From assembly GCA_937944405.1 (NCBI GenBank), contig CALDYR010000062.1, positions 16,003-80,002 on the forward strand: 64,000 bases of DNA, in the 5' to 3' direction. Under the pieces are notes generated by a model. That model had not been told where the DNA came from. It worked only from the letters and a program-made list of their open reading frames with translations, and searched no databases. Of this stretch, positions 1 to 64,000 are shown piece by piece. The stretch's first letter is position 1. Each line of letters starts with the position of its first letter. The position numbers were made by a program, and so were the translations under genes. Origin of the DNA: an uncultured Pirellulaceae bacterium. GTDB taxonomy: Bacteria > Planctomycetota > Planctomycetia > Pirellulales > Pirellulaceae.

Positions 1-1
1 A

Positions 2-709
2 GCGATCGCGGCACCGGCATTGATCGTGTTCGCCGCAACCGTCGTGTTTGCATCCTTCGACTTGGAAATGTCGCTGGAGCCGTTTTGGTTTAGCACCATG
101 TTTCCGGTTTACTTTTTCGCCGGTGGCGTGCTGAGCGCGTTGGCGACGATCACTCTGACGGCATTGTGGTTACAACGAACGGGACGAGTTACCGATGAGA
201 TTACCACCGAGCATTACCACGACATGGGCAAACTCATGTTCGGCTTTGTCGTGTTCTGGGGATATATCGCGTTCAGTCAATTTCTATTGATTTGGTACGC
301 AAACATCCCCGAAGAAACGTTCTGGTACGACCTACGGATTAACAAAAACGGATGGAAAACGTTGTCTTACGTGTTGCTGATCGGCCACCTGTTCATTCCA
401 TTTTTGGCAATGATGGGACGCACCGTCCGGCGGAACAAAAACATCATGTTCGGCGCCACAATTTACCTATTGGTCATGCACTGGCTGGATCACTTTTGGT
501 TGGTCATGCCGCATTACAACCACGCACCCGGCGGACACGTTCGTGGTTTAGCGACAACCAGTTTTCTGACCATGATCGGAGATGTTGCCTGTACCGTAGC
601 GATGGTGGCAGCGTTTATAGCAATTTTCTGCTTGGTGGCTCGCACACGACCCTTGGTTCCGCTCCAAGACCCTCGTTTAGGCGAAGCCCTCAATCATGAA
701 GTCCACTGA
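2..709 (+). CDS. Alternative complex III quinol:cytochrome c oxidoreductase membrane subunit (ActF-like), 5'-truncated by window edge
   Basis: Multi-TM protein with HYHDMGKLMFGFVVFWGYIAFSQFLLIWYANIPEE and LDHFWLVMPHYN motifs typical of ActF-like subunits. The frame is open to the window edge; followed by SCO and cox genes. Confidence 0.8.
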   Translation, partial: AIAAPALIVFAATVVFASFDLEMSLEPFWFSTMFPVYFFAGGVLSALATITLTALWLQRTGRVTDEITTEHYHDMGKLMFGFVVFWGYIAFSQFLLIWYANIPEETFWYDLRINKNGWKTLSYVLLIGHLFIPFLAMMGRTVRRNKNIMFGATIYLLVMHWLDHFWLVMPHYNHAPGGHVRGLATTSFLTMIGDVACTVAMVAAFIAIFCLVARTRPLVPLQDPRLGEALNHEVH

Positions 710-848
710 CGGACAGACTATTTTTTTGACTTAATGAGCACCCAGACCAGAGCCAAGATGGCCATTTTGTTACAGCGACCCAAATTTGAAGTCGCCCAAG
801 TAAGCCGTAAAATAAAAAGACATTCGTAGATAGAAGTTCGAGCAAGCT

Positions 849-1163
849 ATGACAACGCATTCTGACGCTATTACCAGCAGCGACGAAAAGCCACAGGAGG
901 CGCCACGTTATGATGACATCAACGTTCCGGTCGTAATCATGTGGGGTTTCATCAGCGCGATCGTGACGCTGATCACCATCCTTTTCGTTAGCGGTGTTTA
1001 CAACGTTTGGAGCCAATCGTGGATAGACGCCCGGCAAGGCCAATACGTGAACAAACCGGCGCGTGAACAAGTGGAACAGCAGAAATCAATTTTAGCCGGC
1101 GGCCAAGGCATAATGCCGATCGCGGAAGCGAAGCAAAAAGTTCTGGAGAAGTTTAAGAAATAA
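849..1163 (+). CDS. Small single-TM protein in the ACIII/cox operon
   Basis: 104 aa ORF with one TM segment, tightly spaced (2 nt) before the SCO gene. Confidence 0.65.
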   Translation: MTTHSDAITSSDEKPQEAPRYDDINVPVVIMWGFISAIVTLITILFVSGVYNVWSQSWIDARQGQYVNKPAREQVEQQKSILAGGQGIMPIAEAKQKVLEKFKK

Positions 1164-1164
1164 G

Positions 1165-2136
1165 ATGCAAACCCAAACGCCCACAATCTGCCCCATCGAC
1201 ATCCGCCGCGCTGCATTTTTTGCAATGCAGGGAGGATGGTTCGTATTGTTTGCCGTTTTTGCAACCACTGGGGCATTGGGGCAAATCGAACAGCAAGTTG
1301 ACGCCGCGAAGGATCCGTACGGGGTCAACAAGAAACCAGACGTGAAAGTCGGGACCGGCGTGATTTCCAGAGAAGGGGAATCGATCGACCTGACCACTCC
1401 CTTTCGTGACCACAAAAACAACTTGGCTCGCATTGGTGACTTTTTCAATAACGGCAAACCGGTCGTGCTTTCCTTCAATTACTCCAACTGTCCGAAGCTG
1501 TGCAGCGTGCAACTGGAGAATATGATCGACACGCTAAAACAAATCGACTTTAAAATAGGCTCAGATTTCGAAATGGTATCGGTCACGATCGATCCGACCG
1601 AAACTCCCGACAGAGCCCAACAAAACATTGACATTTACCTCCGGCGCTACAACCTGTCGGAGGCAAAAGAAGGGTTTCACTTTTTGGTCGGTGAAGAGAA
1701 AAACATCCGCTCATTAGCAAACGAAACCGGGTTTGAGTACAAATACGTCGATTCGCAGAAGCTCTATTCACACCCTCCGGTGTTTATTTTGCTGTCGCCC
1801 CAAGGAAAAATCGTGAGATACATCCACGGTTTGGATTACGACCCCAAAACGATGCGACTGGCACTGATTGAAGCCGCCGAAGGAAAAATTGGTTCTCCAA
1901 TTAACATGGCCAGCTACGGTTTAGGCTGTTTTGTCTTTGATGAAACGACGGGGAAGTACACATTCCAAGCGATGGCGGTGATGCGAATCGGTGCTCTGTT
2001 GACCATTACTGGGTTAGGCGTGATGGTGATCCCGTATTGGTTTCTGAGAAAAGGCCAGAGCAACAACCGCCCTAATCAAAACGGGTCAAGCAAAACATCG
2101 GATGACAACTTGACGCCGAATCGGGCACCCGCCTGA
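1165..2136 (+). CDS. SCO1/SenC family copper chaperone for cytochrome oxidase assembly
   Basis: NYSNCPKLCSVQ (CxxxC) motif, FEMVSVTIDPTETPD, C-terminal TM; next to coxB. Confidence 0.9.
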   Translation: MQTQTPTICPIDIRRAAFFAMQGGWFVLFAVFATTGALGQIEQQVDAAKDPYGVNKKPDVKVGTGVISREGESIDLTTPFRDHKNNLARIGDFFNNGKPVVLSFNYSNCPKLCSVQLENMIDTLKQIDFKIGSDFEMVSVTIDPTETPDRAQQNIDIYLRRYNLSEAKEGFHFLVGEEKNIRSLANETGFEYKYVDSQKLYSHPPVFILLSPQGKIVRYIHGLDYDPKTMRLALIEAAEGKIGSPINMASYGLGCFVFDETTGKYTFQAMAVMRIGALLTITGLGVMVIPYWFLRKGQSNNRPNQNGSSKTSDDNLTPNRAPA

Positions 2137-2201
2137 GAATAACGGTCGACGACTTCGGCAAACCAGATTTTGGTTTACCAATTACTATTATAAAAATACG
2201 C

Positions 2202-3404
2202 GTGCGAAACATGAATTTGCATTTACCACTACTACTACAATCGACCAACGAAGAAATCATCAAGCGCGTCCAAGAATCGACGCTCTCTGGAACGAAGGTT
2301 CCGCAGTCTTCGATCGAGCACCAAGGCGCCAGTTCGTTCACGCAGTTCTGGGATTCGTCCTACTGGTTTCCCGAACAGGCATCAACCTTCGCGCCCAGTG
2401 TCGACTACTTATTCATGTGGATTTTCTGGGTATCGACGATATTTTTCATCGCGATCGTTTTTTCAATGGTCTACTTCTGTGTCAAGTATCGACGTGTCGG
2501 TGGTGAGATTAACCCATTGCCGAGTTCATCCCATAACAACTTGATTGAGATCGCTTGGTCGGTTGGCCCGTCAGTCCTGTTGGTCTACATGTTCTTTGCC
2601 GGCGCTCAGGGTTATTTCGATTCGAAAATCGCCAGTGAAACTTCAGAAGAAATTCAAGTCACCGCCAGTCGTTGGAACTGGGTATTCACTTATCCCAACG
2701 GTGACAGTTCATCTGAACTTCACTTGGTCAATGGGCGTCCAACAAAATTGATCATGCAGTCCAACGATGTTCTGCACAGCATGTACATTCCGGCGTTCCG
2801 TCAAAAAATGGACATCGTCCCGGGGCGCTATACGTATGCTTACATGGTCCCCAACAAAACTGGGCAGTACCGCCTCTCATGCACTGAATACTGCGGCCGC
2901 GAACACTCGAAAATGCGTACCCTCGCCGAAGTTCACGACACTGACGCACACCGGCAGGAAAATACACAGTGGATCGAAGAAGAGTATTACCCATGGAAAA
3001 ACGGCGAACGCATCTACAAAATCAACTGTTCTGGATGCCACAAGATCAATGGAGAAGCTGCAACCGGACCGGCCTTGAACCTACTTTATTCGATGAAAGA
3101 GCGTCCGCTGATGGACGGCAAAGTGACCGTTGACGAAGACTACGTGTTGGAATCGATTTGGTATCCCGGTAAAAAGATTGTCGAAGGTTACGGTCCTGTC
3201 TCAAAAATGAACAGCTTCAAAGGGAAGCTGACCCAGGATGACGTGAGCCAAGTGATTGCTTACCTGAAGTACCTCAACAATCCCGCCGATGTTGCCGGCG
3301 GCGATGTTGAAAGCGGGTTGAGAGCCGAAGGCGGCGACAAATCCGGAACCGCCGGAACGATCGCTCCGAACGATAAAGACGACGACGGCTCAGACGAGAC
3401 TTAA
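2202..3404 (+). CDS. coxB: Cytochrome c oxidase subunit II with C-terminal cytochrome c domain (caa3 type)
   Basis: CuA region SCTEYCGREHSKM plus heme c motif CSGCH near the C terminus. Confidence 0.93.
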   Translation: MRNMNLHLPLLLQSTNEEIIKRVQESTLSGTKVPQSSIEHQGASSFTQFWDSSYWFPEQASTFAPSVDYLFMWIFWVSTIFFIAIVFSMVYFCVKYRRVGGEINPLPSSSHNNLIEIAWSVGPSVLLVYMFFAGAQGYFDSKIASETSEEIQVTASRWNWVFTYPNGDSSSELHLVNGRPTKLIMQSNDVLHSMYIPAFRQKMDIVPGRYTYAYMVPNKTGQYRLSCTEYCGREHSKMRTLAEVHDTDAHRQENTQWIEEEYYPWKNGERIYKINCSGCHKINGEAATGPALNLLYSMKERPLMDGKVTVDEDYVLESIWYPGKKIVEGYGPVSKMNSFKGKLTQDDVSQVIAYLKYLNNPADVAGGDVESGLRAEGGDKSGTAGTIAPNDKDDDGSDET

Positions 3405-3478
3405 TCGTTGCCCTACGGCAGGGTACTTTGCAATCGGGATTAGAAATCAGAGATCAATAGACATTACAACAAGCAAAA

Positions 3479-5203
3479 TTGCTTACGGGGCTTACTAATA
3501 TGGCAACCGCAGAAATTCGAAACAAAATTTTCAGCACGCCAGAAACTAATTATCTGAACTGCACCAAGGGTTGGAAGTCATGGGCTTTTACCTTAGATCA
3601 TAAACGCATCGGTGTAATGTATCTGGTCGGCGTGTCGATAGCGCTATTTTTGGCCGGCATCTTCGCGCTTGTTCTCCGGTCACATTTGGTGAAATTCGAC
3701 AGTGGCATGTTGTCCTATGACAACTACAACAAAATGTTCACCCTGCATGGTGCGGTGATGGTGTTCTCGTTCATCATCCCAAGCATTCCCGCAGCGCTGG
3801 GCAACTTCGTTTTACCGATGATGTTGGGGGCCAAGGACGTCGCGTTTCCACGAATGAACCTTGCCAGTTTCTACCTCTGGATTGCTGGGACCAGTTGTCT
3901 ATTGATGGCAATTCTGTTCGGCGGAGGACTTGATACCGGTTGGACGTTTTACACCCCTTATAGTATCGAAACCGAAACAGGCGTGATCTACGCCACCTTT
4001 GGTGCATTCATTTTAGGGTTCAGTTCGATCTTTACTGGTTTGAACTTCCTGGTCACCGTAAACACCATGCGTTCGCCGGGCCAGACATGGTTCAAATTAC
4101 CGCTGTTTCTGTGGTCCCTGTACGCGACTTCGATCATCCAAGTTTTAGCTACGCCTGTCCTTGGAATTACACTTTTGATGTTGATCGCTGAAAAAACAAT
4201 GCACATTGGAATTTTTGACCCCCGTTACGGTGGCGACCCGGTTTTATTTCAGCACTTCTTCTGGTTCTATTCCCATCCTGCGGTTTACATCATGATCCTG
4301 CCGGCGATGGGTGTGATCAGCGAACTGATTTCTGTCTACAGCCAGAAACGAATCTTTGGTTATAGCTTCATCGCCTTCTCTTCGGTCGCGATCGCGTTGC
4401 TGGGTTTCTTGGTATGGGGACACCACATGTTCACCAGCGGCCAATCACCGATCGTAACATTGATCTTCAGCGCGATCACCTTCACCGTTGCCATTCCTTC
4501 GGCCGTGAAAGTTTTCAACTGGTTGGCGACCTTGTTCAAAGGTTCGATTTTACTTAACACCCCCATGCTGTTCGCACTGTCGTTCATCTTCCTGTTTGGG
4601 ATCGGTGGTTTGACCGGACTGTTTCTAGGAGCCTTGTCCACCGACATCCACCTGCACGACACGTACTTTGTTGTGGCACACTTTCACTTCGTGATGGTCG
4701 GCGGTACGCTGACAGCACTATTAGGAGGACTGTTTCACTGGTGGCCGAAAATGTTTGGCCGCATGTACAACGATGCGTTGGGACGAATCTCATGTGCGTT
4801 GGTCTTCATAGGGTTCAACGTGACCTTCTTCCCTCAATTTGTAATGGGAGCACGAGGTATGCCTCGACGATATGCTTCCTACGATCCTGAATTCCAAATT
4901 TTCCACCAGATTTCTACCTTCGGTGCTTTTGTATTGGGGATTGGAATTCTGATGGCCTACGTCGTTCTGGTTTACGCCGCATTCAAGGGCCCGCGCTGCG
5001 GCTCCAATCCATTCCGTGCCGCGTCGATGGAATGGCAGTCCAGCTCTCCGCCTGATTTCCACAACTTTATCCATCAACCCACGATGAACGATCCTTACGA
5101 TTTTGATTCGCAGGTTTATGATGAGGAATTGGACACCTTCATCCCGCGTGAGTTCGCCGATCCTGACAAATTACCGGCTCGGCCTGAACCAGTGCACCAT
5201 TAG
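3479..5203 (+). CDS. coxA: Cytochrome c oxidase subunit I
   Basis: [41 protein letters not shown] motifs of heme-copper oxidase subunit I. The start may be the ATG at 3500. Confidence 0.96.
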
Positions 5204-5420
5204 GCACCCACAAGAACGCGACCGAGTGAAAAACGAAAGCGAAATTGATAGAGCTCGTTTTCATAACTTAAGATCAAATGTGAATTCGAAATTCGCGACT
5301 GGTCAATTTATTAAAGCTGATACCGATACCCAAACGTTAACGTCTGAAATTTAATAGCCTGTCCTTGAGAAACGGTTCAGCACCGATTTAAGAGGGCCGG
5401 TCCGATTCCCGGAGCCATCC

Positions 5421-6503
5421 ATGGCAGTCGCCGATACAACGGATCATCACGATCACGATCATGATCACCACGATCATGATCCCTTTATTGCCCATCACTT
5501 CGACGGACCCCAGCAGCAGTTCGATTCCGGGAAGCTCGGAATCTGGTTGTTTTTGGTCACCGAAGTCCTGTTTTTTAGTGGGCTGTTTGTTGCATATACA
5601 CTTTACCGCAACCACCATCCTGAAATCTTTGAATTAGCACACCACCATCTGGACAAGGTACTGGGATGTCTGAACACAATCGTTCTATTGTTCAGTAGCC
5701 TGACGATGGCATTAGCAGTGCGGAGCGCTCAAACTGGCAAAAATAAAAATTGCGAATTGTACACCCTGATTACGATGGTCTGTGCGACGATCTTTTTGGG
5801 AGTCAAAGCGGTAGAGTACAGCCACAAGTGGGACCTTGGAATCTTTCCGAAGTACGGATTCAACTATACCCCGGGCCACCACGAAATGGGGTTCTTGGGG
5901 CTATCCCCGTATCTGATCAAACTTTCAGCAATTCCGGCGTTGTTGCTGGCCTCGTTTGCGGGCGCTTCGGTCATGGGGAAACTCACCGATAAACCAGCAC
6001 AGTTCAAATTTTTCATGGGCATGGCGATTATGGTTGCCGGCTACTTCGCTGGAGTCGCCGGTGGCGTTGTTTATCAAAACGCTGTCGATTCGGGTCACGC
6101 ACACCTCGCAATGTCCAGTTCACCCCTCCAACTTCATGCCGCCACGTTTGAAGAAAATGGTCAACACCATTCCCATCAACATTCCGATCAACATTCCGAG
6201 GGGCAAGGACATGAAGGCGGCGAAGAACATGGCGACGACCATCACGACCAGCGACACGAAGGTTCGGGTGAATCGATGCCCAAAAGCGTTGGTGCGTTCT
6301 TCAGCATTTATTACTGCATGACAGGTTTGCACGCGATCCACATTATTGGTGGCATCGTCGCGCTGGCCTGGATCTACTATCGTTCTCAACAGGGACACTG
6401 GCGAGAAGATTATTTCGGTCCCGTTGACTATGTTGGTCTGTACTGGCACCTAGTTGACCTGATCTGGATTTACCTATTCCCATTGCTCTATCTGATTGAC
6501 TAA
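5421..6503 (+). CDS. coxC: Cytochrome c oxidase subunit III with His-rich N terminus and His/Glu-rich internal insertion
   Basis: GIWLFLVTEVLFFSGLFVAYTLYR and VGLYWHLVDLIWIYLFPLLYLI motifs; HDHDHDHHDHD near the N terminus. Confidence 0.93.
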   Translation: MAVADTTDHHDHDHDHHDHDPFIAHHFDGPQQQFDSGKLGIWLFLVTEVLFFSGLFVAYTLYRNHHPEIFELAHHHLDKVLGCLNTIVLLFSSLTMALAVRSAQTGKNKNCELYTLITMVCATIFLGVKAVEYSHKWDLGIFPKYGFNYTPGHHEMGFLGLSPYLIKLSAIPALLLASFAGASVMGKLTDKPAQFKFFMGMAIMVAGYFAGVAGGVVYQNAVDSGHAHLAMSSSPLQLHAATFEENGQHHSHQHSDQHSEGQGHEGGEEHGDDHHDQRHEGSGESMPKSVGAFFSIYYCMTGLHAIHIIGGIVALAWIYYRSQQGHWREDYFGPVDYVGLYWHLVDLIWIYLFPLLYLID

Positions 6504-6870
6504 ACCCATGTCTGACCATTCTCACGACTACCCTTCGTTTAATCACCCGGCGCCCGTACCGTTGCTGTTTGTCGTCTTCGGTGCTTTGATTTTCTTGACG
6601 GTCGCTACCGTAGTGACCTCGAATATCGAACTTGGGGAATTCGGATTCATCGTCGCGATGATTATCGCAACAATGAAGGCGTTCCTTGTTTGTGCATTTT
6701 TCATGCACATGTGGTGGGACAAAGGTTTCAATGTTCTGGTCTTCTTTTCGTCACTCCTGTTTGTCAGCCTTTTCATTGGCATGACGCTGCTGGATACCGG
6801 AAGCTACAAGGAAACCATTGACGCTTTCCCAACGACTGAAGAATCCTCGTTATCAACGACCGAGTACTAG
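6496..6870 (+). CDS. Cytochrome c oxidase subunit IV family protein
   Basis: Small 3-TM protein with IIATMKAFLVCAFFMHMWWD motif; overlaps the end of coxC. Confidence 0.85.
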   Translation: MTKPMSDHSHDYPSFNHPAPVPLLFVVFGALIFLTVATVVTSNIELGEFGFIVAMIIATMKAFLVCAFFMHMWWDKGFNVLVFFSSLLFVSLFIGMTLLDTGSYKETIDAFPTTEESSLSTTEY

Positions 6871-6913
6871 CGGCCAAATTAGAAAACAAATCACGTTTTG
6901 CTACCGCAGCATC

Positions 6914-7546
6914 ATGCTCAAGCCATCTTTAACCATGAACCCTGCACGCCGGGAACACTACCAGGCGAAGTTTGTATTTTTGTTGTTTTTGGCGTCGTTG
7001 GGAATGTTCTTTTTGGGCAGCATCATCACCTATCTTACGATTCGTGAGCAATCATTTAATCCAATTCCAGACGCCGTGCCCGGGTCAATTTTGGATAAAG
7101 GGCCCGAGATCTATGCACCTCTGACGATTCCAATCTCGTTTTGGATCAGCACCATCGCGTTGGTCTTCGTCAGCATTTTCTTGCAACGGGCGTGTTGGAC
7201 CGTTCATCGCGAAAGACAAGACGAATTCAAGCGTTGGTTATTGCTGTCTTGGGTGGCAGCTTTCACCTTCACACTGATTCAAGGTTTTGGGTTGTCGTAC
7301 CTATTAGCTCAACACTACAGCGCCGCCGACGGTTCCATGAAGGTATTCGGAATGTCGTTCGCGCTTTCGCTGATTCATGCTTTGCACGTCCTTGGAGGAA
7401 TGTTCTTTTTAGGGTTCGTCATCTTTCAGGCTCGTAGAGACCGTTATGACCACGAGCGACACTTCGCGGTGGACAATTGTGCCAACTACTGGCATTTTCT
7501 CGATGTCGTCTGGGTTTGCATGTTGGCGGTGTTCCTAATCGCGTGA
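6914..7546 (+). CDS. Second cytochrome c oxidase subunit III-like protein
   Basis: LSLIHALHVLGGMFFLGFVIFQ and NYWHFLDVVWVCMLAVFL motifs; last gene of the oxidase operon. ATG at 6914 or 6935. Confidence 0.8.
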   Translation: MLKPSLTMNPARREHYQAKFVFLLFLASLGMFFLGSIITYLTIREQSFNPIPDAVPGSILDKGPEIYAPLTIPISFWISTIALVFVSIFLQRACWTVHRERQDEFKRWLLLSWVAAFTFTLIQGFGLSYLLAQHYSAADGSMKVFGMSFALSLIHALHVLGGMFFLGFVIFQARRDRYDHERHFAVDNCANYWHFLDVVWVCMLAVFLIA

Positions 7547-7820
7547 TGCTAAAACATTAGGCTTGCTCCGCCCCCCCTACAACCGTTAGACTTATAACGA
7601 TTTGAACATTATGGAATACCAATTATACTCTTTTTGGGTTGCAAGGACGGTTTGCACTAAATCAAACGCTGTGAAAATTAAGGCTTTACATTCAGAGACC
7701 GTTTTGCGTTTATTGACCTCCCGCGCCTGTGCGACTGAAGTCATTCAGTATTGAACCCCATTTCTGCCCCAACGTTGAGGGTAGAGTAAATTCTTACCTT
7801 CACATTTTCGAGTACTAATC

Positions 7821-8426
7821 ATGATTAAGCACCTATTGCCGTTCGCTGCGGTTTGTTTATTGATTTCCGGCTCCGCATTTGGGCAATCTACGACCAATTT
7901 TGTGGGCTTAACAGCGAACAACACGACGACCCAAAACATCGACCTAGGTGGTATCAATGCCGCGTTTGAGAATCCCGGTGTGATCGCATTTTTCAATCGG
8001 GGAGCCTTCTACGATGGCAGCAATCGTGCCTTCGCCGTCGGTGCTGGGAGTTCAGCTGACATCATTTTTAGCACTGCTGTGAGTGTTACCGGCACCGGGA
8101 GAGATACCATTGGCGACCTCACGACAGGTGGTAGCAGTTCTACCGTTGCTCCAAATACGCTTCTTGGTATAGCCGACGGCACGATTTCGGCTTTTGACGC
8201 CAGCGATACTTTGCTGGGGTCTTTTAACTTAAATGACGGCGGTTTCACTGGGTTTAGCTTTACAGGACCTGTGACTCGATTGACCGTTGCCAACAACAGC
8301 AACGCAGCGGACTCGTTCGCATTGATTGGACAAATCTCGGTCACCGCGGTCCCCGAGCCGTCCACTGGGTTGGCTGTTTTAGGTAGCCTGACGCTGTTTG
8401 GAATCCGTCGCCGGCGTTACTCTTAA
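7821..8426 (+). CDS. PEP-CTERM sorting domain-containing secreted protein
   Basis: N-terminal signal peptide; C-terminal VPEPSTGLAVLGSLTLFGIRRRRYS. Confidence 0.85.
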   Translation: MIKHLLPFAAVCLLISGSAFGQSTTNFVGLTANNTTTQNIDLGGINAAFENPGVIAFFNRGAFYDGSNRAFAVGAGSSADIIFSTAVSVTGTGRDTIGDLTTGGSSSTVAPNTLLGIADGTISAFDASDTLLGSFNLNDGGFTGFSFTGPVTRLTVANNSNAADSFALIGQISVTAVPEPSTGLAVLGSLTLFGIRRRRYS

Positions 8427-8808
8427 AACCCAGTTCGACCCGCGAAGCTAACAAAGCGGAGCCCACAATCAAAACGCTGGCACCGCTGGTTAGCTGTTGC
8501 GATTGAGAAAACGTATCGATTCAGCCACCATTACGGCGCTTTGGCTTTCTTGAGTTTGGCATAGCGGTGCTCAATCGCTCCGTTCCTTGGATACGCGTGT
8601 TCGTGGCAGCACTACTGCGTTTGGGCGCAGCACTTGTGAGGTGGAGAAGAGCAGCACAACGCCAGCGTCGCTGGTAAGGCGGGCACCGAGAAAATCAACG
8701 ATGCCACGTCAATGTAACCGCCAACTGTAGACAATACGCCGCCTGAAACAATATCAACTCCAGACCGTGATTGAGCGGAAAGTTTATGCGCACAAATAGA
8801 GCTTGAGC

Positions 8809-8967
8809 CCATTGGCAGCGATGTTCACAGGCCCTGCCGGTCAACGGATCTTGTCCGAAGAGAAAAGCGCGCCGCACGCTGAGGTTAAGGACACGAACAA
8901 TTTGGACTTCATCGGGGTCGATTGAGATTTGACGAGTAGTACGAGCCCTGGCATAGCCCAGGTTTTG
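8809..8967 (-). pseudogene. Remnant of REP-associated (Y1/IS200-like) transposase family gene, N-terminal part
   Basis: Minus-strand translation QNLGYARARTTRQISIDPDEVQIVRVLNLSVRRAFLFGQDPLTGRACEHRCQW resembles the N terminus of planctomycete TnpA_REP-type proteins; similarity is lost downstream. Confidence 0.5.
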
Positions 8968-9507
8968 TAAGCAGGTGGAGATGGGTCTCTACATCACCAT
9001 TGCGTTTGGACGTTGGGGGCATCACTCCATCGATACCGCTGCTTTGGGTGTGTCCAATTGCGCATGCTTGTCGCGCGTAGTCCAATGGTATAGATCGGCG
9101 TTGCCATTAAGCGCCCCGTATGACCGCCAAAGGCATCGAAGGGTCCATAACGTGCAGGCTCCGACCTCAAAGCCGCTGCCTGCCTTGGTCTTTCGCTCTG
9201 CCTGTCCCCTAGTTTTTGGTCCCCTGGTCAGTTATCGCCATGTTGCAATTTTCCTTCGCCTACACGACTCTCAGAACTGCAGGTGTTCTGTGAGAAGCTT
9301 TTAATCGCAATTCAGCCGATTGGCTCGATTTTCCCCCTCTCTATTTTGATCGCTTTGCTGCGACTTTTAAAAAAAAGACATTTTTATCGAGATAATACTT
9401 TCCCCGACCATTCATCAAGCTTAAGTTAGCGGCTTACACTGACTTTTCTGCGAAGCTGTCTCACTCATCCCACTAACTTTTCATTCTTTTTTAACTGGAG
9501 AGGGCAA

Positions 9508-10506
9508 ATGAATTATTCTTTCAGTTCCAGACTCTTGATTGCACTGGCAGGCACGGTTGCCACTGCGTCAACCGCATCACCTGTCTTTGCAGGCAGCAAT
9601 GCGACCGGAGGTACGACAGTGAACACTGAAACGGTTGTCTTGGGAGGGCCGTTCAACCACAGCGGCGTGGTCGGCAGCGTAGGCAACTCTACAACAACCG
9701 CTACGTTTACTGGTGGCTTCGTGGCAAACGAGATTCGCATCTCTGGGACAACGACTTCAACCAATCCGATTACCTTTGGGTCTGAGGCAAGGATCTTTAT
9801 TACCGATCCTGGAGCTACGACAACTTTCTTGTCCCCAATAGCCGGTCCCGGCGCAGCGTTTACAAGTTTTGATTTTGACATCTCTCAAGATCTCGCCGGC
9901 ACGTTTGCCGGTGGTATTGATCCAAACGGCACTTGGAATTTCGAGTTCATCGAAACCTTCAGTGATGTAGCGGGGGCAGATGCGATATCTTCGAATGTTG
10001 CAATCTCCTTTGACGAAGTTACTCCTGTTTCCGATCAGAATGGTGTTTTCGATCTGTTGGGTTTGGGAACCGTTGGGTCGTCCGCCAGCACGGTTGGCGA
10101 GTTTGCGGTTGGAGGACTGGTAGACTCATTCGCCTTTACGCTGACGGAGACCGGCCGTCTTACGGCGGTCACTGATGCCAATGCAGGAGGGTTCGTCGGA
10201 ACCGACGCCGATACCGAACTTTTCCTGTTGGACTCTACCGGTGCACTGGTCGTCACTGACGACGATGGTGGTACGGGTACGTTCAGCCAATTGAGCGATG
10301 TTTTACTTACTGCGGGAGACTATACGTTAGTTGTTGGTGCTTTCGATACGACCTTCGATACCGCCACTAACACACTTACAGCGGGTGCATCTACGGGGGA
10401 TTACTCTCTCAACGTTTCTTTCGCCGCTGTAGCTGTGCCCGAACCTGCTGCTACAGCGGTTCTTGCATTCGCAGGACTTTGCCTTTTCTCCCGGCGGCGT
10501 CGATAG
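9508..10506 (+). CDS. PEP-CTERM sorting domain protein with pre-peptidase (PPC)-like domain
   Basis: Signal peptide; FAFTLTETGRLTAVTD...DADTELFLLDSTGALV...DYTLVVGAF; C-terminal VPEPAATAVLAFAGLCLFSRRRR. Confidence 0.85.
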   Translation: MNYSFSSRLLIALAGTVATASTASPVFAGSNATGGTTVNTETVVLGGPFNHSGVVGSVGNSTTTATFTGGFVANEIRISGTTTSTNPITFGSEARIFITDPGATTTFLSPIAGPGAAFTSFDFDISQDLAGTFAGGIDPNGTWNFEFIETFSDVAGADAISSNVAISFDEVTPVSDQNGVFDLLGLGTVGSSASTVGEFAVGGLVDSFAFTLTETGRLTAVTDANAGGFVGTDADTELFLLDSTGALVVTDDDGGTGTFSQLSDVLLTAGDYTLVVGAFDTTFDTATNTLTAGASTGDYSLNVSFAAVAVPEPAATAVLAFAGLCLFSRRRR

Positions 10507-10750
10507 AGACAGAAGCATGCTTTATCTGTGGCTTCTTGACAACCAGCGGTGTTTCGTTCGACCAAGAAACACGACGACTTTCCTAATCACGCCAGCAGTG
10601 ATCTAAATTTTTTTTACGGCAGCTTTGAGGATTGCAAATCCTTTGGCACCGTTTTAGGCCACGTGGTTGACGAACTAAGAAGCGTCAATCACTGGCGGCG
10701 TTTTCGGACATAGCGCAGACCACGTCGGCTTGGGTGGCTATCCCGCGCCC

Positions 10751-11020
10751 AACGGTTGGATCGAAAATCGGGACTGACTTAACGTGGACACGCCCAATAA
10801 CTTTGTCTGTGCCGCCGACATCATCGGCGGGAACTCCGGCAGTCCGGCGGTAAGCAAGGAACTGGAGTTAATAAGACTTAATCTTTGATGGCAATTTGAA
10901 TTCCTGTCGGCGGACTATCAATACGACGGTCGCGAGGCACGTGCGACCGAGGTTCAAAGCCCCGCGATTCTCGAACCGCTGCTGAAAGCCTACAACGCCA
11001 CCCATGTGGCCGATCAGTTA
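10751..11020 (+). pseudogene. C-terminal fragment of an S46-family (DPP7/DPP11-type) peptidase gene
   Basis: Translation NGWIENRD*LNVDTPNNFVCAADIIGGNSGSPAVSKELELIRLNL*WQFEFLSADYQYDGREARATEVQSPAILEPLLKAYNATHVADQL. It retains the catalytic GGNSGSPxxxK block and the C-terminal motif, with two in-frame stops and no intact N terminus. Confidence 0.75.
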
Positions 11021-11147
11021 GGCAACCAAAAACAAAGTCCAACTACGTCGCTAACATTTTGGTTTAAGGTGTCAGCGCGTTGTGAAAGATTTGCGGTCAT
11101 TGTGACGCAAGTGCACTGGGTGGCACCGCGCTCGACGGCGCGGTTGC

Positions 11148-11633
11148 CTACGCAAACTCCATCTGCTTCATATCAACGATTTGTTGGTACTTTTTCGTTT
11201 TCTGAAAGGTTTTGAATTTCCGCAACACCCAGTCGCGATCGACCGTTTCGTGGGTCCGGGCCAAGTAGGCCATCGCAAACGCTTCGTCATCGCCGTATTG
11301 ATCGGCGGAAAAGCTGACCCCACCTTTAAGCGGACATTCGGGCCATCGTGCGTACCAACGACAATAGTACTTAACACTGTCGCCTTTTCCATAAGTCGTC
11401 ATCCGCGGCCAAACGCCGACGACTCCCGACGAATTACGTTTGCTCATACGCCCTTTAGCCGGGGTGATTGGCGGTAACTCCTTTTTCATTTTGGCGACCC
11501 ACTTGTCAGCCGCGGCTTGGGCCTTGGTCCACGTTTTATGTTCTCGCAGGGTGAAGTTTTTTTGGATTGTTTTACCCTGTCGCATAATTCGTGCCATGAC
11601 ACATTTTGACACTTTATTTTTAGTGGTATTCAT
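11148..11633 (-). CDS. AP2-like DNA-binding domain protein (hypothetical)
   Basis: 161 aa; central KRNSSGVVGVWPR...YYCRWYARWP...DDEAFAMAYLAR resembles an AP2/ERF-type fold. Alternative start at 11597 (MARIMRQGKTIQKNF). Confidence 0.55.
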   Translation of the reverse strand: MNTTKNKVSKCVMARIMRQGKTIQKNFTLREHKTWTKAQAAADKWVAKMKKELPPITPAKGRMSKRNSSGVVGVWPRMTTYGKGDSVKYYCRWYARWPECPLKGGVSFSADQYGDDEAFAMAYLARTHETVDRDWVLRKFKTFQKTKKYQQIVDMKQMEFA

Positions 11634-11966
11634 TAAAACTCAGGCTTGATATCGTGTGATAAGATTGAAATTTTTGGCTTTTTTATCGCAACCGGCAAGA
11701 ATAACCGGCAAGGAGGCGACGCAGCCGGTCCGGGGAAGTGGGACGACACGAAGTCGGGGGCGTAGTATATACAAACGCGCACAATTCGGTACGGTGAACT
11801 GTTATCAGAAACACGCACTGACAAAATTTTTTAGCGCCATTACTGACATTTTCAACCGTGCTTTGCCTGCGATCGATCGGCATCCTTTAGTTTAGAACTT
11901 GCCGACGACGATCATCAGGATCGATAGACTTTAGCGTCCATTCTATTTTTAAAAATAACGGTTTTC

Positions 11967-13292
11967 ATGTCTCTTTTCGAATCTGCTGAAAAAGCGCACC
12001 TTCAGTCGGCCAAGCCGTTGGCAGCCCGGATGCGTCCTCAGACAATCGATCAATTTATCGGCCAAGAACATATTTTAGGGGCGGGCAAACTGCTACGCCA
12101 ATTAGTGGCCGCTGACCGCATCAGCAGCGTGATTTTTTACGGACCTCCAGGTACCGGGAAAACAACGCTTGCTGGGCTTTTGGCCAATGTAACGCAACGC
12201 AAGTTCTTCAGAATCAACGCGGTTCTACACGGTGTTAAAGAGCTGCGAATGGTATTACAAGAAGCCCGTGACGAATTAGCAACCGGCGGGCGCGGGTCAC
12301 TGTTGTTCGTCGATGAGATCCACCGCTTTAATAAATCGCAACAGGATGCGATGTTGGCGGATGTTGAAAACGGCGTCGTTTCACTCATTGGCGCTACGAC
12401 TTCCAATCCGTTTTTTGCGGTCAACGGGGCGTTGGTCAGTCGCAGCCAAGTGTTCCAGTTCCAACCGCTATCTGCGGCCGAGATTAAAAAAACGATTCAC
12501 AATGCACTCCATGACAAAGTCAATGGATTAGGCCGCCAATCGATCACGCTGACCGATGAGTGTGAAACGTTTTTGGCTGAAATTTGCGACGGAGACGCTC
12601 GCAAAGCGCTTTCCATTTTGGAAACTGCCGTCATTGCGTCGGGATTGGGCATCCAACCGGTCACGTTGGAGAAAGAAGCCATCAAAGCCGCGGTCGGGCA
12701 GCGGGTTTTTCAATACGATGGCACCGGCGACGAACATTACGACTGCGCAAGCGCGTTGATCAAAAGCATCCGTGGCAGCGACGTCGACGCAGGACTGTAT
12801 TGGTTGGCTCGGATGCTCGAAGGAGGCGAAGACGTTCGGTTTCTTTGCCGCCGGTTAGTTATCTTGGCCAGTGAAGATGTTGGCAACGCTGATCCTCATG
12901 CGTTAGTCTTAGCGGTGGCTTGTTCACAAGCCTGCGAACAGATTGGATTACCGGAGTGCCAGTTGACCCTGTCACAAACGGTGGCTTATCTGGCGTGTGC
13001 CCCTAAATCCAATGCCGCCACGACAGCCATTAGCAGTGCCCGAAAGGATGTCCGCGAACAGCGTGTCCTGCCGGTGCCGCGTTCACTCCGCGACAGCCAC
13101 TTTCGCGAGGCCAATCAACTGGGGCATGGAACTGGATATCAAAACGCGCATTCCGCCGAAGATGGCGTTGCGGCCCAAGACTATCTTGGCGTGGACCGGA
13201 CCTACTACCTGCCGGTGGACCGCGGATTCGAATCCGAATTGCAGCAACGCCTACTGAAGATCCGAAAAAAACTGAAAGAGAAGCCCACTTAA
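11967..13292 (+). CDS. rarA: Replication-associated recombination protein A (AAA+ ATPase, RarA/MgsA)
   Basis: LAARMRPQTIDQFIGQEHILG, GPPGTGKTTLA, LFVDEIHRFNKSQQDA, GATTSNPFF motifs. Confidence 0.95.
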   Translation: MSLFESAEKAHLQSAKPLAARMRPQTIDQFIGQEHILGAGKLLRQLVAADRISSVIFYGPPGTGKTTLAGLLANVTQRKFFRINAVLHGVKELRMVLQEARDELATGGRGSLLFVDEIHRFNKSQQDAMLADVENGVVSLIGATTSNPFFAVNGALVSRSQVFQFQPLSAAEIKKTIHNALHDKVNGLGRQSITLTDECETFLAEICDGDARKALSILETAVIASGLGIQPVTLEKEAIKAAVGQRVFQYDGTGDEHYDCASALIKSIRGSDVDAGLYWLARMLEGGEDVRFLCRRLVILASEDVGNADPHALVLAVACSQACEQIGLPECQLTLSQTVAYLACAPKSNAATTAISSARKDVREQRVLPVPRSLRDSHFREANQLGHGTGYQNAHSAEDGVAAQDYLGVDRTYYLPVDRGFESELQQRLLKIRKKLKEKPT

Positions 13293-13511
13293 CAGACGCT
13301 CTTTTGAAGATGGTAATCACTCGCCGATGCTGGGTTTAAGGGGCCCGAAATTCCGAAGTGCGTATTGTTTTAGCGTCACGCTATCACTTTTGCCGCCCGC
13401 AAGATCAATCTATCTGGGCAACTGCAAATTTGCTAACGTCAACCGTAATGTGGAGCCGGTTCTAGGATGGGATTGGTAAAAATTTGAAGAAATCGAGTCA
13501 GGAGGACTCAA

Positions 13512-15311
13512 GTGCATTCTCTTAAAAGTACCGGAATCGCGGTTTTGCTATTGGCTGTCTCTATCGGTCTTTATCAGTTTTCGGCCAACGACGAACCTTC
13601 CTCCAATATCGATTTGACTACCGAGTTGGGAATCTCTGATGGCAGCTCGCCGGCGTTCGGCCAGCAACCCTTTCAAGGGCAGGCTTTTAACGGGCAGCCC
13701 TTCAACAACCAACCCTTCAGCGGTGGCCAACCATTACCCGGTAGCCAACCTTTACCCGGTAGCCAACCATTACCCGGTGGCCAATCCTTCCAAAACAACT
13801 TTGGCGGCCCCCCTCCATTGAACGGACAATTAGTGTCCTCCCAGAGGTTTCCCCAGCAAACGTTGCAAGGACCGGCCCAAGGAACCCAGAACCGATATCC
13901 CTTCCAACAGCAATTCCCGCAACCGCCAAATCAAAACGTTGGAAACAACGCTGGCTTTGCGAGCAATCCCAGTTTTACCAACACTCCCTCGGTGCCAGCG
14001 GTCCAATCTCGCCAACCGACTGCCGGTTCTAGTTTTGAACAGTTGCGTAACAAATTCAATCAAACCGCTACCAGCACGATCAATTCTGCAACCCAACAAG
14101 CCAAAACACAGTTCAACAGTTTGCAGAATCAAACGGTAAACGAGTTTCAACAAAACATGCCCGACCTATCGGCAGCAACACAGGCCACTCGGCAAATTAG
14201 CCAACCCGGTCGGGACGAAGGTCTGATCGAAGCCTTGCAAGCGGAATTCGCTAGCGCTGCAGAGAATACCTCGATCAACACCAACGCCGGTGCTGACTTT
14301 GCCCTACCACCGATGCAAGAATCCGCTGAAATCAAGATCAACAACGACTTCAGTAGTAACGACTTTAGTAGTAACGACTTCAGTAGTAACGACTTCAGTA
14401 GTAACGACTTTAACAGTAACGACTTCAGTCCCGAACTCAACGCTGAACCTATTAAAGCTCAACCTATCGAACTCAACAACGAAGCGGAAAACCGTTTGGT
14501 GTCTGAACAGAGCCCCATCAGCAAAGAGGGATTTGATATGGACTTCGATGTCAAACAGGCCAACGTCGTTCCGGATTTCGATTCTATGGACACCCCGAAC
14601 GTGTCCAACATCGACCAAGCGTGGACGGTGGTTGAAAAGATGGTCGAGGAGAAAGACTTCCGTGGTTCATTGGCGGTGCTGACTCGGTTTTACCGTAACG
14701 ATGATCTCTCTGCGGTGCAGCGGACCAAGCTCAACGATTGGTTGGACGCCCTAGCAGGAAAAGTCATTTACTCCACCGAACATCACTTCACCACGACCGC
14801 TTATAAGATGCAAGCCGGCGAGACGCTTGCCGACATCGCCAATCGATGGCAAGTGCCGGCCCAGGTCGTTTATAACATCAACCGCAAACAGATCGGCAAT
14901 AACCCCGATGTGACTGCAGGCACCGAACTGAAAATCATCAACGGCCCCTTCCACGCCGAAGTGGATATGAGTTCGCAAACGCTGACCCTGTTTTTAAAAG
15001 ATCTATACGCCGGTCGCTTTCCGGTGAAGCTGGGAATCTCCGGTAACCCGCGCCCGGGTGATTACCAAGTTGTCGCAAAATCGGTCCAAGGTCACACCTG
15101 GCGCGACGCTGATGGAAATGACTTCCCACCGGGATCACCCGAAAATGGCTATGGCCCATATTGGATCGGGATGACGGGCAGCCTTTGCATCCACGTCGTC
15201 AAAGCCGACGAAACTCCCGGCCATTCTGGGTGCATCGGCCTCTCAGAAAAAGACGCCAAAGACATCTTTGGCATACTGGCCAACCGGTCAACAGTAAAGG
15301 TTGTTCAGTAA
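13512..15311 (+). CDS. LysM and YkuD L,D-transpeptidase with low-complexity repeat linker
   Basis: N-terminal TM, LysM-like YKMQAGETLADIANRWQVPAQVVYNINRK, YkuD catalytic GSLCIHVVKADETPGHSGCIGL. Confidence 0.9.
   Translation: MHSLKSTGIAVLLLAVSIGLYQFSANDEPSSNIDLTTELGISDGSSPAFGQQPFQGQAFNGQPFNNQPFSGGQPLPGSQPLPGSQPLPGGQSFQNNFGGPPPLNGQLVSSQRFPQQTLQGPAQGTQNRYPFQQQFPQPPNQNVGNNAGFASNPSFTNTPSVPAVQSRQPTAGSSFEQLRNKFNQTATSTINSATQQAKTQFNSLQNQTVNEFQQNMPDLSAATQATRQISQPGRDEGLIEALQAEFASAAENTSINTNAGADFALPPMQESAEIKINNDFSSNDFSSNDFSSNDFSSNDFNSNDFSPELNAEPIKAQPIELNNEAENRLVSEQSPISKEGFDMDFDVKQANVVPDFDSMDTPNVSNIDQAWTVVEKMVEEKDFRGSLAVLTRFYRNDDLSAVQRTKLNDWLDALAGKVIYSTEHHFTTTAYKMQAGETLADIANRWQVPAQVVYNINRKQIGNNPDVTAGTELKIINGPFHAEVDMSSQTLTLFLKDLYAGRFPVKLGISGNPRPGDYQVVAKSVQGHTWRDADGNDFPPGSPENGYGPYWIGMTGSLCIHVVKADETPGHSGCIGLSEKDAKDIFGILANRSTVKVVQ
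13722..13775 (+). repeat. 18-bp in-frame tandem repeat (G[G/S]QPLP), 3 units
   Basis: ggtggccaaccattaccc / ggtagccaacctttaccc / ggtagccaaccattaccc. Confidence 0.9.
14343..14432 (+). repeat. 15-bp in-frame tandem repeat (NDFSS), about 5-6 units
   Basis: aacgacttcagtagt repeated with minor changes (NDFSSNDFSSNDFSSNDFSSNDFNSNDFS). Confidence 0.92.
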
Positions 15312-15555
15312 ACCAAAGTTCGATGGCATTGACCGTCGCTGGTGAAGACAGACACAAAATGCGAACCCAACCCAGCCAATACTCTGCTGGGTTTCTTTAC
15401 GCGCTGTTCGAATTCAATCGCTACGATAAGGTGATTACCGTTTTCGACGCCCGACGTCATCGTTGCGGTCGCCCCGATTATAAAACATTGCTTTAAAAGC
15501 ACTGACAGGCGATTTCAAATCCGTCTATCCAACGGCCAGTGGCCAAATTTCTAAC

Positions 15556-17451
15556 ATGCAAAAAATCTCCGTCGCCATTTCCTCTGTCGCCTTGGTTCTG
15601 GTTTGTTTTTCGAAACTCCTGATCGCCCAGCAGCTGCCCGGGGCTGATCGCATCATGGCAATGTATTCAAAATCAGAGGTGCGTATCCCAATGCGCGACG
15701 GCACGACGTTGTTTACGGCGATCTATACACCGCGCGATCGCAGCCAAAACTACCCCATCATGCTGATGCGTACCCCTTATGGTTGCCAGCCTTACGGAGA
15801 AGATCGCTACCGACCCCGCATCGGTCCATCGTCAATCGTCGAAGACGAAGGATATATCTTTGTCCATCAAGACGTTCGTGGACGATGGATGTCCGAAGGA
15901 AGTTTCGACAATATGCGGCCTCATGTCCTCGGTGACTCGCAACTCGACGAAAGCTCAGATACTTTCGACACGATCGATTGGCTGGTTAAAAACGTCCCAG
16001 CCAACAACGGCAGAGTCGGCATGTGGGGTATTTCGTATCCGGGTTTTTACTGCGCCGCAGCGTTGGCGGAACAACATCCGGCGCTTGCATGTTCGTCGCC
16101 CCAGGCGCCCATCTCCGATTTCTTCTTCGACGATTTCCATCACCACGGCGCCTACCTGCTCAGTTACCTTTTCGCGACCAATACCTTTGGCTATCAGCAC
16201 GACGGGCCGTCGAACTGGAAATGGTACTCCGAACTGGCGCCCTCACAACAAGATCCGTGGAAGTTTTATTTTGAACTTCTACCGCTACGCAAGGTTGAAA
16301 AGATGCTGCCCGAAGGTAACGAATTTTGGCGGCAGTTAACCGAACACCCCAATTACGATTCCTTTTGGAAATCACGAAACATTTTGCCCCACCTCCGTGG
16401 CGTGAAAGCCGGCGTGATGACGGTGGGAGGCCTGTTCGACGCTGAAGATCTTTACGGTCCGCTGAACATTTACCGGTCACTTGAACGCAACAATCCAGAC
16501 ATGTTCAACATTTTGGTGATGGGGCCGTGGGCTCATGGTGATTGGTCAACGAGAAGCAATAAAAACCAGCGCGTCGGTTCGATTGAATTCGGCGCCGGCA
16601 TCGCCAGCGACTATCAAAAGTCGGTAGAGGCACCGTTTTTTCGCCACTTTCTCAAAGGGTCACCGGAGCGACCTGAATTCGAAGCGCTAATGTACGACAC
16701 CGGTACGCACCAATGGGAGAAATATCGAAAGTGGCCGCCGGCAAACGCCCAAACGTTACGACTACACTTCACGCCGGAAAAGACTCTCAGCCCGCAACCG
16801 CCAACGAACAACGAACCGCGAGCCTTTCTCAGTTTCCTTAGCGACCCGTTTGATCCTGTTCCCTATCGTGAAAAAGAAAAAATCAAGTTTCGATTTACGC
16901 CACGGAATTATATGACTGACGACCAACGTTTCGCTTCAGCGCGTGATGACGTTCTGGTATTCCAAACAAATCCACTTCAACAACCGTTGAAGTTGACCGG
17001 AGATCTTTTGAGCCACCTGCGTGTATCGACGTCTCAGTCGGATGCTGATTGGATCGTAAAATTGATCGACGTCTACCCTGACAACGATGTCACGACGCCA
17101 AACCTTGATTCCGATCAACATCAGCCCTCATTCGCCGGGTACCAACAAATGGTTCGCAGCGACGTGATCCGAGGCCGATTCCGAAACAGTTACCAGACGC
17201 CCGAACCCTTCACTCCCGGAAACATTGAAACGGTCGAACTGCCGTTACAAGACGTTCATCACACCTTTAAAACAGGTCACCGAATCATGGTCCACGTCCA
17301 AAGCACTTGGTTTCCGCTGATCGACCGTAACCCTCAGAAGTACGTTGACAACATTTTCAAAGCCGAAAAAGAGGACTACGTCGCCGCCGAACATCGCGTC
17401 TATTGCAGCGGCAGCGACGGCAGCTTTATCGAGATGAAAATCACGCGGTAG
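15556..17451 (+). CDS. CocE/NonD family hydrolase (X-Pro dipeptidyl-peptidase S15-like), secreted
   Basis: Signal peptide, VRIPMRDGTTLFTAIYTPRD, GRVGMWGISYPGFY (GxSYxG), C-terminal jelly-roll-like region. Confidence 0.9.
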   Translation: MQKISVAISSVALVLVCFSKLLIAQQLPGADRIMAMYSKSEVRIPMRDGTTLFTAIYTPRDRSQNYPIMLMRTPYGCQPYGEDRYRPRIGPSSIVEDEGYIFVHQDVRGRWMSEGSFDNMRPHVLGDSQLDESSDTFDTIDWLVKNVPANNGRVGMWGISYPGFYCAAALAEQHPALACSSPQAPISDFFFDDFHHHGAYLLSYLFATNTFGYQHDGPSNWKWYSELAPSQQDPWKFYFELLPLRKVEKMLPEGNEFWRQLTEHPNYDSFWKSRNILPHLRGVKAGVMTVGGLFDAEDLYGPLNIYRSLERNNPDMFNILVMGPWAHGDWSTRSNKNQRVGSIEFGAGIASDYQKSVEAPFFRHFLKGSPERPEFEALMYDTGTHQWEKYRKWPPANAQTLRLHFTPEKTLSPQPPTNNEPRAFLSFLSDPFDPVPYREKEKIKFRFTPRNYMTDDQRFASARDDVLVFQTNPLQQPLKLTGDLLSHLRVSTSQSDADWIVKLIDVYPDNDVTTPNLDSDQHQPSFAGYQQMVRSDVIRGRFRNSYQTPEPFTPGNIETVELPLQDVHHTFKTGHRIMVHVQSTWFPLIDRNPQKYVDNIFKAEKEDYVAAEHRVYCSGSDGSFIEMKITR

Positions 17452-17732
17452 TGGAAGCGTGGGAGTGATTTTGCATCACTCCAAATCGCGGCTACCCAAA
17501 AGACAGTGCGGCAACACCAAGCGGGATCACAAACGATCATCCGGCACACAGCATCTCCAACGCATCGCCTTCCCAGCATCTCAACGTAATCTCCAACACA
17601 CTCCACGCTGACAAATAGAATGGGGCTCACTCTCGACGGCACCAACGCCAAACCACGCATCCGAACGTGCTAAAGATGACCGGGCGATAGGAGGGGGCAA
17701 GCGCTAAAAATCAAGCGCTGCCTCGTCACCGG

Positions 17733-19904
17733 CTATCTCATCGACGCTGCGACTTCGATTTCATTGATGTGCTTTTGTGCGCTGGTTTGCAAGTTCAACT
17801 TCATCTTCATTGACCAGCGCCCCTGTTCGTCACCGCGAATGTACCAATGCGGTTGCACGCAGACCGCTTGATGGACGGCCTCGAAACCTGACTCTGATTG
17901 GCTGACCGACTGTACCGGATAGGTATAAACATGACCTACCTGTTCCATCGACAAACCTACCTCAACCCCCAACCAAAGATCGGTCAAACTGATATGGTTT
18001 GTGTTTTCGCAGTTCATCACCGCCTGCATCTGGCCAAGCTTTTCACCGGCGCTGTTGGAGAAGAAGCGATCGTCTTGGTTGTCAGGTAGTCCCGCGAAAT
18101 TAAACTCTACCCCGAAGTGCATCGTCCCATCTTGAGGCAAACCTTCGATTAAATAAGCGATCTCTACTTCTGAACTGCCGGCGGTTTGGGTCACTCCCTT
18201 GGTGATCTTCAGCGGCACGCCCCAAGCATTGCCTTCGCGCTTCAGCATAATCTGCACCCGTTGGGGCTTGCTGCGAATCTTCGCGGTGTATTCGCCGTCG
18301 GCAAAATCTCCGCGTTCGAGGGCAGTTGAGGCCATCAAATCATCAACGACAACATCTTCGTCCCAGAAATGGTCGATCAAACTTGCACGCAGACGTTGGT
18401 CGTACTGAAGACGTTCGTCTAAGCCTTCTTGTTTGAAGATCACTTGGTCGTGAATGCTGGCTGCAGTATCGTCGTTTTCATTCTCTCCACGTTTTACTTT
18501 GGCATGATAGAGTTCGGACCTGCGTTGGATTGTGGCACCCAAGTTATGCCCTACGTTCAATAGATCTAATTCGTAGATTGTGCCACCGGCGCCCGGCGAG
18601 ATCCAAGTCGTAATCTGTTCGTTCGCCAAACGAATTTCCGCCCGCCCATCAAAGTTGTAGTCTTCGGTCGTAGCTTCAATCCAATGTTCAGGCCGCCCCA
18701 TACCCTTTTCTAATAATCGATCGGCGACCAACAAATGCTGATAGACAGCGTTACGCAAATGCGGCAGATAGATACCACCAAACGCGCCGTGCCAATAACT
18801 GCAATTGCATTGCCCCTGATACAGGTGATCTTCGGCGCTTGCCAGCACCGCAGCGTCAATGCCTTTTGCGGTCGCGCGTTTGAGCAGCCCACTGACGTAC
18901 ATCATGCGCGAGTACATATGATTGGTTTCGGGATACTTGACTTTGAAGTTTCGCCAAAAACCGCCCGAGAGAAAGGACTGAATCTGTTTGAAGTTGGGTT
19001 GATGTTCAATTTCGTGGATCAAGTCATCATGTTCGATCTGCCGATTGACTGGCAACGCCCATTCGATCATTTCCCGATAACTGGCATCGGGCAAATAGAT
19101 TTTGCCACGTGGAGCGGTCGTGTCGACCGCATGCCCTAGGGTCGTCGTGGCCAGCCAATCTCGATTATCGGTAAGGGCTTGGAAAAAGTTTTTCAGCCAA
19201 CCTTTTTCATAAACGTGCTCTTTGGTATTGGGCCAAGTCCCGAACTTTTCACCATCGTCGCCAAAGACAAGAACCGCCCCGGGCGTTTTCTCAGCCCACT
19301 GCCGACAGTAATCGATCGTGTCCTGCGGTTCATGAAACGGAAGCAGATATCGCAAACGTTCGCTGCCGGGGAACACTCGCACGGTTTTGCCTTCGTCCTC
19401 TACGATGTAGTATCCTGAAAGCTGGTCGTCCCGCAGACCCGCGCGGCGGAAATGAAAATCATCCAACACGGTGTAGGAAATGTCTGCCGCACTAATTGCC
19501 GAAGCAAGGCTGGACTCCCAAACGCGTTCGGGAATCCACATGCCGTTTACTTTTTCGCAGACGCGTTGCTCAAGCCATTGCGAGAAACGGGTAATCTGTC
19601 CCACACGGTCGCGGGTGGGAATCATCGTCAAAATGGGTTCGTAGAAAGCGCCACCAACGATCTCGATGCGCCCTTGGCTGACCAAGTTAGCGACGCGACT
19701 GAGGTATTCCGGGTGAGCTTTCTCCAGCCACTTCATCAACGGACCGCTGGTGTGCAGCGAAATACTCAAGTCTGTGAACGGCTCAAAAACTTCCAAAAAT
19801 GGCAAATAACTGTCTTGGTAGGCCTGTTCGAAGACGCCATCGAAGTTGCCCACTGGCTGATGATTATGCAGAACAAGGCAAAGTTGGACTTGGGGACCGC
19901 TCAT
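17733..19904 (-). CDS. GH57-family alpha-amylase / 4-alpha-glucanotransferase-like protein
   Basis: LCLVLHNHQPVGNFDGVFEQAYQDSYLPFLEVFE, WIPERVWESSLASAISAADISYTVLDDFHF, VFGDDGEKFGTWP. Confidence 0.9.
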   Translation of the reverse strand: MSGPQVQLCLVLHNHQPVGNFDGVFEQAYQDSYLPFLEVFEPFTDLSISLHTSGPLMKWLEKAHPEYLSRVANLVSQGRIEIVGGAFYEPILTMIPTRDRVGQITRFSQWLEQRVCEKVNGMWIPERVWESSLASAISAADISYTVLDDFHFRRAGLRDDQLSGYYIVEDEGKTVRVFPGSERLRYLLPFHEPQDTIDYCRQWAEKTPGAVLVFGDDGEKFGTWPNTKEHVYEKGWLKNFFQALTDNRDWLATTTLGHAVDTTAPRGKIYLPDASYREMIEWALPVNRQIEHDDLIHEIEHQPNFKQIQSFLSGGFWRNFKVKYPETNHMYSRMMYVSGLLKRATAKGIDAAVLASAEDHLYQGQCNCSYWHGAFGGIYLPHLRNAVYQHLLVADRLLEKGMGRPEHWIEATTEDYNFDGRAEIRLANEQITTWISPGAGGTIYELDLLNVGHNLGATIQRRSELYHAKVKRGENENDDTAASIHDQVIFKQEGLDERLQYDQRLRASLIDHFWDEDVVVDDLMASTALERGDFADGEYTAKIRSKPQRVQIMLKREGNAWGVPLKITKGVTQTAGSSEVEIAYLIEGLPQDGTMHFGVEFNFAGLPDNQDDRFFSNSAGEKLGQMQAVMNCENTNHISLTDLWLGVEVGLSMEQVGHVYTYPVQSVSQSESGFEAVHQAVCVQPHWYIRGDEQGRWSMKMKLNLQTSAQKHINEIEVAASMR

Positions 19905-20150
19905 AGTTTCGCTGCGGGAATCGGTATTTGTTGACGGGGCCTATCGACGTGGTTAATCGAACGAATTTCCTAATTAAGTCGATTCGATCAGAAAACCGGA
20001 ACACCCTCAACCTACCGATTTTCAGAATTAGTTGTACCCGATTTGTGCCCCTTCCATAGGTGCTTTGCGATCAGGTTTGCAAAAAGTAGCAATCTGACTT
20101 AACGACCCGATCGGGACGATCATCAAACTTTGACATCGCCCGTTTTCAGG

Positions 20151-21218
20151 CTAACTTCGTAAACGCTTGGCGGCTAACTCGGGGGCGATGGGATTGACCC
20201 ACACATCGGTGCCCAATTCAAATCCCGCCGCACGTGTCGTGCGCGGGAAGAACTCCATGTACCAATGGTCAGCCGCCATCTGACCAAAGGGCGCCATGTG
20301 CATTAAGAAATTATACGATGGGTTATCCAACGCCTCCTCCAAACGACGAATCACGTCGCGACTCATATACGCCAGTTCGTCGCGCACATCTTCGTCAATT
20401 TCTAAAAAGGACACGCTGGGGTCGTTAGGTACGATCCACACTTGAAACGGAAACCGGCTGGCATAGGGGCAAACGACCGTGAAATACTTCGCCTGATAAA
20501 TGATTCGCGTCTTCTTCGCAATCTCCCACTTCAGCAACGCCGACATCAATGTTTCTTTGTGACTGTCCAGATGCAATCGATTCCGTTCGACTCGATTCTT
20601 CAGATGATCACTGATCACCGGGGAACCAATCAGCTGCAAGTGGATATGTTCCAGCGACGCCCCGGCTTCCGATCGGCAGTTCATAAACAACATGGCATGT
20701 TTGGCAACATTGCAATCGCGCAGTGTATTGAGCCGATCTTGGTTGGCCCGGAACAGAACCTTTAACTCGTTGTCGTATAATGAACTAACGCTTGAAATAT
20801 GCCGCCGCGAGGGAATAATTAACTCCTGCGGCCCGGGCAACGCCGAACGGATGTAGGGCCCATGAGCGACCTTTCCCGCGCCAACCTCCAATGGGTTGTC
20901 TTGGCCTTCTTCGGCATCCTGTTTACGTTCAACAAGGCTGTCAATCGAACCGAACGCCGCGTACTTATTGGACACCACGCGCGTTGACCAGCCTTCGTTT
21001 TCGTTGCCGTGTTCGTCCACATTGGAATCCACCTGGCTACCATCGCTGGCGTACATGATGTTTGTCGGTGGCGTTTCCTGTTCGTTACCCCCGCAAAACG
21101 GACAAATCAAACGCTTCCTCACACGCTCCGCTGACAGGAACTCGACAGGCCGGTTGTTCCGGTTACCCGCAATCACAGTCCAGTGCCCCGAGACGGGATC
21201 AAAGCGAAGATCAGACAT
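20151..21218 (-). CDS. galT: Galactose-1-phosphate uridylyltransferase family protein (HIT superfamily)
   Basis: LRFDPVSGHWTVIAGNR, CPFCGGNEQETPP, FMNCRSEAGASLEHIHLQLIG, NFLMHMAPFG. Confidence 0.87.
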   Translation of the reverse strand: MSDLRFDPVSGHWTVIAGNRNNRPVEFLSAERVRKRLICPFCGGNEQETPPTNIMYASDGSQVDSNVDEHGNENEGWSTRVVSNKYAAFGSIDSLVERKQDAEEGQDNPLEVGAGKVAHGPYIRSALPGPQELIIPSRRHISSVSSLYDNELKVLFRANQDRLNTLRDCNVAKHAMLFMNCRSEAGASLEHIHLQLIGSPVISDHLKNRVERNRLHLDSHKETLMSALLKWEIAKKTRIIYQAKYFTVVCPYASRFPFQVWIVPNDPSVSFLEIDEDVRDELAYMSRDVIRRLEEALDNPSYNFLMHMAPFGQMAADHWYMEFFPRTTRAAGFELGTDVWVNPIAPELAAKRLRS

Positions 21219-21395
21219 GCCGAATTTACATTTGATTAAAGTTAAGATTCGAAAGTGACCTTAACCTTAAGCTCAAAAACCGGCAATCGCAACGAAATAC
21301 TTTACCGCAGGTTAAAAGGACGCCAATTAAGATCGCGATCGGGAACTCTGTTGCGGGATATGGTTTCCCCAAAAAAAGCGTCTTTTCGCAAGCTA

Positions 21396-21423
21396 AAAAC
21401 CAAAACCAAAACCAAAACCAAAA
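21396..21423 (+). repeat. aaaacc hexanucleotide tract (about 4.5 units)
   Basis: aaaaccaaaaccaaaaccaaaaccaaaa between galT and glgA. Confidence 0.8.
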
Positions 21424-21446
21424 GCCAATTTGTCAACCTTCAAAAT

Positions 21447-22943
21447 TCAAGGCGAAATTGGATGACCTTGTTTGCGTTCTATGGTTTTTCGATAAAGGCG
21501 TTCGTACGCCCTGGCGCTGACCGCCCAAGACCAATCGCGTTGGATTCCAGCCCTGACCAAATTATTCCAATTTTCTTTATCGAAACGATACATTTGGATT
21601 GCCCGAGACAACGCTCGTTCTAATTCGATCGCGGTGAAACCATCGAACGAAAAACCGTTGGCGGTTCCTGCGGCGATCGTCTGTAGACTTGCATCTACAA
21701 CGGTATCGGCCAAACCACCGGTGCGTCGTACAACTGGAACCGTCCCGTAGGCCATCGAATACATCTGATTCAGACCGCAAGGCTCATATTCACTGGGCAT
21801 GGCGAAGATATCCGCACCGGCTTCGATTTGATGCGCCAGTTCGTTTGAGAAACCAAGCTGCAATCCTAATTTATGTGGGTGGTTTTGGTACAAACTGGTC
21901 AACGCGGCGTGAAACTCAGGGGCACCGGTTCCCAACACGACCCACTGCACATCAGTCGTTTCCAACCACCGTTGCATCACCTGCAAAATCAGCGACCAAC
22001 CCTTCTGTGTTGCCAGTCGGCCAACAATACCGATCATCGGCGTGCTGGAATTTTGTTCCAGACCAAAGTAATTCTGCAAGTGCTTTTTACATTCCGACTT
22101 ACCCCGAGGCCAATCATCGGCAGAAAACTTCGCCGGAATCAGTTCGTCGATCGAGGGGTTCCACTGCGTCACGTCGATACCATTGAGAATACCCGAGAGC
22201 ACATTGGCTCTGCGTTGTAACACTCCCTCTAAACCACAGCCTTGTTCGGCGCCCTGTATCTCTTGCGCATAAGTCGGGCTAACGGTGTTGATCGAATCAG
22301 CGAACACGATCCCCGTCTTCAACAAATTGAGACGATCAAAGAACTCCATCTGCAAATAGTTGTAGTACTTCCAATCCAACCCCGTCAGCGGCATCGTGCT
22401 TGACGGATACGTCCCTTGATAAGCCAAATTATGGATCGTGATCAAACTGGCGATGTTTTCGTATAGCGGATTGGATTCGTATTCCACTTTCAACAGGGCT
22501 GGAATCAGTCCGGTCTGCCAATCGTTGCAATGAATGAGGTCAGGTTTTAGATCCAATAACCGGACCGATTCCAGCACCGCGCGACTGAAGAAGATAAACC
22601 TTTGAGCGTTATCTTCGTAGTCGACACCCTTTTCGCCGTACAGCGATTCGCGATCAAAGTAATCATCGTTAGTGACCGAGTAAACCTTGACATTGCTACC
22701 GGGCAGCGTCGTGACCAATAATTCCCCCGGCACCAGTTGATTGCCGATGGGAATTTCCAGATCTATGCCGGTTTTCTGCACGCTGAATTCGCCGTAATTA
22801 ACCGCTCGGTAGCCGGGCATAAAAACGGTGATCTGATGCCCCAATTGTTCCAATTGACTCGGAAGGGCACCACACACATCGGCCAGCCCTCCGGTTTTGG
22901 CGTACGGCACGACTTCACTGCTGGCTACGATAATGTTCATCAA
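21447..22943 (-). CDS. glgA: Glycogen synthase (GT5)
   Basis: IIVASSEVVPYAKTGGLADVCGALP, LIHCNDWQTGLIPALL, MPSEYEPCGLNQMYSMAYGTVPVVRRTGGLADTV. Confidence 0.95.
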   Translation of the reverse strand: MMNIIVASSEVVPYAKTGGLADVCGALPSQLEQLGHQITVFMPGYRAVNYGEFSVQKTGIDLEIPIGNQLVPGELLVTTLPGSNVKVYSVTNDDYFDRESLYGEKGVDYEDNAQRFIFFSRAVLESVRLLDLKPDLIHCNDWQTGLIPALLKVEYESNPLYENIASLITIHNLAYQGTYPSSTMPLTGLDWKYYNYLQMEFFDRLNLLKTGIVFADSINTVSPTYAQEIQGAEQGCGLEGVLQRRANVLSGILNGIDVTQWNPSIDELIPAKFSADDWPRGKSECKKHLQNYFGLEQNSSTPMIGIVGRLATQKGWSLILQVMQRWLETTDVQWVVLGTGAPEFHAALTSLYQNHPHKLGLQLGFSNELAHQIEAGADIFAMPSEYEPCGLNQMYSMAYGTVPVVRRTGGLADTVVDASLQTIAAGTANGFSFDGFTAIELERALSRAIQMYRFDKENWNNLVRAGIQRDWSWAVSARAYERLYRKTIERKQGHPISP

Positions 22944-23010
22944 GGGCTTTCAATTGGCAACGTTTCAAATTCACCGAAGCTGCAAAGTCGGCACAACGAC
23001 AAGCCCTCCG

Positions 23011-23042
23011 CATGGGGCGTGTTGCACATGGGGCATGTTGCA
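23011..23042 (+). repeat. Two 16-bp near-identical direct repeats upstream of glgA
   Basis: catggggcgtgttgca catggggcatgttgca. Confidence 0.8.
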
Positions 23043-23170
23043 CATTATGTCGCCCGAAGATCTTAGTTTCAACAGGTCATCAAATCGAGTTCTCAAACCA
23101 GAACAGCGTCGGGAAAACTGGTCATAAGAACCAGTTTCCAATCGAAACCACTTCTACGATCGCGAGGAAA

Positions 23171-23935
23171 CTATTGCATCGCCTGGATGGCGCCACGCAC
23201 TTCGGTTTCCGATTCGCCCGGTGTCGCGCGTTCTAAAGACAACCAAGGGCCGCCAAAAATTCGTGCCGCTTGGGCAAAGCTGACCGCGCCTCCAGAGTAC
23301 ACCAACAAACGATAATCATCTAACGGATCTTCAACCTCATCAAACCCCGCAACAATTTCCCCGCTCCATTGATTTTCTCCAGCGATGCCGGCCAAGGAAG
23401 CCTCGAACACATTTTGCGCCGACGCGATATCTCCGGTCACCCACAGAATTCGGCGTTCCGATCGCTGGAGCCGGTGCGACAGATGTTTTAATGCCACCCC
23501 TGAAATCGGATCGATCCAATCGGCCGCAATTTCGATCGCGGGATCAATGACAAACTTCCGAAACGACATCCGCCGGTGCGGAACCTGCAAATCTGACCGG
23601 TCAATGACCATATCACCATACAAAATGATATCCAAATCGACCGTCCGCGGGCCCCATCGCCGTAGCCGCTGTCGTCCCAGTTTATTCTCGATTCCGCCGG
23701 TCACCTGAAACAGCGCTGCGGCTGAAAGCTGTGTTTCGATCAAGAAAACAGTATTGACGTAGTTAGCCAATGCGTTGGCCTGATCCACTTCGCCAGAAAC
23801 GGCAGCGGTAACCAACGGTTCAGCGACCGCGATTAACTCAATCTGCCCATCGGCCGCGATCAACTCCTTTGCCCGGCGCAAGCTTTGCCAGACATCGCCT
23901 ACGTTGGCACCGAAAGCAATCAACGCTTTAGGCAT
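23171..23935 (-). CDS. folK: 2-amino-4-hydroxy-6-hydroxymethyldihydropteridine diphosphokinase with C-terminal extension
   Basis: ALIAFGANVGDVWQSLRRA, GRQRLRRWGPRTVDLDIILYGD, VPHRRMSFRKFVIDP. Confidence 0.88.
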   Translation of the reverse strand: MPKALIAFGANVGDVWQSLRRAKELIAADGQIELIAVAEPLVTAAVSGEVDQANALANYVNTVFLIETQLSAAALFQVTGGIENKLGRQRLRRWGPRTVDLDIILYGDMVIDRSDLQVPHRRMSFRKFVIDPAIEIAADWIDPISGVALKHLSHRLQRSERRILWVTGDIASAQNVFEASLAGIAGENQWSGEIVAGFDEVEDPLDDYRLLVYSGGAVSFAQAARIFGGPWLSLERATPGESETEVRGAIQAMQ

Positions 23936-24695
23936 CGCATCGTTTCCAAATAGCTTGAAGATTCAGTCTTCCACGCAGGCCACGTCCACATCGAAACACC
24001 AAACAGAAAATAAAAACAGAAAAGCGACGGGCGGCATCGTGCCTGACCGTCGCCATGTCATCCAGTGCGTTAATTCGAAAATTAACCTCAAGTCCTTCGG
24101 TTGATTCAACAGTCCGCCATCGGCAGTTCCCGCCGGCCAGAACAGCTGTGAAATTCCATTTTCAACAAAATGGGTGTGGAGTCCGATCCACGACACATGG
24201 TCGCCGACTATCGCTTCCCTCAGTCGCCGCCACCCTTTACTCTCTTTCGGCTATTGCCTCCTGCAAGAACTAAGTGTTCGCATGCGGCTCAATCAAGTTG
24301 AAAAACAGCCGGTCCAAACGACCACACGTTTAAACTTCGAACTCGTGAATGTCATTTTGGGAATGTTGAAGACGTTGTCAAGCAAACAGTTTTGTTTTTC
24401 CATGGCAGCACTTCGGACAGAAAAAAAATTTTTACTTGACAGCCTTCACCCAACACAAACTTCGATCTCCGCATCTTCCACCCATGCCGAATTCTCGTTT
24501 ACACGGTTTTCGAAAAGCATGGTTTTTTCAAACAACGCAAAATCAGCAGGCGCTGTCAATCGCTATTACCTTAAAATTTATTCACCACTTGCAACCCGTT
24601 TAGAATTACCTAACAAGCGTTTAGACTGTTCAAAATTAAGTTTTTGAGACGCCGTTTTTTTTTGTATCCTTTTTTTCCTCCGTTGGGAGCTTGAC

Positions 24696-25280
24696 GTGTT
24701 GGAGATCATCACTTTTCCTCACCCCACCTTACGACATAAATCCAAACCGATCACCAAAGTCGACGCGGAACTTAAGCAAATCGTTGCCGACATGTTCGAG
24801 GCGATGTACCAGGCCAAAGGCATCGGCTTGGCGGCCAATCAAGTCAATTTGCCGTTGCAGTTATTTGTTATCAACACCACCGGCAAAAAAGACAGCGGTG
24901 AAGAACAGGTGTTTATCAACCCCGTTCTGTCGGCAGCCAAAGGCGCAGCCGATGCAGACGAAGGCTGCTTGAGCCTGCCGGGCGTTGGCGGCATCGTCAG
25001 CCGACCAGAAACCATTCACGTTTCTGCCTATGACCTTCAAGGCAACCCAATCGAAATGACGGCCAAAGGATTGCTTGGACGCGCCATCCAGCACGAATTC
25101 GATCACTTGCAGGGCGTCATGTTTATCGACCGATTATCTGATTCTGAAAAACGCTTGATCCAAGAGGAAGTCGAAACTTTCGAACTTGACTTTGAGGCTC
25201 GACGAAAGGCTGGCAGCATTCCCTCCAACGAACAGATCGCCGCCCACCTAAAAGATTTCGAGACCCGGTACTGCAGCTGA
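24696..25280 (+). CDS. def: Peptide deformylase
   Basis: GIGLAANQVNLPLQLFVIN, EGCLSLPGV, LLGRAIQHEFDHLQGVMFIDRL. Confidence 0.96.
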   Translation: MLEIITFPHPTLRHKSKPITKVDAELKQIVADMFEAMYQAKGIGLAANQVNLPLQLFVINTTGKKDSGEEQVFINPVLSAAKGAADADEGCLSLPGVGGIVSRPETIHVSAYDLQGNPIEMTAKGLLGRAIQHEFDHLQGVMFIDRLSDSEKRLIQEEVETFELDFEARRKAGSIPSNEQIAAHLKDFETRYCS

Positions 25281-25308
25281 AGCTATCCCCTCACCAAGAC
25301 AAACGCCA

Positions 25309-26292
25309 ATGAAACTTATTCTTTTTGGAACCGGCCCGTTTGCTGTCCCGACATTCGAGAACCTCATCCACTCCGACCACGAAATCGCCGCACTGGTGAC
25401 TCGCCCGATCGCGGACTCCGGCAAACGACGGAAAACGGCCGAAAACCCCACCCGCGACCTAGGTGCAGAACACGGACTGTTGATTCTCGACCCCGACAGC
25501 ATCAACACCGAAGATTCCATTGCCACCCTAAAATCACTTAACGCGGACCTGCTGGTGGTTTGTGACTACGGACAAATCCTCTCCAAAACAGCGCTCGCAA
25601 CTGCCGCGCTGGGGGGCATTAACCTTCACGGTTCGCTGCTGCCCATGTATCGCGGCGCCGCCCCTATTCATTGGGCCATTTACAATGGCGATACCGTCAC
25701 CGGCGTTACGATCATCCACATGACCCCGCGGCTGGATGGCGGGCCCTGCCTGATCAAGGTCGAAACCCAAATCGAACCCGAAGAAACCACCGAACTGATC
25801 GAACCGCGATTGGCGCAACTGGGCATCGACGCGGTCAACCAGTCCATCGCGATGCTGATGCAGTGGGATCGGCAATCCGAAATCGGCACCAAGCAAATAC
25901 CATCCCAAGCCACTAAAGCCCCGCGTTTGAAAAAATCCGACGGCCGCATCCTGTGGTCGCGCAGCGCTGTCGAAATAAAAAATCAAATCCGAGCATTCCA
26001 GCCATGGCCTGGCACCTTCACAACCTGGCAGCCAGCGGGAAAGCCCGAACAACGACTGATCATACACAAGGCAACCGTTGTTTCGTCGGAACGGGCGACT
26101 TCAACTCCCGGCGAAGTCATTCTGTCGAACAAAACAGATCTGATCGTCCAAACCGGAGCAGGGCAGTTAGCGTTAAACACCGTGCAACCGGCCGGAAAGA
26201 AACCAATGCCTATCGCTGATTTTTTACGCGGCAATCCACCGGCGGCCAGAAGTACGATGGGCCTACCGCCGGAAACGAAAACTAAACACTAA
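25309..26292 (+). CDS. fmt: Methionyl-tRNA formyltransferase
   Basis: ILFGTGPFAVPTFENL, GGINLHGSLLPMYRGAAPIHWAIYNGDTVTGVTIIHM. Confidence 0.95.
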   Translation: MKLILFGTGPFAVPTFENLIHSDHEIAALVTRPIADSGKRRKTAENPTRDLGAEHGLLILDPDSINTEDSIATLKSLNADLLVVCDYGQILSKTALATAALGGINLHGSLLPMYRGAAPIHWAIYNGDTVTGVTIIHMTPRLDGGPCLIKVETQIEPEETTELIEPRLAQLGIDAVNQSIAMLMQWDRQSEIGTKQIPSQATKAPRLKKSDGRILWSRSAVEIKNQIRAFQPWPGTFTTWQPAGKPEQRLIIHKATVVSSERATSTPGEVILSNKTDLIVQTGAGQLALNTVQPAGKKPMPIADFLRGNPPAARSTMGLPPETKTKH

Positions 26293-26301
26293 CGACGCCA
26301 A

Positions 26302-26769
26302 TTGAACGCAATGGTAGATCACAGGAGCAAAAGATGTACTGGATTCATCTACCACATCGCCAGCGGCCATGCGTTGTTCACAGGCCTAACACTTGTGATG
26401 CTGGCGACGATCACGAACACCCGATCCACGTGGCATGGGCAACGGCTAAAAAGATTGTCGCTGTTGATTGGATGCGTACTGATCTTGGTCGGTGCCGCTT
26501 CGCTACCGATCTGGATCTACAGTATTTTCGTGATCGCTTTATTGGTTTGGACAATTTCTTGTTATCAATCCAAATGGAGAAACATCGCGCGGCGTCTCAC
26601 GATTGGAGTTTGTCTGATCGTGGCTGCCGCCGAATTCCCATTTCATCTAATCCTCACCCTCAACCCTTACAACCGGTTCGGTAAACACCGTGACGGTGAT
26701 AAGCGATTCGGTCACCGCAGGACTCGGCAACGACGACCGTCGGAAAACATGGCCTCAATTGCTGGCTGA
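26302..26769 (+). CDS. Membrane-anchored N-terminal part of a probable SGNH hydrolase (frame-split)
   Basis: TM segments VLMLATITNTRS..., LSLLIGCVLILVGAASLPIWIYSIFVIALLVWTISCY, GVCLIVAAAEFPFHLILTL; useful homologous segment ends near 26680, followed by the hydrolase block in another frame. Confidence 0.5.
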   Translation: MNAMVDHRSKRCTGFIYHIASGHALFTGLTLVMLATITNTRSTWHGQRLKRLSLLIGCVLILVGAASLPIWIYSIFVIALLVWTISCYQSKWRNIARRLTIGVCLIVAAAEFPFHLILTLNPYNRFGKHRDGDKRFGHRRTRQRRPSENMASIAG

Positions 26770-27226
26770 GGATCACGGTTTGGGCATCCAAGACATTTCC
26801 CATATCGGCGAAACGGCTGCCTCGGCGCTAAAAAGGGTCCAGCAACATTCGATCCAATCCGACCTAATCATTATCGAAATCGGCGGCAATGATGTTCTCG
26901 GTGGGACCACCGCAGCAGAGTGCGCAGACAACTTGGAAGCCTTAATCTGCGCACTGAACGATGCCGATCACGAGCAACCCAACAATAACCGTGATAGGCA
27001 GTTGCTCATGTTTGAATTACCGCTGCCGCCATTTTACACCAAATTTGGAAAACACCAGCGCGACATCGCAGCGCGGCACCACGTTAAACTAACCCCTAAA
27101 CTTTACTTTTACTCCGTCATTGGCAGACAACATAACACCGTCGATGGAGTTCACCTTTCGCAAGAAGGTCATCGCCAAATGGTGGATGTTGTCTGGCAAA
27201 TCATACGCGACGCGGCCAACCCGTAG
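26690..27226 (+). CDS. SGNH/GDSL hydrolase domain
   Basis: TVISDSVTAGLG (block I), IIIEIGGNDVLGG, DGVHLSQEGHRQM (D..H block V). Confidence 0.8.
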   Translation: MTVISDSVTAGLGNDDRRKTWPQLLAEDHGLGIQDISHIGETAASALKRVQQHSIQSDLIIIEIGGNDVLGGTTAAECADNLEALICALNDADHEQPNNNRDRQLLMFELPLPPFYTKFGKHQRDIAARHHVKLTPKLYFYSVIGRQHNTVDGVHLSQEGHRQMVDVVWQIIRDAANP

Positions 27227-27262
27227 AGGCTCAACACCCACCACGACCGGATAACACTCCCG

Positions 27263-28020
27263 ATGTTCAACTGGTTTAAAAAACCGAAGGCGCAAAAAAA
27301 CACTTGCCGCCGCCCGGCCTGAATCGTGGTCATTGCATCTTCATCGAAACGTTCGTTTAAGTTAGGGATTGACCGCTGACGAAACTCAACGGCTACAACG
27401 CATCGCGAAAATTTTCGTCGCCGAAAAAAACTGGGAAGGTTGCGATGGGATCACTGTGACCGAAGAAATGAAAGACACCGTCGCCGGCCAAGCGACATTG
27501 TTGTTGTTGGGTGCGGACGATTTTTACTTTGACAACGTCGCCAGTATTATCATTTTCCCCGCCGCTTTTGTCCGCCAGGCCACCGACGGCGTGATCGCCA
27601 GAGACTCCCACCGCGCGGGCGAAACTTGGCAGGACGGTCCGATCACCCTCTCCTGACAAGACACAATCAGCGGCGGGCGCAATGACCGCGATGACCGCGA
27701 TGAGCAAAACCTCGCCGTTCATGAATTCGCTCACGCGCTCGGCGGCCTCGATGGGGAAACGGGCGGTGGCGTGATGATCGAAGCCCCTGAAACGTGCAGA
27801 AACTGAAAACAGGTTGTGAACCGCGAATTTGCAGAACTCTTGAGGTGCAAACCGCAAGGCATTACGACGCGCTTGGACCACTACGGGGGCACCAATAAAG
27901 CAGAATTTTTCGCTGTCAGTAGCGCAACCTTTTTTGAACAACCCCGAAAACTACAACAGGGACATTCAAGGCTATTTGAGCTATTGTAAAAGTACTATCG
28001 TGTCGACCCAAGAACGTGGC
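27263..28020 (+). pseudogene. Decayed MtfA/M90-family zinc peptidase gene
   Basis: Pieces across frames with stops: MFNWFKKPKAQKN; WSLHLHRNVR; LTADETQRLQRIAKIFVAEKNWEGCDGITVTEEMKDTVAGQATLLLLGADD...ETWQDGPITLS*; NLAVHEFAHALGGLDGETGGG; NREFAELL...LDHYGGTNKAEFFAVSSATFFEQPRKLQQGHSRLFELL*KYYRVDPRTW. Confidence 0.85.
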
Positions 28021-28092
28021 GGCAGAACTAATCCTTCGAATCGCGGTTTATCATCCATCTCCGACATTATCCGACTTTGGAATTCCAACGTT

Positions 28093-29379
28093 ATGCCATC
28101 CATCGCTATGATTCTTAGGTTTGCATCTACACTCCTTGTCTCGACTTTCATTTCGGTATCGACCGCGCTGACGATCTCGTCGGCTTACGCCCAAGACGCA
28201 TGGCACGAATTCCGCGGCACCCAAGGGAACGGCCGAATCGCCGACGGAGCAATCCCCGTCGATTTTTCTCCGTCGAAGGTCCTCTGGAAAACCCCCGTCC
28301 CCGGTCGAGCGTGGTCTTCGCCAGTGGTGTTGGGCAACCAAGTCTGGGTCACCACCGCCACTCCCGATGGCAAACGTATGTCTGCGATTTGCTTCGATGT
28401 CCGAACCGGCGAACAAGTCTTTGACGTTTTGATTCACGAAAACGAAACGCCCTATTTCTGCCACAAAGCGAACTCTTACGCTTCGCCAACGCCGACCATT
28501 GAAGCGGGACGCATCTATGTTCACTTCGGACGCTACGGAACGACTTGCCTAGACACGACCAATGGAAAAATAATATGGCAAAGAACTGACATTCAATGCG
28601 ATCACTTTCGCGGCCCCGCGTCCTCGCCGGTGCTCTCGAAAACCCTTCTGATGGTTGCGATGGACGGCATCGATCAGCAGTTTGTCATCGCCCTGAATAA
28701 GCAAACTGGTGAAACCGCTTGGCAGACGAATCGTGACATCGAATACGGCACCGACAATGGCGACCGTAAAAAGGCTTACAGCACCGGCACAGTCGTGAAC
28801 GTAAGGGACAAACAATTACTCATTTCGCCTTCGGCGGTGGCAACGATCGCTTATGACATCGCCAACGGGAAACCGCAATGGACCGTTTATCATGCCGGCA
28901 TGAACGCGTCTGCGCGCCCCATCCAAACCAGCAATGGCACCGTCCTGTTGACCAACGGGATGGGGAAACTGCTGGCCATTGATCCTTCTGGGCAAGGCGA
29001 CGTCACCCAAACAATGGTTCGGTATGAACGTTCCAAAGTCATTCCGAAAAAATCGACTCCAGTGATCGTCGATGGACTCGCCTTCGCGATCGACGACAAA
29101 GGCGTCGCCTCTTGCTTCGACGCCGAAACGGGCAAAGCTGTCTGGGCCAAGCGTATTGGCGGAAAATTCGCGGCCTCGCCAATCACCGACGGTGAAAAGA
29201 TTTTGGCCGCCAATGAAGCAGGTACCATCCACATTTTTAAAGCGGCTGCACAATATGAACCTTTGGCCGAAGTCAATTTTGCCGACGGATTTCACGCCAG
29301 CCCCGCAGCGATCCAAGGTGATTTGATCCTCCGCAGCCTCACCCACCTTTACCGCATCAAAGGCCAGCACTCGAAATAA
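28093..29379 (+). CDS. Secreted PQQ-like beta-propeller repeat protein
   Basis: Repeated blades WKTPVPGRAWSSPVVLGNQVWVTTA, CLDTTNGKIIWQRTD, IALNKQTGETAWQTNR, CFDAETGKAVWAKRIGGKFAASP; ATG at 28093 followed by signal peptide. Confidence 0.87.
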   Translation: MPSIAMILRFASTLLVSTFISVSTALTISSAYAQDAWHEFRGTQGNGRIADGAIPVDFSPSKVLWKTPVPGRAWSSPVVLGNQVWVTTATPDGKRMSAICFDVRTGEQVFDVLIHENETPYFCHKANSYASPTPTIEAGRIYVHFGRYGTTCLDTTNGKIIWQRTDIQCDHFRGPASSPVLSKTLLMVAMDGIDQQFVIALNKQTGETAWQTNRDIEYGTDNGDRKKAYSTGTVVNVRDKQLLISPSAVATIAYDIANGKPQWTVYHAGMNASARPIQTSNGTVLLTNGMGKLLAIDPSGQGDVTQTMVRYERSKVIPKKSTPVIVDGLAFAIDDKGVASCFDAETGKAVWAKRIGGKFAASPITDGEKILAANEAGTIHIFKAAAQYEPLAEVNFADGFHASPAAIQGDLILRSLTHLYRIKGQHSK

Positions 29380-29615
29380 GGCGCTTCCCAAATTTTAGTG
29401 GCAAGTTTGAAAATCGTAGTAAGATTCGCCAGAATTCCCGATTGGTTCATTCCCGATTGGCTCACTGAAGGACATTCCAACCACCTCCAATGCATTCTCT
29501 GGAGAAACCAAATAACGCCAGCGCCTATTTTTTCGCAACAAAGCCACTGCCACCGGCGGAACCCGTACACCGTTGGCTCATCTTTCTCGGGGGATGAAAG
29601 ATCACTGAGAAAAAG

Positions 29616-30251
29616 TCAATGTGATAGTGTCTTCTTGGTCGCCAATTCCGTCCGGCGTGTCAAATTCTCTTGAATAAAGGTTCCACGGGGATCGAAAACG
29701 CGCGCGTTTAATTCCACATCATCGGGGTGATCTTCTAAAGTATATTTCTGGGCCAGAAAATTTGCGTCTTTGCTGGCCGAAAGCGCACCGCGCGAACGGC
29801 TTTGAATGAACGCCAACCACATTCGATCGGGGCCGATTCCCAAAGTCGAATCGGTGGCGTTGGCCTGAAAATCACTCGGCGTCAACGGCGACAAATGTAA
29901 TGTGAAAATCGTGAAGGCTAAAAATACGCACGCAATCCACACCGACAATACCGATTGACCGACCATTTCAATGACCGGATCAAAGTGCAGCTTGCGACTG
30001 GAAGTGATGTCGGTCAACGTTCGTAAAACCAAATAACTGCCCACAAACAAAATCCACACGGCCAGAAAATCAACCAGCGGTTTGTAGCCCACACTCCCAG
30101 CCAACTCTGTGGCCAACCCTTCGTAAAAACTTGACGCAATCAAACCCGATAGAATCATATTGATCAGCGTTAAGCAATTGCTCCAAATCCCAAACCACCA
30201 AGTGCAGGCAATCACGCCGAAGAACACCAAAACGATAATTAAAGTAATCAT
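29616..30251 (-). CDS. CvpA-like integral membrane protein
   Basis: Four N-terminal TM segments, GLIASSFYEGLATELAG...LVDFLAVWILFVGSYLVLRTLT. Confidence 0.65.
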   Translation of the reverse strand: MITLIIVLVFFGVIACTWWFGIWSNCLTLINMILSGLIASSFYEGLATELAGSVGYKPLVDFLAVWILFVGSYLVLRTLTDITSSRKLHFDPVIEMVGQSVLSVWIACVFLAFTIFTLHLSPLTPSDFQANATDSTLGIGPDRMWLAFIQSRSRGALSASKDANFLAQKYTLEDHPDDVELNARVFDPRGTFIQENLTRRTELATKKTLSH

Positions 30252-30348
30252 AATCTTACAATCAACAAATAAATCAATACTTGGCAGGTCTCGGGCAAGG
30301 CGTTTACTTCATTCCTTGCGCGTCTTGATGATCTAACTCACTTGCCAC

Positions 30349-31659
30349 TTACTTCAGCGACAACACGCGCTGAAGTTCTTCGACCGAGGTTATCCCTTGA
30401 GCGATCAACAACGCGCCTTCCTGACGCATCGTAACCTGCCGACTTTTTTGGGCGATCGATTTTAGCGTCTGTTGATCGGACTTTTTCAACAACGCGCTGC
30501 GCATCGTTTGGTTAACCTCTAGCATCTCAAAAATTCCCGTTAAGCCGTAATAACCGATGCCACCGCACGTTTTACATGGTTCGACTTCTTTTTCCTCTTC
30601 ATCGACCATGCCTTCGCGATAGACAAACGGACGATACAGTTCGGAAATCCTCCCTTCTGGCAGACCCAATTTTCGCAACAGGTCCGGATGCGGTTTATAG
30701 TCCACTTTGCACGTCTGGCAAAGCTTTCTCAGCTTCCTCATGCAAACGACCATGGTCAACATGTTGGCAAATTTTTCCAGATCAGGTTTCAGCCCCACGA
30801 TGCGCAATAACGCATCGATGCAGTTACGTCCCGGTCCACGTACAAAAATCGGCATGTCATGCTTCGAAGATATTGCCATCATGTCATTGAGGGATCCACC
30901 ATCGGGCACATCGTTGAACGCCAACACGTTGGGTTCCTTTAACAACAATTGCGGCAGCGGCGTCATCGAAGTTTCGCCCTTGCCTTTATCGAAAGTGATA
31001 GAGCCGAAATTGATGACTTCTTGCTCCACCAATGATTCCTCTTCGATTACGAAGAAGTCGCGCGTCAGCCGATCACACGCGCTCAAAACCCCCCGCCAAG
31101 CCGACGTATAACCTTCCCCGGGTTTGGCAGACACCAGCAGCAAATGCGAATCGTCTCGCCGCAGCACCTCACGGAGCTTTTCCTTCATGCTCGACCGCAT
31201 CCCCAGTTCTTCAACGGTCTCGATCAGCTCCTTCTTCCACGTTATATAAACCGCAACGCGCTCACCCGTTTTGACGCCTTGGGATACGACGCGGATCTTT
31301 TGTCTGGTCTTTTGATATTCGGTGGCAAAATTACCCGTTTGCCGAGCTCTGCGTTCCCGGTAATCCATCCCCGCCAACTGTTTCAAAGTCGCCAACATGT
31401 AATCACCGGTTTCGCGCTCCATCGGTGGCCCAGCATGCCAAATCCCATCAATCTGATAACGAACCGTAACCTGATTCGAAGTGTAGTCCAACACCGTGAC
31501 TTCCGAACGCTTCACAATCGCTTCTGCAATCAGCACCGACACTGTGAAGTAACCGGGTGACGGTTTCACCATCTCTAGGTTCGTTTCCCGAGCTTCATCG
31601 TCATCACCGGCAGGGGTGAAGCTGACCGGAGGCCGATCGTATTCTTCATCGAAGGACAT
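30349..31659 (-). CDS. GspE/PilB-like ATPase-fold protein with degenerate Walker motifs
   Basis: N-terminal T2SSE-like YTSNQVTVRYQIDGIWH...LKQLAGMDYRERRARQTG, VSAKPGEGYTSAWRG at the Walker A position, C-terminal CxxC...CKTCGGIGYYGLTGIFEMLEV. Confidence 0.82.
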   Translation of the reverse strand: MSFDEEYDRPPVSFTPAGDDDEARETNLEMVKPSPGYFTVSVLIAEAIVKRSEVTVLDYTSNQVTVRYQIDGIWHAGPPMERETGDYMLATLKQLAGMDYRERRARQTGNFATEYQKTRQKIRVVSQGVKTGERVAVYITWKKELIETVEELGMRSSMKEKLREVLRRDDSHLLLVSAKPGEGYTSAWRGVLSACDRLTRDFFVIEEESLVEQEVINFGSITFDKGKGETSMTPLPQLLLKEPNVLAFNDVPDGGSLNDMMAISSKHDMPIFVRGPGRNCIDALLRIVGLKPDLEKFANMLTMVVCMRKLRKLCQTCKVDYKPHPDLLRKLGLPEGRISELYRPFVYREGMVDEEEKEVEPCKTCGGIGYYGLTGIFEMLEVNQTMRSALLKKSDQQTLKSIAQKSRQVTMRQEGALLIAQGITSVEELQRVLSLK

Positions 31660-31881
31660 AAAGTTGATCTGCTACAAAAAAATAGTTTGGAGTGGAATTG
31701 TCTAGATTGGTATAGTTTGGGGTGGTGCGTCGTAGCGTGATTTAACGATGCAAACGATGATTCAGCAACGTTTCCACCGTGGCAAGGGCGAATCTTGGCC
31801 AAACGGAAACCAAAGCCGAACTCAAACCACCCCTAAGCAAAACCCGAACGCCGATCGACGACAATCCAATCGCGCTGAAGT

Positions 31882-33708
31882 CTACTTCTTCAGCGCCGCC
31901 TGCACCTCCGCCAACGACGTCACCCCCAGCAACACCAGCTGATAGGCACCGGATTTCAATGACACCTTCGCCTTGGACTGGATTGCGGCTTTGTCAATCG
32001 CGGCCACATTTGGCGTTTCCTTAAGGGATGCTCGCACCGCGTCGTTCATCTTGATCATTTCAAAAATGCCAATCCGCCCGATATACCCCAACCCACGACA
32101 CGTTTCACAGGTTGGGAACTCGATAGGATTGCCTTTTTCGTCGACCCGCTGGTCCGGGGGCGGTAACCGCCACTGTTGGAAGATCGTTTTTTGCTTCTTG
32201 GGATCGCCCCCTAACTGCTGAATCGTTTTGGGCGGCACTGGCGCTTCGGTTTTGCAATCGTCGCAAAGCCGTCTCACGAGCCTTTGATTGGTAACATATT
32301 TTGTCGCGGCCCGAAAATTTTCGCGATTCCCAGTCTTAGAATAAAGTCGCAACAACGCCTCGGCGGCAGAACCGGCGTTGACCTGCAACCACGCCGCCCG
32401 GCCATCGGCGACCACCTGCGTGCACAGCAGATCAAGCACTTCGCCGTTTGGAATCTCCGGCAGCGCTATCGCGTCGGGCTGCGTCAACAGCGCCGCCTTG
32501 AGCGCCGCTACCGCCCGATCGTCACCTTCGTATTCTTTGGGAATGATGTTTTCGATCGAGGTTTCCGTTTCATTGGAAGAAACCAATCCGATACAGTCTC
32601 GCGTAAGCCTATCGGCGGACATCAGCAACCCTTGCCAAGTCGACGATAATCCGTGTTTGGGCGGCGCCGACACGATCACAACGCCCGTCGAATTCAAACA
32701 TGCGATAAATTTGTCGGCCATACTGGGGAGCATTCCCAACTGTTTCAAATTCAGCAAATCTTTGGTGGCCCGCACGAATTCCACTCGCACTTTTTCACCG
32801 GTTTTCACGCCTTGGGAACGAACTTGAACTTCGGCTTTGCCCAGTTCCGATTTGAAATTGAACACCCCTTTTTGCTTCGCGCGACGCTCACTCGGATCCA
32901 GCCCCGCCAAATGCTTGAGACTCACCAGCAGCGCGTCACCGCTGGGCCGATCCATCGCCGCCATCGCGTGCCATGTTCCATCAACGAATAACTTGGGCAC
33001 CGCCTGGTTCTGTGTGTAGTCGATTTGAATAATGTCCGCGCGTTTGGATTTGCCGTCAAAAAGCATCTCCTTGAGCGGCACAAAACCGGAAGATTGCCGG
33101 GCGTTAATCAGCGCCTTTTTCTGCAACACATCAGTTTCCCCGGCCGGCGAAAAACTCAATTCAACGCCTTCATCCTGAGCCAACACTTCGGTCGCGGCGC
33201 CTCGGCTTCCCGATCTATCCCCAGAAACACGTTGCCGGAGTCCCTGGTTGACGCTCAATTGTTTCCGACGAACGACCGTATAACAAACCATTGGGACCAG
33301 TGCGGCCAACAAAAACAATGGGTAACCAACCCAGAAAATTGGTATCGAAATCGCCGCAAAGAATCCGACAACACCAACCCCCACATTCAGCAGGTTCCAA
33401 AATTGTGGAATGATCTCCGTTCCGTCAGCCAATTTCACCGCGTCTTGGTTGATCCAATCGGCATTACGGACCCAAAACACAAACGTAAAAACAACCAACG
33501 CCAGTTTCCACCATGCTAGATAAGCGTTACCGCCTTTCACCGCGGCCAAGGGGAACAAGGGGGCCAAACCATCGCTGAACGCGAATGCGGAACTGGCTGC
33601 CAGCGCGTCGGATGACATCAATAACGCCAGTAACACACCAACCGAACCAACAACCAGCGTACCGGTGGTTCTCAAATTGAACCGCAGGTAAAAAAATCGA
33701 CGATTCAT
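31882..33708 (-). CDS. GspE/PilB-like ATPase-fold protein with N-terminal TM region and degenerate Walker motifs
   Basis: TM segments, DYTQNQAVPKLFVDGTWH...LKHLAGLDPSERRAKQKG, VSAPPKHGLSSTWQG at the Walker A position, CDDCK...CETCRGLGYIGRIGIFEMIKM. Confidence 0.82.
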   Translation of the reverse strand: MNRRFFYLRFNLRTTGTLVVGSVGVLLALLMSSDALAASSAFAFSDGLAPLFPLAAVKGGNAYLAWWKLALVVFTFVFWVRNADWINQDAVKLADGTEIIPQFWNLLNVGVGVVGFFAAISIPIFWVGYPLFLLAALVPMVCYTVVRRKQLSVNQGLRQRVSGDRSGSRGAATEVLAQDEGVELSFSPAGETDVLQKKALINARQSSGFVPLKEMLFDGKSKRADIIQIDYTQNQAVPKLFVDGTWHAMAAMDRPSGDALLVSLKHLAGLDPSERRAKQKGVFNFKSELGKAEVQVRSQGVKTGEKVRVEFVRATKDLLNLKQLGMLPSMADKFIACLNSTGVVIVSAPPKHGLSSTWQGLLMSADRLTRDCIGLVSSNETETSIENIIPKEYEGDDRAVAALKAALLTQPDAIALPEIPNGEVLDLLCTQVVADGRAAWLQVNAGSAAEALLRLYSKTGNRENFRAATKYVTNQRLVRRLCDDCKTEAPVPPKTIQQLGGDPKKQKTIFQQWRLPPPDQRVDEKGNPIEFPTCETCRGLGYIGRIGIFEMIKMNDAVRASLKETPNVAAIDKAAIQSKAKVSLKSGAYQLVLLGVTSLAEVQAALKK

Positions 33709-34940
33709 TAAATGATTCCAGGACTTGAAACATTGATGCCTTTGAGACGCATTTTCAATTCGTCTTTGTTTGGAGCGACTGCGAAAGCCGTTGGACGATC
33801 GATCAATTCGTCATCGATCAGCCCTTTGAGACTCTTAGTGAAGTCTTGCATGCCTTCTTCTTCACCGATCCGAATTGCATCGGGCAGGTTGTGATCCTTT
33901 TCTTCCAAAATCAACTTTCGAACCGTAGGGTTGAAAGTCATAATTTCGCAGGTTGGAACACGCCCCACATTTGGTTTGATTGATTTCAACAACTTCTGCG
34001 CCACGATCGCCTTCATGTTCATGGCAATCGCGTTTCGAATCGCTCCGTGAAGCTCCTCAGGGAACAGATCCAAAATACGGCCAATCGTAGACGGAGCCGA
34101 CGACGCGTGAATCGTGCCAAAAACCAGATGCCCTGTTTCAGCGGCGTGGATGGCTGTCATGAAAGTCTCTTCGTCACGAAGTTCGCCGACCAGAATGATA
34201 TCAGGATCTTCACGCACCGCATGTTTCATCCCAACGCCAAAATCGACCACGTCGATTCCAATTTCGCGCTGATTGATCAAACATTTCTCATCAGTGAAAA
34301 CAAATTCGATCGGATCTTCTAATGTCAAAATGTGTTTGTAATAGGTCCGGTTAATATAATTCAGCATCGACGCGATCGTTGTCGATTTACCCGAACCGGT
34401 CACACCGGCCAATAGAATCATGCCCTGATCGAAATGGCATAACGTTTCGACCTTGGGAGGCAGATACAGTCCTTCGAAGTTTGGAATATGATTGTTCACA
34501 CGACGGGCAACCAACCCAATTTTCCCTAACTGCTGCAGCATGTTGACTCGGAAACGCCAGTCAGTGCCGTCGACGTCAACCACATACGCAAAGTCAGCAC
34601 CGCCTTCGTCGTCGAAGATTTTTCGGTTCCGGTCGTTCATCATCGGAAACAGTAACCGTGCCATTTCTTCCATCTCTATCGGTGGACGATTGAGCGGTTT
34701 TAGCGTTCCGTTGACGCGCACGATCGGTGGTTTACCGACCTTGAGATGAAGGTCACTGCCTTCCAGTTTCACCAAGGCGCGGAACAATTTATCGACGTCT
34801 TTTTCGAGTCGTTGTTCAGTGAACCGGGCCACCATTCGATCGACGGCCGCCTGCTGATTCGCTTCATGGTTATCAGCAACCGGTTGCTGGCCGTTGCCCT
34901 CGGGTTCGGATGGGGTTTCTTTTTTGGTTTTCGTTGACAT
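33708..34940 (-). CDS. pilT: PilT-type twitching motility ATPase
   Basis: GSDLHLKVGKPPIVRVNG, LLAGVTGSGKSTTIASMLNYIN, EDPDIILVGELRDEETFMTAIHAAETGHLVFGTIHASSA. Confidence 0.92.
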   Translation of the reverse strand: MSTKTKKETPSEPEGNGQQPVADNHEANQQAAVDRMVARFTEQRLEKDVDKLFRALVKLEGSDLHLKVGKPPIVRVNGTLKPLNRPPIEMEEMARLLFPMMNDRNRKIFDDEGGADFAYVVDVDGTDWRFRVNMLQQLGKIGLVARRVNNHIPNFEGLYLPPKVETLCHFDQGMILLAGVTGSGKSTTIASMLNYINRTYYKHILTLEDPIEFVFTDEKCLINQREIGIDVVDFGVGMKHAVREDPDIILVGELRDEETFMTAIHAAETGHLVFGTIHASSAPSTIGRILDLFPEELHGAIRNAIAMNMKAIVAQKLLKSIKPNVGRVPTCEIMTFNPTVRKLILEEKDHNLPDAIRIGEEEGMQDFTKSLKGLIDDELIDRPTAFAVAPNKDELKMRLKGINVSSPGII

Positions 34941-35455
34941 CGTATTTCAATCCTTTAGACCGCTGAAACGATTCCACAAAGCGAACTGGCGACGCAGCAG
35001 GGCGGCAAATAAATTAGCGGTGGGTTGCCCAAGAGCACAACGAACAAGCAATCACGAGCATGCCGTTCATTGCGCACTTACTTTAGATAGACCCCGCCAG
35101 AGGGTCAACCAAGCCGCCTTCGCTGTTGAAAGTTGTTTACAAAAAAATTCGTTCGCCTATTGTAGCAACAACTCTAAACGTTCGCCTTATGAATCTGCGC
35201 GGCGATTTATTTTCCTATGTTGCATTAAAACGACACTGTGGCATGATCACATCACCCCGTTACCAGCATGTTGCCAAAACTCAACATGACAACCATGACG
35301 ACTTCTCCTCAAAAAACAATTTCACCCGCTTTTTAGCGTTAGAAAAAGTAAACCAAGGCTCTCGTTCGAACCCTTGGCATATCTGGTGCTTTTTGAGGCT
35401 TGGTCGTCATCAGCGACGTGTTTACCACCCCATGGCATCCTCCCAATGCGACACT

Positions 35456-35905
35456 ATGCGAACACAACAAGTCAGCTTTGCGCTCTCTTGCGGATCCATT
35501 TCCAAGATCGCATTCGGGCTTTGCTTGGGGTTGTTGTGGACAGTTGTAATTATCGCCGTGGTTCAGGTCGCGGCGGTGATCGTCCTTCCGTGGTCCCCAT
35601 CGGTCCACGCGGAGAATACAACCTCCCTTTCTGCGGAAACCGAAAATCTGCGGTACACGACCTTAGGCTGGCAAGATCCCGCCAATTGGATGGCTCGACC
35701 CCAACAGGGAAGTCGATTGAATTTGGGATCTGTTAGCCCGCTGATCTGGGCCGCCATGTTGGTGCTCGCGGTCGGTATCGCCGTTATGTGGCTTTCCAAC
35801 GACGACGAAGTCGAACGAATCTTCCATGACCGATTAGAAAAAGCTGAACTGATCGCGCAATGGAAGTCCCAACAACGATCCATCGAGCAAAACCAAAACC
35901 AATGA
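35456..35905 (+). CDS. Hypothetical two-TM protein
   Basis: TM segments FGLCLGLLWTVVIIAVVQVAAVIVL and PLIWAAMLVLAVGIAVMWL; the start could be further upstream (ORF from 35126). Confidence 0.5.
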   Translation: MRTQQVSFALSCGSISKIAFGLCLGLLWTVVIIAVVQVAAVIVLPWSPSVHAENTTSLSAETENLRYTTLGWQDPANWMARPQQGSRLNLGSVSPLIWAAMLVLAVGIAVMWLSNDDEVERIFHDRLEKAELIAQWKSQQRSIEQNQNQ

Positions 35906-36102
35906 TCCCGTTGGTGAAAATCGGTTGGGCGACAAAAGAATCGCGGCCCTCAGTCATACCCCCTCAATGATAGCGATTCGAAAATCAGAAGACAGTTCGC
36001 CGCTACCAGCGCGGGTGGTTGATCGAAACATTCGGTCGAAGGAACCATGCCACCGGTTAAGTCCCAATGGTTGAGTCCCAATGGTTAGGTCGCAGGGACC
36101 GG

Positions 36103-37557
36103 CTAAACCAGTGCGCCGACCACTTTTCCATGCACATCGGTTAAACGGAAATCGCGCCCCGCATATCGATACGTTAATCGTTTGTGATCGAACCCCAACA
36201 GATGCAGAATCGTTGCGTGCAAGTCGTGGACATGCACCGGATTTTCTACTGCTTTGAAACCGAACGCATCGGTCTTGCCATAGACCTGTCCACCTTTGAC
36301 CCCTCCGCCGGCCATCCAAACGGTGAACCCATAATGATTGTGGTCCCTACCGTTAACCTTACCTTTATTGACACCTTCGGTAGGCATTTCAACCACCGGG
36401 GTGCGCCCAAATTCGCCCCCCCACAGCACCAACGTTTCCTCAAACAGCCCGCGTTGCTTCAAATCCGTCAGCAACGCGCCGATGGCTTGGTCACATTCTC
36501 CGGCCAACCTGCGGTGTTGCGTTTCAAGATCATCATGGTTGTCCCAAGGCTGTCGCTTACCGTGCCACACCTGCACGTAACGGACGCCACGTTCTACCAA
36601 TCGCCGCGCGATGAGAATCTGGCGCGCTTGGGGACCATCCCCATAAGCATCCTGAACGGCGATCGGTTCTTGTGAAGTATCAAACGCATCGGTGGCTTCC
36701 ATCTGCATCCGATAAGCCAACTCGAAAGACGCGATCCGGTCATCAAGGGCAGCATCGTCACGTCGTCGATTGCGGTGAATTCGATTCAGCTTCTGCAAAG
36801 CGTCGATCTGCTGACGCTGTTGTTGATCAGAAAGCCGACCGCTGCGAACGTGGCGAATCAATTTTTCGATTTCTTGGTGTTGGGTATCGATGTAAGTTCC
36901 TTGAAACACTCCCGGCAGAAAACCGGACTGCCAATTTTGAGCTTCCTTAACAGGATAACCGCCGGGGCACATCGCCACGAATCCGGGTAAGTTCTGATTC
37001 TCACTACCCATGCCATAGGTCACCCACGAACCCATGCTGGGTCTGACCAAACGCGACTGCCCACAGTTCATCAGCAACAGTGACGGTTCATGGTTGGGCG
37101 CATCGGCCTGCATCGAATTGATAATCGCGATGTCGTCGATATGTTGTGCGGTGTGTGCAAACAGTTCACTCACATAAGTTCCGTTTTCCCCGTACTGTTG
37201 GAATTTAAACGGCGAACCGAACGCGACGCCGGTCTTACGTTCGGTCGGGAAACTCAGCGGCAGCGCCTTGCCAGCCCACTTTTGCAGTTCCGGTTTATAA
37301 TCAAACGTGTCAACCTGCGAAGGTCCGCCATTCATGAACAGGTGGATCACGTGTTTCGCGGTGCCAGGAAAATGAGTCGTTTTAGGTGCCAATGCACTTC
37401 CATCAGCGCTACCGGTACCTTCGGTGTTGGCCAACAATCGCGCGTCGCCCAACACTCCCGCCAAACCCAACGCAGCCAAACCCGTCCCGCAACGCCGCAG
37501 CAGGCTTCGCCGATTAAACCCGAGCAATAGTGGCGATCGTTGTTCGTTGTTCATCAT
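36103..37557 (-). CDS. DUF1501 domain-containing (sulfatase-fold) protein
   Basis: Tat-like NRRSLLRRCGTGLAALGLAG, AKHVIHLFMNGGPSQVDTFDYKPEL, LVLWGGEFGRTPVVE, GRDHNHYGFTVWMAGGGVKGG. Confidence 0.93.
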   Translation of the reverse strand: MMNNEQRSPLLLGFNRRSLLRRCGTGLAALGLAGVLGDARLLANTEGTGSADGSALAPKTTHFPGTAKHVIHLFMNGGPSQVDTFDYKPELQKWAGKALPLSFPTERKTGVAFGSPFKFQQYGENGTYVSELFAHTAQHIDDIAIINSMQADAPNHEPSLLLMNCGQSRLVRPSMGSWVTYGMGSENQNLPGFVAMCPGGYPVKEAQNWQSGFLPGVFQGTYIDTQHQEIEKLIRHVRSGRLSDQQQRQQIDALQKLNRIHRNRRRDDAALDDRIASFELAYRMQMEATDAFDTSQEPIAVQDAYGDGPQARQILIARRLVERGVRYVQVWHGKRQPWDNHDDLETQHRRLAGECDQAIGALLTDLKQRGLFEETLVLWGGEFGRTPVVEMPTEGVNKGKVNGRDHNHYGFTVWMAGGGVKGGQVYGKTDAFGFKAVENPVHVHDLHATILHLLGFDHKRLTYRYAGRDFRLTDVHGKVVGALV

Positions 37558-37599
37558 CGCTTCGACGCTCCAAAGAGGGCACTTTTTGACGGCAGGACG

Positions 37600-40281
37600 T
37601 TAATCGATAAACCCAAACTCGTTCATCATCAGCATCAAATGGCCGGCGCGTTGACGCCCGTCGGAATCCGCTGACGTGATATAGCCAACCATCGCAGCGC
37701 GTTCTTGGGCCGTTGGATCGCGCGACAACGCCAACCGAAACAACCGGTCCACGAAATCGTGCTGGCTCAATTCGCCTCCTACTGCGGCGCGTTTGGCTAA
37801 CGCATCGCCCTGTTCGACCACCCACGGGCTGTTCATTAAAAATAAACTCTGTTGCGGTACGTCGGTGCGCGAGCGTTTTGGGGTGCTTTGATCGGGACTG
37901 GCGACATCAAATATCCGCAACTCAGCCGCGAGCTGCTGACGATCGATCAATCCGTAAAGGGTACGGCGTTGATCGTAGGGCGGTTCAAACTGTTTCACAC
38001 CCCGACCGCCAAGGGACAAATCCAAGCGTCCCGCCACCGACAACATCGCGTCACGCAGCGCCTCTATTTCCAACCGTCGCCGATTCATCCGCCACAGCCA
38101 CTTGTTTTCAACGTCGATCGTTCGACCGACTGCGGTTGACCGACTGGACTGCTGGTAGGCGGCAGTGAGCATGATTTTTCGGTGCAACGTTTTCAACGAC
38201 CAACCCGAATCCATAAAATCAGCTGCCATCCAATCGAGCAACTTTTGATGCGTTGGAGGTTCGCCTTGGATGCCAAAATCGCTGGGCGTGCCGACCAATG
38301 GATTGCCAAAGTGATGCATCCAAATTCGATTAACGATCACCCGCGCGGTCAACGGATTGTCTGGCCGCACAATATCGTTGGCCAACTCCAAGCGCCCCGC
38401 TCCTTGGGAATAGTTTTTCCGCCGGCCCTGGAAGAAGATCTGGGGGAAACGGCGCGGAACCGTTTCGCCTCGACGATCGACGTCGCCGCGTATCATAATG
38501 TAAGGCGGTTCGATTTTACTGCGATCTTTCACCACCATCGCGGCATCAAAACCGCGCGGGGAGGTCCCCAAATGTACCGTTACGGCGGCCTTTCGTTTCC
38601 GGATCGCGATCAAATCCGAACGCTTAATTAATACTCGAAACAGTCCAAACCGCCACTGTAGCGGCCCATCTGGGCCTAACAGCAACGACGCGGCCCCATG
38701 TAGCTGACTTGATGCAGGAAATACGGTTTCCCAAGGAAGACCAAAATTCTCTGGGCCTAGGTAACGGTCGGCGACCACTTTCAACGGCGCTGCGAATTGT
38801 CGAGCGATCACTTGACGGCGAGTGAATGATAATTCTTGCTCTAACGCCGCCAATGTTTTTGCGACCAACGCCTTGTCGGATTTACTTCGCCAATGTTTAG
38901 ACAGCGCGTCTGGAATTGAGCCACGATAGGCCTCGGTGGACAGATCTATCACGCCAGCAGAACGCAATCGGTCTTCTGGTTCGGCCAGCAGCGCGGCAAC
39001 GGCGTACTGATCGATGTGCTCCAGCGCATGCCTGCGTGTCGAATTCCGAGCATCTTCTTTTGCCGCAACAACCGCAGCCTTCAAAACGTTCAGTTCAGCG
39101 ATAAAATCTCCAGCCGACGATGGCGGTCGGCCGACGACGGGAAGTTTATCCGGGACGTCGCAATTATTGAATACGCCGTACAGAGCGTAATAGTCTTCGG
39201 TGGCAATGGCATCGAATTTATGGTCATGACACCGGGCACAACCTACCGTTAAACCCATCAAGCCACGTGTGACGACATCGATACGGTCGTCGACCACGTC
39301 AGGCCTCGCAAGGTACTTCCGACCCACCGTTAAAAATCCCAGTGCCGCCAACGCAGGGTCATGCGGATCATCAGTTAATTGATCGGCCGCCAATTGCTGA
39401 CGCACAAATTCGTTATACGGCAAATCAGCATTGAACGCTCGGACGACGTAATCACGATAGGTATACGCGAACGGGTAATCGCGCGAGTTGTCATCCAACG
39501 CGTAACCTGCGGTGTCGGCATACCTCGCCACATCCAACCAATGCCGAGCCCACCGTTGACCGTAATGCGGTGAATCCAATAGACGGTCAACCAGTTTCCC
39601 ATAAGCGTCTCGATCATGGTCGGCGACAAAGGATTGGACTTCCTCAAAGGTTGGCGGCAATCCGGTTAAATCAAACGTGGATCTTCGTATCAAAGTGGCT
39701 TTATCGGCCGGTGGCGAAAACGCGAGACCGTGCTGCTGAAGCTTTTCAAGTAAAAAAGCATCGATCGGCGTGGCCCCCATTACCCGGGCGGCGTCTGGAA
39801 CTTGAGGTCGAAGAATCGGTTGGAAGGACCAGTGGTTTTTCCGTTGCTGGGTCAAACGGTCCTCGAACGTTTGTTCAACGACCACCGATTCGTTTTCCGG
39901 CCAGGGCAGACCTTCGGATATCCAGCGCTTTAAATCCGCGATCTCGCGATCGGACAGTTTCCCATCAGGCGGCATATCGTAATCAGCTTCATGGCTGACC
40001 GCGGCGATCAATAGGCTGCCATCGGCATCGCCCGGAATTGCCGCAGGCCGCGCACTGGCCCCTCCACGAAGAAGATAATCTCGTGCATCGACCCGTAAAT
40101 CATTTTCTGATTTTTTTCCTCCGTGGCACGACTGGCAGCGGTTAGCCAGCAAAGGCCGAATCCGATTTTCAAAGAATTCAATCTGCTGCCGCGCGAATCC
40201 TTCTTGAGCCACACAGACTCCCGTGACGCCGGAACACACCAGCGCAATGGCGAGCAAACAGATTGATGAAAATCGGCACAT
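37600..40281 (-). CDS. PSD1-type planctomycete cytochrome C / DUF1549 / DUF1553 protein
   Basis: FFENRIRPLLANRCQSCHGGKKSENDLRVD, LIRRSTFDLTGLPPTFEEV, RYADTAGYALD, GCARCHDHKFDAI, ARVIVNRIWMHHFG, FLMNSPWV. Confidence 0.94.
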   Translation of the reverse strand: MCRFSSICLLAIALVCSGVTGVCVAQEGFARQQIEFFENRIRPLLANRCQSCHGGKKSENDLRVDARDYLLRGGASARPAAIPGDADGSLLIAAVSHEADYDMPPDGKLSDREIADLKRWISEGLPWPENESVVVEQTFEDRLTQQRKNHWSFQPILRPQVPDAARVMGATPIDAFLLEKLQQHGLAFSPPADKATLIRRSTFDLTGLPPTFEEVQSFVADHDRDAYGKLVDRLLDSPHYGQRWARHWLDVARYADTAGYALDDNSRDYPFAYTYRDYVVRAFNADLPYNEFVRQQLAADQLTDDPHDPALAALGFLTVGRKYLARPDVVDDRIDVVTRGLMGLTVGCARCHDHKFDAIATEDYYALYGVFNNCDVPDKLPVVGRPPSSAGDFIAELNVLKAAVVAAKEDARNSTRRHALEHIDQYAVAALLAEPEDRLRSAGVIDLSTEAYRGSIPDALSKHWRSKSDKALVAKTLAALEQELSFTRRQVIARQFAAPLKVVADRYLGPENFGLPWETVFPASSQLHGAASLLLGPDGPLQWRFGLFRVLIKRSDLIAIRKRKAAVTVHLGTSPRGFDAAMVVKDRSKIEPPYIMIRGDVDRRGETVPRRFPQIFFQGRRKNYSQGAGRLELANDIVRPDNPLTARVIVNRIWMHHFGNPLVGTPSDFGIQGEPPTHQKLLDWMAADFMDSGWSLKTLHRKIMLTAAYQQSSRSTAVGRTIDVENKWLWRMNRRRLEIEALRDAMLSVAGRLDLSLGGRGVKQFEPPYDQRRTLYGLIDRQQLAAELRIFDVASPDQSTPKRSRTDVPQQSLFLMNSPWVVEQGDALAKRAAVGGELSQHDFVDRLFRLALSRDPTAQERAAMVGYITSADSDGRQRAGHLMLMMNEFGFID

Positions 40282-40402
40282 GATAGTTTTTCCGAGGCCG
40301 GTCGAAACAACCCTGAAACTTTATTACCGAAAGACCGCCCGGGCCGAATAAATCAATTAGGCGGCTTACCCCCTGCCTGGTTGGCGTGGCGGAAAGGCAA
40401 AC

Positions 40403-41179
40403 TTAAACGGTCTCTCCTGGATACTCTTCGGCAGTCCAGCGTTTGACTAAGCTACCATTTTGTTCGTTCGGCTGTCTAAACTTCTGATACGAACGACGGT
40501 GCTGCATGGTTCTGGTTAAATCGGCATGATTATTGAGCATCAATCGGCTTTCGCCCATTTCCCACGGCACTACGTATGCCCCCGCTGCAACGTCGACATC
40601 TCGAAAGAAGCTGCGACACGATTCAGCGTCCATCTCCCGCCGAACCAATCGAGTAACTTGGCCTTGGAGTTTATCCCATTGCTCGACTGGAGGCCAACTT
40701 TCAGGATCGCCCGAAAAGCCATCGATCGCCGATACGATCTGGGGATCAACGCGCAGGTGGGCTGGCAAGCAATTCAATAGCGCTTTGATCACGTCCACAA
40801 AAGGCGCAATCGCAGTCGCCACATCACGGCGGATCGGTTGGTGCGGCAGCCGAATTTCCACCACCGCTGGTTTCACCGGACAACTGCATCCGTCATGATG
40901 ATAGTATTCGGCTTGGCTGAGTTTGCCGCCACTGGATTTTCCCCGCACTCGACGATAGGTGGCATCATTGGTATCGACGTTTTTACAAACGACCAAACCT
41001 GCGCGTTCAATCACTTGCAAAAATGCATCCTTGTTGTCACCGTTAAGCAACACATCGTGCAAGTAATCACCACTGCCTTGGATAACGATGCCAAAGGCGT
41101 GGGGGCGCGTCACCGCAAACTGATGATTGCCAAAACTCAATTTATCGACGTCCGGTGAAATCATGTTAGAAGGCGTCAC
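40403..41179 (-). CDS. Hypothetical protein, possibly TauD-like Fe(II)/2OG dioxygenase superfamily
   Basis: EYYHHDGCSCPVKPAVVEIRLP (HxD-like) and GESRLMLNNHADLTRTMQHRRSYQ. Confidence 0.45.
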   Translation of the reverse strand: MTPSNMISPDVDKLSFGNHQFAVTRPHAFGIVIQGSGDYLHDVLLNGDNKDAFLQVIERAGLVVCKNVDTNDATYRRVRGKSSGGKLSQAEYYHHDGCSCPVKPAVVEIRLPHQPIRRDVATAIAPFVDVIKALLNCLPAHLRVDPQIVSAIDGFSGDPESWPPVEQWDKLQGQVTRLVRREMDAESCRSFFRDVDVAAGAYVVPWEMGESRLMLNNHADLTRTMQHRRSYQKFRQPNEQNGSLVKRWTAEEYPGETV

Positions 41180-41222
41180 GTTTAAAAAAACTCCTATTTA
41201 AATTTTGGCGGCAAACGTTTTC

Positions 41223-41723
41223 ATGAATCGGTTCCACATTCGCACCGCCCACTGGCCACAAGACGCTGATGCGACCCGCGCCCTACGGCGACAAGTATTT
41301 GTCATCGAACAGGGAATCGATCCGGCGCTTGAATGGACCAACGATGACGATCAGTTTCGCTCGGTGCTGGCGTTGGATGTCGCCGGACATCCCATCGGAA
41401 CCGGGCGTATTAAGGTGGAAACCGGTACCGCCACCATCGGTCGCATGGCGGTGTTACATCCTAACCGCAGTCGTGGCGTTGGCGGTGCCATCTTAAGTCG
41501 GTTGATCGAAATCGGCAAAGCCGAAGGGGCCAACAAATTCGAGTTATCCGCTCAAGTGGCAGCAATTAACTTCTATCAAAGACATGGCTTTGAAGCTTTC
41601 GGGGACGTCTATTTAGATGCCGGCATTGAACATCGAAAGATGATCCGCACCGAAAAGAGGGGACAGGCAATACAACCATCGGCCCGGCCATCGGCCAATA
41701 GAAACAAAACAAAACAAGCGTGA
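41223..41723 (+). CDS. GNAT family N-acetyltransferase
   Basis: LRRQVFVIEQGIDPALEWTNDD, TATIGRMAVLHPNRSRGVGGAILSRLIEIGKAEG, AINFYQRHGFEAFGDVYLDAGIEHRKM. Confidence 0.9.
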   Translation: MNRFHIRTAHWPQDADATRALRRQVFVIEQGIDPALEWTNDDDQFRSVLALDVAGHPIGTGRIKVETGTATIGRMAVLHPNRSRGVGGAILSRLIEIGKAEGANKFELSAQVAAINFYQRHGFEAFGDVYLDAGIEHRKMIRTEKRGQAIQPSARPSANRNKTKQA

Positions 41724-41837
41724 GCAAAAACATGACACCCCAGCCTAAACTCCCTTCAATGGACCAACTTGGAATTCCGACCAATCCAGCGACAAGAACC
41801 AGTAGCCATTGACTTCCTGAGAGAACCAATAACAGGC

Positions 41838-42908
41838 TCACTTTCCCAGAGGAAATATCTGTTTCAGTTGGCTTGCCGAAGCCTCCCAGCAATCCGCTGC
41901 GGATTCGAAATCGGCTGCCATAACCTTGAGCCCATCGACGGTGACACGCGACCGCGCCGCAACGTCGGTGGCCAACGGAATTTGGCCGCTGGCACCGGCG
42001 GCTAAACGTTCTTCTACGTCGGCCATCAACAACCGCTGCAGCAGTCGCGTCGCCTGCGGAGTGTGGGGGCCGTTTTTGATCACGGACAAAGTATTGGGGA
42101 TCAGCAAGGTTCCCATTTCTTGGTCGCCTTGGTCGGGGAAAACGATCACGACTGGTTTTCCGGCATCAATTTCGACCAACGCATCATCGGTATCGGTCAG
42201 CCCGAAGAGAAATTGGCCGGCGGCGACTTTTTCGGCGACCTGTTTATTGCCGCCTTGGAGGACTGCGTTGTGCGCGATGGCGGAATAAAGTCTGGCCGCT
42301 TCGGACGGTCCTAAACGATCAAACATCACAGCCGCATGCGTGGCCGAGGTTCCAAAAAAGGGGCGGGCCAAAGTACACTTGCCTGCGAATCGGGCTTCCG
42401 CCAAATCGGCAAACGAATTGGGACGTTGATGGGTAACGCGCATTAAATCTGTATTGACGATCAAAACGCGTCCGCGCGCTGCGAACCCAAACCAATGCCC
42501 GGTGGGCGACATAAAACGTTTGGGAAAACGGGCACAATGAGTCGTTTCAACGGACGCCAACAATCCCAATCTTTGCAACCGGATCGTATGCAGGATCTCG
42601 TTGTTCCAAAATAAATCTGCGCGTTGCCGTTGGCCGTTGCGAATGATTTCGTTCGTCAACCCGACCGTTTTGTTGGACTCGATGTCATACTTAACGCGCA
42701 TCGGCAAATCGCAATCGACTTCTGCTTCGCCCAGCACAGGAGCTGCAAATTCCCGATCAAGTGCACAAAGCACTACCACTTCGTCGGTCTGGGGTTGAAT
42801 GCAGCCTGCCGAAGCACATACCAGTGCGGTCACCAAAAACCAGCAAGATGTTGAGTTGCTTGAAGGGCCCGGTGCGGCGGTGCGTAGAAAATTTATAACG
42901 GGTTTCAT
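41838..42908 (-). CDS. Extracellular (iron-type) ABC transporter substrate-binding lipoprotein
   Basis: Lipobox-like CASAGC, VVVLCALDREFAAPVLGEAE, ADLFWNNEILHTIRLQRLGLL, FPDQGDQEMGTLLIPNTLSVIKNGPHTPQATRLLQRLL. Confidence 0.8.
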   Translation of the reverse strand: MKPVINFLRTAAPGPSSNSTSCWFLVTALVCASAGCIQPQTDEVVVLCALDREFAAPVLGEAEVDCDLPMRVKYDIESNKTVGLTNEIIRNGQRQRADLFWNNEILHTIRLQRLGLLASVETTHCARFPKRFMSPTGHWFGFAARGRVLIVNTDLMRVTHQRPNSFADLAEARFAGKCTLARPFFGTSATHAAVMFDRLGPSEAARLYSAIAHNAVLQGGNKQVAEKVAAGQFLFGLTDTDDALVEIDAGKPVVIVFPDQGDQEMGTLLIPNTLSVIKNGPHTPQATRLLQRLLMADVEERLAAGASGQIPLATDVAARSRVTVDGLKVMAADFESAADCWEASASQLKQIFPLGK

Positions 42909-43038
42909 CTTTTGTATTTTTTGGGCTGAAAACAAGAACCGACTAACCACAACACAAAACCGACAAAGCGGCCTGTTGCTTGACCAATCGCTCGGTTGAC
43001 TTATGCTTGACCCATGCCTGCCGGAGCTAAATGAAACC

Positions 43039-44385
43039 ATGAAACAATTTCTTCTGCTAATACGCGCTGTGGTGATGATCGGAATCAGCGCTTGCTGGGT
43101 TTGCTCTACCTTGGCTCAATCTGAGGAAAACACAACCGCTCAATCGCTTGAAATGGAACGCTTGAACCGGCGAATGCCGCCTGCGATGCCGATCGATTCG
43201 GACCGGGTTGCCGATGCGGGGGTGTTTGTTAACCGCGGCGTCCACATCAACCTTTACAGCGATCTTGACGACGAAACGAAGCGCGAAGAATGGGTGGACC
43301 TATTTGACGCGGCGACGATCCAATGGTGTGCCTTGTTCGATATCGACAGCCAATCCGCCCAACGATGGAAACTGACCGCCGTCATTATGCAAAACGAGAC
43401 ACGCATCGGGAATGCTGGATTGATCCCTCAAGATCTGCCTAAATTTCCGGCCGGTTATAACCGTGGTCACGAATTTTGGGTCTACATTCAAACGGACGAC
43501 TACTACACCCGGCACTTGATCCTCCACGAGGGCACCCATGCCTTTATGCAGTGGTTCTTGGGCTCGTCGGGGCCACCCTGGTACTCAGAAGGCATGGCCG
43601 AGTGGATCGCGCTGCACCAATGGGACGACCAAGGACTAAAGCTCAACCATACAATCACCGACAAATCACTGACGCCCGGTTGGGGCCGCGTCAACCTTCT
43701 GAAGAAAATGTTGGCCCAAACCCCGCCCAAGTCGCTTGATGATATCTTTGAGACTCCGCCGACGGCGTTTCGTGATGTTAACGCCTACGCTTGGTCGTGG
43801 GCCGCGTGCGAATTTTTGGCCAATCACCCTCTTTCGGAACAAATTTTCGCCAAGCTCCCGACACGCCTAAATCAGCCCATACTCAGCTTCAGTCCGAGAC
43901 TGCGGTCGAAACTGGAACCTGACTGGGACGAACTGACTGGGGATTGGTACCGCTATATCCACGAAGTGAATTATGGGACCGACGTCTCTGCAGCGATGCT
44001 TAAAACTGCTCGCAAAACCCCTGATGGCAGCTTCGAAATCTCCGCGACTTCCAGTTGGCAATCGACTGGAATTTCGGTTATCTCTGGTGATCGGTACCGG
44101 ATCGTTGGAGAAGGCCAATTCGTCGTTGGGCAAACCATAAAGCCTTGGCGTTGCGAATCCGGAGGCGTTACTGTGGAATACTATGATGGGCACCCTTTGG
44201 GCAAACTAATAGCAGCGGTAATCACCGGGGGACCCGACAAAATCCACCAAATCCCGATAGGCAGCACCCAAACACCGATTGTTTTCAACCAAGACGGTAT
44301 TTTGGCACTACGGATCAACGAATCGCCGGCAAGACTAAATGACAACTCCGGCCACTTAAAAGTGACCATTGAGAAAATAAAATAA
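43039..44385 (+). CDS. Secreted protein with gluzincin-like HExxH peptidase motif
   Basis: Signal peptide; LILHEGTHAFMQWFLGSSGPPWYSEGMAEWIAL. Confidence 0.7.
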   Translation: MKQFLLLIRAVVMIGISACWVCSTLAQSEENTTAQSLEMERLNRRMPPAMPIDSDRVADAGVFVNRGVHINLYSDLDDETKREEWVDLFDAATIQWCALFDIDSQSAQRWKLTAVIMQNETRIGNAGLIPQDLPKFPAGYNRGHEFWVYIQTDDYYTRHLILHEGTHAFMQWFLGSSGPPWYSEGMAEWIALHQWDDQGLKLNHTITDKSLTPGWGRVNLLKKMLAQTPPKSLDDIFETPPTAFRDVNAYAWSWAACEFLANHPLSEQIFAKLPTRLNQPILSFSPRLRSKLEPDWDELTGDWYRYIHEVNYGTDVSAAMLKTARKTPDGSFEISATSSWQSTGISVISGDRYRIVGEGQFVVGQTIKPWRCESGGVTVEYYDGHPLGKLIAAVITGGPDKIHQIPIGSTQTPIVFNQDGILALRINESPARLNDNSGHLKVTIEKIK

Positions 44386-44495
44386 GTAAACAATAATAGC
44401 CGTCGCAGTCGGATTGTCAGGCACGCGCTGTCCATCACGTCCGCCGCAGCACCAGTCGACCAACCCATAATCTTCTAACCGAATTCGGTAAACCA

Positions 44496-45746
44496 ATGAA
44501 TTTTTTGCAAAATCAGGATCCCTCAATCTTCAATGCCATCAGTGACGAAGCCGAACGGCAGCAAAACGGCTTGGAGATGATCGCCAGCGAGAACTATACC
44601 AGCCCGGCGATCATGGAAGCCGCCGGTAGCATCCTGACCAACAAATATGCCGAAGGCTATCCCGGTCGTCGTTACTACGGAGGTTGCGAACACGTCGACG
44701 TGATCGAGGACATCGCACGGGATCGGGCCAAAGAACTGTTCGGGGCCGAGTACGCCAACGTGCAACCCACCTCCGGTTCGCAGGCCAACCAAGCGGTATA
44801 TTTGTCGGCGTTGGACGTCGGAGACACGGTACTGGGATTGGATTTAGCACACGGCGGGCACTTGACCCACGGCATGCGGTTGAACCTGTCGGGCAAACTG
44901 TACAACTTCGTCAACTATGGCGTAACCAAAGATACTAACCGTATCGACTTTGATCAGGTCGCGGCGTTGGCGAAGGAACACAAACCAAAAATGATCGTCG
45001 CCGGTGCGAGTGCTTATCCGCGCGAAATCGACCACGCAAAATTCAAAGAAATTGCTGATGAACACGGAGCGCTTCTTTTCGTCGACATGGCACACTACGC
45101 GGGATTGGTTGCAGGCGGAGTCCACAACAGTCCCGTTCCCTACGCGGATTTTGTCACGACCACAACCCATAAGACCTTGCGTGGACCTCGCGCGGGTTTG
45201 ATTTTGTGCAAAAAGAAATGGGCAAAGAAAATCAATTCGGCGGTCTTCCCGGGCATGCAAGGCGGACCCTTGATGCACGTCGTGGCCGGAAAAGCTGTTT
45301 GTTTTGCCGAAGCCATGAAGCCCGAATTCAAACAGTACGCCCAAAACGTTGTCGACAACAGCAAAGCATTGGCCGACGAACTGCTGAAAACCGACCTCCG
45401 TCTGGTCAGCGGAGGAACCGATAACCATTTGGTCTTGGTCGATGTCACGCCATTGGGTATCGGCGGCAGCATCGCCGAAGAAACCTTGGACAAATGCGGC
45501 ATCACCATCAACAAAAACATGATCCCCTACGACCAACGTCAACCGATGGACCCCAGTGGCATCCGCATCGGCACCCCGGCGCTAACCACCCGCGGTATGG
45601 GCTCGGATCAGATGCGTCAAATCGGACAGTGGATCATCGCCGCGCTGTCCAATCCTCAAGACGAAGCTCAACTGGCTTCGATCCAAAACGCAATCAAGGA
45701 ACTCTGCGAAAGCTTCCCAGTTCCAGCGGCCGCGACATTGGTTTAA
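44496..45746 (+). CDS. glyA: Serine hydroxymethyltransferase
   Basis: [62 protein letters not shown]. Confidence 0.97.
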
Positions 45747-45914
45747 GTTTCAGCCGTTGTCATTGTCAAATAATCCCTCTAAGATTGGCCCTGACACAAG
45801 CATTTTTCGCTGCGGGTTTGCCACGTAAGCAATTTTTTTTTGCGATCATGGCAACCCTTTGGCGATCAACGTCCGCTTTCCTCTCTCCTCTTTTAACGCT
45901 TTGAAAAAACCTTT

Positions 45915-47013
45915 ATGGATTCAGAATTGATCGACCGATCCAACGAAATCAGCCAACGCATCAATCAGCTCCGAGACAGTCTTTGACTACGATCAAAAAC
46001 TCAAAGACATCCAAACGATAGAAGCCCAGATGGCGAAAACTGACTTCTGGGACGACACCGAAGCGGCTCAGGAAACTGTGGGACGGCTCAAGGCTGTTAA
46101 ATCGATCATCACGCCACTAACCGAATTGGGCAGCAGCGGCGAAGACCTGTCAGCGCTGATCGAGATGGCTGAAGAGGACGAATCGATCGAAGGTGAAATC
46201 CGCAGCGAAATCCAGTCGCTGGAAAAACAGCTCGACGCCCTCGAACTCAAGGCGTTGCTCAACGGCCCGCATGACAGCTGTGATGCGATCCTTACGATTT
46301 ATGCGCGCGACGGCGGAACTGACGCCAACGATTGGGCGGAGATGATGCTGCGGATGTATACCCTTTGGGCGCAGAAGCAGGATTATAAAATCGAACTGTT
46401 AGAACGGTCGGACAACTCGGAAGCCGGCATCAATAGCGCCGCAATCGCGATCCGTGGCCCAATGGCATACGGTTATTTAAAAGCCGAATCGGGCACCCAT
46501 CGTCTTGTCCGCATCAGCCCATTTAATTCCGAAGGTAAACGCCAAACCAGTTTTGCGGCGGTCGATGTGACGCCCGAAGTCGGGGATTCAATCGAGATCG
46601 AAATTGACGAAAAAGACGTCGTCACCGAAACCTACAAGGCCAGCGGCGCCGGTGGGCAGCACGTCAATAAAACCGATAGCGCGGTGCGGCTTAAACACAT
46701 TCCCTCGGGTGCCGTTGTGCAATGCCAAAGCCAACGATCACAACATAAGAACCGCGCCCAAGCCTGGAAGATGCTGCGGGCAAAACTGGCTCAAATCGAA
46801 GACGAAAAACGCGAAGCCGAAGAAGCCAGCAAATACCAAAACAAACAGCGCGTCGGTTTTGGTTCACAGATCCGAAACTACTTCTTGCACCCTGACCAGC
46901 GCGTCAAAGACGCACGGACCGGGTACAGCATGGGCGATTTCAGCAAAGTTCTTGATGGTGAAATTCAAGGATTCTTAGACGCTTACCTCAACTGGTTGGC
47001 TAAAGGAACATAG
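45915..47013 (+). CDS. prfB: Peptide chain release factor 2, expressed via +1 programmed frameshift
   Basis: ATG 45915 frame ends in CTT TGA C (45981-45987); the +1 frame continues DYDQKLKDIQTIEAQMAKTDFWDD... with GAGGQHVNKTDSAVRL. Confidence 0.95.
45981..45987 (+). other. prfB +1 frameshift site (CTTTGAC)
   Basis: In-frame cttTGAc after 22 codons; resumed frame matches RF2 (L-DYD...). Confidence 0.92.
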
Positions 47014-47296
47014 CGCAAATCGAACACGGCTCGCAAATCCAAGGTTCATCCAAGAATGTAATAGGTGCGCGTTTGCGTAACAGGATTCGCCAGAGTTCTG
47101 TATGGTTGCATTAGCGTTTAGAAGAAGAGCATTTGGAAGGGAATTCTGGCCAATACCGCTACATTGACTTGACAAAAACTGACAGACCATTGGCCCGTTC
47201 GGTGCGGCTAAGTTCTCTAAAAAACCAAATTGGAAATTCAGCGGATTTGAAATTCTGTTGACCTTGGCTTTCTTTTTCACTCATTCCTCGACAACT

Positions 47297-47842
47297 ATGC
47301 CTCAAATTTCGACCCCCAGACTCAAGGTCACATTTCAAAAAATCTCTAACAACAGCGATCGCTGGTCCCACAAAATCTTCTTGGTCGACGGAGACCTGGA
47401 AACGCTGCTGCTGACGTCTATCGAGGGCGACGATCTGCAAACCTGGCCGCCCAGCCCCCCGCTGCAAGACATCAGCCATCACGACCTCCCCACCGGCGAA
47501 GCGATTCTTGGCGTGGGCATGGCAGGGAAAAGCCACTGGTCAACGTCGGTTTCAGTCGAAAACAATTCGATTGTTTTCTTCGACATGGCGTGCTTAATCA
47601 AGGCCGTGGATGCCACCGTAGGATCCAAATACGAAGTCGCTGCAGACGTGCAAGCAACGTCGGTCGGGGAAAACATCAGCCTTCGAACCCCTAGTGCTAA
47701 CATCGCGATGCATCCTCACCACCCACAACATCATTCCACCGGTTTGATTGTTGTAGGGTCGCAGGTCAACGTCGTCCCCGACCTCTCCACAAAGAGTCCC
47801 ACTGGATCGGTTCGATGGTGCTTTCGCTTGAGCACTCAATAA
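47297..47842 (+). CDS. Hypothetical protein
   Basis: Clean 181-codon ORF from ATG 47297; no family recognised. Confidence 0.6.
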   Translation: MPQISTPRLKVTFQKISNNSDRWSHKIFLVDGDLETLLLTSIEGDDLQTWPPSPPLQDISHHDLPTGEAILGVGMAGKSHWSTSVSVENNSIVFFDMACLIKAVDATVGSKYEVAADVQATSVGENISLRTPSANIAMHPHHPQHHSTGLIVVGSQVNVVPDLSTKSPTGSVRWCFRLSTQ

Positions 47843-48021
47843 CGCTGGGTAACGTCGGATTTTACCGACGTGAAATTGAGTCGCTTGCGTTACAAAACAG
47901 ATCCGACTCGATCCGTATTGCCTTGCCGGTCGAATATCGCAAAGATTAAACTCTGCTAATTTCCGTTGTTGTATTGAAAACGGTCGAACGAAAATTTTGA
48001 CCGACTGAAAGATTTCCACCC

Positions 48022-48780
48022 ATGTTTGATTTATTTAACTTGTCTTCGTTCAGTTTCCCGATCGCAATGATGGGCTTTGACCCGATGTATATGCTAATGG
48101 TGTTACTGCCCAGCATGGCATTGTCGGGCGGCGCGTCCTGGTTGGTGAAAAGCCGCTTCAACAAGTACTCTCAAGTTCCCAGCCAGCGAGGCTATACCGG
48201 CCAACAAGCGGCTCAGAAATTGCTCGATGAGGCCGGCATTACCGACGTCAGGGTCGTTCGAGTCGATGGTTCTCTAACCGATCACTACAACCCAACCACA
48301 AAATCACTCGCCCTTTCCACCCCCGTGTTTGACCAGACATCCATCGCCGCGATCGGCGTCGCGACACACGAAGCCGGACACGCCATCCAACACGCCACCG
48401 GTTACTTTCCGCTGAAGTGGCGCAGCCTGTTGGTGCCAGCCACAGGAATCGGTTCTAAATTCGGCACATGGACGATGATGGGTGGACTGATGCTGATGGG
48501 AATCGGCGGCGCAATCGGCTCCGTCGTTTTTGTCATCGGGGCATGTTTGTACGGACTGTTGCTGTTATTTCAATTAGTAACATTGCCCGTCGAATTCAAC
48601 GCCAGCAACCGAGCCAAGCAATTGGTCGTCCAAGCGGGCATCGTTTCTGAACAAGAGCGCTACGGCATCGACAAAGTCCTCGGTGCTGCGGCGCTGACCT
48701 ACGTCGCGGCTTTTGTCACGTCGTTGATGACCTTGATCTACTTTCTGCACCGTGCCGGATTTTTGGGCGAACGCAGGTAA
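48022..48780 (+). CDS. Membrane zinc metallopeptidase (YugP-like)
   Basis: RGYTGQQAAQKLLDEAGI, DHYNPTTKSLALS, GVATHEAGHAIQHATGY. Confidence 0.9.
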   Translation: MFDLFNLSSFSFPIAMMGFDPMYMLMVLLPSMALSGGASWLVKSRFNKYSQVPSQRGYTGQQAAQKLLDEAGITDVRVVRVDGSLTDHYNPTTKSLALSTPVFDQTSIAAIGVATHEAGHAIQHATGYFPLKWRSLLVPATGIGSKFGTWTMMGGLMLMGIGGAIGSVVFVIGACLYGLLLLFQLVTLPVEFNASNRAKQLVVQAGIVSEQERYGIDKVLGAAALTYVAAFVTSLMTLIYFLHRAGFLGERR

Positions 48781-49295
48781 ACACCAGTAGACGCGGCCAA
48801 TCACGGTCCTAGATAACGGTAGGATTATGGATGGAAAAAGTTCCCACTTCACCTGTCCCACCTTGGGATCGCGCGATTGACAAATTCGGAATTTTCAGGC
48901 TTGCGATTTTAATTTCGTTTAACCGTTAGCCAAAAGCGTACGTGTTTTAACGACCACAGACACGTACGTGATCGGCTGACGGTAAAACATAAAGACGCGC
49001 GCACAAACGGGTCGCCGACCCAATCCCCACGTTTGTTTTTTCCGCGTTACTCAGCACCCGACGCGTAAGATCTTTTTTAGTAAAGCACTTTTTAGCTAAC
49101 ACCGAAATGCCGTTGGTGACGCGCTTGATTTGTCGCTGACAAATTTGGGGTTTCGACCGGCGTATCAGGCAATCTTTATCGCTCCGCATCGAGTCTTCGA
49201 AACGAAGACTCGACAACGGCAAAAAGAATCATGGTCGCGCACTAAAACGGCGAGCGCGATTTATGAACATCACGGACGTTGTTCAGGGACAATCA

Positions 49296-50123
49296 TTAAG
49301 CCAACATGTTCGTCAAACGTCCAGGCGAACCCATCGCGTTGTAGCCGCCATCGATATGAAGTACTTCGCCGGTGATGCCTTCGGAAAGATCTGACAGTAA
49401 AAACGCCCCGGACTTCCCAACGTCTTCGTGCGAAATGTTCTTGCCCGTCATTGCTATGTGTTCGTACATTTTCAACATATCGCCAACGCCGGCGGCGCTT
49501 CCGGCCAACGTCTTCAATGGGCCGGCACTCAAGGCGTTGACCCGTACACCTGCGGGGCCTAAATCGTAGGCCAGATAACGCATCGTTGCATCCAGCGCCG
49601 CTTTACAGATTCCCATCACGTTGTAACCGGGAACACATTTTTCACCACCGAAGTACGTCATACACGCAATCGCCGAACGATCCGAAAGAATCGGCCGGGC
49701 AGCATTGGCGACAGCGATCAGACTGTAACAGCTGATTTCCATCGCCATGTTGAAACCGCTGCGGCTGGTTTCAACGGTGTCGCGTTGCAAATCATTTCGA
49801 TCGGCAAACGCGATCGAATGTAGCAAAAAATCGATTTTCCCAAATTCTTGTTTGGCCGTGTCCATCACGCTAGCGATTTGTTCGTCGTCCTGAACATTAA
49901 GGGGAACCAAGAATTTGGCTTGATCTTGGTAATCTGATTTTTCTAAACACTTTTGAACGCGCCGATGGTTTTTCTTTTTGTCGTCGTCCTCCCGGTCGGG
50001 GAGATGGGTAAAACCACATTGGCCGCCTTCGGACATGATTTTGTCCGCAATCGCCCATGCAATCGAACGATCGTTGGCGACCCCGAGAATTAAACCTTTT
50101 TTACCTTCGAACATACCCGCCAT
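49296..50123 (-). CDS. fabI: Enoyl-[acyl-carrier-protein] reductase
   Basis: GKKGLILGVANDRSIAWAIA, FGKIDFLLHSIAFADR, VPGYNVMGICKAALDATMRYLAYDLGPAGVRVNALSAGP. Confidence 0.94.
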   Translation of the reverse strand: MAGMFEGKKGLILGVANDRSIAWAIADKIMSEGGQCGFTHLPDREDDDKKKNHRRVQKCLEKSDYQDQAKFLVPLNVQDDEQIASVMDTAKQEFGKIDFLLHSIAFADRNDLQRDTVETSRSGFNMAMEISCYSLIAVANAARPILSDRSAIACMTYFGGEKCVPGYNVMGICKAALDATMRYLAYDLGPAGVRVNALSAGPLKTLAGSAAGVGDMLKMYEHIAMTGKNISHEDVGKSGAFLLSDLSEGITGEVLHIDGGYNAMGSPGRLTNMLA

Positions 50124-50373
50124 AACATTCCTCTCAGCTTTCCTCAAAATGCGTTTTCAAATACCAAGAAGTTACATCGTTAGCGCTTCTCAGTGTGGCC
50201 CGCGCTGGAATCGGGCGGGCCAGATTTTCAGCAATTTACCACAACGCGCCGGCTTCTTCATTGCCCCTAAGTGTCAAATTGACGACGGTCTGGTAAATTC
50301 CATCGATAAATCTTGCGATCCAACCATCGCTGCTCGTTTTCGACTACCGACTTGCACTGATCCAATTCCCACC

Positions 50374-52305
50374 ATGCGCCAACAAGCCCAGACCGATCGA
50401 ATCGTCCAAGGTAACCATGGGCCTATGCTGTTGCCTGAACTGATTTACCATTCGCTTCATTGTCACGATGAAAGTAACTTCCTGCGCGCTGCGGTCAAAC
50501 ACATCAACGACGCCACCGGCGCGACCACCACCGCCGTTGTCCAAGGCATCAAAGGCCAATGGCGAACGTTGGCAGAAATACTCACCGACCAACCTTCGCA
50601 AGCATTCCTCACTGACGTTTTAGATGCCGAACGCTGCCTTTGCAAAGGCGACTGGATCGCGACGCCAGTTTCTCCATCGACTCCCGATCTGCAACACCGG
50701 GGCATGTTGCTGTTGCAGAAATTTGCCAATCCACTAACAGGCCAAGAATTCGACTCGATCGCCGCGGCACTCCATTTAGCCCTGATTAACCATCAAAACC
50801 ATATCGCCAGCGACCGCCGCGGCGAACGTTTACAAACGATGCTGGAGATGACGGTCAGTTGGAACCAGTCGCGCGAAACCGATCAATTACTGATCAAGAT
50901 CGCCGAAGCGTCAACGCGATTGCTGGGTGCCGAACGTGCCACGATCTTTCTTCCCGACAGCAGCCGCGAGACTCTGATCGGCAAACCCGCCTTAGGAGTC
51001 GAAGACGGTATCTTGCGAATTCCAGCAACCGCTGGCGTCGTCGGTCAAGTCATCAAAACCGGCCAACCGGTGCGCGTGGACGAAGACATCTCTCACGAAC
51101 AACAACAAATCAATCGTACCGTCGATCAGAAATTGGGGTTCGAGACGAAAACGATCCTCTGCGTCGCGATGTTAGATGCCAAAGGAAAAGTAATCGGCGC
51201 TTTCGAAGTCATCAATCGCCACAGCGGCAACTTCACGGCCGAAGACGAAGTCGCCCTCACAGAACTGGCCGCTCACGCCGCGGTCGCCATCGAGAACACC
51301 CAACACGTCGAAAAATTAGTCTCCACCAAATCACACATCGCTGACCAAGCCGCAGGTGGTGTGGAGCTGATAGGCCAATGTGAGTCGATCGAAAAACTGA
51401 AACAAACATTAGCCCGAATCGCGGACACCGATTTGGCAATCCTGATCACCGGCGAAAACGGAACCGGTAAAGAAGTCGTCGCGCAGTTAGTCCACTACCT
51501 CAGCCAACGGCGTGACGAGGTCTTAGTCGCGGTCAACTGTGCCGCGATCAGCGAAACGCTGCTGGAAAGCGAACTCTTTGGTCACGAAAAAGGAGCTTTC
51601 ACCGACGCCCATCAAGCGCGTGAAGGAAAATTTGAACTGGCTAATGGAGGCACGCTGTTTTTAGATGAAATCGGCGATATGTCTTTGGGTGGACAGGCCA
51701 AACTGCTCCGCGTGCTTGAGGAGAAAGTTGTTGTCCGGGTTGGCGGCAGCGTGACGATTCCGACTTCGGCGCGCGTCGTCGCGGCCACTAATCAGAAGCT
51801 TGGCGAATTGGTACGCGATAAAAAATTTCGCGAAGATCTATTCTTCCGCTTGAACGTGGTAACGATCGAACTGCCAGCGCTGCGCGAGCGCGGAGACGAC
51901 GTTTTGCTGTTGGCGAACCACTTTTTAGACGGTTTCTGCAAAAAGGCACGACGAACGACCCCCACCATTTCTGCGGCCGCAAAAAAACGGTTGTTGGGCC
52001 ATCGTTGGCCGGGCAATGTCCGTGAACTGAGAAATATGATGGAACGGTTGGCCTACCTAACGGACGGCGATAAAGTGGTGCCCGAAGACCTTGCATTCAT
52101 CAATGCACCGGCAGTCGAAGAATCAGCGATCCCGCTTTCGCTGTCTCTAAATGAGGCCACCCATAGTTTTCAAATGGACTATATTCAACGGCAGATCGAC
52201 CACGCCAGAGGCAATATCACCGACGCGGCTGCCAACATGGGCCTGCACCGCTCCAACCTCTATCGGAAAATGAAACAGTTGGGTATGAACGCGGATCAAA
52301 GATAA
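50374..52305 (+). CDS. GAF-containing sigma-54-dependent Fis family transcriptional regulator
   Basis: GAF-like region, ITGENGTGKEVVAQLVHYLS, ESELFGHEKGAFTDA, GGTLFLDEIGDMSLGGQAKLLRVLEE, C-terminal Fis-type HTH ITDAAANMGLHRSNLYRKMKQLG. Confidence 0.94.
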   Translation: MRQQAQTDRIVQGNHGPMLLPELIYHSLHCHDESNFLRAAVKHINDATGATTTAVVQGIKGQWRTLAEILTDQPSQAFLTDVLDAERCLCKGDWIATPVSPSTPDLQHRGMLLLQKFANPLTGQEFDSIAAALHLALINHQNHIASDRRGERLQTMLEMTVSWNQSRETDQLLIKIAEASTRLLGAERATIFLPDSSRETLIGKPALGVEDGILRIPATAGVVGQVIKTGQPVRVDEDISHEQQQINRTVDQKLGFETKTILCVAMLDAKGKVIGAFEVINRHSGNFTAEDEVALTELAAHAAVAIENTQHVEKLVSTKSHIADQAAGGVELIGQCESIEKLKQTLARIADTDLAILITGENGTGKEVVAQLVHYLSQRRDEVLVAVNCAAISETLLESELFGHEKGAFTDAHQAREGKFELANGGTLFLDEIGDMSLGGQAKLLRVLEEKVVVRVGGSVTIPTSARVVAATNQKLGELVRDKKFREDLFFRLNVVTIELPALRERGDDVLLLANHFLDGFCKKARRTTPTISAAAKKRLLGHRWPGNVRELRNMMERLAYLTDGDKVVPEDLAFINAPAVEESAIPLSLSLNEATHSFQMDYIQRQIDHARGNITDAAANMGLHRSNLYRKMKQLGMNADQR

Positions 52306-52757
52306 CGGCGCTGAACTGTTGACACCGATTTTAAAACGAAAACAATCAAAGACTTGTCTCGCTGCTCCCAACGCAAACAAACAACCGTAGTCAAGTCGTT
52401 GGCCCAGTTACTTCGGCGGCAGTCCCAACAGCGGAAAGAATAAAGCTTCCTCATCACACCCTCGTAATCTGCAACGCACAATCGCGGTGGTCGCCGGTCG
52501 CGCAAATCCCAATTCAGATCGAGCCAACCACGAAACGAGCTTTAATCTCGACAGTGGTCTGAATCCTAGCGAATCCAGCTACATTAAAACCACGCTACTT
52601 TTAAAATCACACGACGTTGGGATGCTGATTGTTGGATGACTCACAGAGGGTCCTGTCAGCACCTATCTCTGGCGAACCTTTCGATTAAAAAAGATATTAT
52701 TTCCGAAATCGCTCCGTTTCAAGTTTGACGGTGGTCGGCATTGGATTGTTTAAATGG

Positions 52758-54215
52758 ATGGAGTTTTCTGTGAGCATTTTCAAGTCCGTAACGCGGCAGT
52801 TAGGCGACCGTCGTCGTTGGGTCGCGTTGACAGCAGTGATTGCCGTGGTGGGCTCGGTGGTCGCTACCATCGCGGTGCAGCGCCTTTCCCAACAAGCACA
52901 GGCTTCGCCGGCGGGATACCTCGTTCAATCGACCGGCTCCAGCGGCGATGACGACTTGGCACCCTATTTTGGGCTGACTTCTTCCAGTGCGGCAGTTGTC
53001 GAACAATCCCTGAAGACGATTTCGGAGAATTGGCACCCCGGTTCGGCTGTGATGATGATTGAGGTCGCGCGGTTTGCGCGCAGCGGTGTAGTAGCCGCAC
53101 AGATCATCTCCCTAACTGAGGCTAAAACTGGCCAACGTTTCCAAGACGATTTTGATAAATGGCACCAATGGATTTGGAAACAACCTTATGACCCCCACCC
53201 AAACTACGCACAATTCAAAAGCGCGCTCTACGCCAAAATAGATCCGCGATTCGCTGAATACTACCGTGTGACCAAAAATTCCAAGATCCGTTTGGATGAA
53301 ATTCGTTGGGGAGGCGTGATTCGTGACGGAATCCCGCCGCTGAAAGATCCCAAAATGATCACCGCCGCCAACGCCGATTACCTTGCCGATTCCGACGTCG
53401 TGTTCGGAGTTGACCTCAACGGCGACGCCCGGTGCTACCCAAAACGCATTTTAGCATGGCACGAAATGTTCAAGGACACGATCGGCGGCGAATCGGTATG
53501 CGGCGTTTACTGAACGTTATGCGGAGCGCTGATCGTGTATCAGACAAAACTCAACGGCAAACACTACGAATTAGGCACCAGCGGATTCTTATACCGTTCC
53601 AATAAACTAATGTACGACCACGAAACGAAGTCTTATTGGTCGACACTTCAAGGCGAACCGGTCGTCGGCGAATTGGTCGATAAGAACATTAAGTTAAACC
53701 GCCGCTACTGCGTTACGACGACGTGGGGCGATTGGAAGCGACAGCACCCAGACACGACGGTTCTATCTTTGGACACAGGTCACTCGCGCGACTACGGGGA
53801 AGGCGTTGCCTACAACGCCTACTTCAGCACCGACAAATTGATGTTCAAAGTCCCCGGCAAAGACAGCCGATTACTCAACAAAGCAGAGGTTGTCGTGCTG
53901 CGAAACGAAACGCAACAGCTAGCGATCTCTTCTGAATTTCTACTGCAACACCCTGTTTACCATGACGTACTGGGGAAGGATAATTTGGTGGTACTGTCCA
54001 ATCCCGCTGGTGCCAATCGTGTCTATCGATCGGGTGAGACAAAATTCCAAACCTACAACGGTGCTGACACCGTGAATGACTCCGATGGGCAGCAGTGGCA
54101 GGTCACCGAAGAAAGTCTTACTTTGGGAACAACAACCTACAAACGCATGCCGTCCCATCGTGCTTTTTGGTTCGGATGGCACGCCCAGTACCCAAAAACT
54201 CGGCTGGTGAAATAA
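52758..54215 (+). CDS. DUF3179 domain-containing protein with in-frame TGA at 53511-53513 (candidate selenocysteine)
   Basis: DVVFGVDLNGDARCYPKRILAWHEMFKDTIGGESVCGVY[TGA]TLCGALIVYQTKLNGKHYELGTSGFLYRSNKLMYDHETKSYWSTLQGEPVVG is continuous in one frame across the TGA. Confidence 0.75.
53514..53556 (+). promoter_or_regulatory. Putative bacterial SECIS-like hairpin downstream of the in-frame TGA
   Basis: CTGAT-CGTGT-ATCAG (5-bp stem 53529-53533/53539-53543, loop 53534-53538 with G at loop position 2), flanked by distal CGTT (53515-53518)/AACG (53553-53556) pairing; 20 nt between TGA and apical loop. Confidence 0.4.
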
Positions 54216-54335
54216 TGAAAAACCAAACACATCGGGCATAACAACACACGAAAGTCAGTCTCAAAGCGGGAGATCCCAATCTAAACGACGACTGCATCGG
54301 TTGCTAATAACATCTGGGTGCCAATAGCATCATTA

Positions 54336-54733
54336 GGATGGTACGAAGCCGGTTGGGGCCCGATGATGAACGAAACAGAATTCTTTGTATAGGACATCGT
54401 GGGCTCCAAAGGATGCGTAACGATCTGCGCCGACAATTTAGGGGTGGAGAAAAAGAATTCCGCAAATGTCCATTTCCACACCAGAACACAAACCCTTCGA
54501 CTCCATCACAGCGCTCTGGTGGACGAAAATTCGCCAACAAAGCCGATCAATGGATTTCGATACAAGACGAACCCGATCACGACGGTCTGTGCCGGCGCGA
54601 ACAGAATTTCTTTTTCAACGCGATCCTTAACGATAGCGATTTGAGCACACACTTGGAGGCCGCGATCAACTCTATGCGCGTCGTGGCAGCGGCGAACGAA
54701 AGTTTTCGCAGCAGCAAGACGGTCCAACTGTAA
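54336..54733 (+). pseudogene. C-terminal remnant of Gfo/Idh/MocA-family oxidoreductase gene
   Basis: GWYEAGWGPMMNETEFFV*DIVGSKGCVTICADNLGVEKKNSANVHFHTRTQTLRLHHSAL then, in another frame, QDEPDHDGLCRREQNFFFNAILNDSDLSTHLEAAINSMRVVAAANESFRSSKTVQL. Confidence 0.65.
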
Positions 54734-54900
54734 CCAATGGTTCGCGCGGCCGGTGTCCTGAGAAGCCGACTGAGTCCTCCGGTGGCACGTTGGGCAAATT
54801 ACCCGCCACCGGACACGGGGTTCTACTGGTTCTTTTCCTGCACTATATTATCGGTTTTTGTAACCCTTTCAGTTTTCACTTTTTAATCTGCACTTCGGCA

Positions 54901-55377
54901 ATGAAGTACTCGTTCACCCTGTTAATCGCTCTGTGCGGGATCTGGTTTTTGTGGTCAGGTCACTTTGAACCTTTCATGCTGTTTCTGGCGGCGTTTTCGA
55001 TTGGACTGTCGTTGCTGATTTCGCGACGCATGCGGATCGTGGACGAAGAAGGGGCCCCGATGCAAATGGGCGTCCGGCCTTTTACTCAGTTTGCGCCTTG
55101 GCTGGCAAAGGAAATCGTCGTTTCCAACATCGAAGTTGCCAAAATCATTCTTTCCAAAAAGATGCCGATTAAACGCAATTTGGTTACCGTACCTGCCGGC
55201 CCCAAAAGTACGCTCGGTAAGGTTATTCTTGCCAATTCCATTACGCTGACCCCGGGGACGGTGTCGGTCAAGATGGAGGGCGACGAAATTCTGGTGCACG
55301 CCCTCTCTTTCGAAGGCGCAGCGGATGATCTTTCGGGTGATATGGACAGACGCATTCAAGCTCTTGAAAAACAATAG
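54901..55377 (+). CDS. Na+/H+ antiporter subunit E (MnhE/MrpE)
   Basis: KEIVVSNIEVAKIIL, LANSITLTPGTVSVKMEGDEILVHAL. Confidence 0.9.
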   Translation: MKYSFTLLIALCGIWFLWSGHFEPFMLFLAAFSIGLSLLISRRMRIVDEEGAPMQMGVRPFTQFAPWLAKEIVVSNIEVAKIILSKKMPIKRNLVTVPAGPKSTLGKVILANSITLTPGTVSVKMEGDEILVHALSFEGAADDLSGDMDRRIQALEKQ

Positions 55378-55520
55378 AAGCTCATTCCTTCAGAGTAACG
55401 GCACCCTAGTTTGCCTGACGTTTTATCACCGCCGTTTTCCCATCGTTATTTATCAAACCACCGTTTTACCAAACCACCATTTTACCAAACGCAATCGGAC
55501 GCAGTAGGAAACCCGAAACA

Positions 55521-55820
55521 ATGTATATCGCCGCCGCCGCTGCCATTTTGGTTACGATGACCTTGGCGTTAATTCGCGCGATGCTCGGACCGACGGTATT
55601 CGACCGCGTTTTGGCGCTGAATATGTTTGGCACCAAAACGGTCCTTTTGATTTGCGTAATCTGCGTCCTCAATGCTCCACAACGACACGATTTTCTGGAC
55701 CTCGCGTTACTGTATAGCTTGATGAACTTCATCGGCATGGTGGCGTTATTGCGTTTCACCCAATACGGAACCTTCGCTGAATTTAAGCCTCAGCGTCACA
55801 AAACAGGAGCCGGCTCATGA
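55521..55820 (+). CDS. Monovalent cation/H+ antiporter subunit F (MrpF-like)
   Basis: LALIRAMLGPTVFDRVLALNMFGTKTVLLICV and ALLYSLMNFIGMVALLRF. Confidence 0.88.
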   Translation: MYIAAAAAILVTMTLALIRAMLGPTVFDRVLALNMFGTKTVLLICVICVLNAPQRHDFLDLALLYSLMNFIGMVALLRFTQYGTFAEFKPQRHKTGAGS

Positions 55821-56131
55821 GCATTCTGTTTGACGTTTTAACTTGGATTTTCTTGATTGGCGGATCGTTCTTTTCGATCGTGGGCGGAATTGGCATCCTG
55901 CGAATGCCCGAGTTCTACTCGCGACTTCACGGAGGAGGAGTGACCGATACGCTGGGGGCGGCGTTAATCATTTTTGCGTTGATGTTTCAGACCGGGGTAA
56001 CGCTGGCGACCGTCAAACTTGCAATTATCTTGTTTTTTCTACTGATCGTGAGTCCGAGTTCTTGTCATGCACTGGCCAAATCGGCGATCAATCAAGGGCT
56101 CAAACCTATCGTCGATAACCCCGATCACTAA
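55817..56131 (+). CDS. Monovalent cation/H+ antiporter subunit G (MrpG-like)
   Basis: GSFFSIVGGIGILRMPEFYSRLHGGGVTDTLGAALI; ATGA overlap with the preceding gene. Confidence 0.9.
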   Translation: MSILFDVLTWIFLIGGSFFSIVGGIGILRMPEFYSRLHGGGVTDTLGAALIIFALMFQTGVTLATVKLAIILFFLLIVSPSSCHALAKSAINQGLKPIVDNPDH

Positions 56132-56179
56132 ATGAATTTCAGCCGAAAAATTGTTTCTCTAACCATTCGTTGTCGCTAA

Positions 56180-56758
56180 ATGTTTGTTTCCATTTTCATT
56201 CTGACACTACTGGTGGTTACCGCCATCACGATTGCGCGGATTGGCGACCTCTGGGCCGCGGTCATGTTCACAGGAATTTTTAGTTTTCTCGGCGCATGCT
56301 GGATGCTGATCTTAGACGCTCCGGACGTGGCTTTCACTGAAGCGGCGGTTGGTGCAGGTGTTTCGACCTTTTTAATGCTCGGCACACTGGCGTTGGCGGG
56401 TAAAACAGAAAAACCAACCACTAGTTCTTCGGTGGTCCCTTTGTTCGTGGTCGCTGTTACCGGTGCGGCATTGATCTACGGCACCTTGGACATGCCTCAT
56501 TTTGGCGACCCCAACAGCCCTGTGCAGACACGTATCGAGCCAAGCTTCATGGAAAAATCGCAGTCCGACATGCATGGGCTTCCTAATGTCGTCACCGCTT
56601 TATTGGCCAGTTATCGCGGGTACGATACTTTAGGAGAAACGGCCGTGATCTTTACTGCGGGAATCGCGGTGATCTTGATCCTACGAAGATCCAACGACGG
56701 CTTTAAATCTAACGACGTCTTCAACTCGCAATCTAATAGTCGTAAGGGAAGCCAATAA
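56180..56758 (+). CDS. MbhD/MbhE-like subunit (DUF4040-type, MrpA C-terminal-like)
   Basis: GDLWAAVMFTGIFSFLGACWMLILDAPDVAFTEAAVGAGVSTFLMLGTLAL. Confidence 0.82.
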   Translation: MFVSIFILTLLVVTAITIARIGDLWAAVMFTGIFSFLGACWMLILDAPDVAFTEAAVGAGVSTFLMLGTLALAGKTEKPTTSSSVVPLFVVAVTGAALIYGTLDMPHFGDPNSPVQTRIEPSFMEKSQSDMHGLPNVVTALLASYRGYDTLGETAVIFTAGIAVILILRRSNDGFKSNDVFNSQSNSRKGSQ

Positions 56759-57277
56759 ATGGATTCGTTCCCCATCATTCGGGTCGTTACCAAACTGATC
56801 ATTCCCTACATTTTATTGTTCGGGTTTTACGTTCAGTTCCACGGCGACTTCGGGCCCGGCGGCGGTTTCCAAGCCGGTGTGATTTTGGCATCGGCGTTAA
56901 TTCTGTATGGGCTGGTGTTCGGATTGCCTGCAGTCAAAACCGTCGCGCCGCCGAAGTTGATCGAAAAGTTAATCGCGTTGGGCGTTTTGATTTACGCTGG
57001 CACCGGTGTTGTCACGATGCTGGCAGGGAAAGCAACTCACACCGGTGAACATGAACTCACCAGTCGCACGGTGGCGAACTTTTTAGATTATGGGGCGCTG
57101 GACCATCATTTTCTTCCCGGATTCTTGCCCCACGGTCAACACTTAGGAATCTTCGTCGTGGAGTTTGGCGTCGGAATTACCGTAACTGCGGTAATGACGA
57201 TGATTTTTTACTGCTTCGCCGGACGGAACCCGCACGCTAACGGGCAATCAAATCAGCAATCGGAGGCCAAAGCATGA
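56759..57277 (+). CDS. MnhB/MrpB-like antiporter subunit
   Basis: YILLFGFYVQFHGDFGPGGGFQAGVILASALILYGLVFG, VVEFGVGITVTAVMTMIFYCFAGR. Confidence 0.9.
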   Translation: MDSFPIIRVVTKLIIPYILLFGFYVQFHGDFGPGGGFQAGVILASALILYGLVFGLPAVKTVAPPKLIEKLIALGVLIYAGTGVVTMLAGKATHTGEHELTSRTVANFLDYGALDHHFLPGFLPHGQHLGIFVVEFGVGITVTAVMTMIFYCFAGRNPHANGQSNQQSEAKA

Positions 57278-57837
57278 CACTGGATGAAATTTTTGGTCTG
57301 TACAATTATTGGGTGGTGATCTGTCTGATGATGACGGGTTTTTACATCGTCATTGCTCGCAAGAATTTGATTAAGACCGTTATCGGTCTTAACGTTTTTC
57401 AAACTTCGGTCGTCCTTTTGTATATCACCATGGGCAAAGTTACCGGCGGAACAGCGCCGATCATCCCTCCCGAAATTGCCGCCCAACATGGTGAACACCA
57501 TGAACATTCAACCGCACATTCAACCGCACATTCAACCGCACATATGACCGCAGATGCACCACACCTTGATCACGCCACCGAACACGGCCATGAAGCGGTC
57601 ACCCCGCTCACTCAACACGCCGATCACGTTCACCAAACCGCCAGCGCAATGGCGGATCACAGCACCGAATTGATCTATTCAAATCCGCTGCCCAGCGTCC
57701 TGATGTTGACCGCGATCGTCGTCGGCATCGCCACAACCGCTTTGGCGTTGGCGTTGATTGTTCGGATCAGCGAAGATTATGGAACGATCGAAGAAGACGA
57801 AATCCTATTGATCGACCAACGAGACTCTTCCCACTAA
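57274..57837 (+). CDS. Cation:proton antiporter subunit C (MnhC/NuoK-like) with His-rich insertion
   Basis: MMTGFYIVIARKNLIKTVIGLNVFQTSVVLLYI; insertion HGEHHEHSTAHSTAHSTAHMTADAPHLDHATEHGHEA; LTAIVVGIATTALALALIVRI. Confidence 0.88.
   Translation: MTLDEIFGLYNYWVVICLMMTGFYIVIARKNLIKTVIGLNVFQTSVVLLYITMGKVTGGTAPIIPPEIAAQHGEHHEHSTAHSTAHSTAHMTADAPHLDHATEHGHEAVTPLTQHADHVHQTASAMADHSTELIYSNPLPSVLMLTAIVVGIATTALALALIVRISEDYGTIEEDEILLIDQRDSSH
57505..57552 (+). repeat. 12-bp in-frame tandem repeat (HSTA), 3 copies plus 1 degenerate
   Basis: cattcaaccgca x3 followed by catatgaccgca. Confidence 0.9.
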
Positions 57838-57865
57838 CAGCGTTAAACCAAGTGAAACGACCTCA

Positions 57866-59383
57866 GTGATCGAATTCTTACAATATCATTTACCCGTCCT
57901 GCTGATTGCGATTCCGTTGATCGCTGCGCCTTTGGCGGTACTGCTGAGCAACCGCTACATCGTCCAGAGTCTCGCACTTGCGGTGTGCTGGACGACCTTT
58001 GGGTTAGCGATCTGGATGGTGGCAATCGTAAACCAGTCGGGCCCTGTATCGTACGAACTTGGAGGGTGGGCGCCACCGTACGGAATCGAGTATCGCGTCG
58101 ACCAGCTCAACTCATTTGTGATGATGTTTGTGTCGGGTTTGGGTGCAATGGTGCTGACCTATTCCCCTTACAGCCTTAAAGCCGAAATCCCGTTATCGCA
58201 ACACTACCTATTTTACCCTATGTATTTGTTATGCATGACGGGACTGATGGGGATGTGTGTCACCGGCGACCTGTTCAATGTGTTTGTGTTTTTGGAAATC
58301 TCTTCGTTATCGACCTACGCTTTGATCAGCCTCGGGCGGACTCGGCGAGCCCCTTTGGCGGCGTTTCAGTATTTGATTATGGGTACCATCGGAGCGACGT
58401 TCCTGCTGATCGGGATCGGACTGCTGTATCAAATGACCGGCACGTTAAATATGGCCGACATCGCGGAACAATTAGAGGCTCAACGGTTGGTCAATGACGG
58501 ACAGTGGGCCGGTTCAAGGACGATGCTGGTTGCGTTTGCGTTTTTGACGGTCGGGCTTTGTATCAAAATGGCAGTTTTCCCACTGCACACGTGGTTACCC
58601 AACGCTTACGCCTACGCGCCGTCGGTCGTCACCGCCTTTGTAGCGGCCACCGCGACTAAGGTTTCCGTGTATGCCTTCATTCGCGTGGTTTTTGGGATTT
58701 TCACGCCGCAATTCGCTTTTGAATTGCTGCCGCTGGATACGGCGTTGTGGTCGTTTTCTTTGGTTGGAATTTTTTTGGCGTCGATCGCGGCAATCTTTCA
58801 ACAGGATGTAAAACGCAGGTTAGCTTATTCAAGCATCGCTCAAATTGGTTACATGCTATTGGGAATCAGCATGGCCGACGTCGATGGTCTCAGCGCCGGG
58901 ATCGTCCACATGTTTAATCATGCATTGATCAAAGGCGGTTTGTTTATGGTGGTCGGTTGTTTTGTGTTGCGATTGGGTTCGGTGCAAATGGATGATTGGA
59001 AAGGAGCCGGGCGGACGATGCCATGGACTTCTTTTGCGTGGGTCTTAGGTGGACTGGGTTTGATAGGCGTGCCGGTGACTTGCGGATTCATTAGCAAATG
59101 GTTGCTGTTGACTTCGGCAATTCATAACGAATTATACCCCGTCGCTATTTTAATGTTGATCAGTTCGTTGTTGGCGGTGGTTTATGTTTGGCAGATCGTG
59201 GAAGTGCTTTATTTTGAAGAACCATCAGAAAAAGCAAAACACGCTACCGAAGTGCCGCCGTTGATGTTATTGACCACTTACACCGTGGTTGGTGCTAACA
59301 TTGTATTTGGTGTTTGGACGACCTATTCAGCGGGTCTGGCAACCAAAGCGGCCAAGGCGTTGCTGGAAGGAGGTTCTCTATGA
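57866..59383 (+). CDS. MrpD/NuoN-family proton-translocating antiporter subunit
   Basis: NVFVFLEISSLSTYALISLGR, FPLHTWLPNAYAYAPSVVTAFVAATATKVSVYAFIR, RRLAYSSIAQIGYMLLG, MFNHALIKGGLFM. Confidence 0.92.
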   Translation: MIEFLQYHLPVLLIAIPLIAAPLAVLLSNRYIVQSLALAVCWTTFGLAIWMVAIVNQSGPVSYELGGWAPPYGIEYRVDQLNSFVMMFVSGLGAMVLTYSPYSLKAEIPLSQHYLFYPMYLLCMTGLMGMCVTGDLFNVFVFLEISSLSTYALISLGRTRRAPLAAFQYLIMGTIGATFLLIGIGLLYQMTGTLNMADIAEQLEAQRLVNDGQWAGSRTMLVAFAFLTVGLCIKMAVFPLHTWLPNAYAYAPSVVTAFVAATATKVSVYAFIRVVFGIFTPQFAFELLPLDTALWSFSLVGIFLASIAAIFQQDVKRRLAYSSIAQIGYMLLGISMADVDGLSAGIVHMFNHALIKGGLFMVVGCFVLRLGSVQMDDWKGAGRTMPWTSFAWVLGGLGLIGVPVTCGFISKWLLLTSAIHNELYPVAILMLISSLLAVVYVWQIVEVLYFEEPSEKAKHATEVPPLMLLTTYTVVGANIVFGVWTTYSAGLATKAAKALLEGGSL

Positions 59384-60858
59384 ACCTTTTTAGTCCCGAA
59401 ACAATAATCCAAATCTCCTTAGCCCTTCCCGCGTTGGGAATCGTATTGGTGCTGTTGACCGGTCGATTTCCCAACCTGCGTGAGACGTGCAGTTTGGCCG
59501 TGGCGGCCCTGTTGTTTTTGGTGAATTGTGATTTGGCTTCTTACGTTTTCTCAGGCGGTCGACCTTCCTGGAGAGCCGGCCAACTGATGCCCGGTTTTGA
59601 CGTGGCGTTCACCGTAGAACCTTTGGGAATGTTGTTCGCCTTGGTCGCGTCGGGACTGTGGGTACTGACGACGGTGTACGCGATTGGCTACATGCGTGGT
59701 CATCATGAAAAAAACCAGACGCGATTCTTTGCTTGCTTTGCCGCTGCGATTTTTGCGGCGATGGCGGCCGCGTATTCTGCGAATTTGTTCACGCTGTTTG
59801 TGATGTACGAAATCATGACGATTTCGACCTATCCGCTGGTGACGCATCATGGCGACCAAAACGCCAAAGGCGGCGGTCGCGTTTATTTGGGCATCTTACT
59901 TTCAACATCGGTCGCGTTTTTCATGTTCGCTATCGCCTGGACATGGAAAATTGCGGACACGTTAACCTTCACCCAAGGTGGAATTCTGTCCAAAGCGTTC
60001 TCTGAGGGACGCGTTACTGAATTTGAGCTTGCGATTTTGCTGGGGCTGTTCGCGTTTGGCATTGGTAAAGCCGCGTTGATGCCGTTTCACCGATGGTTAC
60101 CTGCCGCGATGGTGGCCCCGACACCAGTTAGCGCTTTACTACATGCCGTTGCGGTGGTGAAGGTTGGGGTGTTTTCGGTGTTGAAGGTGGCGCTCTATAT
60201 TTTTGGGTTGGATCTCATTCGAGATACCGGCGCTGGGGAGTGGTTGTGCTACGTCGCGGCGGCAACGATTTTACTGGCCTCGCTGGTGGCGATGACCAAA
60301 GACAATCTGAAAGCCCGATTGGCGTATTCCACGGTCAGTCAATTGGCTTATATCACACTGGGGGCGGCAATCGCGATGCCACAAAGCGCCCTCGGCAGTG
60401 GGATGCACATCGCGATGCATGCGGTCGGAAAGATTACGTTGTTTTTCTGTGCGGGAGCTGTTTACGTGGGCGCGCATAAAACCAACATCAGTCAAATGCG
60501 CGGACTTGGACGCGCGATGCCGTTGACTTTCGCCGCGTTTTTGATCGCCGCGATCAGCATTATCGGTTTGCCACCGGGGGGAGGGTCGTGGAGCAAGTGG
60601 CTGTTGGCGTTAGGGGCCGCCCAATCGGGCCAGACCTTCTTGATCGCAACCCTGATGATCAGTTCGCTGCTGAACATCGCGTATTTGATTCCTATTCCAA
60701 TCCAAGCATTTATGGTCCCCCCGGGCGAAAAACCAATGCCTTTCAAAGAAGGACCGATGCTGTGCGTCGTGCCGCTGTGTATTACCGCGATCGGTAGTGT
60801 TGCGTTATTTCTCTTCGCCGATTCGATCTACGCGTGTTTGCTACCGATCGTGCAGTGA
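59380..60858 (+). CDS. Second MrpD/NuoL-family proton-translocating subunit
   Basis: NLFTLFVMYEIMTISTYPLVTHHGD, LMPFHRWLPAAMVAPTPVSALLHAVAVVKVGVFSVLKV, RLAYSTVSQLAYITLG; ATGA overlap with preceding gene. Confidence 0.92.
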   Translation: MNLFSPETIIQISLALPALGIVLVLLTGRFPNLRETCSLAVAALLFLVNCDLASYVFSGGRPSWRAGQLMPGFDVAFTVEPLGMLFALVASGLWVLTTVYAIGYMRGHHEKNQTRFFACFAAAIFAAMAAAYSANLFTLFVMYEIMTISTYPLVTHHGDQNAKGGGRVYLGILLSTSVAFFMFAIAWTWKIADTLTFTQGGILSKAFSEGRVTEFELAILLGLFAFGIGKAALMPFHRWLPAAMVAPTPVSALLHAVAVVKVGVFSVLKVALYIFGLDLIRDTGAGEWLCYVAAATILLASLVAMTKDNLKARLAYSTVSQLAYITLGAAIAMPQSALGSGMHIAMHAVGKITLFFCAGAVYVGAHKTNISQMRGLGRAMPLTFAAFLIAAISIIGLPPGGGSWSKWLLALGAAQSGQTFLIATLMISSLLNIAYLIPIPIQAFMVPPGEKPMPFKEGPMLCVVPLCITAIGSVALFLFADSIYACLLPIVQ

Positions 60859-60942
60859 CGATTCAATTCGATTCAACCTATAAAAAACTTAAAGTTCTGT
60901 AGCAAACCAGAATCTGAAATTTTAAATGTACGACGCAGTGTT

Positions 60943-61224
60943 ATGACAGAACCTAACTCAATTGAAAAACCAAGTTGGTTTGAAAGACCCAAAAACATCA
61001 ACCTGATGATCATCGGATTGGTGGTTGCGTGTGTGTTGTTATTAGTGATCGAATTGATTTTCGGACACTACTTTCACGACCAACACCACCACGTATCATT
61101 CAAAACAGAGGAGGTATTCGGTTATCAAGCCTGGATCGGATTCATCGCTTTCGTCGGGGTTGTCGCCTTGGGCAGCCTATTGCGATTGGTGATCGGTCGA
61201 CCGGAGGATTACTATGATCGCTAA
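60943..61224 (+). CDS. Small two-TM protein in antiporter operon
   Basis: 93 aa, TM segments LMIIGLVVACVLLLVIELIFG and AWIGFIAFVGVVALGSLLRLVIG; overlaps the next gene start. Confidence 0.7.
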   Translation: MTEPNSIEKPSWFERPKNINLMIIGLVVACVLLLVIELIFGHYFHDQHHHVSFKTEEVFGYQAWIGFIAFVGVVALGSLLRLVIGRPEDYYDR

Positions 61225-62944
61225 TCTTGCAATGATTCCGGGCATGATCATGGTCTTGGGCAGTTTACTACTGCCGCTGTTGGGGAAGAAAGCAGCTTGG
61301 GGCGGTGTGGTCCTTTCGGCGATCAGCCTGATCGTATTTCTGATGTCCCCTTTCGGTATTTCGGGCAACGTTGAACTGCTGGGCAGCTCGTTGACATTGG
61401 TGCGCCTTGATAAGCTGAGCTTTCTGTTTGGGCTGGTGTTCCATCTGGCCGCAATCATCTCTGCGATTTACGCGCTGCATGTCCAAGACGTGAAGCAACA
61501 TGTTGGCGGGATCATGTACGCCGGTGGCGCGATCGCAGCCGCCTGTGCTGGTGATTTGCTTACGTTGTTTGTGTTTTGGGAATTGACCGCGATTTCCAGC
61601 GTCGTATTGGTTTGGGCCAGCGGTAGCCAGCGCGCTTATAAATCTGGCATGCGGTACCTCATTATCCAAGTCACCTCTGGGGTATTGCTACTCTCGGGCG
61701 CTTTGATGCGACTGTCCGAAACTGGCTCCCTGGCCTTTGGTGGCATGGGCGAATTCGGAGCGATTGGATTACGCCTTGCTGGCGGAACGATTTCAACGTC
61801 AGGACTTTTGATTTTGATTGCGTTTGGAATCAAGTGCGCTTTCCCACTGCTGCATAATTGGCTGCAAGATTCTTATCCAAAAGCAACCGGTACAGGTACC
61901 GTTTTCCTCAGCGCGTTCACCACCAAGTTGGCCGTGTATTCACTGGCCCGAGGTTTTGCAGGAACCGAAGAACTGATTGCCATCGGTTGTGTAATGACGC
62001 TGTTTCCAATCATTTTTGCTGTCATTGAAAATGATCTGCGGCGCGTGTTGGCTTACAGCCTCAATAACCAGCTTGGATTTATGGTCGTCGGTATCGGCAT
62101 TGGAACAGAACTGGCGCTCAACGGTATCGCGGCTCATGCGTTCTGCCACATCATCTATAAATCGTTGCTGTTCATGTCGATGGGGGCAGTGCTGTACCGC
62201 GTGGGAACCACGAAAGCTACTGAACTTGGCGGGCTTCATAAATCCATGCCTTGGACGACCGCATTCTGCATCATCGGTGCCGGATCGATCTCCGGATTCC
62301 CCCTGCTCAGCGGTTTCATTAGCAAATCGATGATCATCACCGCTGCGGCCGAACAACACCATTTTTATGCGTGGTTCATTTTATTGATCGCTTCGGCAGG
62401 AGTGATGGAGCACTCTGGTATCAAGATTCCATTTTTCGCCTTTTTTGCACATGACAACGGCAAACGGCCAAAGGAAGCGCCATGGAACATGCTCACCGCG
62501 ATGGCCATCGCATCGTTTTTCTGTATTACGTTGGGGATATTTTACGACTTGCTTTACGGGTTGTTGCCGTACCAATCGCACTATTCGCCGTTTACAATAG
62601 GCCATGTCGTGACTCAACTGCAACTGTTGTTATTTGCGGCCCTTGCGTTTGTGTTCCTCATGAAAACAAAGCTGTATCCGGCGGAGATCGACGCGACCAA
62701 TCTGGACACTGACTGGACCTACCGCAAAGCTTTGCCATGGCTGGCAGGAACCGCAGGAGCGGTAATCGCTTTGGTCGACACTGGCGTTCGAAAAACCTTT
62801 CTGGCCTTGCTGGCGACATCCACCCAAACTATCAGGAAACGTTTTAATGATTCCGGATTGATGGGGCGTCCATGGAGCACTAGTACGATGGCGGTGTGGG
62901 CAACCTTGATCCTTGGGCTGTGCCTGTTGCTGTACTATTTTTAG
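61214..62944 (+). CDS. Third MrpD/NuoL/N-family proton-translocating subunit
   Basis: DLLTLFVFWELTAISSVVLVWASG, FPLLHNWLQDSYPKATGTGTVFLSAFTTKLAVYSLARGF, RRVLAYSLNNQLGFMVVGIGIG. Confidence 0.92.
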   Translation: MIANLAMIPGMIMVLGSLLLPLLGKKAAWGGVVLSAISLIVFLMSPFGISGNVELLGSSLTLVRLDKLSFLFGLVFHLAAIISAIYALHVQDVKQHVGGIMYAGGAIAAACAGDLLTLFVFWELTAISSVVLVWASGSQRAYKSGMRYLIIQVTSGVLLLSGALMRLSETGSLAFGGMGEFGAIGLRLAGGTISTSGLLILIAFGIKCAFPLLHNWLQDSYPKATGTGTVFLSAFTTKLAVYSLARGFAGTEELIAIGCVMTLFPIIFAVIENDLRRVLAYSLNNQLGFMVVGIGIGTELALNGIAAHAFCHIIYKSLLFMSMGAVLYRVGTTKATELGGLHKSMPWTTAFCIIGAGSISGFPLLSGFISKSMIITAAAEQHHFYAWFILLIASAGVMEHSGIKIPFFAFFAHDNGKRPKEAPWNMLTAMAIASFFCITLGIFYDLLYGLLPYQSHYSPFTIGHVVTQLQLLLFAALAFVFLMKTKLYPAEIDATNLDTDWTYRKALPWLAGTAGAVIALVDTGVRKTFLALLATSTQTIRKRFNDSGLMGRPWSTSTMAVWATLILGLCLLLYYF

Positions 62945-63149
62945 AGTGCTTTGGTGGTCAAAGAAAACCGGTCCTTTGAGCATCCTCGTGCGTAGTGGTT
63001 CGTCAGGATTCAAAATTGGGGTGAGGGATGGACAGAGGATGCCTCTGACTTGGGTCTTCTCACGACTGGCCTGAATTCGGATACTCTAACATCAGGATTT
63101 GACCAAACAGAGGTCGATCAATTTTGGAATTTCTGTTCCAAAAAAATCG

Positions 63150-63923
63150 TTACAGAAAACTCAACAAACGGAATCCCAAGAACCGGACAATTGCGACGGC
63201 AACTATCAAAATCAACAGGCGCCGAACCCAAAGGTTAGCATTGGGCACGCGCGTTGCGTAGCTGGCCGCGAACCAAGCGCCGATGGCTTGACCGATTGCC
63301 ATCAACGCTCCCAATCCCCAATCGACCTGATGGTTGAAAATAAAAACCGGCAGGACAATCACCGTCATCAACAGCACAATCACCAATTTGATCATGTTGG
63401 CATGATTGAGGGCATGTCCGGTTTGCAAGACCAAAGCTGATAGCAGAAGCACGCCGACACCTGCCTGAATAAATCCGCCATAAACGCCGATCACAAAAAA
63501 CATCAGCAACGTCCCGCTGCCGGGCGATCCGAAGGTAATTTCGGAATGCGCGCGCAGCCATCTTTTAGGATTCAAAACCAGCACACCTAACATCAAAACC
63601 ATCACGATGCCGATCGCCAATTCCATCGCTGATTTGTCAATTATGGTCGCGACCCATGCTCCCACAATCGCACCGGCAACGGTCGGCGCGATCAACCAAA
63701 CGCTACCGGTAACGGTGAAATGACCCGACCGGCGAAAGACAAAAATACCCACCGCATTTTGCAGCAACACGCCAACCCGATTGGTTCCATTGGCGACGTC
63801 CGCAGGCAGCCCCAAAAAAACAAGCATCGGTAAAGTCACCAACGACCCACTACCGGCCAACGTATTGATAACGCCCGCTACCGCGCCCGCACCTATCGCC
63901 AACAGGTAGACAAACCAATGCAT
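63150..63923 (-). CDS. TauE/SafE family sulfite exporter-like membrane protein
   Basis: GAVAGVINTLAGSGSLVTLPMLVFLGLPADVANGTNRVGVLLQN, IGVYGGFIQAGVGVLLLSALVL. Confidence 0.92.
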   Translation of the reverse strand: MHWFVYLLAIGAGAVAGVINTLAGSGSLVTLPMLVFLGLPADVANGTNRVGVLLQNAVGIFVFRRSGHFTVTGSVWLIAPTVAGAIVGAWVATIIDKSAMELAIGIVMVLMLGVLVLNPKRWLRAHSEITFGSPGSGTLLMFFVIGVYGGFIQAGVGVLLLSALVLQTGHALNHANMIKLVIVLLMTVIVLPVFIFNHQVDWGLGALMAIGQAIGAWFAASYATRVPNANLWVRRLLILIVAVAIVRFLGFRLLSFL

Positions 63924-64000
63924 TTACTCACACCCTTGCGATGAAAAAGGGCCAGCGTTCTGAAGGCGCCGCCGTAATTTTGGTCAAACTCAAAGCACGC

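Follow-up and report, generated by a model that had tools for sequence, protein, structure and literature searches.

The window, a 64,000-nucleotide stretch of DNA from an uncultured Pirellulaceae bacterium, very probably encodes a single membrane-anchored DUF3179 protein in which the UGA at positions 53511 to 53513 is read as selenocysteine (Sec) under the direction of a downstream hairpin, as judged from comparative sequence analysis. Sec insertion at this codon had been proposed in a first-pass annotation of the window, and the proposal is supported by the Sec machinery of the genome, the conservation of the codon, and the conservation and covariation of the hairpin.

Gene and reading frame

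The forward-strand frame 52725-54215 has a single interruption, the TGA that would encode Sec (Table 1). The first-pass annotation had described two open reading frames in one frame, 52725-53513 and 53535-54215, split by nothing but this codon, which was borne out; its estimate of about 230 additional codons on read-through compares with 233 codons counted, ending with the TAA at 54213-54215. Its assignment to DUF3179 likewise stands, the joined protein matching PF11376 end to end across the TGA (profile positions 1-292 of 292, 255.5 bits versus a gathering cut-off of 27), and no NCBIfam profile matched the joined protein. Within a Y-U-T-L-C-G motif, the TGA stands where the first Cys would be. 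Among the possible starts, GTG 52770 is more likely than ATG 52758 because a putative ribosome-binding GGAG precedes it, and the predicted gene then comprises 481 codons plus the stop.

Table 1. Features of the DUF3179 gene, in positions of the window
Feature	Position	Strand	Basis or remark
Alternative starts	ATG 52758; TTG 52725	+	
Shine-Dalgarno-like GGAG (putative)	52760-52763	+	6 nt before GTG 52770; read from the sequence
DUF3179 selenoprotein gene (predicted)	52770-54215	+	Read-through translation; PF11376, E 9e-76; GGAG 6 nt before GTG
N-terminal membrane helix (model residues 14-42)	52809-52895	+	AlphaFold2 model and hydrophobic stretch; predicted topology
Helical domain before DUF3179 (model residues 60-165)	52947-53264	+	AlphaFold2 model
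DUF3179 domain	53322-54200	+	Pfam PF11376, residues 200-492 of the translation from 52725
In-frame TGA, putative Sec codon (Sec248 of the 481-residue form)	53511-53513	+	Same codon in nine species of the genus
Thr-Leu-Cys-Gly codons	53514-53525	+	Cys251 at 53520-53522, possible partner in UxxC
Bacterial SECIS hairpin CUGAU-CGUGU-AUCAG	53529-53543	+	Covarying stem in Sec forms, none in Cys forms; synonymous constraint

Elsewhere in the window TGA acts as a stop, e.g., after the peptide-deformylase-like open reading frame that ends at 25280, and ordinary gene ends are among the window TGAs flanked by long open frames on both sides. The TGA at 2542 is the only other one of this type with a hairpin, which looks like a chance occurrence. 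The gene is directly adjoined upstream by a regulator with GAF, sigma-54-activator, and Fis domains (49978-52302) and downstream by a Mrp-type Na+/H+ antiporter gene cluster (54838-60858; MNHE and Proton_antipo_M matches). Upstream genes for a fabI-like protein and a sigma-54/GAF regulator recur at locus L044; at the loci of other phyla no recurring neighbor genes were seen by eye, and the neighborhood gave no lead to the function.

Sec and Cys codons among relatives

Exactly this codon is TGA in nine species of the genus, that of the window among them; the other eight are 59-71% identical, and a tenth, more distant copy (G108, 48%) has TGT. Orthologues from other Pirellulaceae genera, Acidobacteria, Gemmatimonadetes, and Alphaproteobacteria encode Cys (TGC or TGT), and TGA is found again in three Verrucomicrobiota metagenome-assembled genomes (MAGs; loci L047, L049, and L052). 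The first-pass annotation had placed the TGA at a Cys site and had named alternation of the two codon types in this alignment column as a check, and both are what the relatives reveal. Two pairs of loci have identical gene sequences (L065 and L044, L066 and L045). A tree of 67 sequences requires at least four changes between Sec and Cys, at least two of which are forced by its starred branches. Given a support of 93 for the fork with the nine TGA species and a root that is not fixed, the direction of these changes is one that we infer, and the placement in the tree suggests a probable local change from Cys to Sec in the genus of the window.

Purifying selection carries on past the TGA. Among the nine species, the mean dN/dS was about 0.11 after the codon (19 unsaturated pairs) and about 0.17 before it (5 unsaturated pairs), both being rough values with synonymous sites near saturation and few unsaturated pairs. 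The internal stops of DUF3179 matches in the family and phylum surveys were all TGA and never TAA or TAG, and about half of the matches in the phylum-wide Planctomycetota sample carry one TGA.

A recent nonsense mutation from TGC or TGT, which would have left a pseudogene, was the main alternative of the first-pass annotation. The TGA is one base away from both Cys codons, and off-motif TGAs do occur in DUF3179 genes of genome G016, but nine diverged species share the TGA and remain under purifying selection beyond it, internal stops are restricted to TGA, and the covarying hairpin is confined to the TGA forms, all of which makes this origin highly improbable; the genus-wide conservation of the codon excludes it for practical purposes. 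A sequencing or assembly error might be suspected in a genome fragmented into 161 contigs, but the identical codon in the independent assemblies of eight other species and in the Verrucomicrobiota MAGs leaves this explanation with a vanishingly small probability.

The two off-motif TGAs lie 7 codons before a Cys motif (L029, G016:C82) and at the conserved Arg of an A-R-x-Y-P motif (L103, G016:C125). They are probably nonsense changes or errors and can be used as negative controls. A second Sec in L103 was considered and rejected, the TGA being located at the conserved Arg and lacking a hairpin.

Hairpin and decoding machinery

The geometry of the hairpin given in the first-pass annotation was confirmed: the hairpin starts 15 nt downstream of the TGA, 20 nt separate the TGA from the loop, and the second loop base is G. 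Its conservation, on which the proposal had been made to depend, was found in the Sec forms, where the stem covaries, and the hairpin is missing from the Cys forms. The hairpin consists of a 5-bp stem that encloses a loop of five bases, mostly CGUGU. Among 48 Sec-type sequences, which represent several subfamilies, all five pairs are present in the same register in 41, compared with a stem in 0 of 29 Cys-type sequences. Four of the five pairs change on both sides of the stem among the Sec-type sequences, and the covariation score of 0.62 contrasts with 0.03-0.19 for slid registers; none of 500 shuffles scored as high, a count that is no probability because the shuffles ignore relatedness. Loop positions 24 and 27 covary as well; L009 and L090 have A-U there instead of C-G, pointing to a closing pair that encloses the loop G-U. 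The seven exceptions to the full stem are L037 with one mismatch, L030, L031, and the three Verrucomicrobiota sequences, which by eye are pairable in a shifted or longer register, and L101.

The proof of the hairpin rests on covariation, since the fold energy of one sequence does not single it out (minimum free energy in the window unremarkable, z = +1.5). At three of the five SECIS codons all nine species have the identical codon, which is true of 9 of 161 codons in total (p of about 0.001, hypergeometric). An additional distal CGTT/AACG pairing, which had been considered possible in the first pass, is present in the minimum-energy fold of the window but is not conserved in the lower-stem columns and folds. 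The bacterial SECIS element of Escherichia coli fdhF is an in-frame hairpin shortly after the UGA with G-U in its apical loop. The window hairpin shares the in-frame position shortly after the UGA and the loop G-U, whereas it differs in the short 5-bp stem and the pentaloop CGUGU and may differ in the distance of 20 nt between UGA and loop.

The genome of the window (3.95 Mb in 161 contigs) contains the complete set of Sec genes that the first-pass annotation had named as a check, i.e., selA (580 bits), selB (343.5 bits), selD (254 bits, within a 741-residue open frame), and tRNA-Sec (selC; 66 bits), each above its curated cut-off; for the tRNA, ARAGORN also calls SeC with the anticodon tca. 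In a family survey of 100 genomes, DUF3179 genes with an internal TGA were present in 28. Of these genomes, 26 have tRNA-Sec, an association with p = 6e-5 before any correction for relatedness, and selB is present in the remaining two. Within the genus of the window, tRNA-Sec was found in eight of nine TGA genomes; none was found in G125, which has a TGA gene and is 71% complete in 800 contigs, or in the Cys-type genome G108. The selD loci L042 (G027) and L043 (G095) contain one in-frame TGA inside selD itself, which is consistent with SelD being a selenoprotein in these two genomes; the selD gene of the window genome has no in-frame TGA.

Decoding of the UGA as a different amino acid (for example Trp, through near-cognate suppression) or under a changed genetic code would suffice to explain an open frame taken by itself, but it is most improbable, given that relatives have Cys at the aligned site and that TGA terminates other frames of the window, and it leaves the hairpin and tRNA-Sec unexplained. 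In the favored Sec reading, SelB and tRNA-Sec would decode the UGA as selenocysteine, and the hairpin inside the reading frame would direct the insertion.

Protein architecture and relation to known selenoproteins

The AlphaFold2 model of the protein is confident (pLDDT 88.5, pTM 0.81). Its DUF3179 domain is mainly beta, with Sec248 at the end of a strand and Cys251 in a turn, and positive residues preceding the membrane helix suggest a periplasm-facing orientation of the domain. Neither a sequence profile search of the PDB nor a fold search with the model returned a solved-structure relative, and the Rieske oxygenases among the top PDB hits were rejected at TM-scores of about 0.13-0.2. Because the best match reached only an E value of 0.05 and a TM-score below 0.2, the protein is not placed under thioredoxin or any other known redox fold.

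The UxxC pair expected in the first pass is present as U-T-L-C in the read-through translation, and Cys251 is invariant in alignment A3 (47 sequences). The partner Cys is not universal in the family, since Glu replaces it in the UxxE relatives L089 and L097-L099 (U-S-S-E) and Ala in the UxxA relative L074 (U-P-L-A); where scored, they have the full hairpin in the same register. Judging from the motif, the chances are perhaps even that Sec248 and Cys251 form a redox pair and that the protein is an oxidoreductase or is involved in oxidant handling. The pair would be a selenenylsulfide in a putatively periplasm-facing domain carried by the N-terminal membrane helix, and our best guess of the function is a periplasm-facing, membrane-anchored redox protein. 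Low selenium might alternatively cause a regulated stop at the UGA, yielding a short membrane-anchored form with its own role. Such a product would retain the membrane helix and the helical domain of the model, but nothing conserved indicates a separate short form and the Cys orthologues are full length, which makes regulated truncation unlikely compared with the full-length selenoprotein.

The first-pass annotation had regarded Sec in DUF3179 as undescribed, which fails, because two reviews (PMC9312934 and PMC13188914) already list the family as Sec-containing with the motif UxxC/T. The listing goes back to work on an Olavius algarvensis symbiont (Zhang and Gladyshev 2007), which the first of the two reviews cites. 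Planctomycetes are not named in the relevant passages of these reviews, which also mention neither a planctomycete breadth of the family nor UxxE/UxxA variants. Porphyra-associated planctomycetes have been reported to possess Sec machinery and genes for selenoproteins (PMC4807772); fdhA and fmdB are discussed in the main text of that study, and DUF3179 may be in its candidate table S9. The window gene resembles the listed DUF3179 selenoproteins in its Pfam domain, UxxC motif, and bacterial Sec decoding, and it differs in belonging to a long subfamily with the N-terminal membrane helix and the helical domain, in its Pirellulaceae genus, and in having Cys orthologues that span many other lineages.

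The kind is therefore already known, and the window gene is a well-supported new member of the DUF3179 selenoproteins. It adds a member from a Pirellulaceae genus in which Cys probably changed locally to Sec, a SECIS whose fixed position is common to subfamilies, and variants without Cys at the usual partner position. We consider it rather likely that DUF3179 is a main selenoprotein family of the Planctomycetota, with repeated Cys/Sec exchange, a position-locked SECIS, and UxxE/UxxA sublineages. If this is true, the Sec chemistry of these sublineages cannot be that of a simple UxxC pair, since their Sec lacks the partner Cys. Automatic annotation tends to halve such genes or to label them pseudogenes, and many DUF3179 genes are probably misannotated given the frequency of single TGAs in the Planctomycetota sample. 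The specific, conserved location of Sec indicates where the active site is likely to lie in a domain annotated without a function, and the natural pairs of Sec and Cys orthologues are ready-made for finding the activity of DUF3179.
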